From assembly GCF_001286805.1 (NCBI RefSeq), contig NZ_CXYV01000002.1:620001-684000 (forward strand): a stretch of DNA of 64,000 nt, in the 5' to 3' direction. This document shows, in pieces, positions 1-64,000 of this stretch (positions within the stretch are counted from its first letter, which is position 1; every line of letters starts with the position of its first letter). The translations under genes and the position numbers were made by a program. Origin of the DNA: Kallipyga gabonensis. GTDB lineage: Bacteria; Bacillota; Clostridia; Tissierellales; Peptoniphilaceae. The notes under the pieces are model-generated. The model saw nothing but the letters and a program-made list of their open reading frames with translations, did no database searches and was not told the origin of the DNA.

Positions 1-88
1 CAAACACTATAGATTTCGGGAATATGGTCGTTGCAGTCGTGTTGATTGGCGAAAAAACGGCGAACCACCACTAGTGAGGTGGGAAAAT

Positions 89-127
89 ATAGTGTTGATT
101 TGGGGAAAAATGGCAAATCAACACTAT
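89..127. repeat. Perfect 14-bp inverted repeat (hairpin element)
   Basis: ATAGTGTTGATTTG at 89-102 and its exact reverse complement at 114-127 flank an 11-nt loop. A degenerate relative lies just before it (about 38-72, GTGTTGATT followed by an A-rich loop and GAACCACCAC). The same core, TATAGTGTTGGTTTGG, recurs near 36716 beside an AT-rich gene. There is no T-tract, so a terminator role is unlikely. It may be a dispersed intergenic repeat or the end of a decayed element. The first 230 bases hold no gene that I can see. Confidence 0.7.
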
Positions 128-195
128 GGGGAGCTCAGATGGTATTCATATCGATGGAATGATTCAAAATGGGGAGGGGGAGGGAAGAATTTTTC

Positions 196-223
196 TTGCA
201 AAAGATGGGCCATTTAGTATAAT
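196..223 (+). promoter_or_regulatory. Promoter of the rpsF-ssb-rpsR operon
   Basis: TTGCAA (196-201), a 16-bp spacer and a perfect TATAAT (218-223) form a sigma-A-type promoter. Transcription would begin near 230, giving a leader of about 90 nt before rpsF. Confidence 0.75.
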
Positions 224-229
224 GTATTG

Positions 230-321
230 GTATGTTCAGTGGTTTAGGGATTTTTGTGCCCTGCCATGAGCAATCTCTGGTCCGTTCAAAAGCGGGTCAA
301 ATCCAAAGGGAGGTGAAAGAC
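230..321 (+). promoter_or_regulatory. rpsF leader, candidate S6:S18 autoregulatory site
   Basis: The leader contains a possible hairpin around 278-298 in which CCG and CGG face each other across a short A-rich loop. In many bacteria the S6:S18 protein complex binds a CCG-containing structure in the rpsF leader and represses the operon (established for the family). Both partners, rpsF and rpsR, are encoded here. The match is by eye only. The reading frame that opens at 232 lies in this leader and has no ribosome-binding site. Confidence 0.3.
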
Positions 322-606
322 ATGAATCAATATGAGATGGTGGTCATCTTACGAGCTGATGTTGAAGAAGAAGACCGCAAAAAAGTCTTGGATCGCTTGA
401 TTGATGCGATCGATGAGACCGGCAAGGTCCTGGATCTCGATGAGTGGGGAAACCGCAAGCTTGCCTATCCGATTGACTTCAAGAAAGACGGCTATTACGT
501 TGTTCTGACCTATGAGGCAGAGCCGGAAACTGTCCAGGAAGTCGAGCGTCGGGCAAGAATCTTGGACAACATCTTACGCTATCTGACCGTAAAGAAAGAG
601 GCGTAA
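322..606 (+). CDS. rpsF: 30S ribosomal protein S6
   Basis: This 94-residue protein is the usual size for bacterial S6, which sits on the platform of the small subunit paired with S18. It begins MNQYEMVVILR and has the family's alternating beta-alpha-beta pattern, with the central stretch NRKLAYPIDFKKDGYYVV typical of S6. The start at 322 is chosen because GGGAGGTGA lies at the right distance before it. An upstream in-frame ATG at 232 would add 30 residues unlike any S6 and lacks a ribosome-binding site. It is the first gene of the rpsF-ssb-rpsR operon, with 16 bp before ssb. Confidence 0.97.
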   Translation: MNQYEMVVILRADVEEEDRKKVLDRLIDAIDETGKVLDLDEWGNRKLAYPIDFKKDGYYVVLTYEAEPETVQEVERRARILDNILRYLTVKKEA

Positions 607-622
607 GTCCTAGGAGGTAGCG

Positions 623-1126
623 ATGAACCAAGTCGTTCTGATGGGAAGACTGACAAGAGACCCCGAGTTAACCTACAATAATTCTACAGGCAACGCCATG
701 GTCCGCTTCACCCTTGCGGTGGACAAGAGACTATCGCGTGAGAAGAAACAGGAGATGGAAGCGAATAATCAGCCCACGGCCGACTTCATTGGCTGTGTTT
801 GCTGGGGAAGGTTAGCAGAGAATGTCAACCGCTTTTCTGCAAAAGGGAAGCGGGTCCTGGTCGAAGGACGGATCCAAACCGGATCCTATGTTGCCCAGGA
901 TGGATCTCGGCGTTACACCACCGATGTGGTGGCCAACAATGTTGAGTTTGTGGACTGGAAGGAACGCAATGATTCCTATAACCAGGGCGGTTCCGCTCCG
1001 GCCCCACAAAACAACAACTACCCCGAGAACCGGAGTGCCCAGGGTAGCCAGGAAGCTGGCGGATCGGGCGATGACTTCTTCGGCGATGACTTCGCCCCGG
1101 TGGATGATTCCCGCATCCCTTTCTAA
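623..1126 (+). CDS. ssb: Single-stranded DNA-binding protein
   Basis: SSB coats single-stranded DNA in replication and repair and recruits partner proteins. The 167-residue product has an N-terminal OB fold (about 1-110, opening MNQVVLMGRLTRDPEL). A Gly/Asn/Gln-rich flexible linker (about 115-150) follows, then the acidic C-terminal tip ending DDSRIPF, which in this family docks partner proteins. TAGGAGGTAG precedes the ATG. Its place between rpsF and rpsR is the standard Firmicute arrangement. Confidence 0.97.
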   Translation: MNQVVLMGRLTRDPELTYNNSTGNAMVRFTLAVDKRLSREKKQEMEANNQPTADFIGCVCWGRLAENVNRFSAKGKRVLVEGRIQTGSYVAQDGSRRYTTDVVANNVEFVDWKERNDSYNQGGSAPAPQNNNYPENRSAQGSQEAGGSGDDFFGDDFAPVDDSRIPF

Positions 1127-1138
1127 AAAGGAGATCGT

Positions 1139-1366
1139 ATGAGCCGCCGCACATTTAGACCCCGCAGAAAGGTCTGCCAATTCTGCAAAGATAAAGAAAA
1201 AGTACTGGACTACAAGGATGTGGAACAGGTCAAGAACTTCATCAGCGATGCCGGGAAGATCCTTCCTCGCCGCGTGACCGGGACCTGTGCCAAGCACCAG
1301 CGCGATGTCAACAAGGCTGTCAAGAGAGCCCGGGCCATCGCCATCATCCCTTACGAAGACAAGTAA
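1139..1366 (+). CDS. rpsR: 30S ribosomal protein S18
   Basis: This 75-residue basic protein is the S6 partner on the small-subunit platform. It shows the family signature [20 protein letters not shown] and the C-terminal [20 protein letters not shown] segment. AAAAGGAGA precedes the ATG, 12 bp after ssb. It closes the operon and is followed at once by an intrinsic terminator. Two Cys near the N-terminus (CQFC) are of the type found in zinc-binding S18 forms; metal binding here is inference. Confidence 0.97.
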
Positions 1367-1371
1367 GAATC

Positions 1372-1402
1372 AAAAGGTCGGCCGTCTGGCCGATCTTTTT
1401 TT
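1372..1402 (+). terminator. Intrinsic terminator of the rpsF operon
   Basis: GGTCGGCC and GGCCGATC pair across a GTCT loop and are followed by a run of T. It begins six bases after the rpsR stop. Confidence 0.85.
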
Positions 1403-1680
1403 TGCGATGACAAAAAAATCGTTCTCCGATTTATCGGATTTTATCTTGGCTTTGGGAGTAGGACAAGAAATAATAAGATAAAAACAGACCAAAAAGCTTG
1501 TGTTTTCAATCCTTTATGATGAAGAAAAAATGCTCAGGAGATGGGTGAAAGAGATTGAAACTTTTTTGTAAACGTGATAAGCCAAGTAAGCCATAGTGGA
1601 AGGGTCGTAGACATTTTTATACAGTTTATGGCCGAGACCACAAGAGATAAATGATGATTATTTATTTTAAGGAGGAAAAA
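1403..1680 (+). other. Gene-free stretch, probable leader of the CWB2 gene
   Basis: About 280 bp of AT-rich DNA between the rpsR terminator and the CWB2 start. It ends in a strong ribosome-binding site (AAGGAGG, 1670-1676). I find no gene and no convincing -35/-10 pair. Confidence 0.4.
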
Positions 1681-1842
1681 ATGGGATAGAAATTTTCAAA
1701 GGTTTTAGGGATTTTCTTAGCTCTGGCTCTTATCCTGACTGCTGTTCCTACAGCATTCGCTGAGTCCAAGGATAGCGACACAGGTATTGTTGAGGGCAGA
1801 GAAGGAAAATTCACCGTCACCATCAAGACCAGCAGCAATAAG
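1681..1842 (+). pseudogene. Severed signal-peptide segment of the CWB2 protein
   Basis: Read in the frame of the downstream surface-protein gene, this gives M-G-stop-K-F-S-K-V-L-G-I-F-L-A-L-A-L-I-L and then T-A-V-P-T-A-F-A. That is a textbook Sec signal peptide ending in an AFA cleavage motif, except that codon 3 is TAG (1687-1689). A strong ribosome-binding site sits 5 nt before the ATG. One A-to-T change in AAG (Lys) would create this stop. The 51 codons after it run open into the large ORF at 1843. The cause could be a real nonsense mutation, a sequencing or assembly error, or amber readthrough. No good alternative start lies between the stop and the hydrophobic core. Confidence 0.8.
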
Positions 1843-4110
1843 ATGCTGATGCTGGGCGATGATGACATGGCAAAAGTGAACGTCTATGCGGCTTGGTCCG
1901 CAGAGAAGGCCGACGGGACCAAGGTCCAGGAAGCCCTGGCAACAACTCCTCAGCCCCTCACCGTTGATAAGACTACGGACATCTCTTTCGACGTTGACGT
2001 GCCCGAGCAGATTGCCGGAAACGATGTTGACACTCTGAAGAACATCACCCTCAAGGTTTGGGCTGATGCCGCTTCTCTGAAGGCTCTTGTTGAAGCCAAG
2101 GTCGGCAAGGTTGAAGTGAAAGCCCCGACCATCAAAGCTGAAGAAATCTTCGGAACAGATATGGACCTGATTTTCTTGGGCAATGCCGTTGGCGGAAGCA
2201 AGGAAGATCCTGCTACTGCCGCTCAGGAAATGGGAACTCGGACCTTCGATCAGATTGTCGCTTGGGTTGGCGGAGATAAGACTATTGCTTCTCCTGATGT
2301 CACCCTGAACTACAACTTCACCTTCGAGTGGGTCCTCAACCAGACTAAAGACTCCACCATCCGTGTCTTTGAAGATGGAACCGATAATCCGATTGAAGGG
2401 GCTAAAATCAAATTCTATAACGTCAAAGTAGATGGAGATAAATACGCCCTTGATGAGAATCACAATTTAATGATTGATGATGAAGTAGAAGGCATTACAG
2501 GCAATTATATGACCGATAAGGATGGTATGATCAAGCTTGGTGCATCTACCCTCAAAAACTTGCCTCTAAAAGCGAAGACGGTTGTCATCGCTGTCAAGGC
2601 TGAAAAACAAGGTTATGCTAACTCTACCGTCTCCTTCATCTCTCTCCGCAACGACCTGAACGACCAGATCCCCGGACTGGAAAGAAAGAACGGTGTCAAC
2701 GCGGTTCTGAGAATGTACAACACCGAGGAACAAGCTCCCTTTGAAGTTCGCGTTTTCGCGGAAGGTCGCAAGACTGATCTTCACGCTGTAGAAGGCGTTG
2801 AAGTCACCATCAATAAGGATGCTTCCGAGTTCATGCAGGAACTCAAATTAGGTGAAGTCCTCTATAACGGCAAGACCGACAAGAACGGCGTTGCTTATGT
2901 CAAGGATCACAATGTCCTGATTTATTGGGTTGAGAAGACCCTTCCTCAAGATGGAGACTGGACTCAGGTTCCTTACAGAGCCTTCTCTATCATCACCGTC
3001 AAGAAGGACGGCAAGGTCATCGCTCAGCATAAGATTACTGACGAAGATATTGATAATAACTACTATGAAGTAAAGATCAATGAAGGCCGCAAGGCTCTCT
3101 TCCCGCGGATTGAGGGTGAAGACCGGTATGAAACCGCTGTTAAGATTGCCAAGGAACAGTATCCCAATGGTCTCGAGAACAAGACCGTCATCCTGGCCAC
3201 CGGACAGAACTTCGCCGATGCTTTGACCGCTAACGGCCTGACCAACCTCTATCAGGCTCCGATCCTTCTGACCAAGTCCAACAGCATTCCTGAGTCGGTC
3301 ATGGCTTATCTGAAGGCTCAGCAGGCTGCCGGAAAGCTCGAGAACGTCCTGATCGTTGGTAAGAGCGACGCTGTTTCCAACTCCATTTCTGAAGTGCTGA
3401 CCAAGATGCGTCTGAGCGTTGCCAGCGTGGGTGGTGCTAACAGATTTGAAACCGCTATTGAAGTGGCTAAGCTCCTGAAGGCTGATCCGAGCGAAGGAAA
3501 AATCCCCTTTGCCGAGAATGCTATTCGAGTAGCTGATCGCGTCAATCCGAATACCGACGGTTATAGCGAGACCTACTTCCTGGCTAACGGCTTCAGCTTC
3601 GCTGATGCTCTGATCGCCTCCGTACCTTCTTCCCGTTACGGCTATCCCATCCTTCTGACTGATGGATCCAACCATCTCCGTCCTGAAACCAAGTCCTTCC
3701 TGGATGATGCGTTCAAGGCCGGCAAGCTGAACAAGATCCTGGTCATGGGCGGAACCGCTGTAGTTTCCGAAGGTGCCAAGTCTGATGTTCCCGGTTCCAA
3801 GGTCGACAGACTTTATGGACAGAACCGTTACCAGACCAACATGGCTGTTAATGAATACTTCAAGAACGCCACCAAGGTCTATGTGGTAACCGGTGAAAAG
3901 TATGCTGATGCTCTCGTTGCCGGACACCTGGCTGCTGAGAACAACGCTGCTATCCTCATGGTCAACCCCAAGGGCTTGACTAAGGAACAGTCCGACTGGA
4001 TCAAGAAGAACGACAAGATCACCGACTACGTCATCGTTGGTGGTGACAATGCCGTTTCTGAGAAAGTCGAAATGGAAATTGAAGACATCGTTCTTGGAAT
4101 CACCAAGTAA
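1843..4110 (+). CDS. CWB2-repeat cell-surface protein (signal peptide separated by a stop)
   Basis: CWB2 (PF04122) repeats anchor proteins non-covalently to the wall of clostridia-type bacteria. The frame from the internal ATG at 1843 gives 755 residues; from the natural start at 1681 it would be about 809. The N-terminal part (to about 410) looks like beta-rich Ig-like modules. The C-terminal part carries three CWB2 units, opening FPRIEGEDRYETAVKIAK, VGGANRFETAIEVAK and LYGQNRYQTNMAV, each with an FADAL or YADAL motif and a VGG or MGG strand. The natural start is followed by TAG at codon 3. As it stands, the ORF would give a protein without a secretion signal, so the gene may be inactive. 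A terminator follows directly. It is monocistronic. Confidence 0.85.
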   Translation: MLMLGDDDMAKVNVYAAWSAEKADGTKVQEALATTPQPLTVDKTTDISFDVDVPEQIAGNDVDTLKNITLKVWADAASLKALVEAKVGKVEVKAPTIKAEEIFGTDMDLIFLGNAVGGSKEDPATAAQEMGTRTFDQIVAWVGGDKTIASPDVTLNYNFTFEWVLNQTKDSTIRVFEDGTDNPIEGAKIKFYNVKVDGDKYALDENHNLMIDDEVEGITGNYMTDKDGMIKLGASTLKNLPLKAKTVVIAVKAEKQGYANSTVSFISLRNDLNDQIPGLERKNGVNAVLRMYNTEEQAPFEVRVFAEGRKTDLHAVEGVEVTINKDASEFMQELKLGEVLYNGKTDKNGVAYVKDHNVLIYWVEKTLPQDGDWTQVPYRAFSIITVKKDGKVIAQHKITDEDIDNNYYEVKINEGRKALFPRIEGEDRYETAVKIAKEQYPNGLENKTVILATGQNFADALTANGLTNLYQAPILLTKSNSIPESVMAYLKAQQAAGKLENVLIVGKSDAVSNSISEVLTKMRLSVASVGGANRFETAIEVAKLLKADPSEGKIPFAENAIRVADRVNPNTDGYSETYFLANGFSFADALIASVPSSRYGYPILLTDGSNHLRPETKSFLDDAFKAGKLNKILVMGGTAVVSEGAKSDVPGSKVDRLYGQNRYQTNMAVNEYFKNATKVYVVTGEKYADALVAGHLAAENNAAILMVNPKGLTKEQSDWIKKNDKITDYVIVGGDNAVSEKVEMEIEDIVLGITK

Positions 4111-4130
4111 ATAATCTTCATTACCACGGC

Positions 4131-4166
4131 AAAAAAGCTGGGCCCCGAAGGGTCCAGCTTTTTTCA
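4131..4166. terminator. Intrinsic terminator, both strands
   Basis: AAAAAAGCTGGGCCC, loop CGAA, GGGTCCAGCTTTTTT. The A and T flanks let it work for the CWB2 gene (plus) and for the convergent Nudix gene (minus). Confidence 0.9.
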
Positions 4167-4204
4167 TGTCCAAAATCTCTTGTGGATCTTGGTGGAGTAT
4201 TGCC

Positions 4205-4825
4205 TTATATCGAGAGGTCCTTTTGTAGTTGTTTGAGGATTCGTCCGGTCAGCCCCCAGATGGTTTTCCCTTCCCAATAGAAGAAGGGGGTTATGGATTC
4301 GCCTTCGATGAAGGGGTAGTTTCGGCCACCCGGGATGTCTTCGTAGGGAAAGCTTTCCTCCGGGAACTCACGAACCTGAGACCGGTAGACTTTGGCTTCC
4401 AGATGGGCCAGGGCCTCCAAAGGAATGGTGAAGATCCGGTCGACTTCATCTGTTGAGAATGTTTCACCGTAGCCTTCCAAAAGGCCTAAAAAGCAGTCGA
4501 TCTTTCGGCCGTAGGTGGAGACGTAGGTGTAGGGGTGGGCGAGAATATGGACCTGGTGGGGGGAGAGGAGGAGTTCTTCGCCGGTTTCACGAATGGCTGC
4601 TTCCGCAGGGCTTTCGCCGTCTTCGATGGCCCCGCCGGGAAAGGAGATCTCTCCGGGTTGGGTCTTGAGGTGGGAAGCACGGACTTCAAAGAGTAAAGAA
4701 AACTCCCCCTTCCCGTCCGGGATGAGGGGGAGCAAAATCGCATAGTTTTTCCATTCACCCTCCCCGATGATTTGGGGAGGGTGGTTTTGTAAAGAAGCGA
4801 GGCTTGTCTTGAGGCGTTTGTTCAA
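4205..4825 (-). CDS. Nudix hydrolase, CoA-pyrophosphatase type
   Basis: Nudix enzymes hydrolyse nucleoside-diphosphate-linked compounds. The stretch LKTQPGEISFPGG just before the Nudix box is characteristic of the CoA pyrophosphatase (NudL/YeaB) branch, which cleaves CoA to 4'-phosphopantetheine and 3',5'-ADP. The box reads GGAIEDGESPAEAAIRETGEE, with a REtgEE metal-binding core. I chose the TTG at 4825 because GGAGG lies 8 nt before it and it avoids overlap with the upstream deacetylase gene. TTG at 4864 or ATG at 4840 would add residues but have weaker sites. About 206 residues. It lies 22 bp after the deacetylase gene and is probably cotranscribed with it. Exact substrate is inference. Confidence 0.85.
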   Translation of the reverse strand: MNKRLKTSLASLQNHPPQIIGEGEWKNYAILLPLIPDGKGEFSLLFEVRASHLKTQPGEISFPGGAIEDGESPAEAAIRETGEELLLSPHQVHILAHPYTYVSTYGRKIDCFLGLLEGYGETFSTDEVDRIFTIPLEALAHLEAKVYRSQVREFPEESFPYEDIPGGRNYPFIEGESITPFFYWEGKTIWGLTGRILKQLQKDLSI

Positions 4826-4847
4826 GGGGATGACCTCCATTTCTTTT

Positions 4848-5978
4848 CTATTCGATGATGCCAAAGGAAAAGCCTTCTTTTCGGAGAGCCTCTACGATGA
4901 GAGGGATGGACTTCCGGGTCACTTCCTTCTTGGGCGTATCGTGCATGAGGAGGGTGATGCAGTTGGGCTTTCCGTAGGCTGTCCAGCCCTTGAGGACTTC
5001 TTCAACCTGGGCTAGGGGTGTCTTTGGCCCACCCTTGTGGGCAGCATCGCCGTTGGTGGAGTTCCAGTCAATCCAGTGGACGCCGCGGTCGGCCAGGGCC
5101 TTGTCTGCGGCTTCCAGGTTTTTCCAGGACATATGGCCCCCGGGGTACCGCCAGACATTGACCTGAACATCTTCGCCCATCAACTTGTTGAGGAGGGTGT
5201 GCAGTTTATCGTATTCTTCCATGATGTGGTCTTTGTTACCTGACCGACCGGGATAGAGGTAGGCGTAGTCGTGGCTGAAGGAGTGGTAGGCGAGACCGTG
5301 TCCTTCATCCATCATCCGTCTCATCAGAGGCTTGGTTTCTTCATTCATGGTCCGGCCACAGAGGAAGAAGGTGGCGGGGACACCTTCCTTGGCGAGGATG
5401 TCCAGAAGTTCTCCGGTGGATTTGGAGGAGGGGCCGTCGTCGAAGGTGAGGAAGGCAATCTTATTATCTCCTGCCAGGGGCTTTCCTTCAAACATGGCTT
5501 CTTTGATGGCCTGGACGGGATAGGCATAGACGGAAGCAGCCTTATTGTGGTTGGTCCCTTTGCCCTGGGCATCCTGGACCGCATCTCCGGTGTTGGCCTT
5601 GGCCTGGATCTTCCCTTCGCCGTGACCGGCAGGGCTTTCTGCATTGGATTCCCGATCCGATGAAGTGTCGGATTGGTCCTGGCTTTGGACGGAGGATTCG
5701 GATTCTCTTGGAGTCTCTGTTAGGGAAGATTCGGGGTCAGTCCCGACCGGAGCAAACGTACCCTGACTTTGGGGCGGGTCCGTGGGATTGCCTTGCTGGG
5801 GTGGGGGGACGAGTCGACCCTCCTTAACCTCCCGCAACCGGTAGCCGATGAAGATACCCATGGCCAGGGCAACAATGGCAATCAGGAGGAAGACAAGGAG
5901 CCTTCTCCGTCCGGCTGCTTTTCGGGCCTCCGCCCGCCTCTGGTGAAAATCCGGATGATCATGAAAATTGTTATCCAT
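4848..5978 (-). CDS. Membrane-anchored polysaccharide deacetylase
   Basis: A NodB-type deacetylase, likely acting outside the membrane on peptidoglycan or another N-acetylated glycan. Residues 1-25 are basic, 27-47 form one membrane segment, and about 55-150 are a Ser/Glu/Gln-rich linker. The NodB domain follows with the metal Asp motif LTFDDGPS, an H-x3-H pair in YHSFSHDY, RYPGGH and a C-terminal LLMHD. These are the family's catalytic and zinc-binding motifs. GAGGAA precedes the ATG. At 376 residues it is long because of the linker. It is first in a two-gene unit with the Nudix hydrolase. N-deacetylation of wall glycans commonly gives lysozyme resistance; that role here is inference. Confidence 0.92.
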   Translation of the reverse strand: MDNNFHDHPDFHQRRAEARKAAGRRRLLVFLLIAIVALAMGIFIGYRLREVKEGRLVPPPQQGNPTDPPQSQGTFAPVGTDPESSLTETPRESESSVQSQDQSDTSSDRESNAESPAGHGEGKIQAKANTGDAVQDAQGKGTNHNKAASVYAYPVQAIKEAMFEGKPLAGDNKIAFLTFDDGPSSKSTGELLDILAKEGVPATFFLCGRTMNEETKPLMRRMMDEGHGLAYHSFSHDYAYLYPGRSGNKDHIMEEYDKLHTLLNKLMGEDVQVNVWRYPGGHMSWKNLEAADKALADRGVHWIDWNSTNGDAAHKGGPKTPLAQVEEVLKGWTAYGKPNCITLLMHDTPKKEVTRKSIPLIVEALRKEGFSFGIIE

Positions 5979-6149
5979 ATTTCCTCACTTTTATCTCATC
6001 ATTGTCGATGTTTTCACTTGCTAACTCACCCCTTTATTCTATCGGATTCGGGTGGGCCTGTCGAACATCTTTACTCCATATTTGGGGGATTTTGGGGAGG
6101 ATAATTCCGCCCTAGACATGAGGATGGGGAATTGGGCGGTTTTTCTGCA

Positions 6150-6425
6150 GGAGGGAATACCCCTCCAATTGGGGATTTTGCCGGAATGGACCGGTATGAG
6201 GCCACCCCTCCAAACGGGGATTTTGTCGGGAAGGGCCGGCATGAGGCTACCCCTCCAAACGGAGGTTTTGCCGGAGAGGGCCGGTATGGGGTTACCCCTC
6301 CAAATGGGGATTTTATTGGGAAGGGCCGGTATGAGGCTACCCCTCCAAATGGAGGTTTTGCCGGGAAGGGCCGGCATGAGGCTACCCCTCCAAACGAGGA
6401 TTTTGCCAAGAGGACCGGTATGGGC
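6150..6425. repeat. 45-bp tandem repeat array, six copies
   Basis: ACCCCTCCAA recurs at 6159, 6204, 6249, 6294, 6339 and 6384, exactly 45 bp apart. Each unit runs from ACCCCTCC to GGGAAGGG and could fold as a hairpin. Because 45 is divisible by three, several frames on both strands stay open here and give 15-residue periodic pseudo-proteins with no ribosome-binding sites. It fills the gap between two divergent genes and belongs with the arrays near 24.5, 36.8, 38.1 and 58.8 kb. Confidence 0.95.
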
Positions 6426-6491
6426 ATATAGACCAAGGTTTTTGGAACAGATCCGGGACGAAGTTTATGTCAAAATGTAAGGGATAATCCG

Positions 6492-7364
6492 ATGAATGAT
6501 GATTGGAGACAAGGAGGAGTCTTGAATAGAAAGCGAGATCGGAAAAATGAGAAGATTCGGGCCTTAAAAAAGGGGTTGGAGTCGATTAAGGTGGAGGAAA
6601 TAGCGGGGAACCTTTACATCAAGCGTGGGCGGGGGACATGTCAATATTATCACCGGGTTCGTATGGAGGGAAAGATCCAGCGTCGTTATATTTCTATTCA
6701 AGAGATGGATTTGGCTCGGCATTTAGCTCAGCAGACCTACAATCGGTCGGTAGAAAGACTGATTTCTTCTTTGGAAAGAGAGGATTTGGATAATGATGAG
6801 ATTGACCGTCTGGTGGACGACCAATTTCTTGCTTTGTCCCCGGAGAGGAGAAGCTTGATTCGACCGGTCCAGAAACCTCTCCTCCAGAAGTTAGCGGATT
6901 GGAAAAAGAGGGCCTACCAGGGGCTCCCTTTCAAACCGGAGGATCCTTTGATTCTAACTTACCAAGGAAAGCGGGTGAGATCCAAGACGGAGAAAATACT
7001 CTGTGATCGCTTTGATCAGATGGGCATCACCTACAAATACGAATGCCCCCTGGTCCTCAAGGACGGGGTCATCTTCTATCCTGACTTCACCTTCTTCAAT
7101 CCCTATACCGAGGAGGAGATTTATTGGGAGCACCATGGCCTCATGGGAGATGGGGACTATACGATGAGGACCATTGAGAAGATTCGGACCTACGAAAAGA
7201 ATGGGATCGGGCTGGGTCGGCGGCTCCTGGTGACTTTTGAAGGGGGAAAGCTGAGCGTGGACTACGACCGGGTCAAGGATTTGATTCGGGACTTCCTCCT
7301 GCCTTTAGTTCCTCCCGGAGCCCGGCCAAGGCAAAAAAAGGACCGCCAAAGGGAGGTCCTTTAG
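6492..7364 (+). CDS. PD-(D/E)XK-nuclease-like protein of unknown role
   Basis: A 290-residue basic protein. The N-terminal half (to about 140) is charged and helical. The C-terminal part has the arrangement seen in PD-(D/E)XK nucleases: RSKTEKILCDRF, then FYPDFTFFNP, then IYWEHHG. That supplies a Glu, the PD Asp and a later E-x-H in the right order, and the protein ends in a beta-rich segment with LLVTFEGGKL. Domains with this YPDFT...YWEHxG pattern are common in anaerobic Firmicutes; I know no proven function. An alternative TTG start at 6522 has a better site (AAGGAGG) than the ATG at 6492. The last codons overlap the purine-operon terminator. It stands alone. Confidence 0.6.
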   Translation: MNDDWRQGGVLNRKRDRKNEKIRALKKGLESIKVEEIAGNLYIKRGRGTCQYYHRVRMEGKIQRRYISIQEMDLARHLAQQTYNRSVERLISSLEREDLDNDEIDRLVDDQFLALSPERRSLIRPVQKPLLQKLADWKKRAYQGLPFKPEDPLILTYQGKRVRSKTEKILCDRFDQMGITYKYECPLVLKDGVIFYPDFTFFNPYTEEEIYWEHHGLMGDGDYTMRTIEKIRTYEKNGIGLGRRLLVTFEGGKLSVDYDRVKDLIRDFLLPLVPPGARPRQKKDRQREVL

Positions 7365-7370
7365 CGGTCC
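7333..7370 (-). terminator. Terminator of the purine operon
   Basis: On the minus strand GGACCGC and GCGGTCC pair and are followed by seven T, 29 bp after the purL stop. A nested 8-bp pair (AAAGGACC/GGTCCTTT) strengthens it. It overlaps the 3' end of the convergent PD-(D/E)XK-like gene. Confidence 0.85.
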
Positions 7371-7398
7371 AATCACGAGGCCCAGAGGGCGCCCGGCA

Positions 7399-10300
7399 TT
7401 AGATTTCCTGGTCGAAGTAGACTTTAGCGGCTTGGAAGAACTTCATATCGTAGGTCCCGGGGATGTTGAGGTAGAGGCCGGAGCCGGAGCGTTCGGTGTG
7501 GCCCATCTTGCCCAGGATCCGGCCGTCGGCGGCCATGAGGCCTTCGATGGCGGCGGTGGATCCGTTGGGATTGAAGGCGATGTCCATGGAGGGCCGGCCA
7601 TCGGGGTCGGCGTACTGGAAGGCGACCTGGCCATTCTTGAAGAAGGCTTGGACGTCCTCATCCCGGGCCAGGAAGCGGCCTTCGCCGTGGGAGATGGGTG
7701 CCTTATAGAGGCGGTCGGGGTCCAGGAAGCAGAGCCAGGGGGAGTCGGTGGAGGCCACCCTGAGGTTGACGATCCGAGATTGGTGGCGGCCGATCCGGTT
7801 GTAGGTCAGGGTGGGGGCGGTCTCCTTGGGGTCGGTGATGTGGCCGTAGGGGAGGAGGCCCAGCTTGACCAGGGCCTGGAAGCCGTTGCAGATGCCCAGG
7901 GCCAGGCCCTCCCTCTTATACAGGAGGTCTTCGATGGCCTGGGCGATGCCTTCATTCCGGAGGAAGGATGCCATGAACTTGGCTGACCCGTCGGGCTCAT
8001 CCCCGCCGGAGAAGCCGCCGGGCAGGTAGAGGACCTGGGCCTGGTCCAGGGCCTTGCGGAAGGCCTCCGTGGACTCGGCGATGTCTTGGCTCGTTTGGTT
8101 GCGGACGACGAAGACCTGGGGTTCCAAGCCCCCCTCCCGGATGTACTGGGCGGCGTCGTATTCGGTGTTGGTGCCCGGGCAGACCGGGATGAGGACCTTG
8201 GGACGGGCCTGGGACAGTTTGGCACGGACTTGGGACATGGGGTTGTCGGCAGGGGCCTTGGCCTTGGGGGCGGGGAGGTCGGCTTCATCGATCTCGGGCC
8301 CCTCCAGGGGATAGACCTCCTCCAAGGTGTCCTCATAGGCCGCCAGGAGGTCGGCCAGGTCCAGGACCTCATCCTGATATTGGAGGGTCCGGTCGTCGTT
8401 GGTCCGGCCCAGGAGGGTCAGGTCGAAGGCCTTCGAGGGGGCCAGGTCCTCACGGACTTCCAGGATCAAGGAGCCGTAGTTCCGGTCGAAAAGGTCCTCC
8501 AGGTCCCGGTCCTCATAGACAAAGCCCATCCCGTTCCCCAGGGCCATTTCGAAGACCTTGTGGGCGATCCCGCCCATGTCGGGGGTCCCGGCAGCCAGGA
8601 TCTTGCCCGACCGGTTGGCCTCATCGACAGAATCGAAGAGGGCCCGAAGGGAGTCGGTTTCGGGAAGGAGGTTGTCGTCCTTCTTGGGCGAGAGGAGGTA
8701 GACCTTATGGCCGGAGCCCTTGAATTCCGGAGAGAGGACCCGGTCCAGCTTGCCGGTGGTGACGGCAAAGGAGATGAGGGTGGGGGGGACATCCAGGTCT
8801 TCGAAGGAGCCGGACATGGAGTCCTTGCCCCCGATGGCGGCCAGGCCGAAGTCCATCTGGGCCTGGTAGGCGCCCAGGAGGGCGGCCATGGGGAGGCCCC
8901 AGCGCTTGGGGTCCTGGTCCAGGCGGAGGAAGTACTCCTGGAAGGAGAGGTAGGTCTCCTCCAGGTCGGCCCCCGCAGCCACCAGCTTGGTCAGGGAATC
9001 GACCACCGCATAGTAAGCCCCATGGTAGGGGGAGGAGGCGGTCAGGTAGGGGTCAAAGCCCCAGGCCATGAAGGAGACGTCCTCGGTGTCGGCCTTCTCC
9101 ACGGAGATCTTCTGGACCATGGCCTCCGGTGGGGTCAGCTGGTTCTGGCCCCCGAAGGGCATGAGGACCGTCCCCTTGCCGATGGTGGCGTCGAAGGATT
9201 CGGCCAGGCCCCGCTGGGAGGCTCCGTTCAGGCCGGTGACCACATCTTCCATGGCGGAGGCGAAGTCTTTGGGGTCCTCCACCAGGCCGGCGAAGGAGGG
9301 GGTATACTTGGCGGTTTCCACCGTGATGTGCTTGTCCGCCCCATTCTCATCCAGGAAGGCCCGGTCCAGGTCCACGATGGTCTTGCCTTGCCAGGTCATC
9401 TTGACCCTAGGCTCCTCAGTGACCACGGCCACCTGGGTGGCTTCCAGATTTTCCTCATGGGCCATGGTCAGGAATTCCTCCAGGTCCTCGGGGTCGATGC
9501 AGACGGCCATCCGCTCCTGGGATTCGGAGATGGCCAGTTCCAGCCCGTTCAGACCCTCATACTTCTTGGGGACCTTGTCCAGGTCGATCTCCAACCCGTC
9601 AGCCAGCTCGCCGATGGCTACGGAAACCCCGCCGGCCCCGAAGTCGTTGCAGCGTTTGATCATCTTGACGGCCTTGGGATTGCGGAAGAAGCGTTGGAGC
9701 TTTCTTTCCTCGGGGGCATTCCCCTTCTGGACTTCGGCCCCTGCGGTCTCTGCCGAGTCCACCTTCTGGGCCTTGGAGGACCCGGTGGCTCCGCCGATCC
9801 CGTCCCGTCCGGTCCGTCCGCCCAGGAGGATGATGGGGTCGCCCGGCTGGGGGGTCTCCCGGCGGACCAGGTCCGCAGGAACGGCGGCGACCACCGCGCC
9901 TACTTCCAGCCGCTTGGCCACATAGTTGGGGTGGTAGATCTCCCGGACCTGGCCCGTGGCCAGGCCGATCTGGTTGCCATAGGAGGAGTAGCCCTGGGCG
10001 GCTTCCCGGCAGATCTGGATCTGGGGGAGCTTACCTTCCAGGGTCTCTTCCACCGGGGTCAGGGGATCGCCCGCCCCCGTCACCCGCATGGCCCCGTAGC
10101 AGTAGGCCCGGCCGGACAGGGGGTCCCGAATGGCCCCGCCGATGCAGGTGGCGGCCCCACCGAAGGGCTCGATCTCCGTGGGGTGGTTGTGGGTTTCATT
10201 TTTGAAGAGGAGGAGCCAGGGCTCTTCCTTGCCGTCGATGGTGACCTTGATTTTGACCGTGCAGGCGTTGATTTCTTCGGAAGCGTCCAGACCGTCCAGT

Positions 10301-11151
10301 TTGCCTTGGGCCCGGAGGGCCTTGCCGGCGATGGTTCCCAGGTCCATGAAGGTGATGGGCTTGGTCCGGCCCAGTTCCTCCCGGGTTTTCAGGTAGTCCT
10401 GGTAGGACTTTTCCAGGAGGGGGTCTTCAAAAGTGACTTGGTCCAGGACGGTGTTGAAGGTGGTGTGGCGGCAGTGGTCGGACCAGTAGGTGTCCAGGAT
10501 GCCCAACTCGGCCTCGCTGGGGTCCCGGTCCTTCTTCTTGAAGTAGTCCTGGATCAGGGTCAGGTCGTCCAGACCCATGGCCATGGCCCGGTCCTCCCGG
10601 AAGGCGTCCAGGGCGGCGGAGTCCATGGCCCGGAAGCCCTCCATGAGCCGGACGGGGTCCGGGGGAGTGATCTTCATGGCCAAGCTCTCCTTCTTGTCCA
10701 GGCCGGCCTCCCTCGAATCGACGGGGTTGATGAGGAGGCGGCGGAGCTTGGCTTGGTCAGCCTCGGTCAGGACCCCATAGAAGAGGTAGACCTGGGCGGA
10801 GAGGACCCGGGGGCGGTCACCGCCCAGGAGCATCTGGATGCACTGCTCGGCGGAGTCGGCCCTTTGGTCGAATTGGCCGGGGAGGGCTTCTACGGCCAGG
10901 ATGAAGTCAGCCTTCCGCCCGTCCTGGGCCTCTTCCAGGCTTTGGTAGGTCAGGTCGACCGGGGGGTCGGAAAAGACTTCCTCCAGGGCCAGGTCAAAGA
11001 GATCCTCGGAGGCCATGTCCACATCGTATCTTTTGAGAAGGCGGACTTCTTCCAGGCCCTCGATCCCGTAGAGGGTTTGGGCATCCGAGAGGATTCGGTC
11101 TTCTTCGTTTCGAAGGCCGGGCTTCTTTTCAACGTAGCGGCGAAAGATCAT
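7399..11151 (-). CDS. purL: Phosphoribosylformylglycinamidine synthase, single chain
   Basis: Makes FGAM from FGAR, glutamine and ATP, the fourth step of purine synthesis. The 1250-residue protein fuses the synthetase with a C-terminal glutamine amidotransferase. The synthetase region shows TYWSDHCRHTTF near 230, FKNETHNHPTEIEPFGGA and GGKDSMSG. The amidotransferase (about 1000-1250) has the nucleophile Cys in LGICNGFQ and the catalytic His in PISHGEGRF. No separate purS or purQ is needed. The start overlaps the purD stop (ATGA), so translation is probably coupled. It is the last gene of the cluster. Confidence 0.97.
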   Translation of the reverse strand: MIFRRYVEKKPGLRNEEDRILSDAQTLYGIEGLEEVRLLKRYDVDMASEDLFDLALEEVFSDPPVDLTYQSLEEAQDGRKADFILAVEALPGQFDQRADSAEQCIQMLLGGDRPRVLSAQVYLFYGVLTEADQAKLRRLLINPVDSREAGLDKKESLAMKITPPDPVRLMEGFRAMDSAALDAFREDRAMAMGLDDLTLIQDYFKKKDRDPSEAELGILDTYWSDHCRHTTFNTVLDQVTFEDPLLEKSYQDYLKTREELGRTKPITFMDLGTIAGKALRAQGKLDGLDASEEINACTVKIKVTIDGKEEPWLLLFKNETHNHPTEIEPFGGAATCIGGAIRDPLSGRAYCYGAMRVTGAGDPLTPVEETLEGKLPQIQICREAAQGYSSYGNQIGLATGQVREIYHPNYVAKRLEVGAVVAAVPADLVRRETPQPGDPIILLGGRTGRDGIGGATGSSKAQKVDSAETAGAEVQKGNAPEERKLQRFFRNPKAVKMIKRCNDFGAGGVSVAIGELADGLEIDLDKVPKKYEGLNGLELAISESQERMAVCIDPEDLEEFLTMAHEENLEATQVAVVTEEPRVKMTWQGKTIVDLDRAFLDENGADKHITVETAKYTPSFAGLVEDPKDFASAMEDVVTGLNGASQRGLAESFDATIGKGTVLMPFGGQNQLTPPEAMVQKISVEKADTEDVSFMAWGFDPYLTASSPYHGAYYAVVDSLTKLVAAGADLEETYLSFQEYFLRLDQDPKRWGLPMAALLGAYQAQMDFGLAAIGGKDSMSGSFEDLDVPPTLISFAVTTGKLDRVLSPEFKGSGHKVYLLSPKKDDNLLPETDSLRALFDSVDEANRSGKILAAGTPDMGGIAHKVFEMALGNGMGFVYEDRDLEDLFDRNYGSLILEVREDLAPSKAFDLTLLGRTNDDRTLQYQDEVLDLADLLAAYEDTLEEVYPLEGPEIDEADLPAPKAKAPADNPMSQVRAKLSQARPKVLIPVCPGTNTEYDAAQYIREGGLEPQVFVVRNQTSQDIAESTEAFRKALDQAQVLYLPGGFSGGDEPDGSAKFMASFLRNEGIAQAIEDLLYKREGLALGICNGFQALVKLGLLPYGHITDPKETAPTLTYNRIGRHQSRIVNLRVASTDSPWLCFLDPDRLYKAPISHGEGRFLARDEDVQAFFKNGQVAFQYADPDGRPSMDIAFNPNGSTAAIEGLMAADGRILGKMGHTERSGSGLYLNIPGTYDMKFFQAAKVYFDQEI

Positions 11152-12416
11152 GATAACCTCGCTTTCAAGGCCTCTTGGCCAATATCTTTCCGGTAGTAGG
11201 CATGGTCAAAGTGGCAGTCCTGGATGGACCGGTAGGCCTTCTTGATGGCCTGGTCCAGGGTCTTGGCCCGGTCGGTCACGGTCAGGACCCGGCCGCCGGA
11301 GGTCAGGAGGGACTCCCTCTCCAGGCGGACGCCGGCGAAGTGGACCTTGTCCAGGACTTCCTCGGAAACGGTAACCGGGTAGCCGGTCTGGTAGGCTTGG
11401 GGATAGCCCTCAGAGGCCAGGACCACGCAGCAGGCGGCATCCTTGGAGAAGCTGACTTCGACCTGGCCCAGCCGCTCCTCGGTGACGGCCTCCATGATGG
11501 TCAGGAGGTCGGATTCCAGGAGGGGGAGGACCACTTGGGTTTCGGGGTCGCCGAACCGGCAGTTGTACTCGATGACCTTGGGGCCCTCTTTCGTCAGCAT
11601 GAGGCCGAAGTAGAGGCAGCCCTTGAAGGGACGGCCCTCCTTGTTCATGGCTTCCATGGTGGGGAGGAAGATGGTTTCCATGCAGGTCTTGGCCACCTCA
11701 TCCGTATAGTAGGGGTTGGGGGCGATGCAGCCCATGCCTCCGGTGTTGAGGCCCTTGTCCCCGTCCAGGGCCCGCTTGTGGTCCATGGAGGAGACCATGG
11801 GGACCAGGGTCTTTCCGTCGGTGAAGGTCAGGACGGTCACTTCCGGCCCTTCCAGGAATTCCTCGATCAGGCAGGTCTCGCCGGACTTGCCGAATTTTCC
11901 CTCCACCATGCAGGCCCGGACGGCCTCCCGGGCCTGGTCTTCCGTCGGGCAGATCATGACTCCCTTGCCCTTGGCCAGGCCGGAAGCCTTGACCACCAGG
12001 GGGGCGCCGACTTGGTCGATGAAGGCCAGGGCCCGGTCCAGGTCATCGAAGACCTTGAACTTGGCCGTGGGGATGCCGTATTTTTCCATGAGGCCCTTGG
12101 CGAAGGCCTTGGATCCCTCGATCTCAGCGGCTGCCTTGTTGGGGCCGAAGCAGGGGATCCCCAGGGCTTCCAGGCGGTCGACCAGGCCCATGACCAGGGG
12201 GTCGTCGGGGGAGACGACGGCATAGTCTACGGGGTTTTCCTGGGCGAATTCACAGACCCCGTCCAGGTCCTCGGCCGAGATGTCGATGCAGTCGGCATCC
12301 ATCCCGTAGCCGGGGTTGCCCGGCAGGGCCCAGATGGTCCGGACTTTGGGGTTTTCACGAAGTTTTCTTACAATGGCATGTTCACGGCCGCCACCGCCGA
12401 CTAAGAGGATGTTCAT
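11148..12416 (-). CDS. purD: Phosphoribosylamine-glycine ligase
   Basis: GAR synthetase joins glycine to phosphoribosylamine with ATP (second step). The 422-residue length is standard. Visible family features are the N-terminal LLVGGGGREHAI, the ATP-grasp core VVKASGLAKGKGV, and NTGGMGCIAP followed by EYNCRFGDPETQ. AAAAGGAG precedes the ATG. There is a 52-bp gap from purH upstream and a 4-bp overlap with purL downstream. Confidence 0.97.
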   Translation of the reverse strand: MNILLVGGGGREHAIVRKLRENPKVRTIWALPGNPGYGMDADCIDISAEDLDGVCEFAQENPVDYAVVSPDDPLVMGLVDRLEALGIPCFGPNKAAAEIEGSKAFAKGLMEKYGIPTAKFKVFDDLDRALAFIDQVGAPLVVKASGLAKGKGVMICPTEDQAREAVRACMVEGKFGKSGETCLIEEFLEGPEVTVLTFTDGKTLVPMVSSMDHKRALDGDKGLNTGGMGCIAPNPYYTDEVAKTCMETIFLPTMEAMNKEGRPFKGCLYFGLMLTKEGPKVIEYNCRFGDPETQVVLPLLESDLLTIMEAVTEERLGQVEVSFSKDAACCVVLASEGYPQAYQTGYPVTVSEEVLDKVHFAGVRLERESLLTSGGRVLTVTDRAKTLDQAIKKAYRSIQDCHFDHAYYRKDIGQEALKARLS

Positions 12417-12468
12417 GAGGACTCCTTTTCATGCATGGATGGGGATAGGGGAAAAATTCAGAAACGAA

Positions 12469-13653
12469 TCAGTGGTGGAAGAGGCGGAGGCCGGTCTTGC
12501 ACATGACCATGTTATAGCGGTCGGCCACCCGGATGACGTCATCGTCCCGGATGGACCCGGCGGGCTGGGCGACGTAGGATACGCCGGACTTCTTGGCTCG
12601 CTCCAGGTTGTCGCCGAAGGGGAAGAAGGCGTCGGACCCCAGAGCCACTCCGGTGATCCGGTCCAGGTAGGCCCGCTTATCCTCATCGGTCAAGGGCCGG
12701 GGTCTTTCCGTAAAGTACTTCTGCCAGTTCCCCTCGGCAGTCACATCCTCCTCATTGTGGTTGATGTAGCCGTCGATGACGTTGTCCCTGACGGGCCGCT
12801 TGAGTCCCTTTTTGAAGGGGAGGGAGAGGACCTGGGGGGAGAGGCGGAGGAACCAGGTGTCGGCTTTGTCCCCGGCTAAGCGGGTGCAGTGGATCCGGGA
12901 CTGCTGGCCGGCCCCGATCCCGATGGTCTGGCCCTGGTAGGCGAAGGCCACGGAATTGGACTGGGTGTACTTGAGGGCGATGAGGGCGATGGTCAGGTCC
13001 CGGATGGCTTCCTGGGGGAGGTCCTTATTCTTGGTCAGGATCTCCCGGAAGAGGTCGGGGGTGACCTTGCAGGTGTTGTGGCCCTGGCTGAAGGTGACCC
13101 CGAAGACCATCTTGGTCTCGACGGCGGGAGGCTGATAGTCGGGGTCCACTTTCAAGACCACGTAGTTTCCCCCCTTTTTCTCTTTGAGGATGTCCAGGGC
13201 TTCCGGGACGTAGCCCGGGGCGATGACCCCGTCGGAGACTTCGCGTTTGATCAGGCGGGCCGTGGTCTCATCGCAGGGGTCGGAGAGGGCCACAAAGTCC
13301 CCGAAGGAGGAGAGGCGGTCGGTTCCTCTGGCCCGGACATAGGCCTGGGCCAGGGGGGAGTCATCCAGCCCCTCTACCCCCTCCACAAAGCAGGCCTTCT
13401 TCAGTTCCGGAGAAAGTGGGAGGCCGACGGCGGCGGAGGTGGGGGAGACGTGCTTAAAAGAAGTGGCGGCCGGGAGGTCCAGGGCCTCCCTCAGCTCCTT
13501 GACCAGCTGCCAGGCGTTGAGGGCGTCCAGGCCGTTGATGTAGCCGGGCCGGCCGTTGAGGACCTCGATGGGGAGGTCGGACCCGTCCTCCATGGAGAGG
13601 AAGGCGGGCTTTTGGTTGGGGTTGCATCCATATTTGAGTTCCAGTTTTTTCAC
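12469..13653 (-). CDS. purH: AICAR transformylase, stand-alone
   Basis: Transfers a formyl group from 10-formyl-THF to AICAR. Most bacteria fuse this to an N-terminal IMP cyclohydrolase (about 510-530 residues in all). Here it is only 394 residues, opens KKLELKYGCNPNQKPA and lacks the cyclohydrolase domain. The motif SFKHVSPTSAAVG is the usual AICARFT K-H-x-S/N site, and QSNSVAFAYQGQTIGIGAGQ is conserved. The missing activity is supplied two genes upstream by the PurO-type protein. An AGGAGG site precedes the ATG. Confidence 0.93.
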   Translation of the reverse strand: MKKLELKYGCNPNQKPAFLSMEDGSDLPIEVLNGRPGYINGLDALNAWQLVKELREALDLPAATSFKHVSPTSAAVGLPLSPELKKACFVEGVEGLDDSPLAQAYVRARGTDRLSSFGDFVALSDPCDETTARLIKREVSDGVIAPGYVPEALDILKEKKGGNYVVLKVDPDYQPPAVETKMVFGVTFSQGHNTCKVTPDLFREILTKNKDLPQEAIRDLTIALIALKYTQSNSVAFAYQGQTIGIGAGQQSRIHCTRLAGDKADTWFLRLSPQVLSLPFKKGLKRPVRDNVIDGYINHNEEDVTAEGNWQKYFTERPRPLTDEDKRAYLDRITGVALGSDAFFPFGDNLERAKKSGVSYVAQPAGSIRDDDVIRVADRYNMVMCKTGLRLFHH

Positions 13654-13662
13654 ACTTGCCTC

Positions 13663-15099
13663 CTATATGGTGAGTTCTTCGTCGATGACGGTTTTGTGGT
13701 AACGGTCCAGGATCTCCTGAACCTCGCCCCGGAGATAGTCGGTGACCTGGGCGGGGGCCCGGCCCACATAATCCCTGGGGTCCAGGTGGGCCTGGATTTC
13801 CTCCAGGGTGAGGGGGATGTCGGGATCCTCGGCCAGGCGGGCGATGAGGTCATTTTCTCCCCCCTCCAGTTTGACCTTCCGAGTGGCGGCGTGGGCGTGT
13901 TCCCGGATTTTCTCATGGATGGCCTGGCGGTCCTTGCCCCGCTTGACCGAGGCCATCATGATGTTCTCCGTGGCCATGTAGGGGAGCTTTTCCATGACCC
14001 GACGGTGGACTACCTTGTCGTAGACGGTCAGGTCCTGGGTTACGTTGATGTAGATGTTGAGGATGGAGTCCACGCCCAGGAAGGCCTCGGAGATGGAGAG
14101 TCGGCGGTTGGCCGAGTCATCCAGGGTCCGTTCGAACCACTGGCAGGAGGCCGTGACGGCGGGGTTGAGGGCGTTGACCATGACGTGGCGGGCCAGGGCC
14201 GTGATCCGCTCCGACCGCATGGGGTTCCGCTTGTAGGGCATGGCGGAGGACCCTACCTGGGTTTTCTCAAAGGGCTCTTCCATCTCCTCGAAGGATTGGA
14301 GGATCCGGAGGTCGTTGGCAAACTTGGAGGCGGCCATGGCGAAGTTGGCCATGGCGGCCAGGTAGTGGAAGTCCACCTGACGGGAGTAGGTCTGGCCGGA
14401 GACCGAGACGGTGTCCTCGAAGCCCAGGATCCGGGCCACGCCCTTGTCCAGGGCCTTAACCTTGTCCTCATCCCCATCAAAGAGGGACAGGAAGGAGGCC
14501 TGGGTTCCGGTGGTTCCCTTGGCCCCGCGGAGGCGGAAGCGGTCCAGGAGGTCCTGGAGGAAGGTCATGGCCAGGACCATGTCGTTGATCCAGAGGCAGG
14601 CCCGCTTGCCCACGGTGGTCATCTGGGCGGGCTGGAGGTGGGTGTAGCCCAGGCAGGGGAGGTCCTTGTAGCGGTCAGCAAAATCGCCCAGGTTGGCCAC
14701 GACCTGGGCGGCCTTCTTGAGGACCAGCTGGGAGGCATCGTAGATCTGGAGGAGTTCAGCGTTGTCCGTCACATAGCAGGAGGTGGCACCCAGGTGGATG
14801 ATGGGCCGGGCCTTGGGGGCCACCTGGCCAAAGGCGAAGACGTGGCTCATGACGTCGTGGCGGATTTCCTTCTCCTTTTGCCGGGCAACCTCATAGTCGA
14901 TGTCCTCGGCGTGGTCTTCCATTTCCTTGATCTGTTCCTCACTGATGTCCAGGCCCAGGTCCTTTTCTACCTTGGCCAGGGCGATCCACATCTTCCGCCA
15001 GGTCCGGAACTTGTAGTTGTCCGAGAAGAGGAATTCCATCTCGGCCGAGGCATAGCGGGCGGAATAGGGGGACTGATAGGCATCATGGTTTGGGGTCAT
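13663..15099 (-). CDS. purB: Adenylosuccinate lyase
   Basis: Cleaves SAICAR to AICAR and adenylosuccinate to AMP. The 478-residue protein has the fumarase/aspartase-superfamily signature GSSAMPYKRNPMRSE and the THLQPAQMTTVGKR segment carrying the substrate-binding His. An ATGA overlap with the upstream IMP cyclohydrolase gene suggests coupled translation. Ten bp separate it from purH. Confidence 0.96.
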   Translation of the reverse strand: MTPNHDAYQSPYSARYASAEMEFLFSDNYKFRTWRKMWIALAKVEKDLGLDISEEQIKEMEDHAEDIDYEVARQKEKEIRHDVMSHVFAFGQVAPKARPIIHLGATSCYVTDNAELLQIYDASQLVLKKAAQVVANLGDFADRYKDLPCLGYTHLQPAQMTTVGKRACLWINDMVLAMTFLQDLLDRFRLRGAKGTTGTQASFLSLFDGDEDKVKALDKGVARILGFEDTVSVSGQTYSRQVDFHYLAAMANFAMAASKFANDLRILQSFEEMEEPFEKTQVGSSAMPYKRNPMRSERITALARHVMVNALNPAVTASCQWFERTLDDSANRRLSISEAFLGVDSILNIYINVTQDLTVYDKVVHRRVMEKLPYMATENIMMASVKRGKDRQAIHEKIREHAHAATRKVKLEGGENDLIARLAEDPDIPLTLEEIQAHLDPRDYVGRAPAQVTDYLRGEVQEILDRYHKTVIDEELTI

Positions 15100-15848
15100 T
15101 GGTCTTCTCCTTCCCGGGCATTGGTAATGATTTCTTCCACCTGGCCGGTGGCCAGGTCCTGGGTCCGGACGTAGAGAGCCACCTTATTTTCCCTGTCCAG
15201 GCCCGCCCAAAGGGCTTGGCTGAAGTCCTCCAGGGATTCGTCTTCGATCCGGAGGGCCACCGGCTCTCCCCGGAAGGAGGGGATGGGGTCTCCGTCCGTC
15301 TGGTAGGTGGAGAGGAAGTGGCCCAGACCGGCCCGGGCCTCATAGTGGAAGAAGGACCGGGAGCAAGCCCCGCCTTCCGGGTCCTGGGCCTTGAGGATGG
15401 CCATCTCATAAGTAAAGGGGGTCTTTTCCGTTTTTTGGGTCCAGTCGGCCCGGCCGGAAATCCGGGGGGTCCAGTTGGGCCCGTCGGGTTCAAAGGTCCG
15501 GGAGAAGAGGGCCTGGTCAAAGATCTTTCCCTCATTTTCAAAGTCCACGATGGTGTCGGTCTGGTCCCCATTGGTCAGGATGAAGTGGTCGGGATAGGCC
15601 GCCGTGGCCCGGTAGATGATGAGGGAGGGGTCCTCCACCAGGGATTCATCGAAGGGCTTGGTGTAGAGCTGGCCTTGGTCCAGGCGGAAGACCCGGTTCC
15701 GGGAGTTCTTGGACCGGCCCATGATGAAGTAGGCCGAAAGGACCTTCTTCCCATCTGGGGTCAGGCCCAGGAAAATTCCCCGGCCGGGGTAGGGGTTGCC
15801 CTGGACCCATTGGGCCAGGGTCTTCTTGCTTGCGATAAAGTCCATCAT
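15096..15848 (-). CDS. purO: IMP cyclohydrolase, PurO-like
   Basis: Closes the ring of FAICAR to give IMP, the last step. The 250-residue protein resembles the stand-alone IMP cyclohydrolase family (PF07826; archaeal PurO and clostridial relatives) rather than the MGS-like domain of bifunctional PurH. The N-terminal NPYPGRGI and YFIMGRSKNSRNR stretches are the recognisable marks. It overlaps purN before it and purB after it by 4 bp each. Context next to a truncated PurH makes the assignment strong. Confidence 0.88.
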   Translation of the reverse strand: MMDFIASKKTLAQWVQGNPYPGRGIFLGLTPDGKKVLSAYFIMGRSKNSRNRVFRLDQGQLYTKPFDESLVEDPSLIIYRATAAYPDHFILTNGDQTDTIVDFENEGKIFDQALFSRTFEPDGPNWTPRISGRADWTQKTEKTPFTYEMAILKAQDPEGGACSRSFFHYEARAGLGHFLSTYQTDGDPIPSFRGEPVALRIEDESLEDFSQALWAGLDRENKVALYVRTQDLATGQVEEIITNAREGEDQ

Positions 15849-16492
15849 GGTCTCTCCTCTCGTCTTTTGCTTGCATTTTCACCGGTCCTCCGGGTCACAA
15901 TATCCCGGGCCAGGCTTTCCGTGGCCTGGGGGAGGAGGACCCATTCGGCCTCCTCCATGACCCGCTTCTGGAGGGTCTCGGGGCTGTCGCCCGGAAGGAC
16001 CTCTACGGCCTTTTGGAGGAGGATAGGCCCTCCATCCGGCTCGGCATTGACCAGGTGGACTGTGGCCCCCGTCACCTTGACTCCCCTTTCCAGGGCCGCC
16101 TCATGGACCTTGAGCCCGTAGTAGCCTGGTCCGCAGAAGGAGGGGATGAGGGAGGGGTGGATGTTGAGGATGGGGCCGGCGAAGGCCCGGAGGAAATCCT
16201 CGGACAGGATGGCCAGGAAGCCGGCCAGGACGACCAGGTCAATGTCCGCTTCTTTTAGGGCCGCCAGGAGTTTTTCTTCGAAAGCCGCCCCCTTCCCTTT
16301 TTTTCGGGGGAGGGCGAGGGCGGGGAGGCCCGCCTTCCGGGCCCTCTCCAGGGCATAGGCCCCCTTCCGGTTGGAGACGACCAGGCAGATCTCCCCATGG
16401 GGGAGGTCCCCGGCCTTCTCCCGGTCCAGGAGGGCTTGGAGGTTGGTCCCGCCCCCGGAGACAAGGACGGCGATCCGGGCCCGGTCTCTCAT
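15845..16492 (-). CDS. purN: Phosphoribosylglycinamide formyltransferase
   Basis: GAR transformylase uses 10-formyl-THF (third step). The 215 residues contain the N-terminal [15 protein letters not shown] and the active-site NIHPSLIP with its Asn-His pair. Further on are [16 protein letters not shown], with the catalytic Asp, and a basic tail. It overlaps purM and purO by 4 bp each. Confidence 0.96.
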
Positions 16493-17595
16493 TCGAAGGC
16501 CACCCTTTCTTCCGACCGGACGACCTTGCCCAGGCGGTAGGCGGCCAGGCCGTCTTCTCTTAGGATGGCCTGGGCTTGGTCGGCCGACTCTTCCGGAAGG
16601 ACCAGGACCATGCCCACACCCAGGTTGAAGGTGTTGAACATATCGTGGTCATCCACTCCGCCCAGGTCTTGGAGGTAGGGGAAGACGGGGTGGACTTGGA
16701 TGGCCTCCCGCCGGATCAGGGCCCCCAGGCCGTCCGGGAGGGAACGGGGGATGTTCTCATAGAAGCCCCCACCGGTGATGTTGGCGACAGACCGGACGGC
16801 CACTTTCTTAAAGACGTCCAGGACTTCCTTGACGTAGATTTTGGTGGGCTCCAGGAGGACCTGGCCCACGGTCTTTCCGGCCAGGTTGAGGTCCAGGAAG
16901 GACCCGCCCAGATTGCCCGGGCCCTTGGCCAGGATGTCATCCACCGGGAAGGGGTCATCCAGGGAGATCTCCCGGTCGGCCAGGATCTTCCGGACCAGGG
17001 AGAAGCCGTTGGAATGGAGGCCGGTGGAGGGGAGGGCCAGGAGGACGTCCCCTTCTTGGATGTCTTCGGGGTTGGGGATCTTGGACTTTTCCACGATGCC
17101 TACGGCAAAGCCGGCGATGTCGTATTCGTCTTCGGGGTAGAAGCCGGGCATTTCAGCGGTTTCTCCGCCGATGAGGCCGGCGCCGGACTGGACGCAGCCC
17201 TCGGCCACGCCCTCGACGATGGAGGCGATCCGGTCGGGGTCGTTCTTCCCGCAGGCGATGTAGTCCAGGAAGAAGAGGGGCTCGGCCCCCAGGCAGATGA
17301 TGTCATTGACGCACATGGCCACGGCATCGATTCCGATGGTGTTGTGGGTGTCCATGTCGAAGGCCAGCTTGAGCTTGGTCCCGACCCCGTCGGTCCCGGA
17401 GACCAGGACGGGCTCTTCATAGCCCTTGGGGAGTTGGAAGAGGCCGCCGAAGCCCCCGATGGAGGAGAGGACCCCGGGGCGGTTGGTCCGGGCCAGGTGG
17501 TCTTTCATGAGCTCAACGGCCCGGTAGCCGGCGGTGATATCGACGCCGGCCTGGGCATAGGCGGTGGAGTGGGATTGGTTTTTATCGGTGGTCAT
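16489..17595 (-). CDS. purM: Phosphoribosylformylglycinamidine cyclo-ligase
   Basis: AIR synthetase closes the imidazole ring with ATP (fifth step). The 368-residue protein shows [19 protein letters not shown] at the N-terminus, [15 protein letters not shown], and [13 protein letters not shown]-terminal [13 protein letters not shown] and [11 protein letters not shown]-type motifs complete the family set. It starts 2 bp after purF and overlaps purN. Confidence 0.97.
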
Positions 17596-17597
17596 GC

Positions 17598-19022
17598 TTA
17601 TTCCTTTCCATTCCAGCAGTAGGTGCAGAACCTGCAGGGATCCAGTTCGATAGAGTCCAGGAGTCCCTTGAGGGATTGGTATTCCAGGGAGGAGAAGTGG
17701 AAGTGTTCCGCAATCTGCTTGCGGAGGGCCTTCCCTCTCTCGCTTTCCCCGTCGGCGTAGTCGTCCAGGTAGTTAAGGCCTTCTTTCCCTTCCAGGTCCA
17801 CGATGGTCCGCCGGGTCAGGAGCTCCATGTCGTCGTGGGACCGGGAGAAGCCCAGCCAGCGGCAGACATACATGGTGGGGGGTGTGGCAGACCGCATATG
17901 GACTTCTTTGGCCCCGTTCCGGTAGAGGAAGCCCACGGTCCCTTGGAGCTGGGTCCCCCGGACGATGGAGTCGTCCACGAAAAGGAGCTTTTTGTCTTTG
18001 ATGAGGCCGTGGACGGGGACCAGCTTCATCCGGGCTACCTTCTCCCGCTGACGTTGGAATTGGGGGGTGAAGGACCGGGCCCAGGTGGGGGTGTACTTGA
18101 CCATGGCCCGGGCATAGGGGAGGCCGGATTCGTAGGCGTAGCCCAGGGCGTGGCCGATGCCGGAGTCGGGGACGCCAACCACGGAATCCAGTTCGGGGAG
18201 GAGGCCCCTTTCCTTGTCCTGCTTGGCCATGAGGGCGCCGTTCCTGTTCCGGACGGCCTCGACGTTGACACCGTTGTAGACGGAGGCGGGATAGCCGTAG
18301 TAGGCCCAGAGGAAGGCACAGATTTTTTCTTCCTTCCTGGGGGGGACCAGCTGGAAGACCTTGTCTTTGGTGATCTTGACGATCTCTCCGGGGCCGACTT
18401 CCTGGTAGTCCCGATAGCCCAGCTTCTGGTAGGAGAAGGATTCAAAACAAACAGCGAAGCCCTCATCATCCCGCCCGATCATGACGGGGATCCGGCCCTT
18501 GAGGTCCCGGACGGCGATGATGGTCCCGTCGGCTTGGAGGATGAGGAGGGACATGGTTCCGTCAATGACTTCCTGGACGAAGCGGATGCCGTCGATCATG
18601 TCCTCTTTCATGTTCATGAGGGCGGCGATGAGTTCGCAGGAGTTGATTCCGCCGCCGGAGATGGCGTCGAAGTGGGCTCCGGGCTCCCGGAGATAGCGTT
18701 CCACCAGCTCGTCCTGGTTGTTGAGGATGCCGGTGAAGCAGATGGCATAGGTCCCGAAGGAGGAGTGGATGAGGAGGGGCTGGGGGTCCCGGTCGGAGAT
18801 GCAGGCGATGGCCGAGGTCCCGTGGATTTCTTCCAGGACGTGTTCGAAACGGGTCCGGAAGGGGGTGTTTTCGATGTTGTGGATCTCCCGTTGAAGGCCT
18901 TCTTCGGGGTCATAGCAGGCGATGCCGGCCCGGTGGGTTCCCAGGTGGGAGAGGTAGTCCGTTCCGTAGAAGACGTCTTCGATGGCGTCCCGGGCGGACA
19001 CAAGTCCAAAAAATGCGCCCAT
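17598..19022 (-). CDS. purF: PurF-family amidophosphoribosyltransferase lacking the N-terminal Cys
   Basis: PurF commits PRPP to purines by replacing pyrophosphate with ammonia from glutamine. The PRPP loop [14 protein letters not shown] (about 345) is intact. The N-terminal glutaminase domain is present but starts MGAFFG instead of M-C-G-x-F-G. The first Cys is residue 36, and the usual HRGQ-type and HNGN-type motifs are degraded ([16 protein letters not shown]). The tail carries CRFCTYC, which could bind metal or an Fe-S cluster. I recall similar Cys-less relatives in other clostridia. It may use free ammonia or another ammonia donor. The start is secure: AAAGGAG precedes it and no Cys codon lies nearby. 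Confidence 0.85.
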
Positions 19023-19068
19023 GTGGCGGGTCTCCTTTCTGTAAAGGAAGCTGTCTCAAAAAAATGTC

Positions 19069-19115
19069 TTTGAAAAAGAAAGAGCCGTCCCAAAAAAGAT
19101 ACAGTGGGACGACTC
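19069..19115 (-). terminator. Terminator-like hairpin between purC and purF
   Basis: Read on the minus strand, GAGTCGTCCCA and TGGGACGGCTC pair (one mismatch) around a 12-nt loop, followed by TCTTTCTTTTTC. It starts 13 bp after the purC stop. It could end a purEC transcript or act as an attenuator. Confidence 0.6.
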
Positions 19116-19127
19116 GGGGTCGGAATG

Positions 19128-19841
19128 CTATTTACCGGAAGTGACCCGGCGGAACATTTCCTGGTAGGCGTCTTCGATCTTGCCCATGTCGCGGCGGAAA
19201 CGGTCCTTGTCGAGTTTTTCGTTGGTCTCGGTGTCCCAGAACCGGCAGGTATCCGGGGAAATCTCATCGGCGAGTACAATGGTCCCGTCGGGGAGGCGGC
19301 CAAATTCCAGCTTGAAGTCGACCAGTTTGACATTGTGCTTGAGGAAGAATTCTTTCAGGGTCTCATTGACCTTGCGGGAGAGTTCTTCAATCCGGTCCAA
19401 CTCTTCCTTGGTGGCCAGCTTAAGGGCCAGGACGTGGGACTTATTGATCAGGGGGTCATGGAGGTCATCATTTTTCAGGGAGAACTCAAAGGTGGGTTCG
19501 TCAAAGTCGATGCCCTCTTCCACGCCGTAGCGCTTGGCGAAGGAGCCGGCGGAGGTGTTGCGCATGATGACTTCCAGAGGAACAATTTCAACCTTCTTAA
19601 CGACGGTGTCGGTATCCGACAGTTCTTCGACAAAGTGGGTGGGGACGCCGACTTCTTCCAGGAGCTGCATGAGGATGTTGGTCATCCGGTTGTTGATGGA
19701 TCCCTTACCGACAATGGTGCCCTTCTTTGCACCGTCACCGGCGGTGGCATCGTCCTTATAGGAGACGATCAGCTTGTCGTCTTCGTCCGTCAGGAATACC
19801 TTCTTTGCCTTGCCTTCGTAGAGTTGTTCTTTCTTTTCCAT
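19128..19841 (-). CDS. purC: SAICAR synthetase
   Basis: Joins aspartate to CAIR with ATP. The 237-residue protein has EQLYEGKAKKVF at the N-terminus, IVPLEVIMRNTSAGSFAKR in the middle, and the signature LVDFKLEFG with ADEISPDTCRFWD. It follows purE by 100 bp and is separated from purF by 105 bp holding a hairpin. The ribosome-binding site (AAAGGA) is 13 nt from the ATG, rather far. Confidence 0.97.
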   Translation of the reverse strand: MEKKEQLYEGKAKKVFLTDEDDKLIVSYKDDATAGDGAKKGTIVGKGSINNRMTNILMQLLEEVGVPTHFVEELSDTDTVVKKVEIVPLEVIMRNTSAGSFAKRYGVEEGIDFDEPTFEFSLKNDDLHDPLINKSHVLALKLATKEELDRIEELSRKVNETLKEFFLKHNVKLVDFKLEFGRLPDGTIVLADEISPDTCRFWDTETNEKLDKDRFRRDMGKIEDAYQEMFRRVTSGK

Positions 19842-19941
19842 AGGTCGATTCCAGTCCTTTCTCCCTTAGCGGGGCGGGTCATGGGCGGGAGATCCGTCCA
19901 GGCCGGCCTTCCTTGTACGATTTCCAGGAACTTCTATTGTA

Positions 19942-20436
19942 CTATTTATTGAGCTTTTCTTCCACCCTCTTGTTCTTTTCCAGGTTGGCCTGGTGGTCGG
20001 CTTTCCGGCGGGCCTTGAGCCGGTCGGCCAGGTCCTCATCCTCCAGGGCTAGGATCTGGCAGGCCAGGAGGGCGGCGTTCTTTCCGCCGTCGATGGCCAC
20101 GGTAGCCACGGGGATGCCGGAGGGCATCATGACGGTGGAGAGGAGGGCATCCATTCCTTCCAGGCAGGCGGACTTGCAGGGGAGACCGATGACGGGGAGG
20201 ATGGTGTTGGCGGCAAGTGCACCGGCTAGGTGGGCGGCCATGCCGGCAACCCCGATGAGGACCCCGAAGCCCTTTTCTTCAGCCGTCTGGGCGAATTCCT
20301 TGGCTTCTTCCGGGGACCGGTGGGCGGAGTAGACATGGGCCTCAAAGGGGACCTCCAGCTCCTCCAGGATCTTGGTGGCTTTTTCCACAATGGGGAGGTC
20401 GGAGTCGGACCCCATGACGATGGCAACTTTTTTCAT
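19942..20436 (-). CDS. purE: 5-carboxyaminoimidazole ribonucleotide mutase
   Basis: Converts N5-CAIR (class I) or AIR plus CO2 (class II) to CAIR. The 164-residue protein has VAIVMGSDSDLPIVEKA, EAHVYSAHRSPE and the GMAAHLAGALAA segment of the active site. No purK is present in this cluster. The enzyme may therefore use CO2 directly, or purK is elsewhere; the sequence here does not settle which. It lies 32 bp after nrdB and may be cotranscribed with it. Confidence 0.95.
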   Translation of the reverse strand: MKKVAIVMGSDSDLPIVEKATKILEELEVPFEAHVYSAHRSPEEAKEFAQTAEEKGFGVLIGVAGMAAHLAGALAANTILPVIGLPCKSACLEGMDALLSTVMMPSGIPVATVAIDGGKNAALLACQILALEDEDLADRLKARRKADHQANLEKNKRVEEKLNK

Positions 20437-20468
20437 GACACTTCCTTTCTGGATTTTCCGGTCCGGGT

Positions 20469-21512
20469 TTAGAGGTCGTCGACCAGGGCGCCGGACTTGG
20501 CGTATGCGGTGGACCGGGCTTCAAAGAAGTCGGTCTTGATCATGTTGGCGTTGGAGTAGTTGGAGACCCACTTCATGGACTCGGGTTCTTCCCTGTGGCC
20601 CTCATAGATGGGCTCCAGGCCGATGTCCACAGCCCTTTGGTTGGCCAGGTATTTGATGTAGTCTTCCACCATGGACTCATTGAGCCCTTGGATGTCGTTG
20701 CCGATGACGTACTTGCCCCAGGCCATCTCCTGCTCAGCCCCTTCCTTGACCATGGCTTGGTACTCGGCTTGGAGGTCTTCGGTGAACATGGAGGGTTCTT
20801 CTTTCCGCAGCTCGTTGATGATGTTGCGGAAGAGCCAGAGGTGGGTGTTTTCGTCCCGGTTGATGTAGCGGATTTGCTGGGCGGACCCGGTCATCCGGCC
20901 GTTGCGGGCCAGGTTGTAGAAGAACATGAAGCCGGAGTAGAAGTAGACTCCTTCCAGGATGTAGTTGGCCACGAGGACCCGGAGGAAGTTGTGGGGGGTC
21001 TTTTCCTCCTGGAAGGCGTTGTAGATGTCGCCGATGTACTTGTTCCGCTTGGCCAGGAACTCATCGTCCCGGTAGAGGTAGAGGATCTCATCCCGCTTGT
21101 CGGGCTCGCAGATGGAGTCCAGCATGTAGGAGTAGGACTGGGAGTGGATGCACTCCTGGTAGGTCTGGATGTGGAGGCAGAGGTTGACCTCATTGGCCGT
21201 GATGTAGTCCGACACGTTGGGGAGGTTGGCCGACTGGATGGAGTCCAGGAAGATGAGGAAGGAGAGGACCTTATCATAGGCCACCCGCTCCGCTTCCGGC
21301 AGGTTGGGGTACTGCTTCTTATCCTGGGCCAGGTTGATCTCCTCCGGAATCCAGAAGTTGTTCATGGCCTGGCGGTACCAGTCCGAGGTCCATTCATACT
21401 TAAGGTTGTTGAAGTCATTTAAGTTGGTCGTATCCCCATTGACCATCCGTCTAGCGGTCAGGGAGATGTCCCCATCAGGGTTATACAGGGGCTTTTTATT
21501 GATCGTTTCCAT
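20469..21512 (-). CDS. nrdB: Class I ribonucleotide reductase, small subunit
   Basis: Provides the radical for reduction of ribonucleotides by NrdA. The 347-residue protein has the diiron/radical pattern of R2. Asp 90 lies in FLDSIQ, Glu 120 and His 123 in QECIHSQSY, with Tyr 127 in the radical-tyrosine position. A second Glu set lies near 175-205, and E-x2-H is in RDENTHLW. The C-terminal tail ends GALVDDL. It sits downstream of nrdA in the same orientation but 3.3 kb away, and just upstream of purE. AAAGGAAG precedes the ATG. Confidence 0.96.
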   Translation of the reverse strand: METINKKPLYNPDGDISLTARRMVNGDTTNLNDFNNLKYEWTSDWYRQAMNNFWIPEEINLAQDKKQYPNLPEAERVAYDKVLSFLIFLDSIQSANLPNVSDYITANEVNLCLHIQTYQECIHSQSYSYMLDSICEPDKRDEILYLYRDDEFLAKRNKYIGDIYNAFQEEKTPHNFLRVLVANYILEGVYFYSGFMFFYNLARNGRMTGSAQQIRYINRDENTHLWLFRNIINELRKEEPSMFTEDLQAEYQAMVKEGAEQEMAWGKYVIGNDIQGLNESMVEDYIKYLANQRAVDIGLEPIYEGHREEPESMKWVSNYSNANMIKTDFFEARSTAYAKSGALVDDL

Positions 21513-21624
21513 GAAAACTTCCTTTCTGTATGTAGGATGTCAAATCTAAGTCCATCGCCTCCATTATATACGATGTGGGGAAGATAGAGCAGGGGAAAGG
21601 GGGAAGGATGAGGAATAAAAATGT

Positions 21625-21653
21625 TTGCACACCGAGAAAAAATACTATAATTT
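21625..21653 (+). promoter_or_regulatory. Promoter for the lipoprotein gene
   Basis: TTGCAC (21625-21630) is followed by TATAAT (21646-21651, 15-bp spacer) or TAATTT (21648-21653, 17-bp spacer). On the other strand, facing nrdB, TATAAT is seen at 21568-21563 but without a clear -35. Confidence 0.55.
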
Positions 21654-21698
21654 ATATATAAGAAGGAAAGGATGGATGTCGGAAAAGGAGGGCTCATC

Positions 21699-22517
21699 AT
21701 GATTTCATCTCAAAAGAAACTTGTTCATTGCTTCTTCATCTTAGCTAGCTGCATCCTTCTCGTATCATGCACTTCTTCCAAAGACCCTTCCACTTCGGTA
21801 GAATTGAGTAAGGAAGGTGTAGGAGAAGAGAGGGCTTCTGAGCTGGTGGTAGATTCCCAAGAATCAGAAGAGAGAAAGCCCCTCGCCACGACGACGGATG
21901 TCATTGCCATCGAGCAATTTTCTCCGGAAGAGCAGGACAAATACTGGAAGGATGGCGGCACTCATTATTTATTCGATCCGGAAGGGAAAAGGGTTGATCT
22001 TGACCACCTTCCTCTCCGGGAGATGACACACTACTTTGACGGCCAGGAGATTTTTTCTATTGGACCCTCATTGATGAAGCCCATCAGACTTACCCCATTC
22101 GCCATCATTCCGGAGGAGGGGGGAATCATTTTTAATCCTGATTTCTATCGCCATACCGGCATAGCGATCGCCAGTATTTTTTCAGGAGAAAAGATTAAGG
22201 AAAAATATCAATCCTACCTGCCCATGGCGGAACAATTACAAATTGGAATGGATGTTGAACCTGTTGATGTGGAATATAAAAAACACATTGGAGAAAGCCT
22301 CACCTGCTTTTTTATTCCCATTGCCAACCACTTGGTATATGGAGAAAAAGAATCCTATATTTTACAAGCTAAGCCGATATCGATCAAAAATTATGATAAG
22401 TCTGTCATGAAGGCGCTTGAGAAATACGGCAATCCTGAGCAAACGCTTTATGAGCCGGTGGCCTATGGTCTCTTTGATTTTGTCTACTATCCAAAAGATA
22501 GGGTACCTGATCGGTAA
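21699..22517 (+). CDS. Lipoprotein of unknown function
   Basis: A 272-residue protein starting MISSQKKLVHCFFILA with the lipobox LVSC, so probably lipid-anchored outside the membrane. The start at 21699 has GGAGG seven bases before it; the in-frame ATG at 21672 would bury the signal. A Ser/Glu-rich linker follows the Cys, then a domain I do not recognise (about 70-272). It is the first of several opposite-strand genes that separate nrdB from nrdA. Base composition is more AT-rich than the flanking nrd genes. Confidence 0.75.
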   Translation: MISSQKKLVHCFFILASCILLVSCTSSKDPSTSVELSKEGVGEERASELVVDSQESEERKPLATTTDVIAIEQFSPEEQDKYWKDGGTHYLFDPEGKRVDLDHLPLREMTHYFDGQEIFSIGPSLMKPIRLTPFAIIPEEGGIIFNPDFYRHTGIAIASIFSGEKIKEKYQSYLPMAEQLQIGMDVEPVDVEYKKHIGESLTCFFIPIANHLVYGEKESYILQAKPISIKNYDKSVMKALEKYGNPEQTLYEPVAYGLFDFVYYPKDRVPDR

Positions 22518-22575
22518 ATTACTTTGTTGGTTGATTCCGGAGAAGGGCCTTAGGCGTTAAGAGAGGAGGAATAAA

Positions 22576-23397
22576 ATGAAAAGCATAAAAAAGTACTGGC
22601 CGGCACTTTTTTTGATCCTCGTGTTTGCCCTATTGTTCATTTACCTTTTTACCTTTAAGGAGATCACCTATGAAGAGGACCGCAGCCTTCTCTTCGTCAC
22701 CCTGCCCTCCCCACCCCAGGCCAAGATCATCACCGATGAAGAGGAGATTCGTTCCATTATCGACCTTCTGAATGACGCCAGCAAATTTGGAAGGGGGTTA
22801 GGCCTGACAAAAGGCTGGATTGGCCAAATCCGGTATAAGGGGACTGACTACATCATCAACAACACGACCACGATTGCAGTGAATGGGGTGATGTATAAAC
22901 TAGCCGAAGAGAAGGGCGAAGAACTCTTTGAAATCTACCGGAAATCGCAGGCTGCGGAAGAGGACTTCAGCGACGAAGTTTTGGAACGATTCAATAAGGG
23001 GAAGAAGGGCGAAAGTTCAAATGGGAATACTGAGCCCTATGATAAAAATGATCAGCTTGCACTAGAAATTGTAAATCCGAAAGATATTCGCCCTTCAACT
23101 AAAGAATTGCTCTTGGTTTTGGAGAATCAGAGTGATCATGATATCAGCACTGGCGAAGCTTATGATCTAGAGAGAAATAATCAGGGGGAGTGGACAGTAG
23201 TGGATAATCCCATCTCCTATGAGGACCTTGCTTATATTATTCGGCCCGGGGAAAAGAAGGAATTCAAATGTCTACTAAGTGTCGACCTCAAACCAGGAAG
23301 CTACCGGATTAAAAAGGATTATTCTCTTGAAGGCAGTGATCTTAATCTTAATACCCAGGAAAAAAGCCTTTATGCGGAATTTGAAGTCAAAGAATAA
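22576..23397 (+). CDS. Membrane-anchored protein, full-length copy of a duplicated gene
   Basis: A 273-residue protein with one N-terminal membrane helix (about 7-27). A domain of about 100 residues (EDRSLLFVTLPSPPQAK to VMYKLAEEKGEEL) follows that I cannot assign with certainty. A C-terminal Ig-like beta domain (about 165-272) resembles the Big_14-type domain, with the pattern SYEDLAYIIRPGEKKEF and LKPGSYRIKK. GAGAGGAGG precedes the ATG. A second, internally deleted copy lies 1.3 kb downstream at 23923. Function unknown; localisation is inferred as outer face of the membrane. Confidence 0.7.
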   Translation: MKSIKKYWPALFLILVFALLFIYLFTFKEITYEEDRSLLFVTLPSPPQAKIITDEEEIRSIIDLLNDASKFGRGLGLTKGWIGQIRYKGTDYIINNTTTIAVNGVMYKLAEEKGEELFEIYRKSQAAEEDFSDEVLERFNKGKKGESSNGNTEPYDKNDQLALEIVNPKDIRPSTKELLLVLENQSDHDISTGEAYDLERNNQGEWTVVDNPISYEDLAYIIRPGEKKEFKCLLSVDLKPGSYRIKKDYSLEGSDLNLNTQEKSLYAEFEVKE

Positions 23398-23472
23398 TCT
23401 TCTGTCAAAATACATTCTAGCTGATCGGTAAACTCGCTGGCTGGCTGCTTTGGAAAGGGTCATGAATTAAAT

Positions 23473-23505
23473 ACCTCATAGTCCAATATGACAGGACTAT
23501 GAGGT
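23473..23505. promoter_or_regulatory. 12-bp perfect palindrome before the AbiEi relic
   Basis: ACCTCATAGTCC (23473-23484) and its exact complement GGACTATGAGGT (23494-23505) flank 9 nt. The right arm contains the GAGG ribosome-binding site of the relic ORF starting at 23512. AbiEi antitoxins repress their own promoter by binding inverted repeats, so this is a likely fossil operator. It could also be an RNA hairpin hiding the binding site. Confidence 0.6.
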
Positions 23506-23511
23506 GAAATT

Positions 23512-23815
23512 ATGATAAATACAACGAATATGATGCTTGAGTCATTAAAAGAATATGCTAATTCGAAAGCCAACTCTCAAGCATGGTTCAGTTGAGTATG
23601 CATTGTTCTACCATCACTTCATTCCGGGAGCCACCTATGAGATGACTCCGGTTCTTACGATTAGGGATTTCGCTGACTTGCTCATGGAAGACCTTCGGAT
23701 CGATGAGGCGGATCTCCTGACGTTGGATGTCGAGAAACTGACTGCTCTATCTGATCGGTACCGGTCAAGGAATATTAAAAAGCTAGTGTCATTGATAAGG
23801 AGGATGCAAAAATGA
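23512..23815 (+). pseudogene. Collapsed AbiEi-family antitoxin (type IV toxin-antitoxin)
   Basis: The first frame gives 27 residues (MINTTNMMLESLKEYANSKA then a short tail and stop at 23595), like the start of AbiEi-type antitoxins. A second frame, open from 23555 to 23815, gives the family's later part: SVEYALFYHHFIPGATYEMT, then DFADLLMEDLRIDEADL and KLVSLIRRM. The helix-turn-helix region and a middle block are missing, so the gene has lost two internal parts and its frame. The match is from memory of the family, not a search. It ends in an ATGA overlap with the toxin remnant. Confidence 0.65.
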
Positions 23816-23853
23816 GCGCGGTTATTGAGCAAATGCTAAGTAGCTATAATTAA
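23812..23853 (+). pseudogene. Truncated start of an AbiEii-like toxin gene
   Basis: Thirteen codons, MSAVIEQMLSSYN, then TAA. They overlap the AbiEi relic by ATGA and follow AGGAGG. AbiEii nucleotidyltransferase toxins often open with a short helix of this kind ending in a YN or YD, and are translationally coupled to AbiEi. The nucleotidyltransferase domain is gone. Confidence 0.5.
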
Positions 23854-23922
23854 CCGGCTATATCCTGTATGAACACATTTCAGTAGGTAGGTAGAAATTG
23901 GTGCTAGGAAAGGAGGAATGAA

Positions 23923-24420
23923 ATGAAAAGCATAAAAAAATACTGGCCGGCCCTTTTCTTGGTCCTTGTACTTGTCCTATTATTCATTTACTTTTTCACC
24001 TTCAAGGAGATCACCTATGAGGAGGACCGCAGCCTTCTTTTTGTCACCCTGCCCTCCCCACCTCAGGCCAAGATCATCACCGATGAGGAGGAAATTCATT
24101 CCATCATCGGCCTCTTGAATGACGCCAGCAAATTTGGAAGGGGGCTAGCCCTGAAAGGAGGTTGGATTGGTCAAATTTGGTATGAGGGGAAGACTTACAT
24201 CATCAAAAACAAGACCACGATTGCAGTGAATGGGGTGATGTATAAGCTAGCCGAGGAGAAGGGCGAAGAACTCTTTGAAATCTACCGGAAATCGCAGGCT
24301 GTAGAAGAGCACTTCAGCGACAAGGTTTGGAGCGATTTAATGAGGAGAAGAAGTGAGGGACAGTGATCCTAATCTCAAGGCCCAGGAAAAAAGTCTTTAT
24401 GTGGAATTTGAGGTCAAAGA
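23923..24420 (+). pseudogene. Second, internally deleted copy of the anchored-protein gene
   Basis: The first about 135 codons closely match the gene at 22576 (same MKSIKKYWPALFL start, membrane helix and first domain). A one-base loss near 24326 (GTTTGG against GTTTTGG) shifts the frame, and the ORF ends at 24366 after 147 residues. The next bases (from 24364) match the last about 20 codons and the downstream flank of copy one. About 320 bp, the whole Ig-like domain, is therefore deleted. A short membrane protein could still be made. Confidence 0.75.
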
Positions 24421-24498
24421 ATAATCTTCTATCCAAATACAATCTAGCTGATCGGTAAACTCGTTGTCTGGCTGCTTTGGAAAAAAGGGACAAGCGGA

Positions 24499-24762
24499 GC
24501 CCCCTCATATGGCAAAATTAAGGGGAAGGGGGGCAAAGTAAAGCCTCCTCATTTGGCGGAATCAGGGGGAAGGGGGGCAAAGCAAAGCCTCCTCATTTGG
24601 CAGAATCAAGGGGAAGGGGGGCAAAGCTGAGCCCCCTCATCCGGCGGAATCCAGGGGAAGGGAGGCAAAGCGGAGCCCCCTCATCCAGCGAAATCGGTGG
24701 GAAGGGGGGCAAAGTAAAGCCCCCTCATCCAGCAAAATCAAGGGAAAAGGGGGCCGGGATAC
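24499..24762. repeat. 44-bp tandem repeat array, six copies
   Basis: GCCCCCTCAT or GCCTCCTCAT recurs at 24499, 24543, 24587, 24631, 24675 and 24719, exactly 44 bp apart. Each unit runs GCCCCCTCAT, GGCGGAATC, AGGGGAAGGGGGGC and could fold with CCCCC against GGGGG. It lies between the accessory block and the convergent nrdA end. There are no unique spacers, so it is not a CRISPR array. Confidence 0.95.
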
Positions 24763-24801
24763 CCCCATTCCTCAAAATCATCCACTATAGGGGGAATATA
24801 G

Positions 24802-24829
24802 AAGGACCTCGCCAACCGGCGAGGTCCTT
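24802..24829. terminator. Hairpin after nrdA
   Basis: AAGGACCTCGCC and its exact complement pair across a 4-nt loop. The stem is 12 bp but the T-tract is short on both strands. It is placed 32 bp after the nrdA stop. Confidence 0.65.
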
Positions 24830-24860
24830 TCTATCTTGATTCATCTATCCTGCCGCCCCA

Positions 24861-27452
24861 TCACAAGGCGCAGGACTCACATTCTTCGACTTCCAGGGAT
24901 TTGGACCGGATGTAGTAGACGGTCTTGACACCTTCGTGGTAGGCATCCAGGTAGAGGGAGAGGATTTCCCGGAAGGTGTAGTCGTTGGTGATGTAGAGGT
25001 TCATGGAGGTGGCCTGGTCGATGTGGCGGGTCCGGATGCCGGCCGACCGGATGAGCCAGGATTGGTCGAGCTGGTGGGCCGGCTTGTAGTAGACCAGGTT
25101 GTCCAGGCTGAGATCGGGGGCCACCCTGGGGATGAGGCCGTTCTTCTTTTCGTCGTAGTAGAAGCGGTTCATGATGGGGTCGACACCAGGGGAGGTCCCA
25201 GCCACGATGGAGGTGGATGAGGTGGGGGCGACGGCCAGGAGGTAGCCGTTGCGGAGGCCGTGGTCATGGACCTGGGCGGCCAGGGCGGTCCAGCGGTCGG
25301 AGTGGTAGCCCCGGTCGGTGAAGTAGGCGCCTGTATCCCAGTCAGAGCCCTTGAAGTAGGGGTAGGCTCCCTTGTCCTTGGCGTTCTCCATGGAGGCCTT
25401 GATGGCATAGTAGTTGATGTCTTCGAAGACCCGGTCGACGAAGGTCAGGTGGTCTTCGGACTCCCAGAAGATGTGGTTGTTGGCCAGCATGTGGTGGTAG
25501 CCGGAGACGCCCAGGCCGATGGGCCGGTAGTTGGCATTGTTGACCTTAGCAGCAGAGACGGGGAAGTAGTTCATCTCGATGACATTGTCCAGGGCTCGGA
25601 CGGAGGCGGTGGTGACCTCTTCCATTTCGGCGGGGTCTTGGACATCGATCTTGCCCAGGTTGAGGGAGGCCAGGTTGCAGACGACGTAGTCCCCGGGAAC
25701 CATCTTGGTCACGACGATGGGGTCGCCATCTTCTGTATCGATCTCCTCGGAAATGATGGTGGAGGGGGACATATTCTGGGCGATCTCGGTGCAGAGGTTG
25801 GAGCAGTAGATCATCCCCTTATCCTTATTGGGGTTGGCCCGGTTGACGGCATCCCGGTTGAAGGCGAAGGGAGTCCCGGTTTCGACCAGGGACCGGATGA
25901 TGAGGCGGACCATCTCTTTGATGGGGATCCAACGCTTGGAAATCGTCTCATCGGCCATGCAGTCCAGGTACTTCTGGGTCCATTCCTGACCATAGGAATC
26001 CTCCAGGGCGTAGCCCTTTTTGGTCAGGACCTCATGGGGGTCCAGGAGGCCCCACTGACCTTCCATATTGGTCTCCACCTGCTGCCAGAAGTAGTCGGGA
26101 TAGCAGATGGCGGGGAAGATGTCGTGGGCCTTCATCCGGTCGTCCCCGTTGTTGGTCCGGATCTGGAGGAATTCCGGCACATCCTTGTGCCAGACGTCCA
26201 GGTAGCAGGCACAGGCACCCTGGCGGACACCCAGCTGGTCGACTGCCACAGCTGTGTCATTGGCCAGGCGGACCCAGCGGATGACCCCGCCGGCAGCCCC
26301 CTTGAAGCCACGGATGGTCGAGCCCTGGGCCCGGACCTTGCCGAAGTAGAGGCCCATGCCCCCGCCGAACTTGGACACGTTGGCGAAGTTGGAGATGGAC
26401 TTGTAGATCCCCTGGAGGTCGTCCGGCACCGTGTCGATAAAGCAGGAGGAGAGCTGGTGGAAGGGCTTGCGGGCATTGGAAAGAGTGGGGGTGGCCATGG
26501 TCACCTTGAGGGTGGAGAGCATGTTGTAGAAGCGGTGGACCCAGTCCATCCGGTCCTCTTTTTTCTCCGGAATGGCCAGAAAGAGGGCGATCCCCAGGTA
26601 CATCTCCTGGAGGTTTTCCAGGGGGAGAAGGTTATGGGTCCGGACCACATACCGGTTGACCAGGAGATCATACCCGCTGTAGTTGAGAAGGAAGTCCCGG
26701 TCCATGTCCAGCCATTGGGCAGCCCGGTTGAGTTCCTCCTCCGAATAGGTGGAAGCGATCTCATGGCAGTAGAGGCCCAGACTTTCCATGGCTCGGATTT
26801 TTTGGGCAAAGGTCAGATCCTCGGTCCGGATTGTGCCGGGGGCTTCGCCGGCTCCGGCGACCTTGCCCTGGTCGATCAAGGACTGCCAGTGGTCGGCCAA
26901 ATCCCGCTTGTAGGCCAGGTCATAGAAGTAGGAGGCGATGAATTCCCACCGGGTTCCCTCCTCATCGGTGAGTTCGATGGCGGCATGGGTCAGGGCCGAA
27001 AGCCGCTCATCCGCAGTCCGATCCGTTTTATAGAAAGATTCGAACTTGAGGAGGAGGCGGGAGAGGTCATATTGGGGGTCGGTGTATTTGTCCTCGATGG
27101 TCAGGAAAATGTCGTGGAGTTCGGGGAGCTCGGGGAAGTAGGATTCCAGCTTGGACCGGGCGGAACGCTTCTTTCTCCGCTCCTCCCGGTAGAGGATGTA
27201 GCCCTTGGCCACGGTGAAGTACTCCTCCTCCATCAGGACCAGCTCCACCTTATCCTGGATGGCTTCGACAGTGAGGCGGTTTGCTCCGTGGAAGCGGTCT
27301 TCCACCTGTCTGACTAAGTCATCCAGGGCCTGGTCGGTGATAGGAACCTCATATTGGACAAAGGCCTTGTTCATGGCGTTGCGGATCTTTTCCCTGGTGT
27401 AGGGGACGACCCGGCCATCCCTCTTTTGTACGCTGATGTCTTGGACGTTCAT
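24861..27452 (-). CDS. nrdA: Class I ribonucleotide reductase, large subunit
   Basis: Reduces ribonucleoside diphosphates to deoxy forms. The 863-residue protein opens with an ATP-cone (about 5-95: VQKRDGRVVPYTREKIRNAM) for allosteric control. Active-site features include the SSCF-type Cys in FHQLSSCFIDTVPD and NLCTEIAQN with its Cys. LAVAPTSSTSIVAGTSPGVDP is the family loop. The tail ends ECESCAL, a redox CxxC for thioredoxin or glutaredoxin. It lies upstream of nrdB on the same strand, but a 3.3-kb block of plus-strand genes separates them. GAAGGAGA precedes the ATG. Confidence 0.97.
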   Translation of the reverse strand: MNVQDISVQKRDGRVVPYTREKIRNAMNKAFVQYEVPITDQALDDLVRQVEDRFHGANRLTVEAIQDKVELVLMEEEYFTVAKGYILYREERRKKRSARSKLESYFPELPELHDIFLTIEDKYTDPQYDLSRLLLKFESFYKTDRTADERLSALTHAAIELTDEEGTRWEFIASYFYDLAYKRDLADHWQSLIDQGKVAGAGEAPGTIRTEDLTFAQKIRAMESLGLYCHEIASTYSEEELNRAAQWLDMDRDFLLNYSGYDLLVNRYVVRTHNLLPLENLQEMYLGIALFLAIPEKKEDRMDWVHRFYNMLSTLKVTMATPTLSNARKPFHQLSSCFIDTVPDDLQGIYKSISNFANVSKFGGGMGLYFGKVRAQGSTIRGFKGAAGGVIRWVRLANDTAVAVDQLGVRQGACACYLDVWHKDVPEFLQIRTNNGDDRMKAHDIFPAICYPDYFWQQVETNMEGQWGLLDPHEVLTKKGYALEDSYGQEWTQKYLDCMADETISKRWIPIKEMVRLIIRSLVETGTPFAFNRDAVNRANPNKDKGMIYCSNLCTEIAQNMSPSTIISEEIDTEDGDPIVVTKMVPGDYVVCNLASLNLGKIDVQDPAEMEEVTTASVRALDNVIEMNYFPVSAAKVNNANYRPIGLGVSGYHHMLANNHIFWESEDHLTFVDRVFEDINYYAIKASMENAKDKGAYPYFKGSDWDTGAYFTDRGYHSDRWTALAAQVHDHGLRNGYLLAVAPTSSTSIVAGTSPGVDPIMNRFYYDEKKNGLIPRVAPDLSLDNLVYYKPAHQLDQSWLIRSAGIRTRHIDQATSMNLYITNDYTFREILSLYLDAYHEGVKTVYYIRSKSLEVEECESCAL

Positions 27453-27531
27453 GGATTCTCCTTCAATTACAGAATGGGGACAAATAACGGATTGGATGAG
27501 AGATCCCCGGAAGGACCTCTTTTACCTCGGT

Positions 27532-28977
27532 TTACTGGCCTTTGTTGATTCGGCGGATCCACTGGTAGGAGCGGACCTGGCTGGCCACGGCTTCTGAGAT
27601 GACGGCATCTCCGCCGACCAGGAAGACCTGGTTGGAAGCGGAAGTCCTTTGGAGGACGGAGGCAGTGGGACCGGGTAGGGCGTTTTTACCGGTGAGCAGG
27701 ATAGGGGCACCATAGCGGGCGGCCAGAGGACCGGCAGCTAAGGCATCCGGGAAGTTATCTCCCACGGTCAGGTAGGCCCGCTGGGCATCGGGGAAGTTGG
27801 AGGCGACAACAGCAGCCGTTTCATAGCGGTTGGATCCCGACAGGCGTTGTTTCGCTCCGGGAAGAGCCCGGGCAACGCGGTCCGAGACGGCGGCGTCCCC
27901 GCCTACAATCACGGTTTGTGAGATTTGGAGGGCTTCCATCCCCTCCTTGACTTCAGGAGGAAGGCTATCCCTGGTCACCAGGAGGATGGGGAGGTAGGAT
28001 TGGGCGGCCAGGGGGGAGACAGCCAGAGCGTCGGCGAAGTTGGTCCCGGTGGTGACAAAGGCCTGGACGAACTGACCGCCTTGTTTACGAAGCTCCTTGG
28101 CGATGGCCACGGAGGTGTCGAAGCGGTTCTGTCCCCTAAGGCGGACTACCCGGCCTTGCCCTTGGAGGGCTGATTCTACCTGGCCGGAAATGGCGGAGGT
28201 CCCGCCGACGATATAGATGGTCCGGGGGCGGAGGCGGCGAATTTCCTTGCTGACATCCGTGCGGAGCTTGTCGGTGGGGTTGAGGAGGATGGGTCCGCCC
28301 AGAGAATGGGCGAGGGGAGTGGCCGCCAGGGCGTCGGCAAAGTCATCCCCCCGGGCGATGACGACCGCCGGAGCGGAGGGATAGTCCTTAGCCAGGGCCA
28401 GGGCGGTGTCATAGCGAGTGGACCCGCTGATTCGCCGGGGCTGGGCGTAAGTCGGCCCCTGGTAGGCTTGATTGGCTGAGGTCTTGTTTCGACCGATGTA
28501 GACGGAGAAGACGATTTGGTTTCCTACCTTAAAGGAGACCGCCCCGTCCACCGTCCGGAATTTTTCCATGGCCTTGAGGGGAACAGGCTGGGTTTCAACA
28601 CTTTTGAGCTCCCTGTTTTTCCCTAAACCCTTCGCCTGGTAGTTAATCCAGACCTTGAAGCTTCCTCCGGAGGGGAGACAGGCTTCCTTATTGACGGTCA
28701 CCAGCTTGGATCGGTCAAATTCGATGTTCCGGATTTGGGCCCGGGTGATGGTAACGCCGGGACTGGCCGAATAGTAGAGCTGGGAGTCCATCCGGCTGAT
28801 GGGAACGGGTTTGTCTGAACGGTTGGTAAAGACGACCTGGATTTCCTGGGATTCGGCATAGTAGGCAGGGGTCTGGCTTTCAAAAAGAAAACCGGCTGCC
28901 CGGCCGGACGGACTGAGGAAAAAGCTGAAAATAAGGGCCAAAACCAGGATTCGGCCGGTCCATTTTTTGGGGTTCAT
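27532..28977 (-). CDS. Secreted CWB2-repeat cell-wall protein
   Basis: A 481-residue protein with an intact signal peptide (KKWTGRILVLALIFSFFLSP, cleavage near GRAAG). A beta-rich N-terminal domain (about 30-170) follows, then three CWB2 units opening ISGSTRYDTALALAK, LRGQNRFDTSVAIAK and LSGSNRYETAAVVAS. Each has an FADALA or FPDALA motif and a VGG strand. The repeats bind wall polymers non-covalently; the N-terminal domain presumably carries the function, unknown here. AAAGGAGG precedes the ATG. It is upstream of nrdA on the same strand with 79 bp between them. Confidence 0.92.
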   Translation of the reverse strand: MNPKKWTGRILVLALIFSFFLSPSGRAAGFLFESQTPAYYAESQEIQVVFTNRSDKPVPISRMDSQLYYSASPGVTITRAQIRNIEFDRSKLVTVNKEACLPSGGSFKVWINYQAKGLGKNRELKSVETQPVPLKAMEKFRTVDGAVSFKVGNQIVFSVYIGRNKTSANQAYQGPTYAQPRRISGSTRYDTALALAKDYPSAPAVVIARGDDFADALAATPLAHSLGGPILLNPTDKLRTDVSKEIRRLRPRTIYIVGGTSAISGQVESALQGQGRVVRLRGQNRFDTSVAIAKELRKQGGQFVQAFVTTGTNFADALAVSPLAAQSYLPILLVTRDSLPPEVKEGMEALQISQTVIVGGDAAVSDRVARALPGAKQRLSGSNRYETAAVVASNFPDAQRAYLTVGDNFPDALAAGPLAARYGAPILLTGKNALPGPTASVLQRTSASNQVFLVGGDAVISEAVASQVRSYQWIRRINKGQ

Positions 28978-29239
28978 ACTACCTCCTTTAGGGCAAAATC
29001 AAGAAAAAACCACTAGATATAGTTTATTTTGGGATTTTTGTTCCATTCCTATCCTACCATAGAATCACCCTTTTTTATGGGAGATTTTTCCGACTGGAGA
29101 AAAAATTTCCGGGTCTCCACCTTTCCCATCTCCATCGAAATGAGGTACTCTAGTCTATGAGTCTTTGGACCCTTTTTGATTGTTGATGAGCCGGTCTTTG
29201 CCGGTCGGGTTGGGATAAAAATGATGAAAGGTGTTGACG
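28978..29239. other. Divergent intergenic region
   Basis: About 260 AT-rich bases between the CWB2 gene (minus) and the PTS-like gene (plus). It holds a small CCGG-N6-CCGG inverted repeat near 29190-29206. I see no confident promoter and no gene. Confidence 0.4.
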
Positions 29240-30265
29240 ATGAAAAAAATTCATTCGGTAAGAGATTACATCACTACTGTGCTCAATGGGATGGCCTGGG
29301 GACTTTTTGCCTCTCTCCTGATCGGGACCATCATCCGGACCCTGGGTCAGGTATTCGGCCTCCCCCTTTTGGTTTCCTTCGGCACCATGGCCATGCAGAT
29401 GATGAGTCCGGCCATCGGTGTTGGCGTCGCCTATGTCCTCAAGGCACCGGCCCTGGTGGTCATGTCGGCGGTCGCCTGTGGGGCCATGGGGGGCGGAGCA
29501 CTCCAGCTGGCGGAAAGCGGAATCACCATCCGCTTGGGTGAGCCTGTCGGTGCCTTTGTTGCCGCCCTGGGAGCGGTTGAAGTGGGTCGGCGGGTTGCCG
29601 GGAAAACTCCGGTGGACATCCTCCTTGTCCCCTTGGTCACCATCCTTGTAGGCGGCCTTTTGGGAAAGTTTGTTTCACCGGTCATGTCTGAAGTCATGAC
29701 CGGCCTGGGTCAGGTCATCAACCGGGCGACCGAACTTCAGCCCCTTCCCATGGGTATTGCCGTTTCCGTCCTCATGGGAATTATCCTGACCCTCCCCATT
29801 TCTTCCGCTGCCCTGGCGGTTTCCTTGAACCTGTCGGGCCTTGCCGCCGGGGCCGCTACGGTGGGCTGCTGCTGCAACATGATCGGCTTTGCCGTTGCCT
29901 CCTATAAAGATAACGGCTTGGGTGGCTCTCTGGCTCAGGGGATCGGGACCTCCATGCTCCAAATCCCCAATATCGTAAGAAAGCCCATCATCTGGCTCCC
30001 GGCTATTGTCGCCTCAGCCATCCTGGGCCCCCTTTCTTCGGCTGTTTTGGGCATGACCTCCAATGCCACGGGAGCCGGCATGGGTACCTCCGGCCTGGTC
30101 GGCCAGTTTGCCCAGGTCTCTGTCATGGGAACCACCCCTTCGGTCCTTTTTCAGATCGCCCTCATGCACTTTATCCTGCCTGGACTCATTGCCGGACTTG
30201 TTGCCTCATTCATGCGGAAGAGGGGATGGATCCGGCCCGGTGATATGGCCCTTCGGACAGAATAG
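29240..30265 (+). CDS. PTS EIIC-like permease (PfoR family)
   Basis: A hydrophobic 341-residue protein with about nine to ten membrane segments and many Gly/Ala-rich stretches. It resembles the PTS_EIIC_2/PfoR family (PF13303), with marks such as MGGGALQLAESGITIRLGEP and VGCCCNMIGFAVASYKDNG. No IIA or IIB partner gene is nearby, so sugar phosphotransfer is uncertain and the substrate unknown. The ATG at 29240 has AAAGG at good spacing; a GTG at 29231 is a weaker choice. It is first in a five-gene plus-strand run ending with rnz. Confidence 0.75.
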   Translation: MKKIHSVRDYITTVLNGMAWGLFASLLIGTIIRTLGQVFGLPLLVSFGTMAMQMMSPAIGVGVAYVLKAPALVVMSAVACGAMGGGALQLAESGITIRLGEPVGAFVAALGAVEVGRRVAGKTPVDILLVPLVTILVGGLLGKFVSPVMSEVMTGLGQVINRATELQPLPMGIAVSVLMGIILTLPISSAALAVSLNLSGLAAGAATVGCCCNMIGFAVASYKDNGLGGSLAQGIGTSMLQIPNIVRKPIIWLPAIVASAILGPLSSAVLGMTSNATGAGMGTSGLVGQFAQVSVMGTTPSVLFQIALMHFILPGLIAGLVASFMRKRGWIRPGDMALRTE

Positions 30266-30274
30266 GAGGAGGAT

Positions 30275-30895
30275 GTGACGAAAAGACAGCGAAAAATTAT
30301 GCGGGGAAAAAAGCTCTACCTGGCAAAGAAGGAAACCAGAAAAACAGTCCGAGCCAAGGCAGAGACGATTCCTCCCTCTTACTATAAGGAAACGGGCAGG
30401 GCCATGACCCGCCTGATCCGGGATTGGCCTGGCTTCCGGGATGCCCGGTCGGTCATGGCCTTCATGCCGATCAAGGGGGAGGTGGACATCCTTCCCATGG
30501 TCGATTTGATTTTGGACTCCGGGAAGACCCTCTACCTTCCCCGGGTGGATTCGGCCAAGGAGGGAATCATGTCGGCGGTGGAGGTTGCTTCCCTGGACGA
30601 CCTGGTTTCCGGAACCTGGGGGATACGGGAGCCGGCCAGGGACAAGCCGGCTGCTCCCCACCGGGCCATCGACCTGGTCATCGTTCCCTGTCTGGCCGCC
30701 AGCCGGGACGGTCTTCGGATGGGGAAGGGAGGGGGCTTCTATGACCGGTTCATGAAGGGATACCGGGGGCAAACCATCCTCCTTTGTCCCGAGGCCTTTA
30801 TCCTGGACCAGGTTCCCATGGGCTATTTTGATATTGCCTACACCTATGTCCTGACGGAAGAGGGTATATATAAAGAAGGTGAAAAAATCGTTTGA
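30275..30895 (+). CDS. 5-formyltetrahydrofolate cyclo-ligase
   Basis: Converts 5-formyl-THF to 5,10-methenyl-THF with ATP, returning folate to the one-carbon pool used by PurN and PurH. The 206-residue protein has KGEVDILPMV, LVIVPCLAASRDGLRMGKGGGFYDRF (given here in parts: the ATP site is MGKGGGFYDRF) and the basic N-terminal KKETRKTVRAK. Start is GTG with AGGAGG before it; an ATG at 30299 would remove eight residues. It overlaps the next ORF's upstream region, so is probably cotranscribed. Confidence 0.92.
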   Translation: MTKRQRKIMRGKKLYLAKKETRKTVRAKAETIPPSYYKETGRAMTRLIRDWPGFRDARSVMAFMPIKGEVDILPMVDLILDSGKTLYLPRVDSAKEGIMSAVEVASLDDLVSGTWGIREPARDKPAAPHRAIDLVIVPCLAASRDGLRMGKGGGFYDRFMKGYRGQTILLCPEAFILDQVPMGYFDIAYTYVLTEEGIYKEGEKIV

Positions 30896-30909
30896 AAAAG
30901 GAGGTCCAC

Positions 30910-33414
30910 ATGCAAGCGTCCTACGAGCTTTTAGGTCAATTTTATTTGGGCAAGCGGGTTGATCCGGACAAGGAGGTCCGGGAGGAGGGCTACTACCTCT
31001 ACGATTCGGCAGACTTGACCACCCACGCCGTATCTGTGGGGATGACGGGGTCCGGCAAGACGGGCCTGTCCATCGACCTTTTAGAAGAGGCTGCTATGGA
31101 CGGGATCCCCGCCATCATCATGGACCCCAAGGGGGATATGGCCAACCTCCTCCTCAACTTCCCGGACCTGGCTCCTGCTTCCTTCCGCCCCTGGCTGTCC
31201 GAAGAGGAGGCTCGGAAGGAAGGAGTGAGCTTGGATGACCTGGCCGAGAGGACCGCAGAGACCTGGAAGAAAGGCCTGGCCGATTGGGACCAGGACGGGG
31301 ACCGAGTGGCCGCCCTTCAAAATGCGGTGGACCGCAAGCTCTACACCCCGGGATCCAATGCGGGCATTCCCCTTTCCATTGCTTCCATGGGGGCCTTCCC
31401 CGGCCACGAGATTATGGACAAGCGGGAGATTTTCCTGGACAGCGTCCAGGCTGCGGCGACCGACTTTCTCACCCTTGCCGGGATCCAGGCTGATCCCATG
31501 ACCTCCCGGGACCACATCCTCCTTTCCACCATCATTGAAAAGCTCTGGGGTCAGGGGAAGTCCATCTCCATAGAGGACATGGTAGCCCTGGTCATGGACC
31601 CGCCTTTGGATAAGGTGGGGGTTATCCCCCTGGAGACCTACTATTCCAAGAAGGACCGGATGGACCTGGCCATGGCCATGAATAATGTTCTGGCTGCCCC
31701 CTCCTTCGGAATCTGGATGGAGGGGGAGCCTTTGGACATCGGCAAGCTCCTCTACACCGAGGATGGCCGTCCCCGCCACTCCATTCTGTCCATCAGCCAC
31801 CTTTCGGAATCCTCCCGGATGTTTTTTGTGACCATGGTCCTCCACAAGCTCCTGGCCTGGATCCGCCGCCAGCCAGGAACCTCTTCCCTCCGGGCCATCT
31901 TCTATATGGATGAGATCTTCGGCTTCCTTCCGCCAGTGGCCAACCCGCCCTCCAAGACCCCCCTCCTGACCCTCCTCAAGCAGGCCCGGGCCTACGGGTT
32001 GGGTCTGGTTCTGGCCAGCCAGAACCCTGTGGACCTGGACTACAAGGCCCTGTCCAACATCGGAACCTGGTTCATCGGTCGCCTCCAAACCAAGCAGGAC
32101 AAGAGCCGCCTCCTGGACGGCCTGGAGGAGGGGGAGACCGGCCTGGGTGGGGACCGGGACCGGATCGACCAAATTCTCTCCGACTTCCCCAAGCGGACCT
32201 TCCTGGTCAAGAATGTCCATGCTGACCGCCTGGACCTCATCCAGTCCCGCTGGGCCATGTCCTACCTGGCCGGCCCTCTCAGCCGGCCCCAGTTGGCCCT
32301 CCTGAAAGAGGAGGAGGGGGAGGCCGGGGCAGCCGGTCCGGCAAGCACGGACCCGGTTCCGGGGCCTGGCTCGGAGACCGGCTCGGCTCCTGTTGAGACC
32401 CCGGCTCCGGCCCACCAAGCCCCCTCCGGAGAGGAGGACGTTCAGGCCCACCTGCCCTCCCTGGACGGGGTGGACCAGTACTTGGTGGACGGAGGGGAAG
32501 GGGTCTATATCCCCGTCCTTTATGGCCTTGGTGAGACAACCTATTTTGACCGGTCGGTTAAGACGGAGGCCAGGCGGGAGGTCATCTGGTCCACGCCCCT
32601 TCGAGAGGGGCCCATCCCGGTGGATTGGTCTATGACGGCCGGGGTCACGGCCCGGCCCGAGGACCTGAGGAAGGACCTCCCCTCGGGCGCCCGCCTGGCC
32701 CCCCTTCCGGCCGGCGGGGTTACCGGCAAGGCCATGAAGGCCTGGGCTAAGGACCTGGAGGACTACATCTACCGGAATGACCGTTTCCTCCTTTATGAGA
32801 ACAAGAAGCTTTCCCTGGTTTCCGACCCGGAGGAATCCCTGTCCGACTTCCAGGTCCGGACGGATTTGGCTTTCCGGGAGGAGAGGGATCGGGCGGTTCG
32901 TGCCCTGAAGGCTTCCTATGAGAAGAAGATTCGGGCAGCGGAAGCCAAGGTCGAAACTGCCCGTAAACGCCTGGAGAAGGAGGAAGACCAGGCGGCCAAG
33001 GCCAGGTCCAACACCATGATTTCTGTGGGTTCGGCTATTTTGGACGGCCTTTTGGGCAAGAAGATTTTCGGCAAGACCACGGCCAGCAAGGCAGCAATGG
33101 CAGCCCGGGCCGCCGGCCGCCAGAGGGAGCAGGCTTCGGACATTGACCGGGCCCAAGCCGGCCTGACCGGACGGGAAGAGGACCTTACCCTCTTGGAAGA
33201 AGAAATGGACCGGGAAATCCAAAGCCTCCAGGAGGAGTGGGAGGCCGGGGGCCGGGAGCTTACTACCCTTGCCCTCAAGCCCAGGAAGGCTGACATCCAC
33301 CTGGCTACCTTCCTTTTGGTCTGGGTCCCGCGTGACCGGGTCCAAATCTCCAAGCGGGAGGATCCGGCCCAACTCCAAGCGGGAGGATCCGGTCCAACTT
33401 TGACCGAACGCTGA
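30910..33414 (+). CDS. HerA-like ATPase with C-terminal coiled coil
   Basis: An 834-residue P-loop ATPase of the HerA/FtsK type (DUF87-like). Walker A is GMTGSGKT (44-51), followed by PAIIMDPKGDMANLLLNFP. Walker B is AIFYMDEIFGF near 335, then VLASQNPVDLDYKALSN with a sensor-like Asn and an arginine-rich region. A Pro/Ser/Glu linker (about 470-510) precedes a second region, then a long basic coiled coil (about 660-790). Relatives I know are annotated only as ATP-binding proteins; a DNA-translocating role is inference. The ATG at 30910 has AAAGGAGG; an upstream TTG at 30892 does not. It precedes the Crp/Fnr gene by 19 bp. Confidence 0.8.
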   Translation: MQASYELLGQFYLGKRVDPDKEVREEGYYLYDSADLTTHAVSVGMTGSGKTGLSIDLLEEAAMDGIPAIIMDPKGDMANLLLNFPDLAPASFRPWLSEEEARKEGVSLDDLAERTAETWKKGLADWDQDGDRVAALQNAVDRKLYTPGSNAGIPLSIASMGAFPGHEIMDKREIFLDSVQAAATDFLTLAGIQADPMTSRDHILLSTIIEKLWGQGKSISIEDMVALVMDPPLDKVGVIPLETYYSKKDRMDLAMAMNNVLAAPSFGIWMEGEPLDIGKLLYTEDGRPRHSILSISHLSESSRMFFVTMVLHKLLAWIRRQPGTSSLRAIFYMDEIFGFLPPVANPPSKTPLLTLLKQARAYGLGLVLASQNPVDLDYKALSNIGTWFIGRLQTKQDKSRLLDGLEEGETGLGGDRDRIDQILSDFPKRTFLVKNVHADRLDLIQSRWAMSYLAGPLSRPQLALLKEEEGEAGAAGPASTDPVPGPGSETGSAPVETPAPAHQAPSGEEDVQAHLPSLDGVDQYLVDGGEGVYIPVLYGLGETTYFDRSVKTEARREVIWSTPLREGPIPVDWSMTAGVTARPEDLRKDLPSGARLAPLPAGGVTGKAMKAWAKDLEDYIYRNDRFLLYENKKLSLVSDPEESLSDFQVRTDLAFREERDRAVRALKASYEKKIRAAEAKVETARKRLEKEEDQAAKARSNTMISVGSAILDGLLGKKIFGKTTASKAAMAARAAGRQREQASDIDRAQAGLTGREEDLTLLEEEMDREIQSLQEEWEAGGRELTTLALKPRKADIHLATFLLVWVPRDRVQISKREDPAQLQAGGSGPTLTER
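33350..33399. repeat. 25-bp tandem duplication at the end of the ATPase gene
   Basis: Two copies of a 25-bp unit starting CCAAGCGGGAGGATCCGG (33350-33374, 33375-33399) differ by one base. Since 25 is not a multiple of three, the second copy is read in a new frame. The last residues of the ATPase are therefore altered relative to a single-copy ancestor. Confidence 0.85.
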
Positions 33415-33433
33415 GAAAAAGAAAGCAGGTACC

Positions 33434-34153
33434 ATGTCCTTTGAATTTTGCCCTAACGGCTGCATGCAGTGTACCCGACAAATCGATATTTTCTCCGCCC
33501 TTCCTCCGGAGAGTCAGGAGAAGGTCTCCCGATTGGCCATCCACCGGATTTACGAAAAGGGGGAGACCATCTTCCGGGAAGGGGACCAGGCGGACGCCTT
33601 TTATGTCATCCATGCCGGCCAGGTCAAGCTCAATTCCTTCGACAGTGAGGGGAAGGAGACCATTTATGAGATCCTCTCCGACCAGGAGGTGATCGCTGAG
33701 GACATCTTCCTGGAAAAAACCGCCTACCCCTATTCGGCCACCTGCCTGGTGGATACCTGGACCTGCGAGATCTCCCGGGCCGACTTCATCCAGCTTCTCC
33801 TGGAAGAGCCGGAAACCACCTTGACCTTCCTGGGGTCCATGAGCCGGAAGCTTCGGGCGGCAAAAGAGCGTTCGGCCCTTCTCTTCGAGAACAATGCAGA
33901 GGTTCGGCTGGCCCGCTTCATCTACCTCCAGACCCTAAATAGCCACGGGCGGGATCTGGAGCTGACGGTGGATGAAATCGCCGGTTCCATCAACCTCCGC
34001 AGGGAGACGGTCTCCCGAAAGATCGGTCTTCTCACCAAGCGGGGCTTTATCGAGCGGTCCGGCCAGTCCGGGATCCACATTCTTGACCTGGAGGGCCTCC
34101 ATCAATTTGTTACTGACCGAGGGTCATCCGTGTCCATCCAATCCCTCGATTGA
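33434..34153 (+). CDS. Crp/Fnr-family transcription regulator with N-terminal Cys triad
   Basis: A 239-residue regulator. A cyclic-nucleotide-binding-type beta roll spans about 20-135 (KGETIFREGDQADAFYVIHAGQVKL), a dimer helix about 135-160. A winged helix-turn-helix lies about 170-225 (LTVDEIAGSINLRRETVSRK). Three Cys at 6, 10 and 13 (CPNGCMQC) and two more near 104 and 111 recall Fnr, which senses oxygen through a 4Fe-4S cluster bound by N-terminal Cys plus one internal Cys. Spacing differs from E. coli FNR, so cluster binding is inference. A matching palindrome lies before the flavodiiron gene at 43.8 kb. Confidence 0.9.
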   Translation: MSFEFCPNGCMQCTRQIDIFSALPPESQEKVSRLAIHRIYEKGETIFREGDQADAFYVIHAGQVKLNSFDSEGKETIYEILSDQEVIAEDIFLEKTAYPYSATCLVDTWTCEISRADFIQLLLEEPETTLTFLGSMSRKLRAAKERSALLFENNAEVRLARFIYLQTLNSHGRDLELTVDEIAGSINLRRETVSRKIGLLTKRGFIERSGQSGIHILDLEGLHQFVTDRGSSVSIQSLD

Positions 34154-34169
34154 ATGTTTGGAGATTGTT

Positions 34170-35081
34170 ATGTTAGATGTATGTTTGCTGGGAACCGGTG
34201 GGATGATGCCTTTGCCGGGCCGTCACCTGACTTCCCTCCTCCTCCGCTACCAGGGTCATTCCATCCTGGTTGACTGCGGGGAAGGAACCCAGGTCGCCAT
34301 CCGAAAATACGCCTGGTCCATGCATTCCATTGATTGTATTTGTTTCACCCATGTTCACGGGGACCACGTGGCGGGCATCTCCGGCCTTCTTTCCTCCATG
34401 GGGACGGAAGGGCGGACCGAGCCGGTCCATATCATTGGTCCTGGTCAGATTGAGCCCGTTATTTCCCATCTTTGCGTCGTTGTGGCCGTACCCTTTGACG
34501 TTATTTTCCACCGGGTTGACAAGGAGACCTTTGATTTTTCCGGGGTTACCATCACCCCCTTTTCGGTCAACCACAACATCACCTGCTATGGCTACCGCTT
34601 CGACATCGACCGTCTGCCCGCTTTCCTGCCCGACCGGGCCAAGGCTCTGGATATTCCTGTTCAATACTGGTCCAAGCTCCAAAATGGGGAGAAGGTCCGG
34701 GTTGGCCTGAAAAAATTCACTCCCGACCAGGTCCGGGGACCCTCCCGTCGGGGGATCTCCCTGGTCTATTCCACCGATACCCGGCCCTGTCGGAGCTTGG
34801 AGGATGCGGCCTATGATGTCGATCTTCTGGTCACCGAGGGGATCTATGGTGATCCCGACAAGCTCCAATCGGCTAAGGAGAAGAAGCATATGACCGCCCA
34901 GGAGGCCGCCCTCCTGGCCAAAAATGCCGGTGCCCGGGAAACCTGGTTGACCCACTACTCTCCTTCTTTCCGGAACCAGAGGGACTATGCCCCGGCCATC
35001 GCCGCCATTAACCCCACCGTCCGCTTTGCCAGGGACGGCGACCGGAAAACTATCCTATTTGACGACCAGGAAGAGGCCTGA
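34170..35081 (+). CDS. rnz: Ribonuclease Z
   Basis: Removes 3' trailers from tRNA precursors. The 303-residue metallo-beta-lactamase fold has the zinc motif HVHGDH (61-66). Further His/Asp residues follow in ITPFSVNHNITCYGYRF, VYSTDTRP and WLTHYSPSF, in the order typical of long-standing RNase Z. The flexible arm region is around 150-190. The ATG at 34170 has GGAG six bases before it; the frame is open much further upstream inside the regulator gene but without a start site. It is the last gene of the run that begins at 29240. Confidence 0.94.
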   Translation: MLDVCLLGTGGMMPLPGRHLTSLLLRYQGHSILVDCGEGTQVAIRKYAWSMHSIDCICFTHVHGDHVAGISGLLSSMGTEGRTEPVHIIGPGQIEPVISHLCVVVAVPFDVIFHRVDKETFDFSGVTITPFSVNHNITCYGYRFDIDRLPAFLPDRAKALDIPVQYWSKLQNGEKVRVGLKKFTPDQVRGPSRRGISLVYSTDTRPCRSLEDAAYDVDLLVTEGIYGDPDKLQSAKEKKHMTAQEAALLAKNAGARETWLTHYSPSFRNQRDYAPAIAAINPTVRFARDGDRKTILFDDQEEA

Positions 35082-35111
35082 AGTTCGGACAGGTCAGAAT
35101 TTAGACAAAAA

Positions 35112-35146
35112 AAAACCCGGATCGGGCTAGGCCCGGTCCGGGTTTT
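35112..35146. terminator. Intrinsic terminator, both strands
   Basis: AAAACCCGGATCGGGC and GCCCGGTCCGGGTTTT pair across a 3-nt loop, with A runs and T runs outside. It serves rnz and the convergent small lipoprotein gene. Confidence 0.9.
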
Positions 35147-35165
35147 ATTAGTCTTCGCTAATTCC

Positions 35166-35357
35166 TTAGTTGGAAGCAGCTTCAGAAGACTCAGCAGGAG
35201 CTTCAGAAGATTCAGCGGGAGCTTCAGAAGACTCAGCAGGAGCAGAAGATTCTGTAGGAGCTGTAGATTCAGCAGGAGTCTTGTCCTTGTTACCACAACC
35301 AACGAGGGCAAGAGCTAAAGCCAGGAACAGAGCACCTTTGGTCAAAACTTTTTTCAT
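35166..35357 (-). CDS. Small repeat-containing lipoprotein
   Basis: Sixty-three residues: signal peptide KKVLTKGALFLALALALVGC with lipobox LVGC, then only a Thr/Ser/Ala/Glu/Pro tail built from about three 7-residue EAPAESS repeats (21-bp DNA units). A strong AGGAGG site and a promoter precede it, and a terminator follows, so it looks expressed. Such tails are acidic, flexible spacers. No folded domain is left; it may be a surface decoration or the truncated end of a longer gene. Function unknown. Confidence 0.75.
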   Translation of the reverse strand: MKKVLTKGALFLALALALVGCGNKDKTPAESTAPTESSAPAESSEAPAESSEAPAESSEAASN

Positions 35358-35425
35358 TTCAATCCTCCTAAATTTCCCTCCGTCAGGGAGGGCTTTCTCA
35401 CCTCAATATAGAGGCATCTAGTACA

Positions 35426-35454
35426 TACATAGAGTACCACGATCAGATTTTGAA
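35426..35454 (-). promoter_or_regulatory. Promoter of the small lipoprotein gene
   Basis: On the minus strand TTCAAA (35454-35449), a 17-bp spacer and TATGTA (35431-35426). Within the leader, CCCTCC and GGAGGG near 35378-35391 could form a short hairpin. The rest of the gap up to 35751 shows no gene; the minus frame 35737-35525 has no family features. Confidence 0.5.
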
Positions 35455-35751
35455 AAGTGTAGAGATTGTGAATACCGGCTAGCCGGATTCTATCTCCTTC
35501 CCTTCCAAAACTGATACCTGTTAGTTATACCACGTTAAAAGCAGGTAAGACAAGTGTAAAAACGAAATTTTGCAAAAGATTTTTTGGGAAATTTTCGGGA
35601 TAAAAGAGGGGAAAGTTGGGCAATCTCCGGGACATCTTTTGCCTAGACTGGTGGTGGAGGGGGAAAGGACAGGTCTTCCCCTCCGGCAAAGCCTTTCTCC
35701 TTTTCGGAGAGGCGGTCGTATGGAAAGCCCGTCGCAACGAAAGGTGGTCGT

Positions 35752-36231
35752 ATGGAAATTTATCGGATTCCTTTTTACTTATTCCTTCCCTTTGTCCTCT
35801 GGGCCGGCCTTGTCGATGAGCGGGATCGACGGATTCCCAATAGAATTATTTTGGCGGGCCTTTCCCTCTTCGGCCTGTCTTCCCTGGTATTTGCACTAAC
35901 ATCAGGCATGGGACCACCATTCTTAAGTCCGAAAGAATACGCGAGCTTATGGCTTGAGCACTTGGCCTGGGGAGTGGGAGCTTTTCTTTTTCTTTTGATC
36001 TTTGTCCTCCTTTTTAAGGGAGGTATGGGTATGGGGGATGTCAAGTTGATCGCCACCCTCTTCCTCTTCCTGGCTTCTGCAGGCCTGACCGTCCTGGCCA
36101 TGGCCCTGGGGCTGACCATGGTCCGCTTCCTTTGGCTTCGCCTGTGGAAGAAGTCCGAATCTCGCCTTCCCTTTGCCGGCTCTCTATTTCTGGCCTGCCT
36201 GGTTTTTCTAATACTTGTCCATTGCTTGTGA
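35752..36231 (+). CDS. Prepilin peptidase-like A24 protease
   Basis: A 159-residue membrane protein with about five helices and the two catalytic Asp of A24 aspartic peptidases. Asp 22 lies in GLVDERDRRIPN and Asp 96 in GMGMGDVKL. It lacks the N-terminal methyltransferase domain of classical PilD, like the short CpaA/TadV type. Such enzymes cut leader peptides of type IV pilin-like proteins. No pilin or pilus gene lies in the window. AAAGGTGG precedes the ATG. Confidence 0.85.
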   Translation: MEIYRIPFYLFLPFVLWAGLVDERDRRIPNRIILAGLSLFGLSSLVFALTSGMGPPFLSPKEYASLWLEHLAWGVGAFLFLLIFVLLFKGGMGMGDVKLIATLFLFLASAGLTVLAMALGLTMVRFLWLRLWKKSESRLPFAGSLFLACLVFLILVHCL

Positions 36232-36245
36232 AGTCAAGTAGTAGG

Positions 36246-36300
36246 GGTGGGCATATTCAGCGGTAAAGAGCATAGCCAGGTGGGTGCAGTCATCCGGGTG
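36246..36300 (-). pseudogene. Short fragment resembling a D,D-carboxypeptidase gene
   Basis: About 55 bp match the region of the gene at 36996 that codes for its SLAK active site. On the plus strand GCATATTCA, GGT, AAGAGC and GCCAGG are shared in order, and translation gives HLAMLFTAEYA against SLAKLFTIEYA. The catalytic Ser and Lys are lost. It looks like a relic of a paralogue or of a duplication. Confidence 0.45.
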
Positions 36301-36340
36301 CATGGGCAGTCATGTTCCCAATCAATTGCACTTAAACTGA

Positions 36341-36676
36341 TTAACCACGAGATAGCTTACTATTGACATAAGGTATCGACAAAACCAGGAGGATGGCTGG
36401 AACAAGAAGAAACCATGCTCTCGCATCCTCTGTTAATTCAGAATATATACCAGATAATCGCAATATTAAGAAGAAAACAGCAGTCAGAATGGAAATAAAA
36501 ATCAGACTTTTAGCACATAATCTTTGAGCTAAATCCCAATTTTTCTGTGATGAAGTAGATTTTTTTGTTCTAAAACCAATCAGGCTGTTGATATTCTTTG
36601 GCGGTTTGACATAAAGTACTACTCCAAAAATAAGTAATAGTATAGGAATAAAAATATATCCAATATACACTTCCAT
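36341..36676 (-). CDS. SdpI/YhfL-family membrane protein
   Basis: A 111-residue protein with three likely membrane helices (about 3-23, 53-73, 88-106) and the family motif SLIGFRTKKSTSSQKNWDLAQRLCAK (its core is GFRTKKS followed by W-x2-A). SdpI of Bacillus gives immunity to the SdpC toxin, but most relatives have no known role. The gene and its flanks are clearly more AT-rich than neighbours, suggesting transfer. AAAGGA precedes the ATG. Confidence 0.8.
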   Translation of the reverse strand: MEVYIGYIFIPILLLIFGVVLYVKPPKNINSLIGFRTKKSTSSQKNWDLAQRLCAKSLIFISILTAVFFLILRLSGIYSELTEDARAWFLLVPAILLVLSIPYVNSKLSRG

Positions 36677-36835
36677 ATTAAATCCTTTCTAATAACATGC
36701 CTACAATTAGTTACTATAGTGTTGGTTTGGTTACTCACATTATAGCCAAGATATAATTTTGGCTCTTTCTTTGTATATTCTCTTACACTATTATATGGAC
36801 ATTGCTCTGCGAAGTCCTCTCAATCGGCAAAATGT

Positions 36836-36925
36836 CCATTTAAGGGGGAATCATTTGTCCCCCTCATTTGCCAAAAGGGCCATTTAAGGGAGAATTATCT
36901 GTCCCCCTCATTCGGCGGAATCAGG
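36836..36925. repeat. 44-bp intergenic repeat, two copies
   Basis: CCATTTAAGGG starts at 36836 and 36880. Each copy continues to GTCCCCCTCATT and a G-rich arm. It shares the CCCCCTCATTTGGC core with the arrays near 24.5 and 38.1 kb. Between 36677 and 36835 an AT-rich stretch carries TATAGTGTTGGTTTGG (near 36716), as in the hairpin at 89-127. Confidence 0.8.
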
Positions 36926-36995
36926 GAAAAGGGGAGTCGCCAGGAGCCCCCGCCGCTCTGCCATGAGCCTCGTGGCAGGCCTCCATGGCCCTACA

Positions 36996-37958
36996 CTACT
37001 TATTCAGATAAAAGCTTTTGTCGATGGTATTGAGGAGGTAGGAGAGGTCGTCGTAGCGGGAGGAGTCGGATGAGGAACCCAGACTGATGATGAGGAACTC
37101 CTTCTTTTCTGTCTTATAGAGGACAATGAGGTTGTAGTCTTTGCCCAGAGAGCCGGTTTTGATCCCCTTGACTCTTTCGTTGTAGTAGGCACTTTCTTTG
37201 GGGTTGAGGAATTTGTTGGTGTTCTTCCAGGATTTGGATGACCCGTCGGGGAGCTTGACCTCATAGTTTGCTTGTGCAACGATGTTTCGAAACCAGTTCT
37301 CTTCCAGGAGGAGGTCACAAACTCCCCTGAGGTCCTGAGCTGTGGTGGTTCCTTCAAAGTCATAGCCGCTGGGGTCGAGGAGGAGGGTGTCCGTCCACCC
37401 CTTCTTTTGAAGATGCTTGTTGAGGTCGTCCATGAAGAGGCGGATCCGGTCATCGGCATTTCGGGCATCCGGATGGTTGAGGCCGCCGATGTAGTCGGCC
37501 AGGACATAGGCGGCATCGTTCCCTGATGGGACCAGCATGGCGGCAAAGAGATCCTCCAAGGTGTAGACCTCTCCCGGTTGAAGCTGAGCCAGGGAAGACC
37601 CCTTCTTAACATGAGCCAGGGGGTCTTTTTTCACTTTAATTTTTGTCTCGAGGTCAGCAAAGTTTCGAGCATATTCAATGGTGAAGAGCTTGGCCAGGCT
37701 GGCCGGACACTGCTTTTCATCCTCTGACTTGGAGGCATAAACTTGACCGCTTGACCGGTCGACCAGAACCATAGACTTGGCGTTATAAGAATCCTGACCA
37801 TCGAAGTCCCTCCAATAAAGCCGGGCACGGACTTCATTCTTTAGTCCCCTGAAGCTTCCGGGTTGGATAGCATAGAAAACCAGCCCGACGGCAAAAAGAA
37901 AAACAAGGACCAGGGGAAGGAAGCGGGCCCTCCTCCTCGACTTTTTTCGATCTCTCAT
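36996..37958 (-). CDS. D-alanyl-D-alanine carboxypeptidase (S11 family)
   Basis: Trims the terminal D-Ala of peptidoglycan pentapeptides outside the membrane. The 320-residue protein has one N-terminal membrane helix (about 13-31) and the three penicillin-binding motifs: S-L-A-K (ASLAKLF, near 87), S-G-N (VPSGNDAA, near 144) and K-T-G (GIKTGSLG, near 266). The C-terminal beta domain and amphipathic anchor of PBP5 are absent, so the N-terminal helix is probably the anchor. AAAGGAA precedes the ATG. Its neighbours are repeats on both sides; it is monocistronic. Confidence 0.93.
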   Translation of the reverse strand: MRDRKKSRRRARFLPLVLVFLFAVGLVFYAIQPGSFRGLKNEVRARLYWRDFDGQDSYNAKSMVLVDRSSGQVYASKSEDEKQCPASLAKLFTIEYARNFADLETKIKVKKDPLAHVKKGSSLAQLQPGEVYTLEDLFAAMLVPSGNDAAYVLADYIGGLNHPDARNADDRIRLFMDDLNKHLQKKGWTDTLLLDPSGYDFEGTTTAQDLRGVCDLLLEENWFRNIVAQANYEVKLPDGSSKSWKNTNKFLNPKESAYYNERVKGIKTGSLGKDYNLIVLYKTEKKEFLIISLGSSSDSSRYDDLSYLLNTIDKSFYLNK

Positions 37959-38077
37959 CTTTTTTTCCTTTCATTCCCATCTTTCTTCTTTCTTCTTTTA
38001 TCTTAGATGAAGTGCTCTTGCTAATTCGTAATAAAATATGAAGATTGAGGGGTTTTCGTCCTTTGGAGCCAAGCGGA

Positions 38078-38158
38078 GCCCCCTCATTTGGCGAATCAGG
38101 GGAAAGGGGGCCATGGTGAGCCTCCTCATTTTGCGGAATTGAGGGAAAAGGGGGCCGC
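38078..38158. repeat. 42-bp intergenic hairpin repeat, two copies
   Basis: GCCCCCTCATTTGGCG at 38078 and GCCTCCTCATTTTGCG at 38120, each ending in a GGGGAAAGGGGGCC-type arm. The consensus is close to the 24.5-kb array. It lies between divergent genes. Confidence 0.85.
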
Positions 38159-38225
38159 CAAGAATCCATGGCACCCCGTCATGAGCCCCCCTTCTAAAAT
38201 TTCACTCACTTTTTACAAAACCCCC

Positions 38226-38254
38226 TTGTTGCGATCTCATAAGTTTGTTATCAT
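38226..38254 (+). promoter_or_regulatory. Promoter of the ABC exporter operon
   Basis: TTGTTG (38226-38231), 17-bp spacer, TATCAT (38249-38254), about 70 bp before the ABC ATPase start. Confidence 0.55.
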
Positions 38255-38323
38255 AAACTGTATTGAAGGAATAACACAGTAGACATATTTCAGACTGGCG
38301 AAAGGCCTGTTTAAGGAGGACCT

Positions 38324-39067
38324 ATGATTGAACTGAACGGATTGTGCAAGCAATTTGGCAAGAAGCGGGCAGTGGACAATGTTTCCCTGACCTTGAGAGA
38401 GGGGACCATCACCGGCTTTATCGGTCCAAATGGTGCCGGAAAGACGACCACCCTCAAGATGCTGACGGGAATCCTTAAACCGGACCAGGGTCGGATTGTT
38501 CTTAACGGAATCGATTTGGCGGAGGATCCGGTAGCGGCCAAGGAGGAGTTCGGTTATGTTTCGGATAATCCTGACCTCTTCACCAGTCTCAAAGGTGTGG
38601 AATACATCAAGTTTATCTGCGATGTCTATGGGGTGGAGGAATCGGTGCGAAAGGACCGGATGAACCGGCTTTTAGAGGACTTTGAAATGGCCGAAGCGGT
38701 CAGCCAGAAGATTGCCTCCTATTCCCATGGTATGCGGCAGAAGATTCATATTATCGCTACACTTATGCATGATCCCAGTCTTTGGATTATGGACGAACCC
38801 ATGACCGGTCTGGATCCTCAATCCTCTTACCTGCTTAAGAAAAAGATGAAAGACCATGCCAACAAGGGGAACATGGTTCTCTTTTCCACCCACGTTTTGG
38901 AGGTGGCGGAGAAGCTCTGCGACCAGATCGCTATCATCAACAAGGGGAAGATCACCTATACGGGTACTTTGGAAGCTCTTAAGGAAGAGTATCCGGATAA
39001 GAGTCTGGAAGAGATCTTCCTGATTGTCACGGGCTCCCGCTTCCTGAATGAGGAAGAGGAGGCCTAG
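38324..39067 (+). CDS. ABC transporter ATP-binding protein
   Basis: A 247-residue ATPase that would power the permease encoded next. Walker A is GPNGAGKTT (about 34-42). The signature is the variant YSHGMRQK (near 131), Walker B LWIMDEPMTGLDP (near 153), and the switch His is in LFSTHVLEV. The short acidic C-terminus and MIELNGLCKQFGKKRAVD opening fit ABC-2 export ATPases. AAGGAGG precedes the ATG. The permease gene starts 1 bp after its stop. Substrate unknown. Confidence 0.92.
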   Translation: MIELNGLCKQFGKKRAVDNVSLTLREGTITGFIGPNGAGKTTTLKMLTGILKPDQGRIVLNGIDLAEDPVAAKEEFGYVSDNPDLFTSLKGVEYIKFICDVYGVEESVRKDRMNRLLEDFEMAEAVSQKIASYSHGMRQKIHIIATLMHDPSLWIMDEPMTGLDPQSSYLLKKKMKDHANKGNMVLFSTHVLEVAEKLCDQIAIINKGKITYTGTLEALKEEYPDKSLEEIFLIVTGSRFLNEEEEA

Positions 39068-39068
39068 G

Positions 39069-40772
39069 ATGAAGCGGTTTTTGTCGCTGGTAAAAATTTC
39101 CACCAAGTCCGGTTTTGAGGCCCTTTCGCCTTCAAAGAAGGAGAAGTCCACCCTGGCTAAGCTGGGAATGGTTCTTCTCTTCATCTTCCTCTTTGCTTAC
39201 ATGGGAATGACCTTTGGAGTAATGGCGAATAAGATGGCCAAGTCCGCCATGGCCATGGGGGAGATGGACCGCTTGGTGGGGATGTTCTCCATGATCGTGA
39301 CGGTGGTGTCCATTTGGCTGGGCCTGGTTGCCCTGCCATCCCTTCTTTTCTTTTCTCAGGACACCCCGGTTTTCATGACTATGCCCTTTGCTTCCTGGGA
39401 GATTGCCTTAGCCAAGTTTGCCTCGGCTTATGTCTACCTCCTCAGCTCGATCGTCTTTTTCGGCCTCCCCATGGCCGGAGGCATCCTCATCGTGGACTTC
39501 AGCCTCCGGGGGCTCCTGGGCTGGCTGGTTACCATCCTCCTCAGCCCCATCTGGCCGGCAGTCCTGATCAGCCTGATCTACATGGTCCTCCTTCAAGTGG
39601 CTCCTGTCCTACGCAATAAGGACCGGATGGGGATGATCACCGGAGTCCTCTCTCTGGTTCTGGCCGTGGTCTTCTATGTCCTCTTCATGCAGGCCGGCGA
39701 AACGATGGGGCTGACCGAGGGCGACATGACCACCCTCCCGATCAGTCCCGGGGTCATCCGGACCATGTCCCTTGTTTTCCCCGCCATCAAGGCCGGTCAG
39801 CTCATGGTGGCAGGGTCGGGAGCCCTGACCTTCCTGGGAGGTTTAGCCCTGGGCCTGGCGACCTCCATTCTCGCCATCCTCATCCTGGTCATCTTTGCCC
39901 GGCCCTTCTACTTCCGGATTCTTACTTCGGTTGCCGGGGGCGGATCCAATGGAAAGACCATGGCCAAAGGAGAGATCGACAAGGCTGTGGGCCAGTCCAC
40001 CGGAGCCTTCTGGGCCATAGTTCAGTTTGAGTGGCGTCAGCTCACCAGGACCTCGGCTTATCTCCTCAACGTAGTCATCTCCTCCATCTTCGTTCCCTTT
40101 TGGATGGTTTTCGTCATCGGCTTATCCGCCTATATGGCCCGGGATGAAATCTTTGAGTCGGGGATTTCTCTCGAACAGATCCATCATTTCATCGAAGAGG
40201 CCATGGAATTCATGGGCGGCCCCCTGGTCCTGGGCGTCATTGTCGGTGCCTTCATCGGCATTATGGCTCTTTATGGAGGGGCACCGTCTACGGCGGTTAC
40301 CCGGGATGCCAAGAATATCGAATCCTTCAAGGCCCTCCCGATTAAAGCTTCCCGCCTCTTCCTTGCCCAATTCTTTACCTCCTACATGGTCAGCATGATC
40401 CCCGGCCTCCTTCTTTTAATCCTGGTCATGGTTTTGGTAGGGGTCAATCCGGCCTTCTACCTGAGCTTGGTAGGGTCTTTCTTCCTGGTTTCCCTTGCCC
40501 TTTCCATGATGGAATTTACCTTCGATGTCATTGCCCCCAAGCTGGACTGGGAGGATGAGACCAAGGCGGTCAAGTCCAGCTTCCGGTCCACCATCTTCGT
40601 CCTTCTGACCATGGGGATTCCTTTTGCCCTGGGTTTCCTGGTTTGGAAGACCGGTATCCCGCTGGATGTGACCTCCCTTCTCATTGTGGGCATTTCCGCC
40701 GTCATCCTTGTTGTCGCATCCCTTCTTACCTTTGGTAAGGCAGAGGCTCACCTGGCCAAGATGAACCGCTAG
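39069..40772 (+). CDS. ABC-2 type exporter permease
   Basis: A 567-residue membrane protein with about twelve hydrophobic segments in two halves, separated by a soluble stretch around 280-320. It resembles the large single-chain ABC-2 permeases of Firmicutes paired with one ATPase. The ATG at 39069 follows GGAGG and begins MKRFLSLVKISTKSGFEAL; the frame is open from 39048 inside the ATPase gene but without a site. Substrate unknown; drug, peptide or lipid export is possible. Confidence 0.85.
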   Translation: MKRFLSLVKISTKSGFEALSPSKKEKSTLAKLGMVLLFIFLFAYMGMTFGVMANKMAKSAMAMGEMDRLVGMFSMIVTVVSIWLGLVALPSLLFFSQDTPVFMTMPFASWEIALAKFASAYVYLLSSIVFFGLPMAGGILIVDFSLRGLLGWLVTILLSPIWPAVLISLIYMVLLQVAPVLRNKDRMGMITGVLSLVLAVVFYVLFMQAGETMGLTEGDMTTLPISPGVIRTMSLVFPAIKAGQLMVAGSGALTFLGGLALGLATSILAILILVIFARPFYFRILTSVAGGGSNGKTMAKGEIDKAVGQSTGAFWAIVQFEWRQLTRTSAYLLNVVISSIFVPFWMVFVIGLSAYMARDEIFESGISLEQIHHFIEEAMEFMGGPLVLGVIVGAFIGIMALYGGAPSTAVTRDAKNIESFKALPIKASRLFLAQFFTSYMVSMIPGLLLLILVMVLVGVNPAFYLSLVGSFFLVSLALSMMEFTFDVIAPKLDWEDETKAVKSSFRSTIFVLLTMGIPFALGFLVWKTGIPLDVTSLLIVGISAVILVVASLLTFGKAEAHLAKMNR

Positions 40773-40785
40773 TCTTCATACGCAT

Positions 40786-40841
40786 AAAAATGCCCCACCT
40801 CCGATCCCGGCCAATCCGGGTTCAGAGATGGGGCATTTTTT
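40786..40841. terminator. Intrinsic terminator, both strands
   Basis: AAAAATGCCCCACCTC and GAGATGGGGCATTTTTT pair, with an inner CCCGG/CCGGG stem. It lies between the convergent exporter permease and gpmI genes. Confidence 0.9.
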
Positions 40842-40862
40842 CCTTTCAGATGGAGGCCAATC

Positions 40863-42464
40863 CTATTTTTTCAGGAGGGAGTCTTCCCAAAGTTCAGGTT
40901 GGTCGAAGCCCATGAGGTCGACGACCGTTCCAGCTACATTGGCGATCCCGGCCTTTCCGTCCTGGGTCCGGTCCAGGTCCGCTTTTCCCTCAGGGTCCAC
41001 CAGGATGAAGGGGACGGGGTTGAGGGAGTGAGAAGTTTTGGGGATGGTCTCTCCGGTCTTCTTATCCTTCTGGATCATGTCATCCGAGTTGCCATGGTCC
41101 GCCGTAATCAGAAGGGTATAGCCCAGCTTTTCAGCCACGGGGAGAATTCGACTTAAGGCCAGGTCAACGGCTTCGACGGCAATCCGGACGGAATCAAAGA
41201 CGCCGGTATGACCGACCATATCGCCGTTGGCAAAGTTGACCCGGAGGAAGCCGTACTCTTCTTTTTTCATAGCCTCGATGAGGGCATCCGCCACCTCGGC
41301 TGACTTCATCCAGGGGCGTTGGTCAAAGGAGACCTTGTCGGAGGGGATCTCCAGCCAGTCCTCCAATTCCTCGGAATACTTTTCGGACCGGTTTCCGTTC
41401 CAGAAGTAGGTCACATGGCCAAACTTCTGGGTCTCGGAGCAGGCAAATTCCTTGATCCCCTTATCGACCAGAAATTCAGTCAGGGTGTTCTTGATCTGGG
41501 GAGGTTCTACCAGGTAGTTAGCAGGGATGTGGAGGTCTCCGTCGTATTCCAGCATGCCCGCATAGTAGCAGGCGGGACGGCGGCCCCGGTCAAAGAAGGG
41601 GAAGTCCTCGTCTTCAAAGGCCATGGAGATCTCAATGGACCGGTCGCCTCGAAAGTTGAAGAAGTAGACCGTATCGCTATCCCGGACGGGACCGATGGGC
41701 TGACCATCTTTTTCAACAACGAAGGAGGGGAGGTCCTGGTCGATCTTTTCCGTCTCCTGGCGGAGGGTCTTGTAGGCCTCAGTAGCGGAGGAGAATTTGT
41801 GGGGGGACTGGCCGTGGACGTGGGCCTGCCAGCCCCGTTCGACAATGGACCAGTCAGCCTGGTAGCGGTCCATGGTGACTACCATCCGGCCCCCGCCGGA
41901 AGCAATCTCGGCTTGGAAGTTCTCATCTCGAAGGCCATTCAGGAAGGCTTCCAGGTCATCCAGGTAGGAGAGGCCGGAGGTGGGGGGGACGTCACGGCCG
42001 TCCAGGAGGGCGTGGATAAAGACTTTCCTGACCCCCTCAATTTTAGCCTCTTGAATCAGGGCCTTGAGGTGGTTGATGTGGGAGTGGACATTGCCGTCGG
42101 AGAGGAGGCCGATGAAGTGGACAGCCCCTCCCTGGTTTAGGGCGTGGGCCATCCCATTTTCCCAGGCAGCGGATTCAAAGATCCGACCCGAGGCAATGGA
42201 CTGGTTGACCAGCTTAGCCCCCTGGGCATAGATCTGACCGCAGCCCAGGGCGTTATGCCCCACTTCGGAGTTGCCCATATCGGATTCATCCGGCAGGCCT
42301 ACGGCAGGACCATGGGCCTTGAGCTTGATCCAGGGACGGTCTTTCATCAATTGATCCAGGACGGGAGTGTGGGCCGCAATAACGGCGGATCCCTCTTCCT
42401 TTCCTTCAGGGCAAATGCCCACACCATCCATAACGATGAGGGCGACTTTTTTTTGAAGAGTCAT
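40863..42464 (-). CDS. gpmI: 2,3-bisphosphoglycerate-independent phosphoglycerate mutase
   Basis: Interconverts 3- and 2-phosphoglycerate in glycolysis through a phosphoserine intermediate. The 533-residue alkaline-phosphatase-fold enzyme opens KVALIVMDGVGI and has the nucleophile Ser in DMGNSEVGHNALGCG. The cofactor-independent family marks FIHALLDGRDVPP and LITADHGNSDDM carry the manganese ligands. It follows the flavodiiron gene by 35 bp on the same strand, and AAAGAGG precedes the ATG. Confidence 0.97.
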   Translation of the reverse strand: MTLQKKVALIVMDGVGICPEGKEEGSAVIAAHTPVLDQLMKDRPWIKLKAHGPAVGLPDESDMGNSEVGHNALGCGQIYAQGAKLVNQSIASGRIFESAAWENGMAHALNQGGAVHFIGLLSDGNVHSHINHLKALIQEAKIEGVRKVFIHALLDGRDVPPTSGLSYLDDLEAFLNGLRDENFQAEIASGGGRMVVTMDRYQADWSIVERGWQAHVHGQSPHKFSSATEAYKTLRQETEKIDQDLPSFVVEKDGQPIGPVRDSDTVYFFNFRGDRSIEISMAFEDEDFPFFDRGRRPACYYAGMLEYDGDLHIPANYLVEPPQIKNTLTEFLVDKGIKEFACSETQKFGHVTYFWNGNRSEKYSEELEDWLEIPSDKVSFDQRPWMKSAEVADALIEAMKKEEYGFLRVNFANGDMVGHTGVFDSVRIAVEAVDLALSRILPVAEKLGYTLLITADHGNSDDMIQKDKKTGETIPKTSHSLNPVPFILVDPEGKADLDRTQDGKAGIANVAGTVVDLMGFDQPELWEDSLLKK

Positions 42465-42499
42465 AGAGCCTCTTTTCTAGTGTTCTTATTTGTGCCGTC

Positions 42500-43735
42500 T
42501 TATAGGGTGAAGGAGGTCTTTCGGTCTTCTCCCTCATGGTTTTTCACCGCTTTAGCGACCGCTCGAGCCATCTCCTTGAGGGCTTCCCGGTCTTCCCCGT
42601 TGGCAGAGGACCGGATGTTGGGCTGGATGTCGATAACCTCGTAGTCCTTTTGTGCCTGAGCAAATTCCCGGAGACCTTCCATGGCCCCGGAGGCCCAGGA
42701 GTAGTTCCCGAAGATGCCCAGAACGTGGTTCTTCATTTTGTTCTCGTCTAAAAGGCCGACCAGGTGCTTCATCGGGGGGAAGAGCTTCTTATCATAGGTG
42801 CAGGAGCCCAGGATGATCCCCCGGGACTTCCAGCATTCGGTCTGGATGTGGGAGGCATCGGTTTTGGAAACATCGAAAAGCTTGATGTCCTTGATCCCCT
42901 CTTCCGCCAGCTCCCTGGCCACGATCTCCGCCATGGCCTGGGTGTTGCCGTACATGGATCCGTAGACGATGGAGATGGAGGATTCCACCTTGAAATCGGT
43001 CAGGTTCCGGTAGAGCTGGAGGACGTCCGCCGGCTTCTCCCGCCAGATGGGGCCATGGTCCGGGCAGATCATCCGGATGTCCAGGCCGCCCAGCTTTTTC
43101 AGGGCATTCCCGGCCATCATGTTGTACTTGGAGACGATGTTGACATAATAGCGGGCGGTTTCCTCAGCGTAGTGGGATCGGCGGGAAACTTCGTCATCGA
43201 AGATGGCCCCGTCCAGGGCTCCATAGGTTCCGAAGATGTCCTGGGAAAAGAGGATGCCGTCCTTCTCAATGAAGGAAACCATGGACTCAGGCCAATGGAC
43301 CATGGGGGTCTTGTAGAAGGTCAGGGTCCGCTCGCCCAGATCAAGGCTTTCACCATCATCCACAATGACCTTATCCTCTTCGTCAATCTGGTAGAAATTT
43401 TTGAGGAATTCAAAGGTCTTTTTGTTGCCGACCAGCTTGGCCTCGGGATGGAGGGCACGAACGATAGAAAGGGCGGAAGAGTGGTCGGGTTCAACGTGGT
43501 GGACCACGATATAGTCCAACTTACCGCCGTCCAGACCGTCATCAAGGCAGGCTAAAAACTGGTCCACTTCCGTGACCTTGACCGTATCCATCAGGCAGGT
43601 CTTCTCATCCCTGATGAGATAGGCATTGTAGGAGATCCCGTAAGGGAGGGGCCACTGGTTTTCAAAGAGTTGGGTGTCGCGGTCATTGACACCCAAATAG
43701 GTAAGGTAGTCATTGACTGGAATGGCAGAAATCAT
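42500..43735 (-). CDS. Flavodiiron protein (FprA-type A flavoprotein)
   Basis: Reduces oxygen to water and/or NO to N2O in anaerobes. The 411 residues combine a metallo-beta-lactamase-like diiron domain (about 1-255) and a flavodoxin domain (about 258-400). Diiron ligands are visible in HHVEPDH (near 79-85), MVHWPES and SQDIFGTYG, and CPDHGPIW near 225. The FMN loop is YGSMYGNTQ. It is the minimal two-domain class, needing an outside electron donor. An Fnr-like palindrome sits about 42 bp before the predicted start of transcription. gpmI follows. Confidence 0.95.
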   Translation of the reverse strand: MISAIPVNDYLTYLGVNDRDTQLFENQWPLPYGISYNAYLIRDEKTCLMDTVKVTEVDQFLACLDDGLDGGKLDYIVVHHVEPDHSSALSIVRALHPEAKLVGNKKTFEFLKNFYQIDEEDKVIVDDGESLDLGERTLTFYKTPMVHWPESMVSFIEKDGILFSQDIFGTYGALDGAIFDDEVSRRSHYAEETARYYVNIVSKYNMMAGNALKKLGGLDIRMICPDHGPIWREKPADVLQLYRNLTDFKVESSISIVYGSMYGNTQAMAEIVARELAEEGIKDIKLFDVSKTDASHIQTECWKSRGIILGSCTYDKKLFPPMKHLVGLLDENKMKNHVLGIFGNYSWASGAMEGLREFAQAQKDYEVIDIQPNIRSSANGEDREALKEMARAVAKAVKNHEGEDRKTSFTL

Positions 43736-43796
43736 AGGCGTTTCCTTTCTGTATTATCTTTTTGTATTTTGTTGAGATTCTTTTCTATTCTAACCC

Positions 43797-43839
43797 ATTC
43801 TAGGGGGCCTTGTCTTTCTTTTCCTTTGACTTGGGTCAA
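43797..43839 (-). promoter_or_regulatory. Fnr/Crp-type box and -10 of the flavodiiron promoter
   Basis: TTGAC-TTGG-GTCAA (43826-43839) is a perfect palindrome of the Fnr/Crp consensus type (TTGAT-N4-ATCAA). On the minus strand a -10 box TAGAAT lies at 43802-43797. That puts the palindrome centre about 42 bp before the start of transcription, the classic class II activator position (-41.5). No -35 box is visible, as expected for an activated promoter. On the plus strand a TAAAAT at 43845-43850 would place the box within the spacer of a promoter for the activase gene. Confidence 0.6.
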
Positions 43840-43970
43840 TGTGATAAAATAGGCTTTCAGATTATCCTAAAAAGTGGTTTTATCGATCTTCCGGTGAAGC
43901 GGCAGGCTTTGTCAGCAAACCGGTCAGCATTGAATATTTTATCGAATGGACATAGAGAGGAGGGCGACCG

Positions 43971-46900
43971 ATGCATTTACACATTGGCCTTGATGTGGGT
44001 TCAACCACAGTAAAAGTCGTTGCTGTTGACGAAAGTGGGGAGCCCGTTTTTTCCGTCTATCGACGCCATAAATCCGATGTTAAACGGACCGTTCAGGAAG
44101 TCCTGGTCGAACTCAGGGAGACGGTAGGAGAGGTTCCCGTCCGGATGGCCGTCACCGGTTCGGGCGGGATGATCCTGGAGGAACTCCTGGGGATCCCCTT
44201 TGTCCAGGAAGTGATTGCCGAAACCCGGGCCATCCGGACCTATATCCCGGATACCGATGTCATCATCGAACTGGGGGGCGAGGATTCCAAAATCACCTAC
44301 CTGGACGGAAATATTGAACAGCGAATGAATTCCATCTGTGCCGGCGGGACCGGTGCTTTTATTGACCAGATGGCTAACCTTCTGGATACCGATGCAGGGG
44401 GTATTAACCGGATGGCCCGGGGTTATGGGAAAATCTACCCCATTGCCTCCCGTTGCGGGGTCTTTGCCAAAACCGATGTCCAGGCCCTCTTAAATGACGG
44501 GGCATCTAAAGAGGACATCGCCATGTCGGTCTTTCAGTCCGTGGTCAACCAGACCATTTCCAACCTGGCCTGCGGCAGACCCATCCAGGGGAGGATCACC
44601 TTTTTAGGCGGTCCCCTCCACTTCATGGACAGCCTCAGGGACCGGTTCAAAGAGACCCTGGGGCCGGAAGGAAATACTTTTACCATCCCCGAAGATGCCC
44701 AACTCTTTGTTGCCCTGGGTGCAGCTCTTATGGCCCGGGAGGAGGCAGAGGAGACCGGTCTTGGGGAAATCCTCCACCGCCTGGAGAAGGAGCGGGTGGT
44801 TGCGATCGAAAAGAAGACCCTGGACCCCCTCTTTAGCTCGGAAGAGGAATACCGGGACTTTGTCCGGGACCACCAAAGCGGTGACCTTCGGGAGGAGGAC
44901 CTGGCCTCCTATTCCGGGCCCACCTACCTGGGCATTGATGCCGGATCCACCACCTCCAAGGTCGTCCTCCTGGGTAAAGACGACCAGGTCCTCTTTACCT
45001 CTTATGCCTCCAACAAGGGCAAGCCCCTGGAGCACGTCATCGAAAATATCCGGGCCATTTACGCCCTGATGGGCCCCCATGCCTGGATTGCCCAATCCGG
45101 GATCTGCGGCTACGGGGAGGACTTCATCAAAGCCGCCCTGAGCGTTGACCTGGGTGAGGTGGAGACCATCGCCCACTACCGGGCGGCCAGCTATTTCAAC
45201 CCCAATGTGGACTTTATTCTGGACATCGGCGGTCAGGACATGAAGGCCATGCACATCCGGGAAGGAGTCATCGACTCCATCCAGCTCAATGAATCCTGTT
45301 CCTCCGGCTGCGGATCCTTCCTCTCCACCTTTGCGGCTTCTGTCGGCCTGGACGTGAAAGAATTCCAGCAAAAGGCCATCCAATCGAAAGAACCAGCGGA
45401 CCTGGGCTCCCGGTGTACCGTCTTCATGAACTCCAAGGTCAAGCAGGCCCAGAAGGAAGGGGCCTCCGTCGAGGATATTGCGGCCGGCCTCTGCTATTCC
45501 GTCATCAAGAATGCCATCCAGAAGGTCATCAAGGTCAGGGACCCTGAGAAGCTGGGAGACCACCTGGTTGTTCAAGGGGGAACCTTCTACGGGGATGCCA
45601 TCCTCCGGGCCTTTGAAAAAATCACAGGCCGAAAGGCCACCCGGCCTTCCATTGCCGGCCTCATGGGGGCCATGGGGATGGCATTGATTGCCAAGGAGCG
45701 GTCCACAGGCAAGTCCACCCTCCTGAGCGATGAGGACCTGGCCGCCTTCCACTACCGGCAAAAGTCGGCCCGGTGTGGCCGCTGCACCAATAACTGTGCC
45801 CTGACCATCAACATCTTCTCGGACGGGAGCCGGTATATTTCCGGCAACCGGTGTGAGCGGGGGGCCGGAATTCAGAGGGAGAAAAATGACCTCCCCAACC
45901 TCTACGCCTATAAATATGACCGGCTCTTTCATTACTACTCCTCCCTCCCGGAGGAGGGGGCGGCCCTGCCCACGGTGGGGATCCCCCGGGTTTTGAATAT
46001 TTATGAGAACTACCCCCTCTGGCATACCTTCTTTACCCGCCTGGGCTTCCCGGTCAAGCTTTCCCCCCGGTCCTCCCGGGAGATCTACGATAAGGGACTG
46101 GGATCCATCTCCTCGGAGACCGTCTGCTATCCGGGCAAGATGGTCAACGGCCACATCGAAGCCCTGGTCGAGGAGGGGGTCCCCCTGATCTGGTATCCCT
46201 CGATTTTCTATGAAAACAAGCAATTTGACCAGTCACGGAACCAGGTCAACTGCCCGGTCGTCTGCGGCTTCCCGGAGGTCATCCGGAACAACGTGGATGC
46301 CCTGAAAAAGAAGGAGGTCACCTACCTCTACCCCTTCCTTTCCTTTAAGGATAAGAAGGCTCTGGCCGACCGCCTGGTGGAGGTCTTTACTTCCTTTGAG
46401 GTGGGCAGAAAAGCTTATGCCCTCCCCCCCGACAAGATCCGTCGGGCCCTGGATGCGGCCTGGACCGAGCAGGCCAACTACCGGTCCGACATCCTCCGGG
46501 AGGGGGAATTGGCCCTGGACTGGATCAAGTCCCACAAGGGCCGGGGGATCGTCCTGGCCGGCCGCCCCTACCATGTGGACAATGAAATCAACCACGGGAT
46601 TCCCGAGCTCATCAACGGGATGGGTCTGGCCGTTCTTTCCGAGGATTCCATCGCCATGAAGGCGGGGGACATCCGGGAGGACCTCCGGGTCCTGGACCAG
46701 TGGGTCTACCACGCCCGCCTTTACCGGGCGGCGGAATTTGTCGCCGACCACGAAGACCTGGAGCTCATCCAGCTCAACTCCTTCGGCTGTGGCCTGGATG
46801 CCGTAACCACCGACCAGGTCCAGGAAATCCTGGAAGCCAGGGGGCGGATTTATACCGTCTTAAAAATCGACGAAGTGTCCAATTTAGGTGCCGTCAAGAT

Positions 46901-48212
46901 CCGGATCCGGTCCCTCATCCAGGCCATCGACAACGCCCGGAAGGCCGGGTTGACCTTAAAGAAGCCTATGGATTCCTATGCTCCCAAGAAGGTGACCTTT
47001 ACCAGGGAAATGCGGAAGGATTACACGATTCTTGTTCCCGCCATGGCCCCGGATCATTTCCGAATTTTGGCAGCGGGTATGGAGTCTTTGGGTTACCATA
47101 TGGCCTTCCTGGACAAGGTGGATCAACATACCATCAATGAGGGGCTCAAGTACGTTAACAACGACTCCTGCTACCCCTCCATCACGGTAGTGGGTCAGAT
47201 GATGGAGGCTCTGGACAGCGGAAAGTATGACCCGGACAAGGTCGCCCTCCTCATGACCCAGACCGGGGGAGCCTGCCGGGCATCCAACTACGTGGGCTAT
47301 ATTCGCAAGGCCCTCAAGGATATGGGTCAACCCCAAATCCCGGTCATTGCCCTTTCCGTCCAGGGGATTGAGACTTCACCCGGTCTCCAGATCACACCGG
47401 GTCTGGTTAACCGGGGGGTCATCGCCATTGTAGCCGGCGATGTCATTATGCGATGCTCCAACGCTACCCGTCCTTACGAAGTCAGGACCGGGGAAACGGA
47501 CCGGGTCAAGGAAAAGTGGATCCGGACCTTCTCCGATTTTGTCATCAAGCCCAGGATCAAAGGGTATGGCGATCTGGTTCGGGCATGCGTCCGGGACTTC
47601 GACCAAATTCCCCGTCGCAACATCGTCAAGCCCAAGGCCGGGATTGTGGGAGAGATCCTGGTTAAGTACCTCCCTGAGGCCAACAATAACCTCCAGGCCC
47701 TCCTGGAAGCGGAAGGGGCTGAGGTGGTGGTGCCGGAGCTGGCCGATTTCTTCCTCTATTGCTTCCGTAACGCCACCCACAAAGCGGACCTCTTAGGGAC
47801 CTCCAAGGCCATGGCGGCTCTCAGCAACCTGGGTGTTTCCCTGGTGGAATTCTACCGTCGTCCTGTCCGCCGGGCCCTTCGTGCCTCTACTCATTTCACG
47901 GAGATGTTCCATATTGAAGATGTGGAGGACTTTGCCTCTGAGATTATTTCTTTGGGCCACCACTACGGGGAAGGCTGGCTCCTGACCGGGGAGATGGTGG
48001 AGCTCATCCATGAAGGGGCACCCAACATTGTCTGTATCCAGCCCTTCGGCTGCCTGCCCAACCACATCACCGGCAAGGGGGTCATGAAGGCCATCCGTGA
48101 AAGCTACCCCGAATCCAATATTATTGCCATCGACTACGATCCCGGGGCTTCAGAAGTCAACCAGGTCAACCGGGTGAAACTCATGATGACTTCAGCCCGT
48201 GAAAGGGCGTAA
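43971..48212 (+). CDS. Giant BadF/HgdB-type acyl-CoA dehydratase activase-like protein
   Basis: A 1413-residue protein found in many anaerobes, without proven substrate. Two ASKHA ATPase domains open the chain: GLDVGSTTVKVVAVD (near 6) with NSICAGGTGAFIDQ (near 122), and LGIDAGSTTSKVVLLG (near 319) with SCSSGCGSFLSTFA. In dehydratase activators such Cys hold a 4Fe-4S cluster between subunits. RCGRCTNNC (near 600) may bind another metal. A DUF2229-like part (about 665-900) follows, then a C-terminal HgdB-like region (about 1000-1413) with further Cys. A reductive, ATP-driven electron-transfer role is inferred. GAGGAGG precedes the ATG. fni follows by about 40 bp. Confidence 0.85.
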   Translation: MHLHIGLDVGSTTVKVVAVDESGEPVFSVYRRHKSDVKRTVQEVLVELRETVGEVPVRMAVTGSGGMILEELLGIPFVQEVIAETRAIRTYIPDTDVIIELGGEDSKITYLDGNIEQRMNSICAGGTGAFIDQMANLLDTDAGGINRMARGYGKIYPIASRCGVFAKTDVQALLNDGASKEDIAMSVFQSVVNQTISNLACGRPIQGRITFLGGPLHFMDSLRDRFKETLGPEGNTFTIPEDAQLFVALGAALMAREEAEETGLGEILHRLEKERVVAIEKKTLDPLFSSEEEYRDFVRDHQSGDLREEDLASYSGPTYLGIDAGSTTSKVVLLGKDDQVLFTSYASNKGKPLEHVIENIRAIYALMGPHAWIAQSGICGYGEDFIKAALSVDLGEVETIAHYRAASYFNPNVDFILDIGGQDMKAMHIREGVIDSIQLNESCSSGCGSFLSTFAASVGLDVKEFQQKAIQSKEPADLGSRCTVFMNSKVKQAQKEGASVEDIAAGLCYSVIKNAIQKVIKVRDPEKLGDHLVVQGGTFYGDAILRAFEKITGRKATRPSIAGLMGAMGMALIAKERSTGKSTLLSDEDLAAFHYRQKSARCGRCTNNCALTINIFSDGSRYISGNRCERGAGIQREKNDLPNLYAYKYDRLFHYYSSLPEEGAALPTVGIPRVLNIYENYPLWHTFFTRLGFPVKLSPRSSREIYDKGLGSISSETVCYPGKMVNGHIEALVEEGVPLIWYPSIFYENKQFDQSRNQVNCPVVCGFPEVIRNNVDALKKKEVTYLYPFLSFKDKKALADRLVEVFTSFEVGRKAYALPPDKIRRALDAAWTEQANYRSDILREGELALDWIKSHKGRGIVLAGRPYHVDNEINHGIPELINGMGLAVLSEDSIAMKAGDIREDLRVLDQWVYHARLYRAAEFVADHEDLELIQLNSFGCGLDAVTTDQVQEILEARGRIYTVLKIDEVSNLGAVKIRIRSLIQAIDNARKAGLTLKKPMDSYAPKKVTFTREMRKDYTILVPAMAPDHFRILAAGMESLGYHMAFLDKVDQHTINEGLKYVNNDSCYPSITVVGQMMEALDSGKYDPDKVALLMTQTGGACRASNYVGYIRKALKDMGQPQIPVIALSVQGIETSPGLQITPGLVNRGVIAIVAGDVIMRCSNATRPYEVRTGETDRVKEKWIRTFSDFVIKPRIKGYGDLVRACVRDFDQIPRRNIVKPKAGIVGEILVKYLPEANNNLQALLEAEGAEVVVPELADFFLYCFRNATHKADLLGTSKAMAALSNLGVSLVEFYRRPVRRALRASTHFTEMFHIEDVEDFASEIISLGHHYGEGWLLTGEMVELIHEGAPNIVCIQPFGCLPNHITGKGVMKAIRESYPESNIIAIDYDPGASEVNQVNRVKLMMTSARERA

Positions 48213-48252
48213 TTTGTTACAATAGAGAAAAGATGAATGGGAGGTGAGGCGA

Positions 48253-49305
48253 TTGACGACAGAACAAGAGAACTTACGGAAGACCCGCAAGGACAAGCAC
48301 ATTGAAAATTACCTCCAAACCGAGTATGTGGGGAACAGCCTTCTCGAGGATGTTTACCTGGAGCCCCGCTCCTTCCCTGAAGTGGATATGGAGTCCATCG
48401 ATACCGGATTGGAGATTTTCGGCAAGCACCAGGCCATCCCCCTCATGATCAATGCTATGACCGGAGGGACGGAGGTCACCCGGACAATCAATGAAAGCCT
48501 TGCTCGAATCGCCGTAAGGGTGGGCCTTCCTGTCCAGGTCGGGTCCATGCGGATTGCCCTGGACGACCCCTCCACCATCCCCACTTTTCGCGTGGTCCGG
48601 GACATCATGGGTCCCCAGGGGGTGGTCCTGGCCAACCTGGGGGCGGAAGCGGAGGTGGATGAGGTTAATCAGGTTATGGACATGATCGATGCCGATGGAA
48701 TCGGGATCCACCTCAACGCCCACCAGGAAGCCGTCATGGAAGAGGGGGAGAGGGACTTCCGGTCCTGGAAGGACCGGGTCCGAGCCATTGCGGAAGCCTT
48801 CCCCGGAAAGGTTATCGTCAAGCAGGTGGGTCTGGGCATGGACCGGGAAGCCTTAGCTTTCCTGGAGGACCTGCCCCTGGCCTATGTGGATATTTCCGGC
48901 TTGGGCGGAACCAACTTCTTTGAAATTGAAGACCTTCGACGCTTGGATGAGGACTTTACCGAGTTCTATACCTGGGGAATCCCCACCGCCAAGGCCATCC
49001 TCAATGCCAGGGCCCAAGCCCCCGGCCAAAAGATTATCGCCTCCGGAGGAATCCGAACCGCCAGCGATTTGATTCGGGCCATGGCCCTGGGGGCGGATAT
49101 GGGAGCCATCTCCGGTGAAATTCTCCGCTTCCTCTTGAACGGGGGAGAGGACTATACGGCCTACTACCTGGAGAGCCTGGCTGACCACTTCCGAATCGCC
49201 ATGTCCTTCATGGGTTGTCAGGATCTTGATGACATTCACCACCTTCCCTACCAGTTGACCGGGAAATTAGCCCAATTAGCGGAAGGCAAGGTTTACCGAC
49301 AATAG
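48253..49305 (+). CDS. fni: Type 2 isopentenyl-diphosphate delta-isomerase
   Basis: FMN- and NADPH-dependent enzyme that interconverts IPP and DMAPP for isoprenoids. The 350-residue protein has RKDKHIENYL, the FMN-site segment PLMINAMTGGTEVT, and HLNAHQEAVMEEGERDF with the catalytic Gln and metal Glu. VKQVGLGM, DISGLGGTNFFEIE and ASGGIRTASDL follow. I chose TTG at 48253 because GGGAGGTGA is well spaced before it; a GTG at 48244 is too close. Found downstream of the activase gene. Confidence 0.92.
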   Translation: MTTEQENLRKTRKDKHIENYLQTEYVGNSLLEDVYLEPRSFPEVDMESIDTGLEIFGKHQAIPLMINAMTGGTEVTRTINESLARIAVRVGLPVQVGSMRIALDDPSTIPTFRVVRDIMGPQGVVLANLGAEAEVDEVNQVMDMIDADGIGIHLNAHQEAVMEEGERDFRSWKDRVRAIAEAFPGKVIVKQVGLGMDREALAFLEDLPLAYVDISGLGGTNFFEIEDLRRLDEDFTEFYTWGIPTAKAILNARAQAPGQKIIASGGIRTASDLIRAMALGADMGAISGEILRFLLNGGEDYTAYYLESLADHFRIAMSFMGCQDLDDIHHLPYQLTGKLAQLAEGKVYRQ

Positions 49306-49315
49306 TTCCGATCGA

Positions 49316-49342
49316 GACTTCCCGGTTTTTATCGGGAAGTCT
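49316..49342 (+). terminator. Hairpin after fni
   Basis: AGACTTCCCG and CGGGAAGTCT pair perfectly across a 7-nt loop. The tail has only three T, so termination may be partial and mrp may be read through. Confidence 0.65.
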
Positions 49343-49387
49343 CTTTGAGCCGGAAGGCTCCTTGAACACAAGAAAGGTCACAGAGAA

Positions 49388-50182
49388 ATGCCAGAAATGA
49401 ACCGGCCTCTCCAAAAGAAGGCCCACGAGAAATCAAAGATTGACCATGTCATCGCCGTCATGTCGGGTAAGGGCGGGGTGGGAAAGTCCATGGTGACTTC
49501 CCTGGCCGCCTTGGCTACCGCCCGGTCGGGCTGGAATACGGGGATATTGGACGGAGACATCACCGGCCCCTCCATCCCCAGAGCCTTCGGTTTGAGCAAG
49601 GGCTTTGAGATGGTGGGCAAGGTTCCTCATGCCCGGGAATCCAATGCCGGCATCCAAATCGTTTCGGCCAACCTCATCCTGGGCCACGAAGAGGATCCTG
49701 TCCTGTGGAAGGGACCCATGGTGGGTCAGGCGGTCACCCAGTTTTGGACCGATTTTGTCTATTCCAACGTGGACTACCTTTTTGTTGACATGCCCCCGGG
49801 AACGGGCGATGTTCCTCTGACTGTCTTCCAGTCCCTCCCGGTGGATGGGGTCATTATCGTGACCTCACCCCAGGACCTGGTGTCTATGATCGTAGGCAAG
49901 GCCATCAATATGTGCCAGATGATGGGAATCCCCATCGTGGGCCTGGTGGAAAATATGTCCTATTTCGAGGCTCCCGATACAGGAAAGAAATACAAGATCT
50001 TCGGGGACAGCCATATCGAAGAGGTCTGTGCGGACAAGGGTCTGGATCTTCTGGCCCGGGTCCCCATCAACCCCGACCTGGCCCGGCTCATGGACCGGGG
50101 CCGGATCGAAGAAGCGGATACTGCGGTTTTCAAACCGCTTGTTGATAGAATTGTCCAAATGACCCGGAAGTCCGTTGACTAA
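49388..50182 (+). CDS. Mrp/NBP35-family Fe-S carrier ATPase
   Basis: ApbC/Mrp proteins hold and transfer Fe-S clusters, using ATP. The 264-residue protein has the deviant Walker [10 protein letters not shown] (26-34), [23 protein letters not shown] and [16 protein letters not shown], the family's ordered marks. The C-terminal CxxC of some Mrp proteins is absent; a single C-terminal Cys is in EEVCADKG. It lies next to tkt and upstream of the suf operon, which fits an Fe-S role. Specific targets are unknown. Confidence 0.9.
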
Positions 50183-50201
50183 CCCACAAGGAGGTATGAA
50201 C

Positions 50202-52187
50202 GTGAACAAGATGGACCAAGTGGCGATCAATGCCATTCGAATGTTAAGTGTTGATATGATCAATAAGGCCAAGTCCGGCCACCCCGGTCTGCCGCTGGGA
50301 TCGGCCCCTATGGCCCATGCCCTTTTCACCCGGGTCATGGACCAGAATCCCGCGGATGCCCATTGGCCCAACCGGGACCGGTTCATCCTCTCCGCAGGAC
50401 ATGGGTCGGCCCTCCTTTACTCCCTCCTCCACCTGTCCGGCTATGACCTGACCATTGATGACCTGAAGAACTTCCGCCAGCTGGATTCCAGGACTCCGGG
50501 GCACCCGGAGGTCCACCACACGGATGGGGTGGAAGCCACGACCGGCCCTCTGGGTCAGGGGATTGCCATGGCTGTTGGCATGGCCATGGCGGAAAGGCAC
50601 CAGGCTGCTCTCTATAACACCCAGGACTACAAGGTCATGGACCACTTCACCTACTTCCTCTGCGGGGATGGGGACCTCATGGAAGGGGTGTCCAATGAGG
50701 CGGCTTCCCTGGCCGGCCACCTGGGCCTGGGCAAGCTGATCGGCCTTTATGACTCCAACCGGATCTCTTTGGACGGCCCCCTGGACCTTTCCTTCTCGGA
50801 GGATGTGGCGGGTCGCTTCCGGGCCCTGGGTTGGCAGGTTCTGACGGTGGAAGACGGTAACGATGTGGAGGCCATTGAATCGGCCCTTCGCCAGGCCCGG
50901 GAGGAGGAGAAAAAGCCCAGCCTGATCGAGGTAAAGACCGTCATCGGCTACGGTGCTCCGGGTCAGGGGACTTCCAGCGTCCACGGGGCTCCCATCGGCG
51001 ACGAGGGACGGGTCAGCCTGGCGGAAAACCTGGCTTGGGCTCGCGAGCCTTTTGATGTGCCCGATGAAGCCTATGCCCTTTATAAAGAAGCGGTAGCTGA
51101 CCGGGGGCGACAGGCCCAGGAAGCCTGGGAGGCGACCTTTGCGGCCTATGAGGCGGCCTATCCGGACAAGGCCAAGGCCTTCCGGGATGCTTTCGAGGGC
51201 ATCTTGGAACCGGACTGGGCGGAAAACCTCCCCACTTATGACGTGGGCGAGTCCAAGGCGACCCGGGTCAACTCCTTCGAGATGATTCAGGAAGTGGCTA
51301 AGGCTGTCCCCTATTTCTGGGGTGGGTCGGCTGACCTGTCAGGGTCAAATAAAAGCGACATCAAGGGGGAAGATAAGTTTGTCATCGACTCGGATGAGGG
51401 CAGAAATATCTACTACGGCGTCCGTGAATTTGCCATGGCGGCCATCAATAACGGGATCTACCTCCACGGGGGATCCAAGATTTTCTGTGCCACCTTCTTT
51501 GTTTTCTCGGACTACCTCCGTCCGGCCGCCCGCCTCTCGGCCCTCATGAAGCTCCCCACCATCTATGTCACCACCCATGACTCCGTGGCCGTCGGGGAGG
51601 ATGGCCCCACCCATGAGCCCATTGAACACCTGGCCTCCTGGCGGTCCATGGTCAACATGGACCTGGTCCGTCCGGCTGACGGAAACGAGACCCGGGCGGC
51701 ATGGATTTTGGCCATGGAATCCACCGACCGGCCCACCATGCTGGCCCTCAGTCGTCAGAGCCTCCCCATTCTGGAGGGAACCAGGGAAAAGGCCATGGAC
51801 GGAGTACGAAAGGGAGCCTATGTCCTCTCTGAAGCCCAGGGTCAGGCCCAGGGCATTCTGATTGGAACGGGGTCGGAGGTCCAGGTCTGTCTGGAAGCCC
51901 AGAAGATTTTGGCTGACCGGGGGATCCCTGTCCGGGTGGTTTCCATGCCTTCCATGGCCCGGTTTGAGGACCAGGATCCGGCTTACAAGGAATCGGTCCT
52001 TCCTCAGGCTCTGACCAAGCGGGTTTCCATCGAGGCGGGAGCCGGTTTCGGTTGGGACCGTTACGTGGGTCCTCAAGGCAAGGTCATCTCCATCGACCGC
52101 TTCGGCCTTTCCGCACCCGGCGGCCAGGCCCTGGAGCACCTGGGCATGACGGCGGAAAATGTCGTCGATCGCTTTTTAACGTTATAA
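50202..52187 (+). CDS. tkt: Transketolase
   Basis: Thiamine-diphosphate enzyme that moves two-carbon units between sugar phosphates. The 661-residue protein has [18 protein letters not shown] with the active-site His and [12 protein letters not shown] with GDG for the cofactor. [35 protein letters not shown] and [16 protein letters not shown] follow. GTG at 50202 is chosen because GGAGG lies seven bases before it; ATG at 50196 is too close. It begins 19 bp after mrp. Confidence 0.96.
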
Positions 52188-52204
52188 GGTTTCTGAACGA
52201 TACT

Positions 52205-53359
52205 ATGTATATTCTCATCCTCGGAAACGGCATTCCGACCCCGACCTATCCCAAGCAAGGGGCCTTTGCCTTCGACCAGGCCTGCCTTCTGAAGAAGGCA
52301 GGCCTCCCGGTTGTTTATGGGTCCATCGACCTCCGATCCATCCGAAGAAAACGCCCCCTGGGCTTTCTCCGGACAAACAAGGAAGGGGTTTCCTGCTACC
52401 AGGTGTCCCTTCCTTTAGGCTCCATCCCTCAGGGGGTCAAGGAAAAACTGGGTACCCGGGCTTTCCGCCGGCTCCTGGACCGGATTATGGAGGAAGAGGG
52501 AGAGGCTCCTCTTTTTGTTCACGCCCACTTTCTCAAGGTGGGGGAAGTGGCCGCTCCGGTTTGTGAAAGGAAGGGCCTGGCCCTCTATTTAACGGAGCAT
52601 TCCTCCCTCCTCCATGAATCCCCGTTGAATCCGGGAATCAAAAGACGGGCTAAGGATCTTTATCCCCGGATCCATCGCCTGATTACGGTCTCTTCTTCCC
52701 TCCAAAAGAATATTCGGAGGGAAACCGGCTTTGATTCCACGGTAATCAACAACGTGATCGATACCTCCCTTTTTGTCTCATCTGCAGGTAATAAGGAGAA
52801 TGAACCTTTCACCTTTGTTTCCGCCGGCAACCTCCTTCCCATTAAAAATTACGATGTCCTCCTCCGGGCCTTTGCCTTCCACCGGGAGCATTTCCCGAAG
52901 AGCCGTCTGGTCATTTTCGGGGATGGTCCGGAAAGGGAAAAGCTGGAAGCCCTGGCTGAGGACCTCCACATCAGGGAGGCGGTCACCATGGAAGGAATGG
53001 TGGAGAGGGCAACCATCGCCCGAGCCTATGGAAAAGCCCAGGCCTTCGTCCTCCTCTCCCGGAAGGAAACCTTTGGGGTGGCTTTTGTGGAAGCCCTGGC
53101 TTCCGGCCTTCCTGTCATCGCCTCCCGCTGCGGGGGTCTGGATGATTATATGAAGGAAGACTACGGAGAAGTGGTGGAGGTGGGGGATGCCTTTGCTGCC
53201 GGCCGGGCCATGGACCGGATGGTGAAAACCATCGATAGCTATGACCGGGACAAGATGGCCCGGGAAGTGGCGGAGAAATTCTCCTGGGGGACCATTGCCC
53301 GGGAATTGGTCGACCTCTATCGAGAGGACTATCCCCAGCTGCCGGAGGCTCAAGTGTGA
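52205..53359 (+). CDS. Glycosyltransferase family 4 protein
   Basis: A 384-residue GT-B glycosyltransferase. The N-terminal Rossmann half has GNGIPTPTYPKQGAFAFDQA and HAHFLKVGEVAAPV. The C-terminal half has VSAGNLLPIKNYDVLLRAF, LVIFGDGPEREKLE and the donor-sugar motif SRKETFGVAFVEALASGLPV with its E-x7-E pattern. Donor and acceptor are unknown; cell-surface glycan is likely. The start is ATG at 52205, 17 bp after tkt, with a weak AAGG site; the frame is open upstream inside tkt. Confidence 0.88.
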   Translation: MYILILGNGIPTPTYPKQGAFAFDQACLLKKAGLPVVYGSIDLRSIRRKRPLGFLRTNKEGVSCYQVSLPLGSIPQGVKEKLGTRAFRRLLDRIMEEEGEAPLFVHAHFLKVGEVAAPVCERKGLALYLTEHSSLLHESPLNPGIKRRAKDLYPRIHRLITVSSSLQKNIRRETGFDSTVINNVIDTSLFVSSAGNKENEPFTFVSAGNLLPIKNYDVLLRAFAFHREHFPKSRLVIFGDGPEREKLEALAEDLHIREAVTMEGMVERATIARAYGKAQAFVLLSRKETFGVAFVEALASGLPVIASRCGGLDDYMKEDYGEVVEVGDAFAAGRAMDRMVKTIDSYDRDKMAREVAEKFSWGTIARELVDLYREDYPQLPEAQV

Positions 53360-53406
53360 TTGGGATCAAAAATCCGGAAATGTGATTATAATCAATGGAA
53401 GAGAAG

Positions 53407-53440
53407 AAACCATCCCCTATCTTGAATAGTGGATGGTTTT
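53407..53440 (+). terminator. Intrinsic terminator after the glycosyltransferase gene
   Basis: AAACCATCC and GGATGGTTT pair across 15 nt, followed by T-rich DNA. Confidence 0.75.
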
Positions 53441-53453
53441 ATTGTTCAGTTTC

Positions 53454-53496
53454 CTTTTTCCCGACCGTCTTAAAAAGGGAAAAAGCGGTATATAAA
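53454..53496 (+). promoter_or_regulatory. Inverted repeat and -10 region of the suf operon
   Basis: CTTTTTCCC (53454-53462) and GGGAAAAAG (53477-53485) are exact complements 14 nt apart, directly before a TATATAAA (53489-53496) that could be the -10. suf operons are often controlled by Fe-S sensing repressors at such sites. No regulator of that type is in the window. No T-tract follows the right arm. Confidence 0.4.
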
Positions 53497-53531
53497 AAAA
53501 TGCACGCTGTCAGAAAGAATGAGGAGTGAAT

Positions 53532-54305
53532 ATGGCAAATTTACTGGAAATAAAAGATCTGCATGTTGAGATTGAGGGCAAAGAAATCCTGTCCGGGGTC
53601 AACCTGACGATCCATCCCGGAGAAGTCCATGTTGTATTAGGACCTAATGGTGCCGGCAAGTCCACCTTAGCCAACGCCATCATGGCCCATCCCAAATATA
53701 AGATTACTCAGGGAGACATCCTTTTTGAAGGGGAGTCCATCCTGGAATGGACGGCGGATGAACGGGCTCGGAAGGGGATTTTCATGGCCTTCCAGAACCC
53801 CCAGGAGGTGCCCGGGGTCAGCGTAGAGGACTTCCTTCGGGCTTCTGTTGCCCAGAAGACGGGGAAGAACCCCTCCATTATGAAGTTCAATAAGGAAATC
53901 AACCGGAAGGCAGAAGACCTGGAGATGGGCGGGGACCTGTCCGGCCGCTATCTCAACGTGGGCTTTTCCGGGGGTGAAAAGAAGAAGACGGAAATCCTCC
54001 AGATGCAGACACTGGACCCCAAGTTCGTCATGTTGGATGAAATCGACTCGGGTCTGGATGTGGATGCGGTCCGGGTGGTCTCCCAGGGGGTAGCGGACTT
54101 CCTCAACGAAGACAAGTCCTGCCTCATCATCACCCACATCTCCACTATTCTGGCTTCCCTCCATCCCGACTTTGTCCACGTCATCATCGGGGGCAAGCTG
54201 GTCAAGGAGGGTGGTCCCGACCTGGTTGACAAGGTTCAGGAAGAGGGCTACGGCTGGATCCGGGAGGAACTGGGTCTGGAGACCAAGTCGGAAGAGGAGG
54301 CCTAA
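53532..54305 (+). CDS. sufC: SUF Fe-S assembly ATPase SufC
   Basis: ABC-type ATPase that drives the SufBD scaffold. The 257-residue protein has Walker A GPNGAGKST (near 38), the SufC-type LNVGFSGGEKKKTEI signature, Walker B FVMLDEIDSGLD and the His switch in LIITH. FMAFQNPQEVPGV is typical of SufC. ATG at 53532 follows GAGGAG; GTG at 53526 is too close. sufB starts 1 bp after the stop. Confidence 0.97.
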   Translation: MANLLEIKDLHVEIEGKEILSGVNLTIHPGEVHVVLGPNGAGKSTLANAIMAHPKYKITQGDILFEGESILEWTADERARKGIFMAFQNPQEVPGVSVEDFLRASVAQKTGKNPSIMKFNKEINRKAEDLEMGGDLSGRYLNVGFSGGEKKKTEILQMQTLDPKFVMLDEIDSGLDVDAVRVVSQGVADFLNEDKSCLIITHISTILASLHPDFVHVIIGGKLVKEGGPDLVDKVQEEGYGWIREELGLETKSEEEA

Positions 54306-54306
54306 G

Positions 54307-55800
54307 ATGGACCAAGACCGTATGGACCTGGCCCATGCCCGTCACCTGGAAAGGAAGGCGGAGAGGGACCGGAGAAAACAATCAAAGCGGGTCACTCCGC
54401 CGGAGAGGACGGATGTGTCCGACCAGCGGCGGGGGGTCTACGATATTAAAAACAGTCTGGACTATGATTATAAAACGGAAAATGGCCTGTCGGAGGAGAC
54501 CGTCCGGGAGATTTCCAAGGAGAAAAACGAGCCTGACTGGATGCTGGAAAAACGGCTGGAAGCCCTGGAGATTTTCAATGCCTCCGAAAACCCCAATTGG
54601 GGTCCTGACCTGACCCCGGTGGACATGGACAAGATTTCCGCCTATGTCCGGCCCAAGGCCCAGAAGGCTCGGGACTGGAAGGATGTTCCGGATGAGATCC
54701 GGGACACCTTTGAGAAGCTGGGGATTCCGGAAGCTGAGCTTAAATCCCTGGCCGGGGTGGGAGCCCAATTTGACTCCGAGATCGTCTACCATAACATGAA
54801 AGACTTTTTGGGCGAAAAAGGGGTGGTCTACACCGACTTTGAGACAGGTGTTCGGGAGTATCCCGAGATCGTCAAGAAGTATTTCGGAACCCTCATTACC
54901 CCCCGCCTCCACCGATATGCGGCCCTCCACTATGCCGTTTGGTCGGGTGGATCCTTCGTCTACGTCCCCAAGGGAGTCAAGGTGGACTTCCCCCTCCAAT
55001 CCTACTTCCGCCTGAATGCCCCGGGGGCGGGACAGTTTGAGCACACCCTGATTATCATCGAAGACGGGGGAGATTGCCACTTCATTGAAGGCTGCTCAGC
55101 TCCCAAGTACAATACCCTGAACCTCCATGCCGGGGCCGTGGAACTCTTCGTCGGAGAAGGGGCCCACCTCCGTTATTCCACCATCGAAAACTGGTCCCGG
55201 AACATGTACAACCTCAACACCAAACGGGCTCAGGTGGAGAAGAAGGGGAAGATTGAGTGGGTGTCCGGCTCCTTTGGATCCGCCGTTTCCATGCTCTACC
55301 CGGCTTCCGTTCTCAAGGGAGAAGGGGCGGTGTCGGAATTCACCGGGATTACCTTCGCCGGCAAGGGCCAGTACCTGGATACCGGGGCCCAGTCCATCCA
55401 CCTTGCTCCCCGGACCTATTCTTCCATCAACTCCAAGTCCATCTCCAAGGGTGGGGGAACCTCCATCTACCGGGGAACCGTCGTCATGGGGCCGGACTCC
55501 CAGGGGTCCCGCTGTGCCCAGGACTGCGAGTCCCTCATGTTGGATCCGGAATCCCGGACCGACACCATCCCTTCTATCCGGGTGGAAAATGAGGATGTGG
55601 AACTGGGCCATGAGGCCAAGATTGGATCCATCGATGAGGATGCCATCTACTACCTCATGACCCGTGGAATTCCGGAAGATGAGGCCAAGGCCATGATCGT
55701 TCGGGGATTCGCCGAACCGGTGGCCAAGGAACTGCCCATGGAATATGCCGTGGAGATGAATAACCTGATTACTTTGGAACTGAAAGGAGCGATTGGCTGA
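54307..55800 (+). CDS. sufB: SUF scaffold protein SufB
   Basis: Builds the nascent Fe-S cluster with SufC and SufD. The 497-residue protein starts with a charged segment (about 1-40) before the usual SufB opening near YDIKNSLDYDYKTENGLS. Conserved marks are HYAVWSGGSFVYVPKGVKV, HFIEGCSAPKY, RYSTIENWS and QGSRCAQDCESL with conserved Cys. GAGGAGG precedes the ATG at 54307; the frame is open far upstream inside sufC but has no start there. It overlaps sufD by 1 bp. Confidence 0.97.
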   Translation: MDQDRMDLAHARHLERKAERDRRKQSKRVTPPERTDVSDQRRGVYDIKNSLDYDYKTENGLSEETVREISKEKNEPDWMLEKRLEALEIFNASENPNWGPDLTPVDMDKISAYVRPKAQKARDWKDVPDEIRDTFEKLGIPEAELKSLAGVGAQFDSEIVYHNMKDFLGEKGVVYTDFETGVREYPEIVKKYFGTLITPRLHRYAALHYAVWSGGSFVYVPKGVKVDFPLQSYFRLNAPGAGQFEHTLIIIEDGGDCHFIEGCSAPKYNTLNLHAGAVELFVGEGAHLRYSTIENWSRNMYNLNTKRAQVEKKGKIEWVSGSFGSAVSMLYPASVLKGEGAVSEFTGITFAGKGQYLDTGAQSIHLAPRTYSSINSKSISKGGGTSIYRGTVVMGPDSQGSRCAQDCESLMLDPESRTDTIPSIRVENEDVELGHEAKIGSIDEDAIYYLMTRGIPEDEAKAMIVRGFAEPVAKELPMEYAVEMNNLITLELKGAIG

Positions 55801-56888
55801 TGACAAGTGTTAAACAAGGCCGCGGGTCCGTCCTACCCGCACTGACCAATCGCTGGATGAAGGCCAACGATGTGGAGACTGACCTCCTGGTCATGGAGAA
55901 GAATGCGGTCCTGGATCCCTTCCAACCCGACTTTGAGTCGGATCGGAAGACCCAGGTTCCCTTCCATACGGCCCGGGACCTGGAGGAGGATCCCCGGGGA
56001 ATTTCCCGAGACCTTATGGACCAGAACAGGATCTTTGCCAACTACAAAAACCATACCGAGCTTGAGGAAGGGGACCATTACCGGGTGGACTTCACCCTGT
56101 CCGATGATCAGCCCATTTTGGTGGATTCCCACCAGTTTGACCTTCCGGAAGGCCACCGGGCAACGGCCATCATCTCCACCGCCTCCCAAGGGGAGGGGGC
56201 CTACTACCGGAACGGAGCCGTTCGGGTCCAGCTGAAAGAAGACGCCCTTCTCCACTTAATTGTACTTGACCAGGTGGATGAGGGAGTCAGTTCCAACCTC
56301 TCCTTGATCGCTGACATGGAGGACGGGGCTGAGCTCAAGCTCACCACGGTATGTCTGGGTTCCGGTAAGTCCAACTTCTACCTCTGGGGAGACCTGGTGG
56401 GTTACGAATCCAAGGCCGACATCCACACCGCCTACTTGGGTTGGGGTCAGGCCAGGATGGATTTTTTTTACAATGTCACCTTCTTCAACCACTTCACCGA
56501 TGGCCACATCGAAGCCAATGGAGCCCTCCTGGACCGTGCCTACAAGTCCTTCCGGGACACCCTGGACTTCAAGGAGGGCTCGGTAGGAGCCGTCGGGGGA
56601 GAGGAAGAGTTCACCCTCCTTCTCTCGGAAGAGGCCAAGTCCCTGGCTGTCCCTATCCTCCTCTGCCATGAGGACCTGGTCCAGGCCAACCATGCCGCCT
56701 CCAACGGCAAGCTGGACGAGGATATCCTCTTCTACCTCATGAGCCGGGGCTTCCCCCGGTCCGAGGCCGAGGGCCTCATCGTCGAATCCCGGATGCGGCC
56801 TTCCCTGGACCGGATCCCGGATGAGGACCTTCGGGAGAGCCTGAAGCAAGTGATTCACGAAAGGATTGTCAACCGCCATGGAAAATAA
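55800..56888 (+). CDS. sufD: SUF scaffold partner SufD
   Basis: Pairs with SufB in the SufBC2D complex. The 362-residue protein has the right-handed beta-helix core (about 85-290) and the conserved HTAYLGWGQARMDFFYN and SFRDTLDFKEGSVGAVGGEEEF segments. The SufD/SufB C-terminal FYLMSRGFPRSEAEGLIV follows. Start ATGA overlaps the sufB stop. Sequence is more divergent than SufB, as usual. Confidence 0.93.
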   Translation: MTSVKQGRGSVLPALTNRWMKANDVETDLLVMEKNAVLDPFQPDFESDRKTQVPFHTARDLEEDPRGISRDLMDQNRIFANYKNHTELEEGDHYRVDFTLSDDQPILVDSHQFDLPEGHRATAIISTASQGEGAYYRNGAVRVQLKEDALLHLIVLDQVDEGVSSNLSLIADMEDGAELKLTTVCLGSGKSNFYLWGDLVGYESKADIHTAYLGWGQARMDFFYNVTFFNHFTDGHIEANGALLDRAYKSFRDTLDFKEGSVGAVGGEEEFTLLLSEEAKSLAVPILLCHEDLVQANHAASNGKLDEDILFYLMSRGFPRSEAEGLIVESRMRPSLDRIPDEDLRESLKQVIHERIVNRHGK

Positions 56889-58182
56889 GAAAGAAAAGCT
56901 GAACGAGATCCCCATGACCATGGACCGGGTCCTGGCCATCCTGGATGATCCGGGCTTTGACCTGGAGGCTGTCCGGGCCGACTTCGACTATCTCAAGTCG
57001 GAGGGGACCCCCATCACCTACCTGGACAACGGGGCGACCACCCAGCGGCCCAACCCCGTCATCGACCGGGTGGCGGACTTCTACCGCTATGAGAATGCCA
57101 ACCCCCTCCGGGGCAACCACCGGCTTTCCCTCTATGCCACCCAGGCCTATGAAGAGGGCCGGGCAAGGGTAGCGAAATTTATCCATGTCGGCCACAAGGA
57201 GGAGGTCATCTTCACCCGGAATGCCTCCGAATCCCTCAACCTGGTCTCCTACATCTGGGCCCTCCACTACCTGAAGGAGGGCGACCGGGTCATCATCTCC
57301 CGGATGGAGCACCACTCCAATTCGGTGAACTGGCAGTTCGCCTGCCAGCAGTCGGGGGCGGAGCTGGTTTATGTCGAGCTGGACGATGACTTCTCCTTCG
57401 ACATGGAGGACTACAAGTCCAAACTCAACGACCGGACCAAGGTGGTGGCCTTCACCGGAGCCTCCAACGTCCTCTCCTCGGAGCCCAATGCCAGGGAAAT
57501 CATCCGTCTGGCCCATGAGGTTGGAGCCATCGCGGTCATGGATGGGGCCCAGGCCGTCCCCCATGACCCTATCGATGTCCAGAACCTGGACTGCGACTTC
57601 CTGGCCTTCTCCGGCCACAAGATGTTGGCTCCCTTTGGGATCGGGGTTCTCTATGGGAAGAAGGAGATCCTGGAGAAGATCCCTCCCTTCCTCTATGGGG
57701 GAGAGATGATCGAATATGTGGAGGACCAGACCTCCACCTTTGCCCCCCTGCCCTACAAATTTGAGGCAGGGACCCAGAATGTGGGCGGGGTGGTCGGCCT
57801 CCATGCCGCCATCGACTATATGGAAGCTATCGGGATGGACAAGATCGCCCGCTATGAGAAGGCCCTGGCCGAATACTGCGCCCTTAAGATGGAGGCCAGG
57901 GAGGACCTGGAAGTCTATCGGCCCCGCCATTCCGCCAGAGGAACCGCCGTTGCCTTCAACATCAAGGGGGTCCACCCCCACGACGTCTCCACCATCATGG
58001 ACTCCATCGGCATCGCCATCCGGTCCGGCCACCACTGCACCCAGCCCCTTCACCGGGGTCTATGTATCGCTGCCTCATGCCGGGCTTCCTTCGCCTTCTA
58101 CAACACCAAAGAAGAGGTGGACAAGCTCTTCGAAGGGATCGACCTGGTCCAGGAGACCATGCATCCAGAGGAGGTCCGCTGA
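56878..58182 (+). CDS. sufS: Cysteine desulfurase SufS
   Basis: PLP enzyme that takes sulfur from cysteine. About 434 residues, with YLDNGATTQRP near the N-terminus and RMEHHSNSVNW. The PLP Lys is in FSGHKMLAPFG (near 248), and the persulfide Cys is in RSGHHCTQPLHR (near 387). The ATG at 56878 overlaps the end of sufD by 11 bp; a TTG at 56866 is possible. It is followed directly by sufU. Confidence 0.96.
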   Translation: MENKKEKLNEIPMTMDRVLAILDDPGFDLEAVRADFDYLKSEGTPITYLDNGATTQRPNPVIDRVADFYRYENANPLRGNHRLSLYATQAYEEGRARVAKFIHVGHKEEVIFTRNASESLNLVSYIWALHYLKEGDRVIISRMEHHSNSVNWQFACQQSGAELVYVELDDDFSFDMEDYKSKLNDRTKVVAFTGASNVLSSEPNAREIIRLAHEVGAIAVMDGAQAVPHDPIDVQNLDCDFLAFSGHKMLAPFGIGVLYGKKEILEKIPPFLYGGEMIEYVEDQTSTFAPLPYKFEAGTQNVGGVVGLHAAIDYMEAIGMDKIARYEKALAEYCALKMEAREDLEVYRPRHSARGTAVAFNIKGVHPHDVSTIMDSIGIAIRSGHHCTQPLHRGLCIAASCRASFAFYNTKEEVDKLFEGIDLVQETMHPEEVR

Positions 58183-58631
58183 TGGATATGAAAGCCCTGT
58201 ATTCCAAGATCGTCATGGCCCATGCCAACTCCTCGGACTATAAGTATGACCAGGAAAACCCCGACATCGTCGAAGCCGGCCACAACCCCTCCTGTGGGGA
58301 TGAGATTGAGCTGGAACTGACCATGGACGGGGATGTGATCAAGGAAGCCTCATACACCGGCCAAGGCTGCGCCATCTCCCAGGCCTCCACCTCCCTCATG
58401 TGCGAACTCATCGAAGGGGAGACTGTCGACCAAGCCTACCAAAAAGTGGAAGACTTCCTGGCCATGATCACCGGACAAAAGACCGATATGGAAGAACTCG
58501 AAGAATCCCTGGGTGACGCCGTCGCCCTCCAATCCATCGCCTACATGCCCCAACGGGTCAAATGCGCCGAACTCGCCTGGCACACCCTGAAAAACCTCAT
58601 CGACAAGAAGAGGTTGGGCGAAGGGAAATAA
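58182..58631 (+). CDS. sufU: Zinc-dependent sulfurtransferase SufU
   Basis: Accepts sulfur from SufS in Gram-positive SUF systems. The 149-residue protein has the zinc ligands Cys 38 and Asp 40 (NPSCGD), Cys 63 (GQGCAIS) and Cys 128 (RVKCAELAW), all conserved. The insertion around 75-105 is typical of SufU against IscU. It overlaps the sufS stop by 1 bp (TGATG); a second ATG at 58188 is an alternative. It ends the suf operon. Confidence 0.95.
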   Translation: MDMKALYSKIVMAHANSSDYKYDQENPDIVEAGHNPSCGDEIELELTMDGDVIKEASYTGQGCAISQASTSLMCELIEGETVDQAYQKVEDFLAMITGQKTDMEELEESLGDAVALQSIAYMPQRVKCAELAWHTLKNLIDKKRLGEGK

Positions 58632-58638
58632 GAAAACA

Positions 58639-58676
58639 AAAAAGCCCCCGGCCGCTTGGCGGTCAGGGGGTCTTTT
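58639..58676 (+). terminator. Intrinsic terminator of the suf operon
   Basis: AAAAAAGCCCCC, an inner stem, then GGGGGTCTTTTT, starting 8 bp after sufU. Confidence 0.88.
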
Positions 58677-58784
58677 TGTGGAGGGGTGGGCTCATGGCAG
58701 CATGAAGGGCTCATGTCGGCCCCCAGTCCCACCGGCACCCGCGGGGCCTTCTGTTAGCTTGATGGGGATTTTAGTGAAAAAAAG

Positions 58785-58975
58785 ACATCGCCATACCCCT
58801 CCGAAATGAGGTTTTTAGTGAAAAGAGGGGCAACGCCATACCCCTCCGAAACGAGTTTTCAGCGAAAAGAGGGGCATCGTTATACCCCTCCGGAACGAGG
58901 ATTTTGGCGAAAAGGGCGGCTCAGCTTGGCCCCTCCCCGAAATGGGGATTTTGGCGGGAAGGGGGGCTTCGCCAG
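58785..58975. repeat. About 45-bp tandem repeat, four degenerate copies
   Basis: ATACCCCTCCG recurs at 58793, 58838 and 58882, with a weaker copy near 58928. Units end in a GAAAAGAGGGG or GGGAAGGGGGG arm. The CCCCTCC...GAGGATTTTGGCG core matches the 6.2-kb array. It lies between the convergent sufU and pyridoxal-kinase-family genes. The remaining DNA from 58677 to 59035 shows no gene. Confidence 0.85.
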
Positions 58976-59035
58976 TCCTCCCGACCCCGCCGGAACCTCA
59001 GCTTGTCTCCGCCGCCCCGCCCGCGGGGCCTTCCC

Positions 59036-59974
59036 TCACTTGCCCGGATTTCCCAGGAAGTCTTTGCCGGGGGCGGGGACTTTCCGGAGGCTTTCCCGCC
59101 CTTCCCGGTAGCCGGGGGTCAGGGTTTGGTCCCGGTCGACCAGTTGACCCAGCTCCGGGAGGAAGGCTTCCAGGAAGACCCCGTCGGTGTAGGGTTCGCC
59201 GTAGGTCACGCTTCCTTTCATGAGCCGGAGAACTTCTCCGGCCGCCGTGTCACAGGCCTTGGCAAATGGAGATCCCGTCATCAGGAGGCCCAGGAGGATG
59301 GCGGAGTAGAGGTCACCGGTTCCCTGATATTGGACATCAAAGTAGGACTGACTGAAGCTGATGAACTCCCCGTGGTCATATACCCGGCAGGCAATTTCGC
59401 CTTCTTTTTCTCCGGGGCAGGAGGTAACGACGATCTGTTGGGGACCCATATCCGCCAGTTCTTCCAGGAGGCCCCGGAAGGCTTCGGGGCCGACCTCGGG
59501 ATTGTAGGGCCGGTCTAAGAGAAGGAAGAGCTCGGTCAGGTTGGGAGTGACGACATCGGCCTGGGTAACCAGTTTCCGCATTTCTCCCGCCATATCGGGG
59601 GAAATTGAAGCGTAGAAATCGCCCCGGTCCCCCATTACCGGGTCAACCATGACCAGGCTATCCTCCCTGCGAAAGTCCCGGATCAGGCCGCTCACCAGGT
59701 CACATTGGCGGGGGGAGCCCAGGAAACCGCTATAAATGCTGTCAAATTCCAAATGGAGGTTTTTCCAGTGGGCGAAAGTGGCCTCCATGGTGTCAGTAAG
59801 GTCGCAGAAGGAGTAGCCCGGGAAGGCTCCTCCGGTGTGGGTGGAGAGGACGGCCGTGGGGGCGGGAACAACCTGGATCCCCATAGCAGAGAGGGTAGGG
59901 ATAACCACCATGAGAGAAACCCGTCCGAAGCCGGAGAGGTCATGGATGGCACAACAGCGTTTTAGTCTTGGCAT
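59036..59974 (-). CDS. Pyridoxal/pyridoxamine kinase family protein
   Basis: Phosphorylates B6 vitamers to make PLP-pathway intermediates. The 312-residue ribokinase-fold protein has AIHDLSGFGRVSL at the N-terminus, VLSTHTGGAF, SGFLGSPRQ, VMVDPVMGDRGDFY and TPNLTELFLL. The C-terminal YQGTGDLYSAILLG holds the catalytic Asp. It fits the PdxK/PdxY family used in salvage. GAGGAG precedes the ATG. It is followed upstream by the radical SAM gene on the same strand. Confidence 0.9.
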   Translation of the reverse strand: MPRLKRCCAIHDLSGFGRVSLMVVIPTLSAMGIQVVPAPTAVLSTHTGGAFPGYSFCDLTDTMEATFAHWKNLHLEFDSIYSGFLGSPRQCDLVSGLIRDFRREDSLVMVDPVMGDRGDFYASISPDMAGEMRKLVTQADVVTPNLTELFLLLDRPYNPEVGPEAFRGLLEELADMGPQQIVVTSCPGEKEGEIACRVYDHGEFISFSQSYFDVQYQGTGDLYSAILLGLLMTGSPFAKACDTAAGEVLRLMKGSVTYGEPYTDGVFLEAFLPELGQLVDRDQTLTPGYREGRESLRKVPAPGKDFLGNPGK

Positions 59975-59978
59975 ACTA

Positions 59979-60914
59979 TCAGCTCCTCGTATTCCGATAA
60001 CTTTCTATCCCGCAGTAGTTCACCGTTTCCAGTCCACCAAGCGACTTGAGGGTCCGGATAAAGGCTTCCGTATCCTTTACCCCTCGTTCTTCAAGGAAGT
60101 GGACCAGCTCGAACCGGTTCATGGGGTGACGCTTGCAGATGGTCAGGACCGCCTGGAAGGGGTCCTCCTCCGCACTGGTGAAGTCTTGATCAGTCAGGTA
60201 GTCCAGGGCAATCCCACCCAGGATGTCAACCGCCGCCTGAACCCTTTTGTGGTCGGGTATCTTGACGGTAGAATCAGCCGGGGGACGGACCGGGGTGTTG
60301 ACGTAGACCCGGTCGGGCTTAATCTCATCAACCAGAGCCTTGATTGCTTCCAACTGGTCCGGGCTGTCATTTATCCCTGCCAGAAGCATGACTTCCAGCC
60401 AAAGCTGGCCTTGGAAATCCTCGGCAAAGGACTTGAGCCCCTCAATGATAGCCGGGAAGGAGATATGGGGAGAGGGGCGGTGGATGGTCCGCCAGGTAGC
60501 CTCATCGGCAGATTCCAGGGAGGGAAGGACAATGTCCGCCTTCATCAGGGCCTGACGAACTTCCGGCCGGTCCATGTTTCCGGAATTGGTGATGACGGCC
60601 ACCGGCTTGGTCTGGCGGGTTTTTAAGCCCTCAATTAATTCACCCAGTCTGGAATAGAGAGTGGGTTCCCCTTCTCCACAGATAGTAACCGTATCGTAGT
60701 CAATTCCTTCAGCCAGGAAGCTGTCCAACTCATCCAGAAGTTCATCCAGAGGGATCCATTCCTTCCGCTCTCCACTCATCCGGGTGGTCGCCCCCAACAT
60801 ACAGTAATTACAGGCATAGTTGCAGGTCTTTCCGGGAATGGGGCTGACCCCCAGGGACCTGCCCAGTCTCCTGGAGGGGATTGGCCCATAAACGTGTTCA
60901 TGCTCCTTCACCAT
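59979..60914 (-). CDS. Radical SAM protein
   Basis: A 311-residue radical SAM enzyme with the cluster motif CNYACNYC (C-x3-C-x2-C) after YGPIPSRRLGRSLGVSPIPG. CGEGEPTLYSRLGELI and ITNSGNMDRPEVR follow. The IPSRRLG opening is the mark of a widespread family of unknown substrate; a C-terminal helical part follows residue 230. ATG at 60914 has GAGAGGAG before it; the frame is open to 60977 but that lies in a terminator. Only 4 bp separate it from the kinase gene. Confidence 0.85.
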   Translation of the reverse strand: MVKEHEHVYGPIPSRRLGRSLGVSPIPGKTCNYACNYCMLGATTRMSGERKEWIPLDELLDELDSFLAEGIDYDTVTICGEGEPTLYSRLGELIEGLKTRQTKPVAVITNSGNMDRPEVRQALMKADIVLPSLESADEATWRTIHRPSPHISFPAIIEGLKSFAEDFQGQLWLEVMLLAGINDSPDQLEAIKALVDEIKPDRVYVNTPVRPPADSTVKIPDHKRVQAAVDILGGIALDYLTDQDFTSAEEDPFQAVLTICKRHPMNRFELVHFLEERGVKDTEAFIRTLKSLGGLETVNYCGIESYRNTRS

Positions 60915-60952
60915 TGACTCCTCTCGTTCGGCGATTTCTCTTTTAGCGATTT

Positions 60953-60993
60953 GCCACAAAAAAAGAGATGACCACAAAACCTGTGATCATCTC
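60953..60993 (-). terminator. Terminator of the glutaredoxin gene
   Basis: On the minus strand GAGATGATCACAGG and its partner (CCTGTGATCATCTC against GAGATGACCACAAAAC) pair, followed by a run of seven T. It lies 35 bp after the glutaredoxin stop. Confidence 0.8.
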
Positions 60994-61027
60994 CCGGTCT
61001 TGTTCAGGCTCGTTCTGTCACTTTTCC

Positions 61028-61318
61028 TTAAAGGGGGCAGGTGTTTCCACCAAGATCATCGGCATCCTCCCCTTGCCCATCAAGGAAATGATCCCTGAGG
61101 TATTGGATGATGTCTTCAGATTCGTACATCGCCTGGTCATCAATGAAAAGACAGGGGACCATATCCTGCCCACCCTTTTCGATCAGGTAGTCTTCGTTGG
61201 CGGGATCGGCCTTGATGTCCACTTCCTCAATGCCTTCAATGTGGTTTTTCTCGATAAAAGAGCGAACTTTCTTACAAAAGGGGCAAGTTTCTTTATAAAA
61301 GAGACGGTACTGTGTCAT
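61028..61318 (-). CDS. Glutaredoxin-family protein
   Basis: A 96-residue thioredoxin-fold protein with the redox pair CPFC (12-15), the cis-Pro in VPCLFIDD and the DIIQYL end helix. It would reduce disulfides or carry electrons, for instance to NrdA, whose tail ends in CxxC. The extra acidic C-terminal 15 residues with GNTCPL are not in classical glutaredoxins. AAAGGAA precedes the ATG. It has its own terminator. Confidence 0.9.
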   Translation of the reverse strand: MTQYRLFYKETCPFCKKVRSFIEKNHIEGIEEVDIKADPANEDYLIEKGGQDMVPCLFIDDQAMYESEDIIQYLRDHFLDGQGEDADDLGGNTCPL

Positions 61319-61734
61319 GGCTTTTCCTTTCTTTTCTTTCTGCTTTGGTATTCCGATGAAAGATCATGGATTTCCACCGGATACCGTCCACTGAAGTCTA
61401 TTCATAAATGTACCCACTTCTTCGCTCTCTAAAAAGGAAAGGGAGATCTTACGGAAGGACTTGATATTTATTAGTCACCCTCCCGTGATTTGAGAAAGGT
61501 CATGAATACATATTCGAGCTTTGGGTCAAAAATAAAGTTGGGCCATGAAATAATCCGATGATTACTCACATAATTATTATTCGAGATTTTATGAATAGGG
61601 TCAAGATCTTGTTACCATGGTCAGAAAGACCACAAGAGAATTGATAAGTTTGCAGACCTTTGTACATTTTATTCTTGACCGGTCTTGGCCTAGCGGTTTT
61701 GTCATAAAAGTCAACCGGATCTTTTTTGGGAAAC

Positions 61735-61840
61735 TTATCCACCGTTTTGTGGAAAGAATGTGGACAAAAATCCCGCAAACATGGCTTATCCTCAAAATTA
61801 TCCACATTATCCACAGGGTTAGGGAAGAGATTTGTCCACA
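61735..61840. other. DnaA-box cluster
   Basis: Two perfect boxes stand back to back, TTATCCACATTATCCACA (61798-61815). Near matches lie at 61735 (TTATCCACC), 61759 (TGTGGACAA, reverse), 61786 (TTATCCTCA) and 61832 (TTGTCCACA). The cluster sits in a gene-free AT-rich stretch of about 700 bp (61319-62014) between divergent units, glutaredoxin (minus) and hpf (plus). No dnaA gene is visible. It could be an origin, part of one, or a DnaA-binding control site. The frames seen here on both strands show no family features. Confidence 0.65.
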
Positions 61841-61916
61841 AGTATCCCAAAATGTTCCAGGGCTTTTCTCACCAACTATTTATACAAAGGGCTATGTTAA
61901 GCCCTTGTAAAAAAAT

Positions 61917-61952
61917 CTATTCATCCGGTACCCAATTCTTATTGATGAATAG
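61917..61952. repeat. 9-bp inverted repeat upstream of hpf
   Basis: CTATTCATC (61917-61925) and GATGAATAG (61944-61952) are exact complements. Just before it, AAGGGCT and AGCCCTT (around 61887-61906) form another short pair. Possible operator or structure for hpf or for the DnaA-box region. Confidence 0.5.
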
Positions 61953-62014
61953 GTTTTGTAAAAAATAGAGTGGGGTATGTAAAGAGAAAGTAAATCAATA
62001 GAAGGAGGCTCCAT

Positions 62015-62581
62015 ATGAAAGTTCATTTTGTTGGAAAAAATATCTCCATACGTGATAACTTTAAGGACCTGACCCTTGAAAAACTGGAACGACTGGACAA
62101 GTACTTTGACGAAGACGTCAAAGCGACCGTCACCATGTCAACCGAGGGGAGCCAGGAGAAGAGGGTGGAAGTGACTATTCCTGTTCCCGGCTCGGATGCC
62201 ATTCTCCGTGCTGACCAGACCTCCTTTGATATGCTCCAGAGCGTCGACCAGTGCGTTTCGGCCCTGGTTTCTCAGATCCGCAAGTACAAGACCAAGCTGA
62301 AGAACCGTCATAAGGATGGAACAAAGACCGGCTTCCTCTTTGATCAGATCGAAGACCTGCCTGAGGAGGCGGTTGCCGATGATGTACCGGACATTGCCCG
62401 TGTCAAAGAAATCGACGTCCAGCCCATGACTCCGGAAGAAGCCGTTCTTCAAATGGACCTTCTTGGTCACGATTTCTTCCTCTTCCTCAATATGGAAGAA
62501 GACACCCTCTCCGTAGTCTACCGGAGAAAGGCCGGAAACTACGGCATGATTACACCAAGTGAAGGAAGATTCATTAAATAA
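62015..62581 (+). CDS. hpf: Ribosome hibernation-promoting factor, long form
   Basis: Pairs ribosomes into inactive 100S particles in stress or stationary phase. The 188-residue protein has the N-terminal S30AE domain (about 1-105, KVHFVGKNISIRDNFKDLTLEK). A linker follows, then the C-terminal dimerisation domain (about 128-185, KEIDVQPMTPEEAVLQMDLL to VYRRKAGNYGMITP) that marks the long Firmicute type. GAAGGAGG precedes the ATG. secA follows after a terminator, a common order in Firmicutes. Confidence 0.96.
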   Translation: MKVHFVGKNISIRDNFKDLTLEKLERLDKYFDEDVKATVTMSTEGSQEKRVEVTIPVPGSDAILRADQTSFDMLQSVDQCVSALVSQIRKYKTKLKNRHKDGTKTGFLFDQIEDLPEEAVADDVPDIARVKEIDVQPMTPEEAVLQMDLLGHDFFLFLNMEEDTLSVVYRRKAGNYGMITPSEGRFIK

Positions 62582-62633
62582 GATTTCCGAAAAAGTATTC
62601 AGGTTATCCAAAACGTCTTTTCATGTCTATTCA

Positions 62634-62664
62634 GGTCCCGTCCTTGCGACGGGATCTTTTTTTG
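62634..62664 (+). terminator. Intrinsic terminator of hpf
   Basis: GGTCCCGTC and GACGGGATC pair across a 5-nt loop and are followed by seven T. Confidence 0.88.
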
Positions 62665-62688
62665 TCATATTATGAACAAGATTTTGTG

Positions 62689-62806
62689 TATAATGAATCT
62701 GTATGATTATTTTGAAATTGGCTCATGAGCAAGCAGGGAGAATCTTCCCTACTCAGGAGTCACCTGCTTGATTGATGAACTCTGTATAAGATAGGAAGAA
62801 GGGAAA
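62689..62806 (+). promoter_or_regulatory. secA promoter and structured leader
   Basis: TATAAT at 62689-62694 is a good -10; a TTGTCA at 62662 is too far (21 bp) for a normal -35. In the leader, CAAGCAGG (62730-62737) and CCTGCTTG (62763-62770) are exact complements enclosing a smaller GGGAG/TTCCC hairpin. The start site GAAGGGAAAATG follows. The hairpin may affect secA expression. Confidence 0.45.
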
Positions 62807-64000
62807 ATGGGTTTATTTGATTTCTTGACCAAGTCCTTCAGTGAAAAGGAAATTGATCGGATTCAACCGCTGGTCAACCGGGTCCTGGATCTGGAGGAAG
62901 AAATGGGGGCCTTGTCCGACCAAGCCCTCCAGGCCAAGACCGAAGAATTTAAGAAGCGTTACCGGGAGGGCGAAACCCTGGATGATCTCCTGGTGGAAGC
63001 TTTCGCCGTTGTCCGGGAAGCCGCCTGGCGGGTCTTGGGCATGAAGCCCTATCCTGTCCAGATCATCGGGGGCATCGTCCTCCACCAGGGCCGGATAGCG
63101 GAGATGAAGACCGGTGAAGGAAAGACCCTGGTCTCCACCATGCCGGCCTACCTCAACGCCATCGCCGGCAAGGGGGTTCATGTTGTCACCGTCAACGACT
63201 ACCTGGCCACCCGTGACTCCGAGTGGATGGGAAAGGTCCATGAATTTCTTGGCCTCCGGGTAGGATGTATTCTTCAGAACATGTCCACCGGTGACCGTCA
63301 GGCCGCCTATAAAGCCGACATCACCTACGGAACCAACAACCAGTTCGGTTTTGACTACCTGAGAGATAACATGGCCATCTACCAAAGCGGTTTGGTACAA
63401 AGGGGCCTCCACTACGCTATCGTTGATGAGGTGGACTCCATCCTGGTCGATGAAGCCCGTACTCCTCTAATTATTTCCGGTCAGGGAGACCCATCAACCG
63501 AAATGTACTCCCGGGCCGACACCTTCATCCAAACTCTGGAAGGCCGGATCATGGACCCGGATGAAGATAATATCAACCCCCTGGACCAGCTCCTGGATGG
63601 AGCCCCGGAACTGGAAACGGTGGATTACCTTGTCGATATGAAGAGGAAATCCGCCAACCTGACCGAGCAGGGTAATGATAAAGCGGAAAAATTCTTCCAT
63701 GTGGACAACATTTCCGACCCCTCTCACATGGAGCTCATGCACTACATCAACCAGGCCCTTAAGGCCCGGACAACCATGAAAAGGGACATTGACTATGTGG
63801 TTGTAGACGATGAGGTCAAGATTGTCGATGAATTCACCGGCCGTATCATGGAAGGGCGCCGGTATTCCGACGGCCTCCACCAGGCCATTGAAGCCAAGGA
63901 ACGGGTCCCCATTAATTCGGAATCCAAGACCCTGGCCACCATTACCTTCCAGAACTTCTTCCTCATGTATGGGAAACTGTCCGGTATGACCGGAACGGCC
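62807..64000 (+). CDS. secA: Preprotein translocase ATPase SecA (partial, 3' end outside)
   Basis: Motor of Sec protein export. The first 398 codons are present and in frame to the window edge. Walker A is in [19 protein letters not shown] (near 102-110); [31 protein letters not shown] and the DEVD box in [19 protein letters not shown] follow. The preprotein cross-linking domain (about 225-370) includes [35 protein letters not shown] (marked by [14 protein letters not shown]). The end [12 protein letters not shown] leads into the second nucleotide-binding domain. ATG at 62807 follows GAAGGG. Confidence 0.97.

Follow-up and report, generated by a model that had tools for sequence, protein, structure and literature searches.

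A conserved DnaA-box cluster upstream of hpf in Kallipyga gabonensis and other Clostridia, a probable DnaA-binding site outside oriC

Introduction

For bacteria other than E. coli, B. subtilis and Caulobacter, little is known about the control of replication initiation, and it is difficult to identify DnaA sites outside oriC that are conserved. The closest described systems are the DnaA-box clusters of B. subtilis (DBCs; Okumura et al. 2012 as cited in PMC5295017; Smith and Grossman, PMC4447404), which, like the locus analysed here, consist of several boxes in non-coding DNA outside oriC. Deletion of six such clusters results in early initiation (PMC5295017), and this makes a DnaA sink the nearest tested model for our locus. 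At the sda promoter of B. subtilis, where the boxes are likewise upstream of a gene, DnaA acts as a direct activator (PMC4447404). The datA and DARS loci of E. coli are also chromosomal box clusters outside oriC, and they affect initiation. Here we describe a box cluster upstream of hpf in the gut bacterium Kallipyga gabonensis and follow it through the order and the class Clostridia.

The DnaA-box cluster of Kallipyga

The genome has 1.62 Mb in two contigs, and the window (the whole stretch of DNA that was analysed, 64 kb) represents positions 620001-684000 of contig 2 (C2, NZ_CXYV01000002.1). DnaA boxes were scored with at most one mismatch to TTATCCACA, so that weak sites are counted. On this basis, there are 6 boxes within 106 bp (61735-61840), two of which are perfect and abut each other while four have one mismatch (Table 1), in agreement with the original prediction, which had been made from the sequence alone. 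It had also correctly described the surroundings as an AT-rich, gene-free gap of about 700 bp between divergent genes. The gap extends over 696 bp from the start of a glutaredoxin-like gene (61318, minus strand) to that of hpf (62015, plus strand), and its GC content is 38%, compared to 56% for the 64-kb window. A 6-kb sample from another part of the genome (G000:C2:760001-766000, L040) has only 35% GC compared to about 50% for the genome, and is possibly foreign DNA.

Table 1. Features in and around the DnaA-box cluster (positions refer to the window).
Feature	Position	Strand	Remarks
Glutaredoxin-like gene, divergent upstream neighbour	61028..61318	-	PF00462; not kept at this place in most relatives
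DnaA box TTATCCACC, one mismatch	61735..61743	+	TTATCCACC/T kept in two congeners; TTATCCACC also at oriC
Weak DnaA-box-like site CTTTCCACA, two mismatches	61748..61756	-	
DnaA box TTGTCCACA, one mismatch, inverted	61759..61767	-	TTGTCCACA variant twice at own oriC
DnaA box TTATCCTCA, one mismatch	61786..61794	+	first box of conserved core, offset 0
Perfect DnaA box TTATCCACA	61798..61806	+	core offset +12
Perfect DnaA box TTATCCACA, abuts box at 61798	61807..61815	+	core offset +21
DnaA box TTGTCCACA, one mismatch	61832..61840	+	offset +46; mostly +44 in relatives
Possible -10 region of hpf promoter, GTGGGGTATG...	61970..61983	+	read from the sequence
hpf, long-form ribosome hibernation promoting factor	62015..62581	+	PF02482 and PF16321 above cut-off
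secA, runs past window end	62807..64000	+	PF07517, PF01043

The box density is far above chance, as had been claimed: when 40,000 sequences were generated from a first-order Markov model of the gap, six of them contained three boxes and none reached four. When 465,800 bases of the genome were sampled (in partly overlapping pieces), at least three boxes with up to one mismatch within about 150 bp were found solely at oriC and at the hpf-side cluster, and the perfect tandem TTATCCACATTATCCACA occurs a single time in the Kallipyga genome. The cluster has the sequence features of a DBC, with closely packed boxes in non-coding DNA, well above chance. The closest named homolog of the Hpf protein is that of Kallipyga massiliensis (97% identity). 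Shortly before hpf, a GGGTAT motif recurs in many relatives, which resembles the -10 element of an alternative sigma factor.

DnaA very probably binds to this cluster, as judged from the identity of the boxes, from variants (TTGTCCACA and TTATCCACC) which are common to the cluster and the organism's own oriC, and from the C-terminal domain of Kallipyga DnaA, which has a normal helix-turn-helix.

Conservation upstream of hpf

Of 61 genomes (Kallipyga and 60 relatives from the same order), 60 yielded an Hpf, and 1 kb upstream was read in all 60, with at least three boxes in 130 bp being counted as a cluster. Within the same family (Peptoniphilaceae), 18 of 37 genomes have a cluster upstream of hpf(-secA), as do 19 of 23 genomes from the rest of the order, representing 14 of 17 families. 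From this distribution, the common ancestor of the order probably had the cluster, with several later losses in the family. For the class, the regions upstream of 60 further hpf genes were taken as an independent sample, picked irrespective of boxes; the same density was found in 16 of them compared to none of 1,200 shuffled sequences, while several families (e.g. f58, f83, f28) are devoid of an hpf cluster. The deep conservation of the cluster, which spans many Clostridia families, was unexpected.

At least nine types of upstream gene alternate within the order while the cluster stays before hpf. These neighbours, which were named by eye except in the window, where HMMs were used, include glutaredoxin, a FUSC-type exporter, a YihY-type gene, HtrA with another gene, flagellar genes of the fliS/flgN type, comFC, a TVP38-type gene, an ABC ATPase, an SDR and others. 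As the cluster remains constant despite this exchange, we consider it to be tied to hpf(-secA). Its distance to the hpf start is variable, ranging from about 85 to 620 bp, and it is larger where operons have been inserted: two families have an operon for an amino-acid ABC transporter between cluster and hpf, which increases the distance up to 3.8 kb. At one locus (L259, genome G026), the cluster and a FUSC-type gene have the opposite orientation to hpf, whose frame showed two stops in the search, so that a rearrangement or decay is possible.

A core of fixed geometry

Part of the cluster has a fixed geometry, with a core of TTTTCCACA-N3-TTATCCACA-TTATCCACA. Allowing up to three mismatches, this core was found in 98 of 391 class genomes, and its reversed version in none. 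With N5 instead of N3 there were matches in two of the 391 genomes, one of which is the site of an N3 match while the other is at an hpf locus. For 99 core sites hpf could be placed; 34 of them precede hpf by at most 1 kb and another 10 by 1-5 kb; these shares are lower bounds, as contig breaks were scored as 'elsewhere', and 24 of the placements were made by hand. All 44 sites up to 5 kb upstream of hpf are on the same strand as hpf. In those 1-5 kb cases that were read, an amino-acid ABC transporter operon follows the cluster.

At 57 loci that were anchored on the core, additional boxes on the same strand, which had no part in the anchoring, accumulate at -30 to -32 (32 loci) and at +44 (15 loci); as some of these loci had been found by searching for the core itself, and relatives do not count as independent genomes, the counts should not be read as probabilities. 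Kallipyga has the core with a box at +46, and its upstream box is inverted. Judged by eye, the letters between the boxes vary from locus to locus, and the boxes themselves drift to other DnaA-box variants (TTATACACA, TTATGCACA, TTTTCCACA) while the spacing holds. In five genomes of one genus (f44, g81; L104-L108), the box-N3-box-box core is distant from hpf, and in the two of these that were read it is in the gap after a beta-glucosidase-like gene. In family f59, a second core site is found about 9 kb from dnaA in two genomes (L122, L123; G101:C1:1007232 and G302:C63:18140).

These data also bear on the nature of the repeats. DnaA binding to the cluster is a prediction, and the repeats might instead resemble DnaA boxes while serving a different regulator or forming an RNA leader element, or they might be a product of chance. 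However, the 9-mer consensus and its variants are those of oriC, the drift leads toward other DnaA-box variants with the spacing being kept, there is no Rfam match at the cluster, and chance is excluded by the Markov, shuffle and N5 comparisons. We therefore consider this explanation to be very improbable.

Relation to the replication origin

The original prediction had considered an unusual origin location and had pointed out correctly that no dnaA gene adjoins. A dense cluster within an AT-rich gap does speak for an origin. The dnaA gene is at about 371 kb of contig 2, as part of a minus-strand series rpmH-dnaA-dnaN-recF-gyrB-gyrA (rpmH, recF and the gyrase genes were recognised from the sequence by eye), while the cluster is at 681.7 kb, on the right replichore and 310 kb away. 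There are 7 boxes between rpmH and dnaA, and the dnaA-dnaN gap carries CTATCCACA, followed by a GC spacer and the DnaA-trio run TACTGCTATTACTACTAA, so that a complete canonical oriC is present. Samples from about 55 places of contig 2 show that both the GC skew and the orientation of long ORFs change over at about 0.36-0.40 Mb and again at about 1.15 Mb. The sampled skew hence turns at dnaA, which is part of the evidence that the prediction itself had named as speaking against an origin at the cluster.

The cluster is neither beside dnaA nor at the GC-skew minimum, and the series of box, GC spacer and trio is missing. A DnaA-trio was found neither at the window cluster nor at any of 43 hpf loci from relatives, and of 20 class members whose origin regions were examined, 17 do not show the core geometry there. 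In three genomes of family f74 (L202, L203, L204), the box-N3-box-box core is in the dnaA-dnaN gap, directly before the DnaA-trio run, which indicates that this geometry is usable by origins even though it is not the usual origin design. As far as can be told from the sequence, it is ruled out that the hpf-side cluster is the replication origin; this reading was dropped because of the canonical oriC and the skew, and a second origin at this site is extremely improbable as well.

Clusters near tsaD and ABC-F genes

A second conserved cluster is located beyond the 3′ end of tsaD (gcp). In family genomes which lack the hpf cluster, the same core is often found elsewhere, mostly close to where tsaD or an ABC-F gene has its 3′ end. 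The core is near the 3′ end of tsaD and/or the ABC-F ATPase gene at L241, L246, L249, L255, L256, L257, L258, L260 and L264 (~1436-1530). In other families of the order, box clusters after tsaD occur at L270, L271, L276, L277, L284 and L285, with a recurrent spacing of their own, which in L271 is 9, 43, 12 and 9 bp (minus strand) and which other loci share in part.

Outside the family, both the hpf-side and the tsaD-side cluster are present in 7 of 8 order genomes tested. In the family, 10 genomes that have the hpf cluster and 10 that lack it were compared: a tsaD-side cluster was found in none of the former and in 4 of the latter, or in 5 when one by an ABC-F gene is included (Fisher two-sided p, calculated by hand, 0.09 and 0.03, respectively). 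That the two clusters replace each other in the family is only suggestive, as genome G018 carries both. Such a replacement would fit a genome-wide role in DnaA binding better than a role tied to hpf.

These sites have also to be considered when the cluster is interpreted as a transcription control site, where DnaA or ATP-DnaA would switch hpf, and perhaps secA, in a coupling of replication to hibernation, with any effect on initiation being incidental. The association with hpf is specific and directional and outlasts changes of the upstream neighbour, and several such clusters in B. subtilis, including sda, are sites where DnaA acts as a transcription factor (PMC4447404). Transcriptional coupling would be compatible with the finding that the sites have a single orientation relative to hpf. 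However, a fixed place of the boxes relative to gene or promoter, as for an sda-type promoter, is not seen, and the variable distance together with the inserted ABC operon argues against a simple promoter switch. In addition, about half of the family has lost the cluster and yet kept hpf, and at tsaD and ABC-F genes the same geometry is also found between the 3′ ends of convergent genes, where no promoter is expected. The strict hpf-promoter reading is weakened by the operon cases and by the tsaD/ABC-F sites, and we consider transcription control to be an unlikely, albeit not negligible, explanation of the cluster.

Proposed role of the cluster

In summary, the hpf-side cluster probably represents a control site of old age to which DnaA binds. 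We favour, with some confidence, that it is a conserved cooperative DnaA-binding site outside oriC which holds DnaA and thereby tunes initiation, and which may also tie hpf expression to DnaA. DnaA would bind cooperatively to the array box-N21-box-N3-box-box-N14-box and form a nucleoprotein patch. As an origin-proximal cluster would be copied by the fork soon after initiation, the number of sites would double and free DnaA would fall, which would delay the next round of initiation. With the cluster being located before hpf, the level or nucleotide state of DnaA may influence hpf. The parts of this proposal differ in strength: a role in initiation control seems slightly favoured, control of hpf is conceivable but rather doubtful, and the two roles are not mutually exclusive. 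What speaks against our interpretation is that about half of the family has no hpf cluster.

In single-contig genomes, the cluster is about 0.05-0.25 genome lengths from dnaA (hand arithmetic). This position was dropped as evidence for titration, as hpf is equally origin-proximal without the cluster. The titration or reactivation of DnaA that had originally been suggested has become more likely through the deep conservation with fixed geometry, and the sequence is alike compatible with a sink, an inactivator, a reactivator or promoter control. Instead of being a passive sink, the site might actively convert ATP-DnaA and ADP-DnaA into each other, as a datA-like or DARS-like element. The fixed spacing does suggest a defined higher-order complex, but datA of E. 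coli needs IHF, and the review PMC5295017 does not mention an element of this kind in B. subtilis, so that we regard active conversion as improbable.

In the most far-reaching form of this proposal, DnaA would directly control Hpf across a large part of the Clostridia, via an old five-box element of fixed geometry. We put this forward only tentatively. If true, the replication initiator would set the number of ribosomes that are put to sleep. The location before hpf makes the link between replication and translational dormancy directly testable, and as box spacing and orientation are kept over many Clostridia families, a defined DNA element becomes available for studies of DnaA titration.

Comparison with known DnaA-binding sites

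The hpf-side site appears, from its sequence, to be kin of the known DnaA clusters outside oriC. In the searchable literature, which leaves many subscription papers outside, we did not find its location at hpf, any DnaA boxes described with hpf, yvyD or ribosome hibernation, or the fixed core geometry. For B. subtilis, none of the strong DnaA regions listed in the main text of PMC4447404 is at hpf/yvyD, and these gene names are absent from it. One of these strong regions, located downstream of gcp and ydiF, has its counterpart in the clusters beyond tsaD, and by the ABC-F gene, in this order. The gene context of E. coli datA and DARS differs from that of the hpf-side cluster. From the sda promoter cluster it differs by its variable distance to the gene and in that an effect of DnaA on hpf is a candidate. 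The same 9-mer boxes in the same cluster density are found in the bipartite oriC of C. difficile (PMC7561715), whose clostridial layout, with rpmH-dnaA and dnaA-dnaN regions, is also that of the Kallipyga origin. In contrast to such clostridial origins, with which it shares its boxes and their density, the window cluster is not adjacent to dnaA, and a DnaA-trio is absent.
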